This document shows, one piece after another, positions 1 through 22,759 of a stretch of DNA of 22,759 nt (its first letter is position 1; each line of letters begins with the position of its first letter). Under the pieces are notes generated by a model, which ran no database searches, had not been told where the DNA came from, and saw nothing but the letters and a program-made list of their open reading frames with translations. The position numbers and the translations under genes are program-made. The DNA comes from Clostridia bacterium (GTDB taxonomy: Bacteria > Aerophobota > Aerophobia > Aerophobales > AE-B3A): the NCBI GenBank assembly GCA_009618505.1, contig WJOQ01000059.1, positions 1-22,759 on the forward strand, given 5' to 3'.

Positions 1-81
1 ATGATAGGTTACGGGATTAAAGAAGAGGAAAATATGTGCAGATTGCTCTTAAGTTTACTTAGCTATAGGTTTATAAAATAA
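1..81 (+). other. Open frame at window edge, possible 3' end of an upstream gene
   Basis: The first frame is open from base 1 to a TAA at 79-81 (26 codons, ending LLSYRFIK). It may be the tail of a gene that begins outside the window, or chance. No homology is recognisable in so short a piece. The next gene starts 55 bases later with its own ribosome-binding site. Confidence 0.2.
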
Positions 82-135
82 ATCTTAAAAAATAACGGTA
101 AGTTAACCAACCAGGAAGAAGAAAGGAGCTTAGAG

Positions 136-525
136 ATGATTCTAAAATCGGGAGAACAAAAAAGAAGAGAGGAAAAAGTTATAGTTAAGCAGTTTAGCTG
201 GGTTGAGTACTCTGAGAGAGCCTTACAAGGAGAGGGGAATCTTTTCTTAACTACTCAAAGACTGATTCTGGAAAGAAGCTCAAAAGGTAAAGCAATAACC
301 TTATTTGAGTTCCCCTTTGAGGCGATTGACCAGGTGAGAATAGAGGGATTCATAAATAAAGTTGTATTGCTAAGGGTTCTTCTAAATCAGATAAGCTCCA
401 AAGTTAAGGGAATAGACTTTTCCAACAAAAAAGGATTTGCCAATATCAAGATTAAGGTAGATGATCCAAAGGGATTTGCTGAAGAAATAAGAATCAGAAG
501 TAAAAAAGGGGAGAAACAGAGCTAA
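136..525 (+). CDS. Small PH-like (bPH/GRAM-type) domain protein
   Basis: A 129-residue soluble protein with no signal peptide or membrane segment. Residues about 31-85 have the look of bacterial PH/GRAM-like domains: a Gly-Glu-Gly then LFLTTQRLILER (beta strands with the common 'LT..RL' signature), followed by FEFPFEAIDQVRIEG, which matches the 'pl..I..v' strand of these domains. Such domains bind membranes or proteins; no enzymatic residues are seen. The C-terminus is very basic (RIRSKKGEKQS). The ATG at 136 has AAAGGAG 10-15 bases upstream, which supports this start. It appears monocistronic: about 680 bases separate it from the next gene. The fold assignment rests on pattern only and the function is unknown. 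Confidence 0.6.
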   Translation: MILKSGEQKRREEKVIVKQFSWVEYSERALQGEGNLFLTTQRLILERSSKGKAITLFEFPFEAIDQVRIEGFINKVVLLRVLLNQISSKVKGIDFSNKKGFANIKIKVDDPKGFAEEIRIRSKKGEKQS

Positions 526-1029
526 AGGAATAGTTTCATTTTTGCGTTAACCTTACACAAAACCTTTTATGTAGGGTAGTAATTTCGCTTTATGTTGACA
601 AAGGCGAAAACTTGTACCTCTTCACTCCCTCCAAACTAGTCAAAAAACATACCGGATCGTCAGATATGTTTCTCCACATCACCTCCAATAATTTATTTTT
701 TAGGAAATTTAGACTGGTTTAAGGCGGGCACCAAAGGCGAGGTCTTTAAGCTGTTAATCTCTGTAGTGTATAATTGTAAAGAGATTAAAGGAAGAATAGT
801 TTTCCTATAGTCTCCTTTCAAATTCAAGGGATTGTCTCGCCCATAATAGGGTAGGTATTGCTTTTTTTCCGTCTTTACCCCTTATAGATTATTAGTAAAG
901 ATAGAATCTTTTCAAATTACTTTTCTCCCTTCAACTCCCTTACCAAAAACTTCTCATTTTAATCTATTTTTCCCTGAGCTTCCAAGATCACCGTCTACTT
1001 TCAATTTTTCAGAATGGAGGAAGGGGGGG
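526..1029. other. Intergenic region without a gene; one 9-bp dyad
   Basis: No convincing coding frame is seen here. Positions 754-762 (TTAATCTCT) and 780-788 (AGAGATTAA) are a perfect 9-bp inverted repeat with a 17-base loop that contains TATAAT at 769-774, but no good -35 box lies at the right distance. The rest is AT-rich, with pyrimidine-rich stretches between 900 and 1010. Confidence 0.5.
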
Positions 1030-1058
1030 TTGACAATAGAGAGAAGTTGTTGTATAAT
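1030..1058 (+). promoter_or_regulatory. Consensus sigma-70 promoter of the IclR gene
   Basis: TTGACA at 1030-1035 and TATAAT at 1053-1058 are separated by exactly 17 bases, a full match to the vegetative consensus. It points toward the IclR-family gene and leaves a leader of about 140 bases. Because it lies upstream of position 1206 but downstream of 1014, it also argues against any start codon at 1014. Confidence 0.85.
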
Positions 1059-1066
1059 ATAACAAC
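1046..1066. promoter_or_regulatory. Dyad operator overlapping the -10 box
   Basis: GTTGTT (1046-1051) and AACAAC (1061-1066) form a perfect 6-bp inverted repeat with a 9-base centre that holds the -10 hexamer. IclR-family proteins bind palindromes and often repress their own promoters, so autoregulation by the adjacent gene is a natural inference. No copy of the same arms was noticed in front of the catabolic operon. Confidence 0.6.
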
Positions 1067-1156
1067 AATGTTAGCCAATGTCTTTTTCCCTCTTCCTTCC
1101 TGTGGGGGGAGGGGAGAAGGTGACGGGGCAAAGGGGAGCAGGCTGTCAGTCCTAAT

Positions 1157-1188
1157 TGTCATTGCGAAGCCGAAGCAATCTAATGACA
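1157..1188. repeat. Dispersed REP-like palindrome in the IclR leader
   Basis: TGTCATT (1157-1163) and AATGACA (1182-1188) are inverted, with inner ATTGC/GCAAT arms just inside. The motif (TCATTGCGA...GCAATC) is the same family as the element at 2699-2756. It lies directly upstream of the ribosome-binding site. A C/T-rich then G/A-rich tract at 1082-1120 just before it could also fold. The leader is therefore highly structured. Confidence 0.6.
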
Positions 1189-1205
1189 GAAAAGGAGAAG
1201 TGACT

Positions 1206-1958
1206 GTGATTAATTCGTTAGACCGTGCCTTAAGAATATTGGAAATTCTTGGCAATTCAGATAATAATATAGGCGTTAGCGAGTTAGGCCGGAAATTAGA
1301 CGTTGACAAGAGCACAGCTTATCGTCTCCTTGCTACTTTATCCGCTCGAGGCTATGTAGAACAGGAGCCAGAGACAAAGAAATACACATTAGGTTTGAAG
1401 ATAGTGGAGTTGAGCAGCAAGGTTCTAGATAAATTAGAGTTACGTAATGTAGCGAAACCCTTCATGAAGAAGCTGGTGCAGCAGACTGATGAGACAGTCC
1501 ATCTGGCTACTCTGGATTTGGGAAACGTCGTTTGTATTGACCAGGAAGAGACTCCCTCTATGATTAATGTAAACATGGCTGTGGGAAGAGAGGCTCCTGG
1601 CCACTGTACATCTATTGGGAAAGTTCTTTGGGCTTATTTAAAAGAGGAGGAGTTAGACTATATCCTGAAGAAAAAAGTGCTTACTCGCTGTACAGCTAGA
1701 ACCATCACCTCTATTCCGGAATTAAAGCTCCATCTAAGTAAAGTGAAAGAGCAGGGTTATGCCCTTGATGATGAGGAATTTACCATAGGGGTAAGGTGTA
1801 TAGCTGTTCCGGTGTGGAACTATAAAAATAAAGTCATAGCCTCATTGGGTGTGTCGGGATTAGCTGTAAATGTTAGCCTGGATAAAGTTGCGGAGTTGGT
1901 TAAGATTACTATGGAGGTAAGAGATAGGCTTTGTTTGAAATTGGGCCATAAGAAATAG
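1206..1958 (+). CDS. IclR-family transcriptional regulator
   Basis: A 250-residue DNA-binding regulator. The N-terminal winged helix-turn-helix covers residues about 4-66 (SLDRALRILEILG, then SELGRKLDVDKSTAYRLL, then RGYVEQEPETKKYTLG). The C-terminal GAF-like effector domain follows from about residue 80 (RNVAKPFMKKLVQQTDETVHLA, with PGHCTSIGKVLWAYL, GYALDDEEFTIGVRCIAVPVW and ASLGVSGLA, all typical of IclR). The frame is open further upstream, but the start is placed at GTG 1206: it gives the usual family length, has AAGGAG 8 bases upstream, and lies downstream of the promoter. GTG 1200 is too close to that site. IclR proteins usually control catabolic operons in response to small acids or sugars; control of the operon beginning at 3092 is inferred from proximity only. 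Confidence 0.9.
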   Translation: MINSLDRALRILEILGNSDNNIGVSELGRKLDVDKSTAYRLLATLSARGYVEQEPETKKYTLGLKIVELSSKVLDKLELRNVAKPFMKKLVQQTDETVHLATLDLGNVVCIDQEETPSMINVNMAVGREAPGHCTSIGKVLWAYLKEEELDYILKKKVLTRCTARTITSIPELKLHLSKVKEQGYALDDEEFTIGVRCIAVPVWNYKNKVIASLGVSGLAVNVSLDKVAELVKITMEVRDRLCLKLGHKK

Positions 1959-2087
1959 CATTATTTTTTTCTCTGTACTGCGAACGACGTTATATAATAA
2001 GAAACACTCATAAAGTAGTAGTTGGCCAGTAAAGCTAAAACTTAAGGTTTTTCAAAGTATCTCAAGGTTTTTTTTCGGAGAAAAGCG

Positions 2088-2597
2088 ATGATGGAGATAT
2101 TGGAAGAGCTTGAGCCAAAAATCAAAGTAATTGCCCGTACGATAACGTATAATAGGGAAGACCAAAAGGATTTACTCCAAGAAATGTGTTTACATGTGTT
2201 TGAAGAAAGGAATATGCTAAGAGACAAGACTAAAGCTTATATCCTCCGGTCATGTTACTTTCATGCCAAGCATTACATTAATGAAGGTAAAAGTATAGAT
2301 AGCAAAAGAAGAGATGGTACTCGCGTTGTGAGCTTGTATCAGGAAAATGATAAAGGTGAAGAGGAAATGTTATCGATTCCTGGCAGTCTTCCTTCACCAG
2401 AGGATGTAGCGATAACTAACATTATGATAGAGGAAATAAGTAGTCTTTTATCCGAAGTTCAAAAATATATACTTGAGCTACTGCTTCAGGGATACACATC
2501 CGCAGAAATATCCAGGGTCAAAAAGACAAGTAGGGCTGCGATTAGCAAGAATCTAAAGAATATCAGGAGGAAGATCTCAATATACTTAGCTGGTTAG
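2088..2597 (+). CDS. Small sigma-70-family (ECF-like) factor
   Basis: A 169-residue protein with two recognisable parts. Region 2-like: residues about 20-60, with DQKDLLQEMCLHVFEE, the usual helix following 'D..DL.QE'. Region 4-like helix-turn-helix: residues about 118-165, with LSEVQKYILELLLQGYTSAE followed by ISRVKKTSRAAISKNLKNIRRKI. It probably directs RNA polymerase to a limited set of promoters. GGAG at 2077-2080 sits 7 bases before the ATG at 2088; the next codon is also ATG. No anti-sigma gene or membrane protein follows, which is unusual for an ECF factor, and the gene is bordered by the repeat region 2655-3043. Some mobile elements and phages carry similar small 'sigma-like' proteins, so a role in host gene control is not certain. 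Confidence 0.7.
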   Translation: MMEILEELEPKIKVIARTITYNREDQKDLLQEMCLHVFEERNMLRDKTKAYILRSCYFHAKHYINEGKSIDSKRRDGTRVVSLYQENDKGEEEMLSIPGSLPSPEDVAITNIMIEEISSLLSEVQKYILELLLQGYTSAEISRVKKTSRAAISKNLKNIRRKISIYLAG

Positions 2598-2654
2598 CAA
2601 TTAGCTGAGTTTTTTGTTCTATAAGTACAAATCCATTTTTTTATAAATGAAAAT

Positions 2655-3043
2655 TGTATCTATTCAGCCTTATTTCGTAAATACTCAGTGAAACACCTCA
2701 TTGCGAGCTCCGAAGGGGCGTGGAAGATTGCCACGTCGCTATCGCTCCTCGCAATGGGCATAATACTCAAAAAGTGTTGCTATTTTTAAGATAACAGTAC
2801 CATTTTAAGTAATGAATTTTGTGCATTTGGGCTAGTCCATGAGGCTTAGTATTGAAAGACCCACAGTATTGACAATACTTTTTTTATCATGATAAGCATC
2901 CTTTTATCAAACCGTTTTGGTAATCTAATACAAAATAAGGCTTATCTTCAATGATATCATATGTTTACAATTTTTACCAGCAACACTTTTTGAGTATTAT
3001 GCCCGCAATGACAAATAAATGTACTATGGTTGAATAGATACAT
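2655..3043. repeat. Nested inverted-repeat (MITE-like) element
   Basis: There is no gene between 2598 and 3091. Three sets of inverted arms bracket the spacer. An outer arm reads TGTATCTATTCA at 2655-2666 and TGAATAGATACA at 3031-3042. A middle arm reads TCATTGCG at 2698-2705 and CGCAATGA at 3004-3011. An inner arm is perfect over 26 bases (2756-2781 against 2979-3004, containing AATACTCAAAAAGTGTTGC). A 6-bp hairpin with GAC loop lies near the centre (2865-2879). Long terminal arms with no coding capacity fit a non-autonomous transposable element. Its right arm ends about 50 bases before the start of the dehydrogenase gene at 3092, so it may carry that operon's promoter. Confidence 0.7.
2699..2756. 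repeat. REP-like palindrome inserted in the left arm of the MITE-like element
   Basis: CATTGCGAG (2699-2707) and CTCGCAATG (2748-2756) are perfect 9-bp inverted ends, with an inner hairpin CGTGG/CCACG (2719-2723/2731-2735). The right arm of the surrounding element lacks the corresponding 50 or so bases, so this segment looks like a later insertion. It shares its ends with the element at 1157-1188. Confidence 0.6.
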
Positions 3044-3091
3044 TAAAATCAGTTATTTACATTAAGGGATAGAAAACATAAAGGAGTAGAG

Positions 3092-4540
3092 GTGACACAG
3101 ATTAAGAATTACATAAATGGAGAATGGGTCGAGCCCAGTGGAACTGAGGTTGTAGATGTAGAAAATCCGGCTACAGGTGAGGTCTTAGCTCAATTTCGTA
3201 CATCAACTAGCGAAGATGCAAAAGAGGCTATAAAAAAAGCCAAAGATGCTTTTAAAGAATGGAGAAAAGTCCCCGTAGTGGAAAGGTCTAGATTCCTCTT
3301 TAAATTCTATGACCTACTCAAAGAAAACTGGGAAGAATTGGCCAGAACTATTACTATGGAGCATGGGAAGGAATACCCAGCCGCCTATGGCGAAATGAGA
3401 CGCACAATTGAAATGGTAGAGGCTGCCTGCGGAACTCCTTCACTAATGAAGGGAGAGTTTTCTGAGAATGTTGCCGAAGGAATAGACGAGTACTCGATTC
3501 GAGTGCCCATAGGTGTCTTTGCTATGCTCCCACCCTTTAATTTTCCAGCTATGGTTCCTCTCTGGTTTATGCCCTGGGCTGTTGCCTGTGGAAATACCTA
3601 CATTATAAAGCCAGCCCCTCAGGTTCCTCTTACCCAAAGTAAGATATTTGAACTGATAGACAAAGCTGGATTTCCCAAAGGTGTGATTAATTTAGTTGGC
3701 AATGGGGAGGGGGTTGCTGATGAACTTCTAGAGAATAAAGACATAGCTGGTATTTCCTCTGTTACCTCTACTAAGGTTGCCAAAGAAATCTATCGAAGAG
3801 CAGCCAAAAATGGCAAAAGAGCTCAATGCCACGCCGGAGCTAATAATTTCTTAATAGTAATGCCAGATGTTAATTTGGATAAGGCGATACCCAATATGAT
3901 GGGCTCATGCTTTGGCAATAGTGGACAACGGTGTCTGGCTGGTTCCATTGTCTTCGGGGTAGGTCATATCTATAAACAATTAAAAGAAAAATTCCTTGAA
4001 GCAGCTTCCGCTCTTAAGGTAGGTTATGGACTTGAAAAGGGCATAGACATGGGTCCGGTTATCTCGAAAGAAGCCTTGAGCAAACTTCATAATGATATCC
4101 AAAAAGCTATTGATGAAGGGGCAAGACTCATCCTTGATGGAAGAGAAGTAGAGGTGGAAGGATATCCAAAGGGATATTTCCTTGGCTCCACTATTTTTGA
4201 AGATGCTGAGCCAGGAATGGATATTTTTGATGAGGAAGTTTTTGGCCCAGTAGTCTGTCTTAAAAAAGTAAAGGACCTTAACGAAGCTATTAATCTGGCT
4301 AATTCTAGCAGGTTCGGTAATGCTGTATCTATCTATACCGAGAATGGCAAATGGGCACGTGAATTTCAAAGTAGAATTGAATGTGGCAATATTGGCATTA
4401 ATGTAGGAGTAGTTGCTCCCATGGCTTTTTACCCATTTGCTGGAATGAAGGATTCATTCTTCGGAGATCTGCACGGCCAGGGACAAGATGCTATTGATTT
4501 CTTTACCCACAAAAAAGTGGTAATTTCCAGATGGTGGTGA
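3092..4540 (+). CDS. mmsA: CoA-acylating methylmalonate/malonate semialdehyde dehydrogenase (MmsA/IolA type)
   Basis: A 482-residue aldehyde dehydrogenase, full length for the family. It oxidises a 3-oxo-acid semialdehyde with NAD+ and CoA to an acyl-CoA, with loss of CO2 in the classical case. The catalytic thiol is Cys281 (GNSGQRCLAGS) and the oxyanion Asn is N150 (PPFNFPAMVPLWFMPWAVAC, the signature of the MmsA/IolA branch). The general-base Glu of hydrolytic aldehyde dehydrogenases is absent: the segment reads CHAGANNFLIVMPD, as in CoA-dependent members. The start is GTG 3092 with AAGGAG at 3081-3086. It is the first gene of an operon; its 3' end overlaps the next open frame by up to 10 bases. 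It probably makes the terminal acetyl- or propionyl-CoA-forming step of the pathway encoded here. The exact substrate is inferred, not shown. Confidence 0.88.
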   Translation: MTQIKNYINGEWVEPSGTEVVDVENPATGEVLAQFRTSTSEDAKEAIKKAKDAFKEWRKVPVVERSRFLFKFYDLLKENWEELARTITMEHGKEYPAAYGEMRRTIEMVEAACGTPSLMKGEFSENVAEGIDEYSIRVPIGVFAMLPPFNFPAMVPLWFMPWAVACGNTYIIKPAPQVPLTQSKIFELIDKAGFPKGVINLVGNGEGVADELLENKDIAGISSVTSTKVAKEIYRRAAKNGKRAQCHAGANNFLIVMPDVNLDKAIPNMMGSCFGNSGQRCLAGSIVFGVGHIYKQLKEKFLEAASALKVGYGLEKGIDMGPVISKEALSKLHNDIQKAIDEGARLILDGREVEVEGYPKGYFLGSTIFEDAEPGMDIFDEEVFGPVVCLKKVKDLNEAINLANSSRFGNAVSIYTENGKWAREFQSRIECGNIGINVGVVAPMAFYPFAGMKDSFFGDLHGQGQDAIDFFTHKKVVISRWW

Positions 4541-5397
4541 ATGAGAAGATTATGGCATATCATTCTGAGAAGTTAATAAATGGGTTGAACGAAAAAGCGC
4601 GACAGCTTCGATTAGATGCTTTAAAGATGATTCATAGAAGAGGACAGGGACATCCCGGAGGGTCCTTATCGGCAGCAGAAATTATGACTGCTCTATTTTT
4701 TCATCATATGCAAATCGATTCTACTCGTCCTGATTGGCCCGAGCGTGACCGTTTTATCTTGAGCAAAGGGCACGCCTGTGCCATTCTTTACCCGGCCCTG
4801 GCTCGCCGCGGCTATTTTTCACTGGAGGAGCTTAGCAGGTGGGGACACCTTGGTAGTTTTCTACAAGGGCATCCCGATAGGTTGAAGACACCCGGGGTGG
4901 AGATGACCGCTGGATTTCTAGGGCATGGACTTCCTATTGGTGTTGGACTGTGCCTGGCGGCTCGCCTCAAAGGGCTGAGCTATCATACTTATATCCTCTT
5001 AGGAGATGGAGAATGCCAGTGTGGTGTTCTTTGGGAGGGGGCAATGACTGCCGCCAAGTACAAATTATCGAACTTGATCGTAATTGTGGATTATAATGAT
5101 GTTCAATTGGATGGTCCAGTGCACGAGATTATGCCCCTGGAGCCATTAGTAGAGAAGTGGAAATCCTTTAATTTCGCTACAGTAGAGATTAATGGTCATA
5201 ATATGAGAGAGGTTATAGAGGCATTGGATATGGCCAAAGAAATTCATAGTCAGCCAACCGTAATCATAGCTCATACCACTAAGGGGAAAGGGGTCTCCTT
5301 TATGGAGAATAAGGCAGAATGGCATGGTCTCGCCCCCAATGATGCTCAGTATGCTCAGGCAGTAGCTGAATTAAAAGGAAAAAGAAGAGATGACTGA
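4531..5397 (+). CDS. Transketolase, N-terminal (ThDP-binding) subunit
   Basis: A 288-residue protein equal to the first domain of transketolase, as in two-subunit transketolases. The ThDP/Mg2+ motif is G158-D-G-E through N189-D, with conserved histidines in RGQGHPGG (H41), SKGHA (H81) and QGHPD (H114). With the next gene it would move a two-carbon ketol unit between sugars, usually phosphorylated ones. The open frame begins at ATG 4531 inside the dehydrogenase gene, but an ATG at 4552 (after AATGAGAAG) is equally possible, and conserved sequence starts only near residue 23. It ends 8 bases inside the next gene, so translation is coupled. Split transketolases are common in archaea and many anaerobes. 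They also act on special substrates, for example apulose 4-phosphate in apiose catabolism, so the gene need not serve the general pentose pathway. Confidence 0.9.
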   Translation: MVVNEKIMAYHSEKLINGLNEKARQLRLDALKMIHRRGQGHPGGSLSAAEIMTALFFHHMQIDSTRPDWPERDRFILSKGHACAILYPALARRGYFSLEELSRWGHLGSFLQGHPDRLKTPGVEMTAGFLGHGLPIGVGLCLAARLKGLSYHTYILLGDGECQCGVLWEGAMTAAKYKLSNLIVIVDYNDVQLDGPVHEIMPLEPLVEKWKSFNFATVEINGHNMREVIEALDMAKEIHSQPTVIIAHTTKGKGVSFMENKAEWHGLAPNDAQYAQAVAELKGKRRDD

Positions 5398-6337
5398 GAG
5401 AGTATCTGTTCGCAAGGCTTATGGACAGGCGCTAGCTAAGTATGGTGCTATTAATACAGATGTGGTGGTAATAGTGGCCGATGTTTCCTCTTCAGTGATG
5501 ACCAATTACTTTGCTGAAAAATTCCCGCAGCGCTTTTTTAATGTAGGAATCCAAGAGGCTGGAATGGTTGATACTGCTGTTGGTTTTGCTCTTGCCGGGA
5601 TGGTTCCCTTTGTTAATACTTTTGCTGGCCTATTTTTACGGGCGGTGGAGCAAATTAGAACCTGTGTAGCTTATGCCAGAACAAATGTAAAGCTAGTGGG
5701 GAGCTACGCAGGGCTATCAGATTTCAAAGATGGTCCAACTCACCATTCCATTATAGACCTTGCTATTATGCGCTCTATGCCTGATATGGCAGTGATAGTA
5801 CCAGCCGATGCAACCGAAGTTGAAAAGATGGTGCCGGCTGTGGCTGAATATGACGGACCGGTATATTTACGTATTAGTCGAACAGATATGCCGGTAGTAT
5901 TCGATGAGAAACACGAGGTGGAGATTGGAAAAGGAGTAGTTGTCCGTGATGGTAGCGATGTGACTCTCATTAGCAGCGGAATAATGGTATCCCGCTGTGT
6001 AGAGGCAGCAGAGCTTCTGGGCGATGAGAGGATGGATGCGGGAGTGGTGAATATGCATACCCTCAAGCCCTTAGATGTTTCTATGGTAAAAGAGGCAGCT
6101 GAAACAGGAGCTATTGTTACCGCAGAAGAACACTCCATCATTGGTGGCTTGGGCAGTGCAGTGGCAGAAGTAGTCGCTGCTCAATGTCCGGTGCCTCTTG
6201 AACGAGTAGGCATTGCTGATACATTCACTGAGACGGCTTTAGACCCTGAGTCATTATTGGACTACTATGGTATGGCAGTAAAAGATATCGTTAAGGCAGC
6301 TCGACGTGCCACAAAACGTAAGGGGAAGAATATATGA
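5390..6337 (+). CDS. Transketolase, C-terminal (PYR and C domains) subunit
   Basis: A 315-residue partner of the preceding subunit. The catalytic Glu that activates ThDP is E56 in FFNVGIQEAGMVDTAVGFA. It is followed by GPTHHS (residues 116-120), the counterpart of the GPTHQ segment of transketolases, then a C-terminal transketolase_C domain from about residue 185 (GSDVTLISSGIMVSRCVEAA). Overlaps of 8 bases upstream and 4 bases downstream (ATGA at 6334-6337) show coupled translation with both neighbours and hence co-regulation with the IolD-like enzyme. 1-deoxyxylulose-5-phosphate synthase and E1 dehydrogenases share the architecture, but the paired N-subunit with a GHPGG motif favours transketolase. 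Confidence 0.9.
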   Translation: MTERVSVRKAYGQALAKYGAINTDVVVIVADVSSSVMTNYFAEKFPQRFFNVGIQEAGMVDTAVGFALAGMVPFVNTFAGLFLRAVEQIRTCVAYARTNVKLVGSYAGLSDFKDGPTHHSIIDLAIMRSMPDMAVIVPADATEVEKMVPAVAEYDGPVYLRISRTDMPVVFDEKHEVEIGKGVVVRDGSDVTLISSGIMVSRCVEAAELLGDERMDAGVVNMHTLKPLDVSMVKEAAETGAIVTAEEHSIIGGLGSAVAEVVAAQCPVPLERVGIADTFTETALDPESLLDYYGMAVKDIVKAARRATKRKGKNI

Positions 6338-8136
6338 AATTAACTGGAGGAGAAATAGTCAGAGAATATCTTATAAAAGAGAAAGTTCCTTATTTTATAG
6401 GTATTCCCGGGCATGGATGTTTAGGATTAGTTGATGCTTTTAAAGGGAAAGAAGATAATATCAAGGTTCTCCAGGTAAGGCATGAGCAAAGTGCAGCTCA
6501 TCTTGCCGATGGTCATTATCGGGCCTCAGGCAGACCTTTAGCCATCTTTACCTCCATCGGTCCGGGAGCAATTAATACTGCAGTGGGAGTGGCTACTTCC
6601 TATGTGGATTCTACTGCCATGCTCGTTATTACCGGGGATACCCATACCTATATGTTTGGCCGGGGAGTACTTCAGGAAATCGAAAGACAGCATAACTCTA
6701 ATTTTCCTCGCATACTTGAACCTATTGTTAAGCGATACTGGCAAGTGAATCGAGTCAGTCAGCTTCCTCACATTATGCAAAGGGCTTTTAACTACATGCT
6801 TACTGGCAGACCCGGGCCAGTGCTTATTGATCTACCTATGGATGTACAAAGCGAGGCTGGTGAAGTAGAAATTCCCGAGCCTTCCAGACATAATCCTCCA
6901 GGACGAATGTCAGCAAGTTCAAAGGAGATAGAAAAAGCGGCTGGTCTTTTGTTTAATGCCAAAAGGCCGGTTATTTTAGCAGGAGGTGGAGTGATAACCT
7001 CAGGTGCCTGGAATGAACTAAAGGAGCTGGCAGAATTCCTAGGAGCCGCTGTTATCACTACCATGATGGGAAAAGGAGCCTTTCCCGAAGACCATCCTCT
7101 ATATGCCTGGCACGCTGGCTCTAAAGGAACTACCTGTGGAAATAAATTAGCTAGCTCAAGTGATGTTCTCCTGGCCGTGGGTTGCCGATTTGCTGATGAG
7201 ACTGCCTGTTCTTATCGAAAAGGAGTAGCCTTTTCTATTCCTCCCACAAAGCTAATCCAGATTGATTTGGACCCTAATGAGATTGGCAAAAACTATCCGG
7301 TAGAGGCAGGAATTATTGGCGATGCCAGGGAGACCCTTGGACAAATTTCGAAAGTATTACGAGAGAATAAAAAGAGAAAAGGAGGTAGAGAAAGCGCTTA
7401 CTTCAATGAAATTCAGAGGTTGAAAAAAGAATGGTTTGCCTCTTTAAAGAAATTTCAGAATCCCAACAAGGTTCCTATAACTGTGTCTTGTTTCTTAACG
7501 GAATTAAGAGAGTTTTTGGAGCGTGATGCCTTTGTGGTTTCTTCTTCAGGAAATGCTCAAGCTCAGATTCTACAGGAGTTTCCATTTTATGAGCCTAAGA
7601 CTTTCATCACCAGTGGAGGCTTTTCCACTATGGGTTTTAGTCTTCCCGCGGCATTGGGAGTGAAACTAGCTCATCCAGAGCGTCAGGTTATAGCCATAGT
7701 GGGAGATGGGGATTTCCTGATGACCATACAGGAACTGGCTACTGCGGTTCAATACAATATTCCCGTAGTAACAGTGGTACTAAACAATGTCGGCTGGCAG
7801 TCTATCAAGGACCTTCAGATTGCCGCCTACGGAGAAGACAGAGTAATGGCTACTGATTTTGTCAGGGATAACGGTGACTTATATACTCCAGACTTTACCG
7901 CTATTGCCAAAGGGTTTGGTGTATATGCCAAGAAAATAGAAAGACCAAGCGAGGTCAAAGATGCCTTGAAGGAAGCCTTTGCCTCAGGAAAGCCAGCCGT
8001 GATTGAGGCAATGGCCAATCGCCAGCAAGCATATTCGGGGGTAGTTGCCGGCTGGTGGGATGTGCCAATACCTGCTTATTTATCTGAGCGAAGGGCAAAA
8101 TATGAGAGGGAGAAAGCCGAGGAAAGGCTTATATGA
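6334..8136 (+). CDS. IolD-like thiamine-diphosphate enzyme
   Basis: A 600-residue enzyme with the three-domain plan of acetolactate synthase/IolD proteins: an N-terminal PYR domain with catalytic E51 (RHEQSAAHLADG), a middle Rossmann domain from about residue 195, and a C-terminal PP domain with the ThDP motif GDGD 457-460 to N484-N485. Several details point to the IolD side (trihydroxycyclohexane-dione hydrolase): TSIGPGAIN, a GD...VLQEIE segment, a VKRYWQVNRVSQL stretch like IolD's 'SRYWDRI.RPEQL', LPMDVQSEAGE, and a C-terminal GWWDVPIP. It is about 40 residues shorter than typical IolD. IolD hydrolyses a C-C bond in a cyclic 1,2-dione of the inositol pathway; the neighbouring semialdehyde dehydrogenase fits such a route. 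Alternative: another 2-keto-acid C-C lyase or ligase. The start overlaps the previous stop (ATGA). Confidence 0.72.
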   Translation: MKLTGGEIVREYLIKEKVPYFIGIPGHGCLGLVDAFKGKEDNIKVLQVRHEQSAAHLADGHYRASGRPLAIFTSIGPGAINTAVGVATSYVDSTAMLVITGDTHTYMFGRGVLQEIERQHNSNFPRILEPIVKRYWQVNRVSQLPHIMQRAFNYMLTGRPGPVLIDLPMDVQSEAGEVEIPEPSRHNPPGRMSASSKEIEKAAGLLFNAKRPVILAGGGVITSGAWNELKELAEFLGAAVITTMMGKGAFPEDHPLYAWHAGSKGTTCGNKLASSSDVLLAVGCRFADETACSYRKGVAFSIPPTKLIQIDLDPNEIGKNYPVEAGIIGDARETLGQISKVLRENKKRKGGRESAYFNEIQRLKKEWFASLKKFQNPNKVPITVSCFLTELREFLERDAFVVSSSGNAQAQILQEFPFYEPKTFITSGGFSTMGFSLPAALGVKLAHPERQVIAIVGDGDFLMTIQELATAVQYNIPVVTVVLNNVGWQSIKDLQIAAYGEDRVMATDFVRDNGDLYTPDFTAIAKGFGVYAKKIERPSEVKDALKEAFASGKPAVIEAMANRQQAYSGVVAGWWDVPIPAYLSERRAKYEREKAEERLI

Positions 8137-8207
8137 TTTACATAGGTGATTTTAAGAAGGACAAGGAAGGCGTGGAGATCGTTAGAGAAAATGGGAATAA
8201 AGATTAG
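8133..8207 (+). CDS. Possible 24-codon ORF coupled to the IolD-like gene
   Basis: An ATG at 8133 overlaps the stop of the preceding gene (ATGA), with GAGGAAAGG upstream within the preceding coding sequence. The product would be a short acidic/basic peptide beginning MIYIGDFKKDKEGVEIV and stopping at 8205-8207. The overlap resembles the junctions of the real operon genes, so it may be the stump of a lost fifth gene. Nothing in so short a product can be assigned. Confidence 0.3.
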   Translation: MIYIGDFKKDKEGVEIVRENGNKD

Positions 8208-8273
8208 AAAGCTTTTGAATAAGTTATTTAACGGCCTATAATTGCTTTTAAATTTAAATAGGGAGAGAAGTCA

Positions 8274-9128
8274 ATGAAGGTAGTTGTCACCGGAGGAAGC
8301 GGGAATGTAGGAAGATATGTAGTGGATGAGTTAAAGAAGTTTCACCATGAGGTTACTGTCTTTGATGTTAAAGAGCCAAAGGACAAAGATATTGCTTTTG
8401 TCAAGGGAGATATGTTAAAAATTGATGATTGCCGAAAGGCCTTTGAAGGAGCAGAGGCTATAGTTCACTTAGCCGCTATTCCACATCCATTGAATGATCC
8501 ACCAGAAAGAGTATTCAATACAAATGTTGCCGGTATATTTAGTGTTCATCAAGCAGCCGCTGATTTAGGAATAAAAAAAGTAGTTCATGCCAGCAGCGAC
8601 TCCTCATATGGATTTGGCTTTTTAAGAGCCGGAGATTTTCTTTTGCCTGAGTATCTTCCCTTAGATGAGGATCATCCCCAAAGGCCAGCAGATTGCTATG
8701 GTTTGAGTAAGAAAGTAGGTGAGGATATTGCGAAGAGCTTTACCAAACGATACGGAATGAGGACCATTACCTTAAGAATATGTATGGTGTTCTTCCCTGA
8801 GCTTATGGACTCCTATAAATCTAACATAGAAAAAGGAAAGGGATGGCTTTGGTATAATGATGTCAGGGATGTAGCCCAAGCATTTCGTCTTGCCCTTGAG
8901 GCAAAGGAGTTAAAGAACTATGAGGTGTTTTGTATTTGTGCAGCAGATAATGGGAGTAAATTTGGGAGTATAGAATTAGCAAAAAAGTTTTTCTCTGATA
9001 AGATTATCTTAAAAAGAGTTATAAAGGGAAGACAATCTTTGTATGACTGGAGTAAAGCTAAGGCATTATTAGCATATCAACCACATTACACTTTGCAAAG
9101 CTTTATTCCCAGTATATCCAGTATATAG
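8274..9128 (+). CDS. NAD(P)-dependent sugar epimerase/dehydrogenase (extended SDR)
   Basis: A 284-residue extended short-chain dehydrogenase. The Rossmann motif is T6-GGSGNVG (7-13), an acidic residue follows strand 2 (FDVKE), VHLAAIPHP (64-72) is the NNAG-like segment, the active-site Ser region is HASSDSSYGF, and the catalytic pair is Y142-x3-K146 (YGLSK). The short C-terminal part and the HPxNDP segment recall uronate/aldose dehydrogenase-like members as much as UDP-sugar 4-epimerases. A role in oxidising or epimerising the imported sugar is inferred from context. GGGAGAG lies 8-14 bases before the ATG. The last residues (IPSISSI) are encoded over a short direct repeat (CCAGTATAT), a hint of small-scale 3'-end slippage. 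Confidence 0.8.
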   Translation: MKVVVTGGSGNVGRYVVDELKKFHHEVTVFDVKEPKDKDIAFVKGDMLKIDDCRKAFEGAEAIVHLAAIPHPLNDPPERVFNTNVAGIFSVHQAAADLGIKKVVHASSDSSYGFGFLRAGDFLLPEYLPLDEDHPQRPADCYGLSKKVGEDIAKSFTKRYGMRTITLRICMVFFPELMDSYKSNIEKGKGWLWYNDVRDVAQAFRLALEAKELKNYEVFCICAADNGSKFGSIELAKKFFSDKIILKRVIKGRQSLYDWSKAKALLAYQPHYTLQSFIPSISSI

Positions 9129-9248
9129 AGTGTAGTGGTTAATCGCTCCGTTGGAGTACAGTAGCTTGCTACTAGGAGTTTGTAGTGGTTGAGCTTGCTC
9201 GATATAATGAGCAAAGCAAGGTTTGCTACTCCGTAAATAGAGGGGACT
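9129..9248. repeat. GTAGTGGTT-type repeat cluster
   Basis: GTAGTGGTT occurs twice (9132-9140 and 9182-9190), each followed within about 30 bases by a small palindrome: AGTAGC-TT-GCTACT at 9160-9173 and GAGC-TT-GCTC at 9191-9200. A further TTGCTACTCC follows near 9222. This looks like an intergenic dispersed repeat unit in two diverged tandem copies. Confidence 0.5.
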
Positions 9249-9324
9249 CTGGTAGCCGCAACTTTTAAGTTGCGTAAGAGAAGGCTAACGCATAAAAGCG
9301 CAGGCTAAAGCCTGCGACTACCAG
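9249..9324. repeat. 76-bp palindromic intergenic repeat with two internal hairpins
   Basis: The outer arms are CTGGTAG (9249-9255) and CTACCAG (9318-9324). Inside are two perfect 8-bp hairpins, CGCAACTT/AAGTTGCG (9257-9264/9267-9274) and CGCAGGCT/AGCCTGCG (9299-9306/9309-9316). The cruciform-like plan is typical of widespread non-coding repeat families. It separates the epimerase gene from the RpiB-type gene and could slow transcription, but no U-tract follows. Confidence 0.7.
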
Positions 9325-9379
9325 TTACCAAAAGAAACAATTACTTTTGACACTACCATAGTTTATAGAGAGAGAAGAT

Positions 9380-10012
9380 ATGAAAATTGCGGTAATTAAC
9401 GAAACCAGTGCCGGTGATAAAAATAAGGATATTATATCTGCCTTAGAGGGGTTTGGTCATGAAATTTTCAATGTGGGTATGAAAGAAACTGGTGGAGATC
9501 CTGAACTTACCTATATTGATACAGGTTTTCTGGGGGCTCTTCTTTTAAATACAAAAAGAGTTGATTTCGTTATAGGGGGGTGTGGAACGGGTCAGGGCTT
9601 TTTAAACTCTGTAATGCAGTACCCAGGGGTTTTCTGCGGTCATATATTAACTCCACTTGATGCGTGGCTTTTTACCCAGATAAATGGAGGAAACTGTATA
9701 TCACTTGCCCTGAGCCAGGGTTATGGTTGGGCAGGGGAGGTAAATTTAAAATTCATCTTTGAGAAGTTATTTAGTGTAGAACCTGGATGTGGGTATCCTG
9801 AGCATAGAAAGGTATCCCAGCAACAAAGTAGAAGGACTTTAATTAATATATCACAAAGAGTTCATCTTCCCTTTGAGGTCATAGTTGAAAAAATGGATGA
9901 GGATATTGTGAAAAAAGTCCTAAAATTTCCCGCAGTGTGGGACTTATTGGATGTAGAAAGTATTGAAGATGACAGACTCCGAGACGTTTTGATGAAGAGG
10001 CATAAGGGATAG
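9380..10012 (+). CDS. RpiB/LacA/LacB-family sugar-phosphate isomerase
   Basis: A 210-residue isomerase of the ribose-5-phosphate isomerase B fold. The conserved loop GGCGTGQG (66-73) holds the usual catalytic-base Cys (C68) and the phosphate-region glycines. It continues with PGVFCGHILTPLDAWLFTQI, which corresponds to the 'vraa...t...a...r.hNdANvl' part of RpiB in diverged form, then NGGNCISLALSQGYG. It is about 60 residues longer than standard RpiB because of a C-terminal extension. Such extended RpiB paralogues lie in sugar-catabolic clusters and interconvert aldo- and keto-sugars. The start has GAGAGAGAAG just upstream. Since transketolase also acts on sugar phosphates, a common phosphorylated intermediate is plausible, although no kinase is present here. 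Confidence 0.82.
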   Translation: MKIAVINETSAGDKNKDIISALEGFGHEIFNVGMKETGGDPELTYIDTGFLGALLLNTKRVDFVIGGCGTGQGFLNSVMQYPGVFCGHILTPLDAWLFTQINGGNCISLALSQGYGWAGEVNLKFIFEKLFSVEPGCGYPEHRKVSQQQSRRTLINISQRVHLPFEVIVEKMDEDIVKKVLKFPAVWDLLDVESIEDDRLRDVLMKRHKG

Positions 10013-10228
10013 ATGTTTGGATAAAATAGCCCTGAAAATTGTGATTAAAAAAGGTTAACAATTGGGGTAAATTTTGGGTTCCTTAACAAGGGAAAACTGA
10101 AAATAAGTTCGGAGGAGGTGGTAGATTAGGAATAAGAAAAATTTTCCGAAAAAGAGGGGTATTGAGAGATTGATTTCTTTGTATAGGAAATCGGGAGAGA
10201 AGTAAATAATATATTTGAGGAGATAAAA

Positions 10229-12139
10229 ATGGTGCGAAAGTTAGTGGTAGTATTATTAAGTGGGATAATATGCTCGTTGACAGTAACGTCAGCGCTAGCG
10301 GTAAAGTATAATGAAGCGCCTATGCTCAAGGTGAAGGTAGCGGCAGGTGAGCTTCCTCCGGTAGAGGAAAGACTTCCCGAAGAGCCTTTAGTAATGAAGC
10401 CAAAAGAGATTGGACAGTATGGAGGAACAGGCAGATTTGTTGCTATGGAGATCGGTGAATGTAATGGTGTGACTTTTGCAAATTTTGAACCTATGCTCCG
10501 ACCCACTCGTGATTTCAAAGAGATACGAGCCAATATAGTTAAAAAGTGGAGTTTATCCAAGGACAACAAGACCCTTACCCTATATCTGAGAAAAGGAATA
10601 AAATGGTCAGATGGTGTGCCTTTTACTGCTAATGACATAATGTTCTGGTATGAAGATATGACATTAAATGATGAGCTTACCCCTGTTAAACCTAAAATTT
10701 GGTCGCCCGGTGGGAAACTAATGAGTGTGGAAAAGGTAGATGATTATACAGTCCGTTTACATTTTGCTGTACCTTATCCACCCTCGGTTGGTTTATTAAC
10801 GGCGCACGTTCAGTCAATACAAAATGGTTTGTACGCTCCTAAACACTATCTGAAAGAGTTTCATATAAAGTATAATCCCAAGGCAAATGAGTTAGCAAAA
10901 GAGGAAGGTCATGATTACTGGTATCAGTTGTTTTGGGATCATGCGGATGTATGGGCAGGACGAAGGGATGTTAATTTACCCGTTCTCTCGCCCTGGATAC
11001 TGAAAAAAAGGACAGTTGATCGGAAAATTTTTGAGCGAAACCCCTATTATTTCAAGGTAGATAATGACGGCAATCAGCTTCCCTATCTTGATAAGGTAAC
11101 TACCTCTATAGTTGCGAGCGAAGAAACGCTTAAGCTGAAAATGTTAAGTGGTGAGGTAGATTTTGAAGGTTACAAATTGGGCCCACATGACCTTCCGCTA
11201 CTTATGGAGAACAGAGAAAAGGGTGATTATCATATTCTTTTATGGCCAACTGGACAAATGGCAGACCCTGGGCTTGCATTCAATTGGAACCACAAAGATC
11301 CAGTTTTACGAAAAATTTTCCGAGGCGTTAGATTTAGGCGAGCGATGTCCCTGGCTATCAATCGTGATGAGATAAATCAAGTTGCTTACCTTGGATTAGC
11401 CGAGCCTCGTGCCCTGGAAGTTTTCCCCTACTGGAGCTTTTACGATGAAAAGCGAGCAAAAGCCTATACGGATCATAATCCTGAAAAAGCTAATAGACTT
11501 CTAGATGAGATGGGCTTAAAATGGGATGCCAATCACGAATATCGTCTAAGACCGGATGGTAAGACCTTATCTCTAAAACTTGAGGGAATTCCCTTGGTGG
11601 AGGGCCGACCATTTACCGTCATTGGAGAGCTGATAAAAGATTACTGGAAGGACGTCGGAATTAAGCTATCTGTAAAAACAATAGAGAGAAGCTTGTTTGA
11701 GCAGCGTTTGAATGCAGGTGAACATGACATAGGTATTTGGGCTGCAGGGGGCGGCTACGGTCTGGAGAGCGTTGTGCAAGCATGGCCTGAGCACTTCGTC
11801 TTCGATCACTGGTCGCTGGGTATAGCTCCCGAATGGAATCGATGGAATAAGTCAGGAGGAAAACTTGGCGAGGAGCCACCAGAGGATGTAAAGGATTATT
11901 TGAAATTGTGGGATGAGGTAATGGAGATGCGTGTGGGTACACAGGAGTATTTAGACACTATGAAAAAGGCATTCGATTACTGGTCAGAACAGGTCTTTGT
12001 AGTTAGTTTAGTAGGTTTAACTAAGAACCCAATTTTGGTAAAGAATAATCTGTACAATATTCCTGAAGAAGTCGTATTCCAGTGGGCAGGTCTCTTTAGC
12101 AAGGTTACCGACCCAGAAACTTGGTTCTTCAAGAAATAG
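10229..12139 (+). CDS. Opp/Dpp-type ABC transporter substrate-binding protein
   Basis: A 636-residue exported protein (SBP_bac_5 family, cluster C). The signal peptide is residues 1-24 (basic MVRK, hydrophobic core, SALA before the cleavage site); there is no lipobox Cys, so it is probably free or tethered otherwise. The mature start (ELPPVEERLPEEPLVMKP, then IGQYGGT) is the hallmark of a subgroup that binds oligosaccharides or related solutes rather than peptides. Typical domain elements follow: YLRKGIKWSDGVPFTANDIMF, VRFRRAMSLAINRDEIN, and NPEKANRLLDEMG. GAGGAG lies 9-14 bases before the ATG. The two permease genes follow, separated by a hairpin that may keep this gene's mRNA level high. 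A substrate made of plant or algal glycans is only a guess. Confidence 0.9.
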   Translation: MVRKLVVVLLSGIICSLTVTSALAVKYNEAPMLKVKVAAGELPPVEERLPEEPLVMKPKEIGQYGGTGRFVAMEIGECNGVTFANFEPMLRPTRDFKEIRANIVKKWSLSKDNKTLTLYLRKGIKWSDGVPFTANDIMFWYEDMTLNDELTPVKPKIWSPGGKLMSVEKVDDYTVRLHFAVPYPPSVGLLTAHVQSIQNGLYAPKHYLKEFHIKYNPKANELAKEEGHDYWYQLFWDHADVWAGRRDVNLPVLSPWILKKRTVDRKIFERNPYYFKVDNDGNQLPYLDKVTTSIVASEETLKLKMLSGEVDFEGYKLGPHDLPLLMENREKGDYHILLWPTGQMADPGLAFNWNHKDPVLRKIFRGVRFRRAMSLAINRDEINQVAYLGLAEPRALEVFPYWSFYDEKRAKAYTDHNPEKANRLLDEMGLKWDANHEYRLRPDGKTLSLKLEGIPLVEGRPFTVIGELIKDYWKDVGIKLSVKTIERSLFEQRLNAGEHDIGIWAAGGGYGLESVVQAWPEHFVFDHWSLGIAPEWNRWNKSGGKLGEEPPEDVKDYLKLWDEVMEMRVGTQEYLDTMKKAFDYWSEQVFVVSLVGLTKNPILVKNNLYNIPEEVVFQWAGLFSKVTDPETWFFKK

Positions 12140-12162
12140 TGAGGATTGAGGATTAAGAAAAA

Positions 12163-12199
12163 GAGGATATCTACCTGGTCCTTTCAGGTAGATATCCTC
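12163..12199 (+). terminator. Intra-operon hairpin after the binding-protein gene
   Basis: A perfect 15-bp stem (GAGGATATCTACCTG at 12163-12177 with its complement at 12185-12199) and a 7-base loop. Only a short AATATTTT follows, so termination would be partial. Such hairpins between a binding-protein gene and its permeases typically protect the upstream mRNA or attenuate readthrough. The permease gene begins 37 bases later. Confidence 0.75.
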
Positions 12200-12236
12200 A
12201 ATATTTTGATACTTAACAGATAATAGGGAAAATGAT

Positions 12237-13235
12237 ATGTTGTTTTATGTTATCCGTCGGCTTCTTTATATGGTTGTTGTCTTATTTGTAGTATCTATCG
12301 TTGCATTTATTATTATTCAAATTCCCCCAGGCGATTACTTAACTTCTTATATAATGCGTCTAAGAGCACAGGGCACCCGGGTTGATGAGGCCCAGGTCGC
12401 CGCATTGAAAAAGAGATACGATCTGGATTTACCGCTGCCCCTTCAGTATTTCAAGTGGATAGGAAAGATGTTTCATGGAGATCTTGGAAGATCCTTTAAG
12501 TGGAATCAGCCAGTAAGTGAGTTAATAGGAGAGAGACTTGCATTAACGGTAACAATATCCCTCTTTACTCTCATTTTCACTTATTTAGTGGCTGTGCCCA
12601 TAGGGATTTACTCGGCTACTCATCAGTACACTATTGGCGATTATACCTTTACTGTTGTTGGTTTTGCTGGCCTGGCAACCCCTAATTTTCTTTTTGCATT
12701 AATATTGATGTTTCTTTTCTTCAAATATTTTGGTCTTAGCGTAGGCGGTCTTTTCTCTCCCCAATACGTAGATGCAACCTGGAGCACAGGTAAATTTGTC
12801 GATATGTTGAAACATCTTCCTATTCCCATAATTGTTATCGGCACGGCTGGCACAGCAGGGCTTATACGTGTTATGCGAGGTTGTCTTTTGGATGAGCTTA
12901 TGAAACAGTATGTTATTACCGCCCGAGCCAAGGGTGTTACAGAGAGAACCCTTCTATTTAAGTACCCGGTAAGGGTAGCTATTAATCCCATAATTAGCAC
13001 CATAGGCTGGGTTCTTCCTGGGATTGTCTCCGGGGAAACTATTACCGCTATAGTGCTCAGCCTTCCTACTACAGGACCTCTACTTTTCGCGGCACTAATG
13101 AGTCAGGATATGTATTTAGCTGCGAGCACCATTATGTTCTTGACCTTCTTGACGATAATAGGAACCTTTGTCTCTGATCTCCTTTTGCTTTGGATGGACC
13201 CCCGTATTCGGTATGAGAAGCAGGCACAGTTTTAA
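12237..13235 (+). CDS. ABC transporter permease, OppB/DppB type
   Basis: A 332-residue inner-membrane protein with about six hydrophobic segments: residues 8-30, about 105-125, 135-160, 190-210, 250-275 and 295-315. The N-terminus MLFYVIRRLLYMVVVLFVVS is typical of OppB, and the cytoplasmic EAA-type loop is VITARAKGVTERTLLFKYPV (about residues 225-244), where the ATPase should dock. The large periplasmic loop after TM1 holds PPGDYL and the DLDLPLPLQYFKWIGKMFHGDLG-like segment usual in this family. It forms the channel with the next gene product. Spacing to the next gene is only 3 bases. Confidence 0.92.
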   Translation: MLFYVIRRLLYMVVVLFVVSIVAFIIIQIPPGDYLTSYIMRLRAQGTRVDEAQVAALKKRYDLDLPLPLQYFKWIGKMFHGDLGRSFKWNQPVSELIGERLALTVTISLFTLIFTYLVAVPIGIYSATHQYTIGDYTFTVVGFAGLATPNFLFALILMFLFFKYFGLSVGGLFSPQYVDATWSTGKFVDMLKHLPIPIIVIGTAGTAGLIRVMRGCLLDELMKQYVITARAKGVTERTLLFKYPVRVAINPIISTIGWVLPGIVSGETITAIVLSLPTTGPLLFAALMSQDMYLAASTIMFLTFLTIIGTFVSDLLLLWMDPRIRYEKQAQF

Positions 13236-13238
13236 GCG

Positions 13239-14348
13239 ATGAGAACAAAAAAAGAGGAAATTAGCGCTGAAGAAAAGCTTTATGTAGCCTCACAATGGCA
13301 GCTTATGTGGCGAAAGTTTGTAAAACATAAGTTGGCTATCTTTGGAGGCGGTATATTGGCTATTTTTTATCTTGTAGCTATATTTTGTGAGTTTTTTTCT
13401 GTCTATGATCCATATAAACGTTACACGAAGTATATTTATTGCCCCCCCTCAAGAATTCATTTCTTCGATGAGAAGGGGTTTCACTTTCGTCCCTTTGTCT
13501 ACAGCATAAAGAGAAAGATCAACTTGGAGACCTTTCGCAAGACATATACGGAGGATAAGGTTAAGAAATATCCCATTTATTTTTTTATTCACAGCGATAA
13601 ATACAAGTTGTGGAACTTATTTAAAATGGACGTTCACCTCTTTGGGGTAAGAGAGGGAGGAATGTTCTTATTTGGAACGGACATCTTGGGTAGAGATTTA
13701 TTCTCTCGTAATCTCTACGCTGCTCGCATTTCCTTATCCATAGGTTTGATAGGGGTAGCTTTAAGTTTTGTTTTAGGAATTATTTTGGGAGGAATCTCTG
13801 GATATTATGGAGGGGGAGCTGATATGATCATTCAAAGAATTATAGAGTTTTTAATCTCCATACCCACTATTCCTCTCTGGATGGCCTTAGCGGCAGCTCT
13901 ACCGGCAGATTGGTCGCCGATCAAGGCTTACTTTGGTATCACCATTATCCTTTCTGTTGTGGGTTGGTGTGGCTTAGCCCGGGTGGTAAGGGGGAAATTC
14001 CTAGAATTAAGAGAGGAGGATTTTGCCATGGCGGCTAAAATCGCCGGGGCAACTCAAAAAAGGGTAATAGCGAAACATCTTCTTCCCTCATTTTTAAGCT
14101 ATCTTATAGTGAGTTTGACCTTATCTATACCAGGGATGATCTTAGGCGAGACCTCCTTGAGCTTTTTAGGTTTAGGGCTTCGACCTCCAGTAATAAGCTG
14201 GGGGGTTCTTTTGAAGGAGTCACAAAAGGTACAAACTGTTGCCCTTCACCCCTGGCTTTTAATTCCGGGTTTTTTTGTCATCATCACCGTTTTAGCCTTT
14301 AGCTTCCTGGGAGATGGTCTTCGTGACGCAGCTGATCCATATAAGTGA
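13239..14348 (+). CDS. ABC transporter permease, OppC/DppC type
   Basis: A 369-residue partner permease. TM1 is near residues 35-55 (FGGGILAIFYLVAIFCEFFS). A long periplasmic insertion of about 90 residues follows, rich in Lys and aromatic residues; it makes this protein longer than common OppC and resembles members of the oligosaccharide-type subgroup. The core begins with FGTDILGRDLFSRNLYAARI, has the EAA loop EEDFAMAAKIAGATQKRVIA, and ends with [16 protein letters not shown]. No own ribosome-binding site is clear, so translation is probably coupled to the previous gene. No OppD/OppF ATPase follows; the operon ends at the terminator 14450-14488, so ATPases must come from elsewhere. Confidence 0.92.
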   Translation: MRTKKEEISAEEKLYVASQWQLMWRKFVKHKLAIFGGGILAIFYLVAIFCEFFSVYDPYKRYTKYIYCPPSRIHFFDEKGFHFRPFVYSIKRKINLETFRKTYTEDKVKKYPIYFFIHSDKYKLWNLFKMDVHLFGVREGGMFLFGTDILGRDLFSRNLYAARISLSIGLIGVALSFVLGIILGGISGYYGGGADMIIQRIIEFLISIPTIPLWMALAAALPADWSPIKAYFGITIILSVVGWCGLARVVRGKFLELREEDFAMAAKIAGATQKRVIAKHLLPSFLSYLIVSLTLSIPGMILGETSLSFLGLGLRPPVISWGVLLKESQKVQTVALHPWLLIPGFFVIITVLAFSFLGDGLRDAADPYK

Positions 14349-14449
14349 AGCTTTAAGGAGCAGTATTTTCCCCTCAACGATTTTATCAGTAAGGCAAGCT
14401 CTCGCTTTACGAAAAATTGCCGCTGGATGTTACTTCCTTTGACTGGCCT

Positions 14450-14488
14450 GCCTGAACCTATACCTAAAGCAAAGTTCAGGCTTTTTTT
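14450..14488 (+). terminator. Rho-independent terminator of the transporter operon
   Basis: GCCTGAAC (14450-14457) pairs with GTTCAGGC (14474-14481), directly followed by seven T (14482-14488). It lies about 100 bases after the OppC stop. The rest of the gap 14349-14712 holds no gene: only a TATAAT at 14680-14685 and a strong GGGGGGAGG before the next start. Confidence 0.9.
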
Positions 14489-14712
14489 ACTGGAGCAATT
14501 TAAGTTATAACCTGCATTCTGCAAAAAGATGAAGAAGATCATCTCTCAAAATAGAGAACCCTGTATTCACGAGGATATTGTAAGATAAAGCAATAATCGA
14601 CGTTTAAAATGTAGTCGTAAAAAATAAAAATATGATCCTTTATTTATCGTAACTTGCAACATTTTTCCGGAGGGTAGATTATAATGAAAAATATTGGGGG
14701 GAGGTAGAATTT

Positions 14713-15531
14713 ATGAAGTTTTTCATCTGTTTAAATCATTCGACAATTATGACTACGCCATTAGAAAAGGCAGTTTTAACTGCAGAGAAAGCAGGATTTG
14801 ATGGGTTTGATTTATGGAGACAGAATTTGGAAGAGTATCTCAAGGGTAAAAACGTTAAAGAATTGGCTAAATTATTTAACTCTCTTAGGATTAAACCAGT
14901 TTGCCTTACGGGGATAGGAGACTTTATGCAGACGACTCCAGATGAATTTGAGAAAACAAAAAAGAGGATAATTTCGCTTTTTGAGGTACTGAAGGAACTT
15001 GGGGTAAATATAGTGGTGATAAACCAGGCTAACATGCGCTGGGATTATCAGGATTCTCTTAAAATAGCGGTTGAGAGAGTTCAACAGCTGTCTGAAGTGG
15101 CTATAGAATATGATATAAAACTCGCCTTAGAATATTTGGGTTTTTCAGACTTTATAAGTTGCATGAAAAGGGCTCTAATTCTCTACAATGAAGTAAAATC
15201 TGAAAACGCAGGACTTTTGGTGGATACCTATCATATGTACAAAGCAGGAGATCAATTAAATGAACTTGAGGAAATTCCTTATGGTTCTGTCTTTTTTGTA
15301 CACATAGCAAATGTCTTGGATATCCCAAGAGCGGAAATTACCGATGCACAAAGGGAATATCCCTCCGAAGGTAAGTTAGATCTTTTGCCTGTTTTAAAGT
15401 TGTTGAAAAGCAAAGGGTATAGTGGTTATCTTTCTATAGAGCTATTTAGAAAGAATTACTGGAAAGAAGATCCCCTTAAAGTGGCAAGATTAGCGAGAGA
15501 AAGTACCGTTAATCTTATCAATGGTGTTTAA
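14713..15531 (+). CDS. TIM-barrel sugar isomerase/epimerase 1 (AP-endonuclease-2/xylose-isomerase-like)
   Basis: A 272-residue cytosolic protein of the superfamily that includes IolE, IolI, hydroxypyruvate isomerase and tagatose epimerase. The metal-binding set expected for this fold is visible: E140 (KLALEYLG), D171 and H174 (LLVDTYHMYKAG), H197 (VFFVHIANV) and E243 (YLSIELF). The IPRAEI/DAQREYPSEGKLD segment resembles IolE/IolI-like members. It would isomerise, epimerise or dehydrate a free sugar or keto-sugar. The start ATG 14713 follows GGGGGGAGG. It is the first gene after the terminator and so heads its own transcript. The true substrate cannot be told. Confidence 0.85.
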   Translation: MKFFICLNHSTIMTTPLEKAVLTAEKAGFDGFDLWRQNLEEYLKGKNVKELAKLFNSLRIKPVCLTGIGDFMQTTPDEFEKTKKRIISLFEVLKELGVNIVVINQANMRWDYQDSLKIAVERVQQLSEVAIEYDIKLALEYLGFSDFISCMKRALILYNEVKSENAGLLVDTYHMYKAGDQLNELEEIPYGSVFFVHIANVLDIPRAEITDAQREYPSEGKLDLLPVLKLLKSKGYSGYLSIELFRKNYWKEDPLKVARLARESTVNLINGV

Positions 15532-15567
15532 CATAGTAAAAATTCTACATGCAAAGAGGGAAGAGGA

Positions 15568-15690
15568 ATGCAAAAGAACAGTTCTGAAGTGATAAAAGTA
15601 GGAATTATTGGAGCAGGAAAACTGCTAAGTTCGTTCATATTCTTGGATATCAGAAGTGCAGCAATGTCGAAGTAGATAGAAATTTTTTTC
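15568..15690 (+). pseudogene. 5' stub of a Gfo/Idh/MocA-family dehydrogenase
   Basis: ATG 15568 has AGAGGAA just before it. The frame reads MQKNSSEVIKVGIIGAGK, the Rossmann start of this NAD(P) dehydrogenase family (the IolG family), then continues wrongly. A shift of one base near 15621-15627 (a missing G would give L-A-K) restores AKFVHILGYQKCSNVEV, a typical continuation up to strand 2. Homology then stops at about 15690, and the next gene's ribosome-binding site follows within 30 bases. So the gene was both frameshifted and deleted apart from about 40 codons. The order isomerase, dehydrogenase, isomerase was probably the ancestral operon. Confidence 0.72.
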
Positions 15691-15724
15691 TGAAAAGTGA
15701 ATCTAATACAGGGAGGTTTAGCAT

Positions 15725-16594
15725 ATGGTTAACAACAGAAAACTTGCCTTTATGGCGTCACTGGATTTTAGTTCCTGGGAGCCGAAGAGAGTTTTAGAGT
15801 CCTTATCCAATCTTGGATATGATGGGGTAGGATGGACACTTGCCCACTTTAATCCTAAAAGTAGGTCCAGAAGAGAGTTAAAGGAGCTTGTAAACTTGAC
15901 CAAGAGCTATAATTTAGCAATTTCGGAGATAGTGGTTCAACAAGATGTAGTTAGCCTGGATGAAAAGTTAAGGAAGGATAGAATTGATCTGGTGAAGGAA
16001 TGTATTGTAGCTGCTGGCGAGGTGGGAATAGAAGTTGTAAATCTTTTCTCTGGCCCTGCCCCCTGGGATCCAAATGCTCCGAGAATTCCTGATGATATAT
16101 CGGAGGGAAAGGCGTGGGAGCAGGTTTTAGAGGCTTACGATGAGTTTGTTAATTTAGCGGAAAAATACAAAGTTTATCTTGCCGTAGAGGCCGTTTTTGG
16201 GCATCTCTGCCATGACTACTATACCACCAGAGAGCTCATAAATAGCTTTAATTCGGAATATTTAGGGATAAATATGGATCCTTCTCATTATGTTCTCTAT
16301 GGAAATGACATTTCCTGGGTGGTGAAGAGGTGGGGCGAGAAGATAAAGCATGTTCACCTGAAGGATGTAATCGGCACCCCAGGAGTAAATGGTAAGGATT
16401 TTATGTTCCCCTTATTAGGAGAAGGAATGATAGATTGGAAGGTCTTTCTTAAGGCGCTGGATGAAATTGGATACAATGGATTTCTTTCCGTTGAGTTTGA
16501 GTCCTTTAAATATTACCGCAGTGTCCTAAAGAATGATCCGGCCAAAGCCGCAGAAATCTCGATGGAGCAGATAAAAGAATTGACTAAATTATAA
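15725..16594 (+). CDS. TIM-barrel sugar isomerase/epimerase 2
   Basis: A 289-residue member of the same superfamily as 14713-15531 but clearly diverged. The metal ligands are E155 (YLAVEAVFGH), D185 and H188 (GINMDPSHYVLYG), H211 (IKHVHLKDVIG) and E257 (FLSVEFES). The barrel runs from residue 6 to about 262, with the last helix LKNDPAKAAEISMEQIKEL. Start ATG 15725 follows GGGAGG. It acts on sugars as a cofactor-independent, divalent-metal enzyme; substrate unknown. Its stop overlaps the ATG of the following broken gene (TAATG). Confidence 0.87.
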   Translation: MVNNRKLAFMASLDFSSWEPKRVLESLSNLGYDGVGWTLAHFNPKSRSRRELKELVNLTKSYNLAISEIVVQQDVVSLDEKLRKDRIDLVKECIVAAGEVGIEVVNLFSGPAPWDPNAPRIPDDISEGKAWEQVLEAYDEFVNLAEKYKVYLAVEAVFGHLCHDYYTTRELINSFNSEYLGINMDPSHYVLYGNDISWVVKRWGEKIKHVHLKDVIGTPGVNGKDFMFPLLGEGMIDWKVFLKALDEIGYNGFLSVEFESFKYYRSVLKNDPAKAAEISMEQIKELTKL

Positions 16595-16958
16595 TGGAGA
16601 CAATAAAGAATACTCCTTTTCTCTTAAATTATTTCCCATCCTTAAGATTCTATGTTGATACGGCTCATTATATATTAATAGGTTCAATTGGGGTGGTAAA
16701 GAAATTCGGACATAGGATTGGGTATATACATCTTAAAGACTACTTTCAGCCAAAAGGAGAGAAGAAAAGAGAATGGAGTTTAGGTAATTTTGTAGAATTG
16801 GGGAAAGGAAATATTGGGTTGGATTTCTAGGTTTTTCTGAAAATATTAGAAGAAATAGGATATAAAAGATGGATTACCGGGGAACTTGACCGGCCTAAAA
16901 AACACCTTTTGAAAGTGCTAAAATAAGCAGAAAGTATTTGAAAAGTATCGGCAAATAA
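16594..16958 (+). pseudogene. 3' remnant of a third TIM-barrel sugar isomerase gene
   Basis: Only the C-terminal half of the barrel is left: LRFYVDTAHYILIG (D22, H25), IGYIHLKDYF (H47) and GKGNIGLDF align with residues about 180-240 of the neighbour. An in-frame TAG at 16828-16830 interrupts it, after which the same frame goes on with VFLKILEEIGYKRWITGELD. A second defect, a frameshift at the A-run near 16900, is needed to read the natural-looking end TPFESAKISRKYLKSIGK to the TAA at 16956. The N-terminal half is missing and the ATG at 16594 is fortuitous. A dead gene rather than a short functional one. Confidence 0.8.
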
Positions 16959-17282
16959 AGTTTAATGTCTACTGAGGCAGCTTCTGGAAAGCGTCTTCAC
17001 CAAATTTCTCCAGGCAATGGTTCTTTCTTTCGAATAGAATAAGCTTTAGCTAGATTACGGCAAAGCTACATTTTTTACAAAGACTGAGCTGATTTAAGAA
17101 CTCCCTTTTTCTACGGAAAAGTGGATAAAGAATCTGGAAATAAGAGGTAGGTTGGGAGAGAAAGAATAGAAGTTGGATAAAAAAGGTGAATATCGGAAGG
17201 ATTTTACTTATCTCAGCAGCTCTTTGACAAAATAAAAAATATCCCTGCATAGAGAGAGAAGAAAGAGACTAAAACCACCAAA
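16959..17282. other. Gene-free stretch at the left border of the mobile unit
   Basis: No convincing gene. A 25-codon ORF starts at 16965 (MSTEAASGKRL...) with no clear relatives. From 17086 the border repeat of the mobile unit begins; on the minus strand the adjoining bases spell a short CKKC motif (see the repeat entry). Confidence 0.45.
17086..17104. repeat. Left copy of 19-bp inverted repeat around the transposase/DruA-like unit
   Basis: GAGCTGATTTAAGAACTCC here is the exact reverse complement of 20410-20428. On the minus strand it is followed 6 bases later by a TGTAAAAAATGT segment coding CKKC; the right copy shows the same order with TGCAAGAAATGC. The two ends are thus homologous over about 40 bases, in opposite orientation. 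Confidence 0.75.
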
Positions 17283-19149
17283 CTATCTGAAGGGATTGGT
17301 ATTAGGGAGGAGACCTTTTCCCTGGATTAAAGAAAGAATAAAAGCTAGCACCATGGGAGCTTCTAGTTTTTTCTTGTAGGATTTATCCCATGTCTTTAAA
17401 TACTTCATAAGGTTAAGGGTAATTCCTATAACAAAGGACATCACCCGCTTTAAAAGAGTAGTGATACAGGCCATGGTTGCCTCAATAGAAGCCATGGTTA
17501 GTCCATAGATGCGGGGAGAACTCAGAATATCTAAATCAGAGGATTTGCAAGTTCCATTGGAACGCTCAGAGGCCGAGCGAAGGTTTCTAATCTTTTTCCA
17601 GCGATCTGAACATCGGGGAATTTCACAGACAAGACGTGGATGAGCTTTAATGGACATATGAGTAGAGTAGCCACACTCATTTTCAAGATGCTTACAATCC
17701 TTTATAAGATCAGGTACAGCTAAGGGGCAGGTTAAACACTCTTTTCGACAAACAAAGGATACTCTTTTTTTCTCCTTATCATATCCATTGGGCTTACATA
17801 AGGCCCCACAAGGAGCAAAGGGAGTTCCTTTCTTATCATAGCCTCTTTTTCTTAAAATTTTGATATCAGTCTTTTCTTTTCGCTTATTGTAGTCAATAAC
17901 AGGAATGGAACAGGTGCTTCTGATGTGACTAAAATTCTTCTTGATATCAAGGCCACAGTCACCAATATCAAAATAGGGCAAAAATCCATGTTTTTCGATA
18001 AGTTTTTCTCTTTCGGAAATAGAATAGAAGCCTATCTAACTCATTTGCTGGGCTACTTACACATCCTACGGGAAGCTCAAGGCCTATTTCTAACTCAATG
18101 TTGGTAGTGATCATTGACTGATAACCAAACACCGCAACCTTTTTATTGGGATTATGATTTGCTCTTTTGTAGCCAATTTTTGCCTCAAGATCAGCCGGCA
18201 CTCTCGGACAACTAACATAGACTAAAGGCTCATCTCCCGTAAGGTCTATCCGGGAGATCGAAGAGGAGAGGAGCTTAAGGTAAAGTCCCTCTTCTGATAG
18301 TCTTTTCTCTAAACCGAGAACATGGGCGAGCTCACTTGGTTTTTCTTCTTTTTGCTCTTCCTCTTGAGGTACTAAAGAGAAAGAAAGAGTTCGGAAAGTA
18401 GGCCTTTTTTTCACAGAGGCAGGAAGATCATCTTTAGGGCAGATGGCAAAGGAGCATCTCTCTTTACCTAAAATGATCTTTGAAGGATGATTTAAAGAAT
18501 TAATTATTCTATAGCGAAGACTCTTTAGAAAATTGTCTTTTAGGGGAATACTTTTACATTCCTCACAGGCATAATTACACCCTTTGTAATTGGCATAGGT
18601 GGGAAAAAGAGTTCCATCATAGGAGAGAATTTTTCCTGTAATCAGGCCAACTCTTTTAACGATCTCTACTAAGATATGGAAGATTTCATCAAACTTTTCT
18701 GGTTTAATTTGCTTTTTGAAATGAGAAAAGTCAGCCTCACAGGGGATACGATTATCAGATATTCCGGCATAAGTTCTATAGCATCGTCCTTTGTCTTTAT
18801 CATGCAGACAAGAGACAAAGCTTTTTTGGCTCTTGAACTTATCTAAGTACCGACAAAGGTAAAGCACAAAGAAAGAGGCAGGATCAAAGCAGGGTCCTCC
18901 GCATCTTTTGTATGAGGAGGCTACTAAGGATCTCACAAAGGAAAAGTCGACGAGAGAGGTAGCCAACTTCGAGAAGGAAAAGTACCCTTGAGGACTGATA
19001 TCGACAAATCTTTTTTTGTATTGATAAAAGGATAAAAGCCGATATCTTTCCTTGGGGAAGGTTTCTTTGTGCTCAAGATTGATCTTAACATTGATCGAAT
19101 TTAGCTTTTTTTGAATCTCTTTTAGAGAAAAGACAGTGAGATCTTTCAA
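17283..19149 (-). pseudogene. DDE transposase, frameshifted (IS1182/IS5-like)
   Basis: The N-terminal part (19149 down to 17968) contains the DUF772-like start (SYKRCGGPCFDPASFFVLYL, CRYLDKFKSQKSF, RTYAGISDNRIPCEADFSHF) and the first catalytic Asp (ILSYDGTLFPTYANYKG), followed by a Cys cluster CNYACEECK. The reading then passes into another frame (17981 down to 17283, open upstream to about 18030) with YFDIGDCGLDIKKN, a C-x4-C-x2-C segment and the likely catalytic Glu in ASERSNGTCK. A one-base shift between about 18015 and 18030 joins them; no A6/A7 slippery run is there, so it looks like a mutation rather than programmed frameshifting. The start is best at TTG 19149, which has AAGGAG 6 bases upstream; TTG 19170 lies inside a hairpin. 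The family name is approximate. Confidence 0.78.
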
Positions 19150-19163
19150 TGATCTCTCCTTAG

Positions 19164-19200
19164 AGGGCAAGCTCTATCCTACAACAATAAGGCTTGCCCT
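19164..19200 (-). promoter_or_regulatory. Leader hairpin in front of the transposase
   Basis: AGGGCAAGC (19164-19172) and GCTTGCCCT (19192-19200) form a perfect 9-bp stem immediately upstream of the transposase ribosome-binding site on the minus strand. Such leader hairpins in insertion sequences often prevent translation from transcripts that enter from outside. The function is inferred. Confidence 0.5.
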
Positions 19201-19310
19201 CGGGGTAGCTATTTTTCTTCAATGCCTTTTGAGGCTCTTCAGTAGGATTCATTCGTTCTTTGAGTTTAATAATAACTACTCTTGATAGGGTTCACCAACA
19301 GCCCTCGGGG
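19196..19310. repeat. GCCCTCGGGG direct repeats between the two mobile-unit genes
   Basis: GCCCTCGGGG occurs at 19196-19205 and at 19301-19310, each followed by a TAGCT-containing, T-rich stretch. The pair frames the spacer between the DruA-like gene and the transposase. It may be a junction scar or a pair of protein-binding sites. Confidence 0.5.
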
Positions 19311-19322
19311 AACTAGCTTTTC

Positions 19323-20219
19323 TCAAGTACTGGAAGAGCTTTGCCCTTTACCACCCAAAGCGTTCCGGAATCTCTTTAGCAAGGGGTAAAGGTAAATATT
19401 CTTGATTGGCACCTTGAGGCTCCGGTAGCGATCATTACGACTACGTCCCTTACTCTCACCAACATAGATCCAGTTGGCAGCTTGATAACAGGTACCTCGA
19501 AAGCGCTCTTTCTCAACAAAGGTCTCTAGCATATAGATAGGATGACTATATCTATTTATCCAGTCGGAGCTGATACGCCGGGCCACTCTTCCTAAGAGAT
19601 GGCTGGCCAGATGAGGCACCTTAACCCAGGGCAAGATCAAAAACCGCATGTTGTTAGTGAGAAAATGAAGGTTTGCTTTTCTTGTTGCCTCATCCCAGCC
19701 AATAAAGTTATCCCGGGCAAGAGTCTTCCAGGCCGCGGAGCCAAAAAGAAGGCAGGCCAGGGGATTATCTTTCTCATCAAAGATTAAATACTTCAGGTTC
19801 TCTCCTACAGTTCCAGTAAAGCCAAGATAATGATAGGAAGAGAGCAGGCACTTAAAGAGTCCTAAAAGATCTTTCTCTTTAACTACCTTGATCCTGAGGG
19901 GAAGAAGACGACTAAGCTTACCCGCAATCGGGGTAGTCTTGTGAGGAACATAGGAACAAGGAAGCCTTTTTCGGACTTTACGGCAGGAGTAGAGGCGAGG
20001 AGGCAAGGTAAGATGGCCTTTCTTTTCCAGCTTCAAAAGAAAAGTCCGGCAGGCCATATCCTTAAGTTGACCGCTAAGAGCACGCCAGTTCCAGAGCATT
20101 GCTAGCTCTTTAGAAAGCCGGGTGCGACCCCAGGAAGGATTAGCCTTGATCATTTCTCGAATAGATTCAATATCTTCAGGAGTTATTTCTCGTCCCTGGA
20201 TGATAGTAGTTTTTTCCAT
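19323..20219 (-). CDS. DruA-like (DUF4338) protein
   Basis: A 298-residue protein of the DUF4338/DruA family. The N-terminal part (residues 12-50: TPEDIESIREMIKANPSWGR then TRLSKELAMLWNW) is the usual 'R..LS..lc..w.W....G..kdmacR..L..L...G.i.LP' module. The central part has LLSSYHYLGFTGTVGENLKY, and the end has FRGTCYQAANWIYVGESKGR and VPIKNIYLYPL, the family's most conserved block. DruA is known from Druantia defence systems, but single DUF4338 genes are also frequent beside transposases. Here a transposase lies 170 bases downstream on the same strand and no Druantia helicase is present, so a mobile-element role is more likely. There is no clear ribosome-binding site before the ATG at 20219; TATGAT lies 11 bases upstream, which would suit a near-leaderless mRNA. 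Confidence 0.85.
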   Translation of the reverse strand: MEKTTIIQGREITPEDIESIREMIKANPSWGRTRLSKELAMLWNWRALSGQLKDMACRTFLLKLEKKGHLTLPPRLYSCRKVRKRLPCSYVPHKTTPIAGKLSRLLPLRIKVVKEKDLLGLFKCLLSSYHYLGFTGTVGENLKYLIFDEKDNPLACLLFGSAAWKTLARDNFIGWDEATRKANLHFLTNNMRFLILPWVKVPHLASHLLGRVARRISSDWINRYSHPIYMLETFVEKERFRGTCYQAANWIYVGESKGRSRNDRYRSLKVPIKNIYLYPLLKRFRNALGGKGQSSSST

Positions 20220-20528
20220 GAGTTAATCATATCATAAAAGCAAATAGGAGTCCAGCCCTAACCCTGAGAAAAGAATCGAGGATTTTCAAAATTCGATTAA
20301 ATTGTGTATTTAAGTTGATACGTGAGTGCCTAAATAGTTACAAAATTACTTTGTCAGGTGGGTTGTTTAAAATTTTGGTGTGCTGAAGTAGCCCAAAAAT
20401 ACAGAGAGAGGAGTTCTTAAATCAGCTCTTAAATGCAAGAAATGCAAAAGAGTCTTTGACTTTGATGTAGGTAAGATAAGCTTTGAGTTGGGCGAAATAG
20501 TACAATAATAATATACGGGAGGTTTAAG
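20220..20528. other. Gene-free right border of the mobile unit
   Basis: It holds an imperfect hairpin (AATCGA at 20274-20279 with TCGATT at 20293-20298, inner ATTTT/AAAAT) upstream of the DruA-like gene, and the border repeat at 20410-20428. On the plus strand a frame from 20392 to a TAA at about 20505 reads GVLKSALKCKKCKRVFDFDV, a CxxC-containing scrap probably left from a lost gene. GGGAGG at the end belongs to the next gene. Confidence 0.5.
20410..20428. repeat. Right copy of the 19-bp inverted repeat
   Basis: GGAGTTCTTAAATCAGCTC is the exact reverse complement of 17086-17104. Five bases later comes TGCAAGAAATGC (CKKC on the plus strand), parallel to the left copy. The distance of about 3.3 kb encloses both mobile-unit genes. 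Confidence 0.75.
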
Positions 20529-21398
20529 ATGGCAAAGGAAGGTGTAATCTCTGTGTGCGGTTTCTTGATTCATATTTCTCATTATGATCCTACATGGTGC
20601 AAAGTCAAGTCAAGAGAAAAACCGTTTGATCTTGACTTGGGATTAGAGATTATAGACACCATGTCAGAGGTAGGACTAAATTTATTAGTCATAGACTGCG
20701 CTGATGGAGTAAGATATAAATCACATCCAGAGTTGGCGCGGAAATATACCGTGCCTATGACTCATCTTGAAGAGTTAGTGAATCGAGCACAAGAAAAAGA
20801 TATTGAGGTAGTGCCTAAATTGAATTTCTCTCAAAGTAGACATCATCAGCACAATGATTGGTTCAGACCCCATAATGACCTCTTCGATAATGATAACTAT
20901 TGGAGAATTGCCTTTGAGATAATCGATGAGATTATCCAGGTCTGTCGTCCCCGACGTTACTTTCACATTGGTATGGATGAGGATCATGATAGAGCACATT
21001 CACAATATATCGAAGCTATCCTGAAACTCCAGAGTGGGCTTAAGGAACGAGGACTACGCACCATAATATGGAATGACTCATCACATGGGGGAAAAATGTT
21101 GGTACATGCAGAGAAGTCTCTTGTTGCAGAAAAAAAGATTCCTAAGGATATTGTGCAGGTACTTTGGGACTATAGTAATGTGCAGCCAAAGATTATCCGT
21201 CGCCTTATTAAAGAAGGGTTTCAAGTATGGGGTGCCCCTGGTCCAAATGCTGAGAAGGTCTTAAAGTGGAGAGAGGCAATTCTGCACTACGGGGGAAAAG
21301 GATTGCTTCTGACCATGTGGATACCCTGTAGTCTTTCAAATCGTTCCAAGCTAATCCAATTCATCCGAACCAGCGGGTCTATTTGTAGCCGAAGCTAG
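20529..21398 (+). CDS. GH20-like TIM-barrel glycosidase-type protein, 3' end disturbed
   Basis: A 289-residue protein resembling the catalytic barrel of family 20 beta-N-acetylhexosaminidases. RYFHIGMDEDHDR (D150-E151) corresponds to the H-x-GxDE catalytic Asp-Glu pair; VVPKLNFSQSRHH, a later VQVLWDYSN and LLLTMWIPCSLSNR also fit barrel strands of this family. There is no signal peptide, so it acts inside the cell or is regulatory. Start ATG 20529 has GGGAGG 9 bases upstream. The end looks damaged: after FIRTSG (about 21376) the current frame gives SICSRS and stops, while the +1 frame gives a more natural LFVAEARMF, and another frame continues to 21514. Loss of the last part is therefore likely, and the protein may be inactive. 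Its relation to the upstream sugar pathway is unclear. Confidence 0.65.
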   Translation: MAKEGVISVCGFLIHISHYDPTWCKVKSREKPFDLDLGLEIIDTMSEVGLNLLVIDCADGVRYKSHPELARKYTVPMTHLEELVNRAQEKDIEVVPKLNFSQSRHHQHNDWFRPHNDLFDNDNYWRIAFEIIDEIIQVCRPRRYFHIGMDEDHDRAHSQYIEAILKLQSGLKERGLRTIIWNDSSHGGKMLVHAEKSLVAEKKIPKDIVQVLWDYSNVQPKIIRRLIKEGFQVWGAPGPNAEKVLKWREAILHYGGKGLLLTMWIPCSLSNRSKLIQFIRTSGSICSRS

Positions 21399-21507
21399 AA
21401 TGTTTTTGTCTCTGTGAGACAAATATTCACGCTGGCATTTATCCAGATGTCCCCTTAGGTAATATTGAAGCATTGTGTCAAGTAATGGAAGAATACAGCA
21501 TTTATTA

Positions 21508-21596
21508 TTTATAACCACGATTATCACCAATCCACCGTCCTGGGTTTTAATTTCTTAGGTGATGGCCTGCGGGATGCGGCTGATCCGTATAAATAG
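21508..21596 (+). pseudogene. 3' remnant of an OppC-type permease gene
   Basis: The frame ending at TAG 21594-21596 reads [20 protein letters not shown] from about 21534, nearly the same as the end of the intact permease gene at 14348 ([20 protein letters not shown]). A shifted frame before it (ITTIIT, from about 21508) suits the preceding transmembrane helix. So the terminal codons of a second Opp-type permease gene are left here, directly after the damaged glycosidase gene. A deletion probably removed the rest of a second transporter. Confidence 0.8.
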
Positions 21597-21703
21597 CAAT
21601 TAAGAAAGGCAAATAACCCTTAAGCAAAAAAATGTAGCACTTGACAAAAAGAACAACTGGTTATCGACATACTAAATGATTTTATATCATCGGAGGCATC
21701 TTG

Positions 21704-21895
21704 ATGCAACCAACAAAAAAACAACTAATAGAAGCAGCCGACAAACTGCTTAATTGCTTTGAGAATTTAGATAAATGGCCAAAATTATCTGTCGCAATCT
21801 CTAAGAAAACTTGGTATGTTGCGCCAGTAGATGATACTACGAGAGATGTCATTAGGCATCTGGGCAAACTAACCGGGGCTATAAAGAGTGGATAA
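21704..21895 (+). CDS. Small hypothetical protein, 63 residues
   Basis: ATG 21704 has GGAGG 7 bases upstream (21692-21696), a good reason to believe it is translated. The product begins MQPTKKQLIEAADKLLNCFE, has an amphipathic helical N-half and a KKTWYVAPVDDTTRDVIRHL C-half. No membrane segment or Cys motif. I do not recognise the family. A TTGACA lies at 21641 without a matching -10 box. Confidence 0.5.
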   Translation: MQPTKKQLIEAADKLLNCFENLDKWPKLSVAISKKTWYVAPVDDTTRDVIRHLGKLTGAIKSG

Positions 21896-21951
21896 ATACA
21901 ATCTAGGTGGGAATGAAATAGTAATAGAGAAAATACGGGAGAGGAGTCTTT

Positions 21952-22071
21952 ATGAAGAAGCCTATACATACTAAATCTTGCAAATCAGAGTTGCTGGTTA
22001 TCGACCCTCCTCTAAGCCAAAGGTCATCATTTTATCACCCTTCCCTTTTTTCGAACTATCTAACCGCATAA
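21952..22071 (+). CDS. Possible 39-residue ORF
   Basis: ATG 21952 follows AGGAG at 21942-21946 with ideal spacing. The product (MKKPIHTKSCKSELLVIDPP and 19 more residues) ends at TAA 22069-22071. It may be the truncated start of a gene or a small peptide. The nucleotides of this ORF share two short blocks with 21657-21677, upstream of the previous gene. Confidence 0.3.
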   Translation: MKKPIHTKSCKSELLVIDPPLSQRSSFYHPSLFSNYLTA

Positions 22072-22252
22072 TCGAACTAAGCCAAAATATTCACTTAAAA
22101 GCTGATTTAAGTTGATTAAGTCCTTTACTTTAGATATCTCTTGAATTGAATTTAAGAAGGAGACTCAGCATAGGTGGTATGGCAGGGCTAGTGAGGTTAA
22201 GAGGATTATTCCTATACCTAGACCTGAGTAAAAACGGAGTATCCTATAATGA
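22072..22252. other. Gene-free spacer before the palindrome array
   Basis: AT-rich, no clear gene. A GGAG near 22158 precedes a 28-codon ORF (22179-22265) that runs into the first palindrome; I see no support for it as a gene. Confidence 0.4.
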
Positions 22253-22309
22253 GTTCACTGGGTGAACAAAGACTTCACTGAGTGAACCCTGAGACTTCAC
22301 TGAGTGAAC
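22253..22309. repeat. Three tandem 15-bp palindromes (operator-like array)
   Basis: TTCACTGGGTGAA, TTCACTGAGTGAA and TTCACTGAGTGAA are centred near 22260, 22280 and 22302, so spaced 20 and 22 bases apart, about two helical turns. The whole array is itself enclosed by imperfect inverted flanks (CCTATAATG before, CATTATAAG after). This is the layout of cooperative operator sites, or of a short tandem hairpin repeat. The GTG/CAC core also resembles sites of several regulator families; none can be assigned. Confidence 0.7.
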
Positions 22310-22337
22310 ACATTATAAGAGTATGGAATGATAATAA

Positions 22338-22759
22338 AGGCCCTGGTCAAGGGCCTGAGATTTAAGGGTCTAAGGGTTAGGTTATGGAGTTAGAGAGGAT
22401 TGGCTCGATTTTCGGAGGGGATTCGGCAAAATCGGCCTGAACGCAAAAATCACGACAACGCAGAACTGCCTTGATATAATTCCCTTAATATAAGGACTTT
22501 GATTTTGCCTTAGGGTTATAGGCTGCCTGGCCTTGAGATAATGCCTGTATCAAGCTGTGGTGAGGCGTTTTTTGAGTCTGTCCATTAAAATAATGGTTGA
22601 ATAATGGATTGAGAGGCTGTAGATAGTACGGAGGATTGACCGTTAAAAACGGTGATAAACGGTAGTCCTGCCAGGTAAGTAGTTACAGAAATGACCGTTT
22701 AAGAAGCGGTGGGAAAGCGGAGGAATGCAATAATTGCAATGGTTATTAGACAAAAAAGC
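22338..22759. ncRNA. Candidate structured non-coding region with serial hairpins
   Basis: No ORF of useful size exists on either strand. At least eight short hairpins of unrelated sequence follow each other: AGGCCCT/AGGGCCT (22338), CGATTTT/AAAATCG (22406), CCTTgATAT/ATATAAGG (22469), CTTGAgATA/TATCAAG (22532), CCATTA/TAATGG (22582), ACCGTT/AACGGT (22639), ACCGTTT/AAGCGGT (22694, one G-U) and TGCAAT/ATTGCA (22726). Starts are mostly 50-67 bases apart. In several modules a further copy of the 3' arm follows within 4-13 bases (TAATGG at 22602, AACGGT at 22658, AAGCGG at 22715, AAAATC at 22446). It could be a large structured RNA, a replication or recombination site, or a repeat relic. It continues past the window end. 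The strand is unknown. Confidence 0.4.

What the first reader, a model, noticed from the sequence alone, without database searches (positions are those of the whole stretch)
22338..22759. Serial hairpins of different sequence, most followed by a second copy of their own 3' arm
Seen directly: a run of short stems at a spacing of roughly 55-65 bases, with no ORF. In five of eight modules the 3' arm is present twice, so that one 5' arm could pair with either copy: TAATGG (22591 and 22602), AACGGT (22648 and 22658), AAGCGG (22704 and 22715), AAAATC (22428 and 22446), AAGGGYC (near 22349 and 22364). The arms differ in sequence from module to module while the architecture is kept, which is what selection on structure, not on sequence, would leave. 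I know no named RNA or repeat family with this 'arm, arm-prime, arm-prime' plan. Possible roles: a chain of two-state RNA switches, a large ornate ncRNA, or single-strand recombination or replication sites.
Basis: partly seen in the sequence, partly recalled or inferred. Interest (0 to 1): 0.8.

Follow-up and report, generated by a model that had tools for sequence, protein, structure and literature searches.

The report
Tandem hairpins with duplicated arms
A non-coding stretch of an uncultured microbe's DNA holds three neighbouring hairpins whose second arm is present twice, which looks like a structured RNA that can fold two ways, but only one example is known and its job is unproven.

Summary
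Three modules share a true plan: M5 (22582-22607), M6 (22639-22663) and M7 (22695-22720). Each is a 6-base arm, a 3-base A-rich loop, the complementary arm, 4-5 bases, and the complementary arm again, about 56 bases apart. In 5000 dinucleotide shuffles of the region none held more than one such module. In 91 control loci (2.57 Mb, both strands counted) no place held three within 180 bases. The other two quoted modules have a different geometry, and looser definitions also occur in GC-rich DNA. M6 and M7 are diverged copies of a ~56-base repeat, so the three are not independent, and covariation among them is not significant (84 of 500 shuffles). I found no ORF of 80 codons, no Rfam match and no relative in the collections searched; the DNA to the right was out of reach. 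Best reading: a structured + strand RNA, perhaps a leader or small RNA, of tandem hairpins with competing closures. Rivals: slippage in decayed DNA, a DNA operator array, or a TIGR-type stem-loop guide array. Real and unexplained, but resting on one locus.

The parts
22582..22607 (+). Module M5: arm CCATTA, loop AAA, arm TAATGG, TTGAA, arm TAATGG
   Evidence: closures -10.4 (distal) and -8.8 (proximal), proximal favoured; 22568-22616 z only -1.19
22639..22663 (+). Module M6: arm ACCGTT, loop AAA, arm AACGGT, GATA, arm AACGGT; distal pairing continues into outer stem AGGATT/AGTCCT (22632-22637 with 22664-22669)
   Evidence: -15.4 distal, -13.5 proximal; 22616-22689 z -2.87
22695..22720 (+). Module M7: arm CCGTTT, loop AAG, arm AAGCGG, TGGGA, arm AAGCGG (one T-G wobble with each copy)
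   Evidence: -8.7 proximal, -4.4 distal; 22690-22699 can also pair with 22738-22747
22483..22515 (+). Looser relative M3: CCTTA, loop ATA, TAAGG, and a TTAGGG that begins after 14 more bases
   Evidence: sequence; aligned with M5 at low score (20, below the shuffle mean of 21.9 for best scores); helix probability 0.91
22540..22573 (+). Possible intrinsic terminator: 12-pair hairpin followed by a run of T
   Evidence: -10.6 kcal/mol, z -2.32, 6 of 200 shuffles as good; not reported by the simple scan
22452..22480 (+). Promoter-like site with extended -10 (TGATATAAT)
   Evidence: 10 of 12 matches; 12 such sites found in 20200-22759, 7.5 expected
22338..22356 (.). Strong hairpin AGGCCCTGGTCAAGGGCCT, terminator-like on the - strand
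   Evidence: 22336-22358 z -3.40
22245..22317 (.). Three tandem TTCACTNNGTGAAC palindromes inside a TATAATG/CATTATA closing stem, next to the array

Best explanation
A structured, non-coding + strand RNA, most likely a leader or small RNA whose gene or target lies to the right of the window. It carries at least three paralogous hairpin modules that came from a ~56-base repeat and diverged with their pairing kept. In M5 and M6 the 5' arm can close on the near copy (tight 3-base loop) or the far copy (13-14-base loop stacked on an outer stem), with similar energy, so the module may switch or breathe. Shown: the duplicated arms, their regularity, their rarity, and predicted folding of the second half below shuffled controls. 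Inferred: transcription, the + strand, selection on pairing, switching, and any role.
For: Tight modules: three observed, at most one in 5000 shuffles, and no triple in 91 control loci, 2,569,034 bases over both strands. Arms change concordantly at two pair positions, plus wobbles that pair only on the + strand; 17 of 17 scored proximal pairs are standard, against 31 to 78% when slid. Folding of 22540-22759: z -2.82 (+) and -2.84 (-). 22616-22689 and 22689-22748: z -2.87 and -2.53. No coding signal found in what was scanned.
Against: One locus; no relative found. No Rfam match. Covariation over three copies is not significant (84 of 500; 130 of 500 for the distal pairing). 22321-22540 folds no better than shuffles on + (z -0.58); M5 with flank has z -1.19, 22376-22441 -0.81, 22443-22537 -1.76 and 22488-22575 -0.40. 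Both strands fold about equally well against shuffles, as palindrome-rich DNA would. M7, and M5 in longer context, do not fit a balanced two-state hairpin. The left flank holds decayed DNA.
Confidence: 0.4

Rival explanations
1. Neutral slippage: short tandem and inverted duplications in a decayed intergenic region. An 11-base direct duplication next to a palindrome gives arm, arm', arm' without function, and a ~56-base duplication copied it.
For: 22589-22612 is scored as an 11-base tandem repeat. M6 and M7 align as a diverged repeat; 1 of 60 shuffles reaches the score. A 22-base tandem palindrome lies next door. A second copy of an ABC permease gene's tail lies at 21534-21593. Real DNA holds more loose triples than shuffles even outside the region.
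Against: Three modules keep the same loop and gap while the letters of all three arms change together; slippage alone would need the same event several times or recent correction.
Confidence: 0.27
2. A DNA operator or iteron-like array: a protein binds AAYGG half-sites in each module, two inverted and a third one helical turn (10-11 bp) further.
For: Direct copies lie 11, 10 and 11 bp apart, inverted ones 9 bp start to start. Viral matches to the same arms include what look like direct AACGGT arrays (L033, L036, L045, by eye).
Against: Within a module all three half-sites share the variable base (A in M5; G in M6 and M7, read on the 5' arm's strand), which pairing or duplication explains better than a degenerate binding site. 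AACGGT and TAATGG are scattered singly elsewhere in the window as far as the listed positions show (last 15 per word).
Confidence: 0.2
3. A TIGR-type stem-loop guide array whose tas gene lies beyond the right edge of the window.
For: The published stem-loop class has tandem units with variable but consistently palindromic stems and variable intervening sequences (PMC12045711, section 9 read), similar in outline to these serial hairpins.
Against: No Nop-domain or IS110-type protein among the 18 of 29 listed ORFs scanned against Pfam. M5-M7 leave no room for two unpaired 8-12-base spacers, their loops are alike and A-rich, and I saw no constant box C/D pair by eye.
Confidence: 0.06

Closest known systems
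Bistable (mutually exclusive) hairpins of transcription attenuators and riboswitches (general knowledge, recalled)
   Same: One strand can pair with either of two partners; a possible promoter and a possible terminator lie within the region.
   Different: Here the plan recurs in three tandem modules with different arms, and no ligand fold, Rfam family or controlled gene is known.
TIGR stem-loop arrays (PMC12045711; section 9 and found passages read)
   Same: Tandem stem-loops with variable stems.
   Different: No Tas/Nop protein among the window ORFs scanned, no evident dual spacers or box motifs, and a duplicated 3' arm, which the passages read do not describe.
Plasmid or phage iteron and operator arrays (general knowledge, recalled)
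   Same: Inverted and direct half-sites at about one helical turn.
   Different: The half-site letters change together within a module, and no replication or phage repressor gene is among the window ORFs scanned.

Membership tests
Any Rfam 15 family | Score above the family's gathering threshold | tested here: not met
   0 matches in the window; 0 at E <= 1 in 22150-22759
TIGR stem-loop array | Adjacent tas gene with a Nop domain | tested here: inconclusive
   None among 18 of 29 ORFs scanned with Pfam; DNA right of 22759 not available
TIGR stem-loop array | Tandem stem-loops with variable palindromic stems | tested here: met
   in outline and clearly for M5-M7 only
[quoted passage not shown]
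   M5-M7 read by eye: loop AAA or AAG and a gap of 4-5 bases between copies, no variable spacer pair
Bistable attenuator or switch hairpin | Two exclusive pairings of similar energy | tested here: inconclusive
   Folded alone, M5 1.6 and M6 1.9 kcal/mol apart, M7 4.3; M5's preferred closure changes with the flank folded
Bistable attenuator or switch hairpin | Controls a downstream gene in cis | not testable with these tools
   The window ends 39 bases after M7
Protein operator or iteron array | Conserved half-site independent of pairing | tested here: inconclusive
   CCRTT core and its complement, kept apart from one wobble in M7, but the variable base is shared within modules; three modules only

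The most novel reading that the evidence does not exclude
A new kind of RNA element: a chain of tandem hairpins, each with one 5' arm and two competing copies of the 3' arm, kept by selection on the two-state pairing while the arm sequences drift.
Probability: 0.1. Interest if true: 0.7.

Novelty: new member of a known kind. Interest (0 to 1): 0.33.

Why it matters
If relatives show the same arm, arm', arm' plan with different letters, it would be an unnamed RNA architecture with built-in bistability in an uncultured lineage. If not, it is a good example of how slippage beside a palindrome mimics a designed switch.

Tried and rejected
Frameshifted coding gene: no Pfam match at E <= 1 for ten stop-free pieces, eight overlapping the region and two left of it; three further pieces of 25 or more codons that overlap the region were not scanned. 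Known RNA family: none. tRNA: none.

Copies elsewhere: an exact 31-mer in genome contigs gave 0. Viral contigs gave 0, 0 and 0 matches and 1 and 15 for single-module patterns; some of the 16 are the same sequence twice or thrice (by eye). In 15 of these 16 loci only the matched module lies within -150 to +200 bases; GC-rich L034 has one more 5-base-arm module. Plasmids: no match. Phages: two 30-base matches at E 0.6. Blastn of 22230-22759: 5 of 101 genomes (phylum of G005, E <= 0.1), 29 of 398 (phylum of G002, E <= 0.05) and 33 of 296 (phylum of G001, E <= 0.05). All matches are short (at most 60 columns); by the E-values alone about 10, 20 and 15 would be expected. In some searches at most two candidates per genome were scored, so sensitivity was limited. 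Four genomes match 22569-22594, over the first arm of M5; in the three of them held as loci (L113-L115) the copied arms do not follow. None of L108-L115 holds a tight triple; one single tight module occurs in L111 on the other strand. The ACCGTT pattern: 0 of 299 genomes.

The window's lineage could not be reached: the transporter protein found five relatives of 34-41% identity, and among the 120 listed relatives of the aldehyde dehydrogenase the best with an organism name is 76% to a 'Candidatus Calescamantes bacterium'. A covariance model from three modules was considered and not built, because three short copies carry too little information.

Literature: three searches for tandem, repeated or bistable hairpin RNAs returned no paper. 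One TIGR paper was read in section 9 and in found passages only; the other listings were seen as listings. These searches do not show that the plan is absent from print.

Full report
Observation. The quoted coordinates are right. The strong part is three modules, M5, M6 and M7, with a shared plan: six-base arm, three-base A-rich loop, complementary arm, four or five bases, complementary arm again. The scored 5' arms start at 22582, 22639 and 22695. Under this tight definition 5000 dinucleotide shuffles of 22338-22759 gave 0 modules 4984 times and 1 module 16 times. The control was 91 loci (L001-L031 and L048-L107; the pattern-fetched L032-L047 are left out of the rate), 1,284,517 bases or 2,569,034 over both strands, with a few shared stretches not removed. 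It had 74 single modules and no triple within 180 bases; pairs were seen in L083 and in pattern-fetched L034.

Limits of the observation. With five-base arms four control places reach three modules, all in loci of 62-77% GC. The whole window has 11 loose triples against 0.93 in shuffles, so real DNA is richer than shuffles. The other two quoted modules differ: GATTTT/AAAATC has loop 15 and gap 12, and AAGGGYC needs a mismatch or wobble. The three good modules are not independent: 22619-22662 aligns with 22675-22720, and 1 of 60 shuffles aligns as well.

Structure. The whole stretch 22230-22759 folds below shuffles (z -3.64 on +, -4.56 on -, 0 of 100 shuffles as good on either), but that stretch includes the TTCACTGAGTGAAC palindromes at 22245-22317. 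Without them 22321-22759 gives -2.33 and -3.24, its first half -0.58 and -1.79, its second half -2.82 and -2.84 (60 shuffles each). Folded alone, M5 and M6 close slightly better on the distal copy (by 1.6 and 1.9 kcal/mol), M7 on the proximal one (by 4.3). In longer context M5 prefers the proximal copy, M6 is part of a 72-base rod (22617-22688), and M7 pairs with a further partner at 22738-22747. Piece by piece the z-scores are -2.87 (M6 rod), -2.53 (M7), -1.19 (M5), -1.76 (22443-22537), -0.81 (22376-22441), -0.40 (22488-22575), -2.32 (22538-22575) and -3.40 (22336-22358).

Covariation among the three copies. For the proximal stem 17 of 17 scored cells pair, two pairs change on both sides and one shows a wobble; sliding the partner gives 31-78% paired and no double changes, but 84 of 500 shuffles reach the observed counts. 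For the distal stem the alignment is off by one base for M6, 78% of cells pair, one slid version also has a double change, and 130 of 500 shuffles reach the observed count. The wobbles in the M6 outer stem and in M7 are T-G on the + strand and would be A-C on the - strand: a weak hint that the + strand is the RNA.

Signals. A promoter-like site with an extended -10 lies at 22452-22480, and a 12-pair hairpin followed by T's at 22540-22573. Both are consensus-level signals only, and the 88 bases 22488-22575, roughly from a start at that promoter through the hairpin, fold no better than shuffles as a whole (z -0.40).

Surroundings. The left flank holds broken or mobile material: an IS1182-like transposase in two frames (17283-19170; NCBIfam scores 38 and 23 bits, below the cut-off of 270), a DruA-domain protein (19323-20219), and at 21534-21593 a second copy of the last residues of the permease gene 13239-14348 (18 of 20 residues identical). 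Proteins of the window are listed on a contig of 39,202 bases, but no genome is held for the window, so what lies to the right is unknown.

Relatives. None was found. The reach was limited: two genome scans, five viral scans, plasmids and phages (17, 18), one pattern search of 299 genomes (41) and blastn in 101, 398 and 296 genomes of phyla reached only through distant hits (31, 54, 55), with at most two candidates per genome scored in the last two. The longest match, 60 columns at 75% identity to 22406-22465 (L112), does not cover the modules. The better matches fetched as loci hold no array of tight modules.

Judgement. The core is real and unusual for its sequence class. Its meaning rests on three related copies at one place. 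A structured + strand RNA with paralogous, partly bistable hairpins is the best single reading (0.4), with neutral slippage (0.27) and a DNA operator array (0.2) close behind.

Noticed in passing
22245-22317: Three tandem TTCACTNNGTGAAC palindromes inside a TATAATG/CATTATA stem; 6 matches over both strands (up to 2 mismatches) against 0.10 expected in the window; no exact such tandem in viral contigs.
   Followed up: partly
21534-21593: Tail of an ABC permease gene repeated far from the longer gene at 13239-14348 (18 of 20 residues): a sign of rearrangement or gene decay.
   Followed up: partly
2756-2781 and 2979-3004: Perfect 26-base inverted repeat with 197 bases between the arms, possibly a small mobile element.
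   Followed up: no
12146-12216: Long hairpin, 32-base arms 78% complementary, between the substrate-binding protein gene and the permease gene.
   Followed up: no
19323-20219: DruA-domain (DUF4338) protein on the - strand next to a split IS1182-like transposase; only a weak PADLOC match (E 6.3e-6), so not clearly a Druantia system.
   Followed up: partly
21640-21668 and 21977-22005: Diverged 29-base direct repeat (72% identical) ending in CTGGTTATCGAC on either side of a 63-codon ORF with a plausible ribosome site by eye (21704-21892).
   Followed up: no
L034:8995-9020 (- strand): A GC-rich viral contig has ACCGTTAAAAACGGTGCGAAAACGGT just before what reads as a gene start, close in letters to M6; probably chance.
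   Followed up: no
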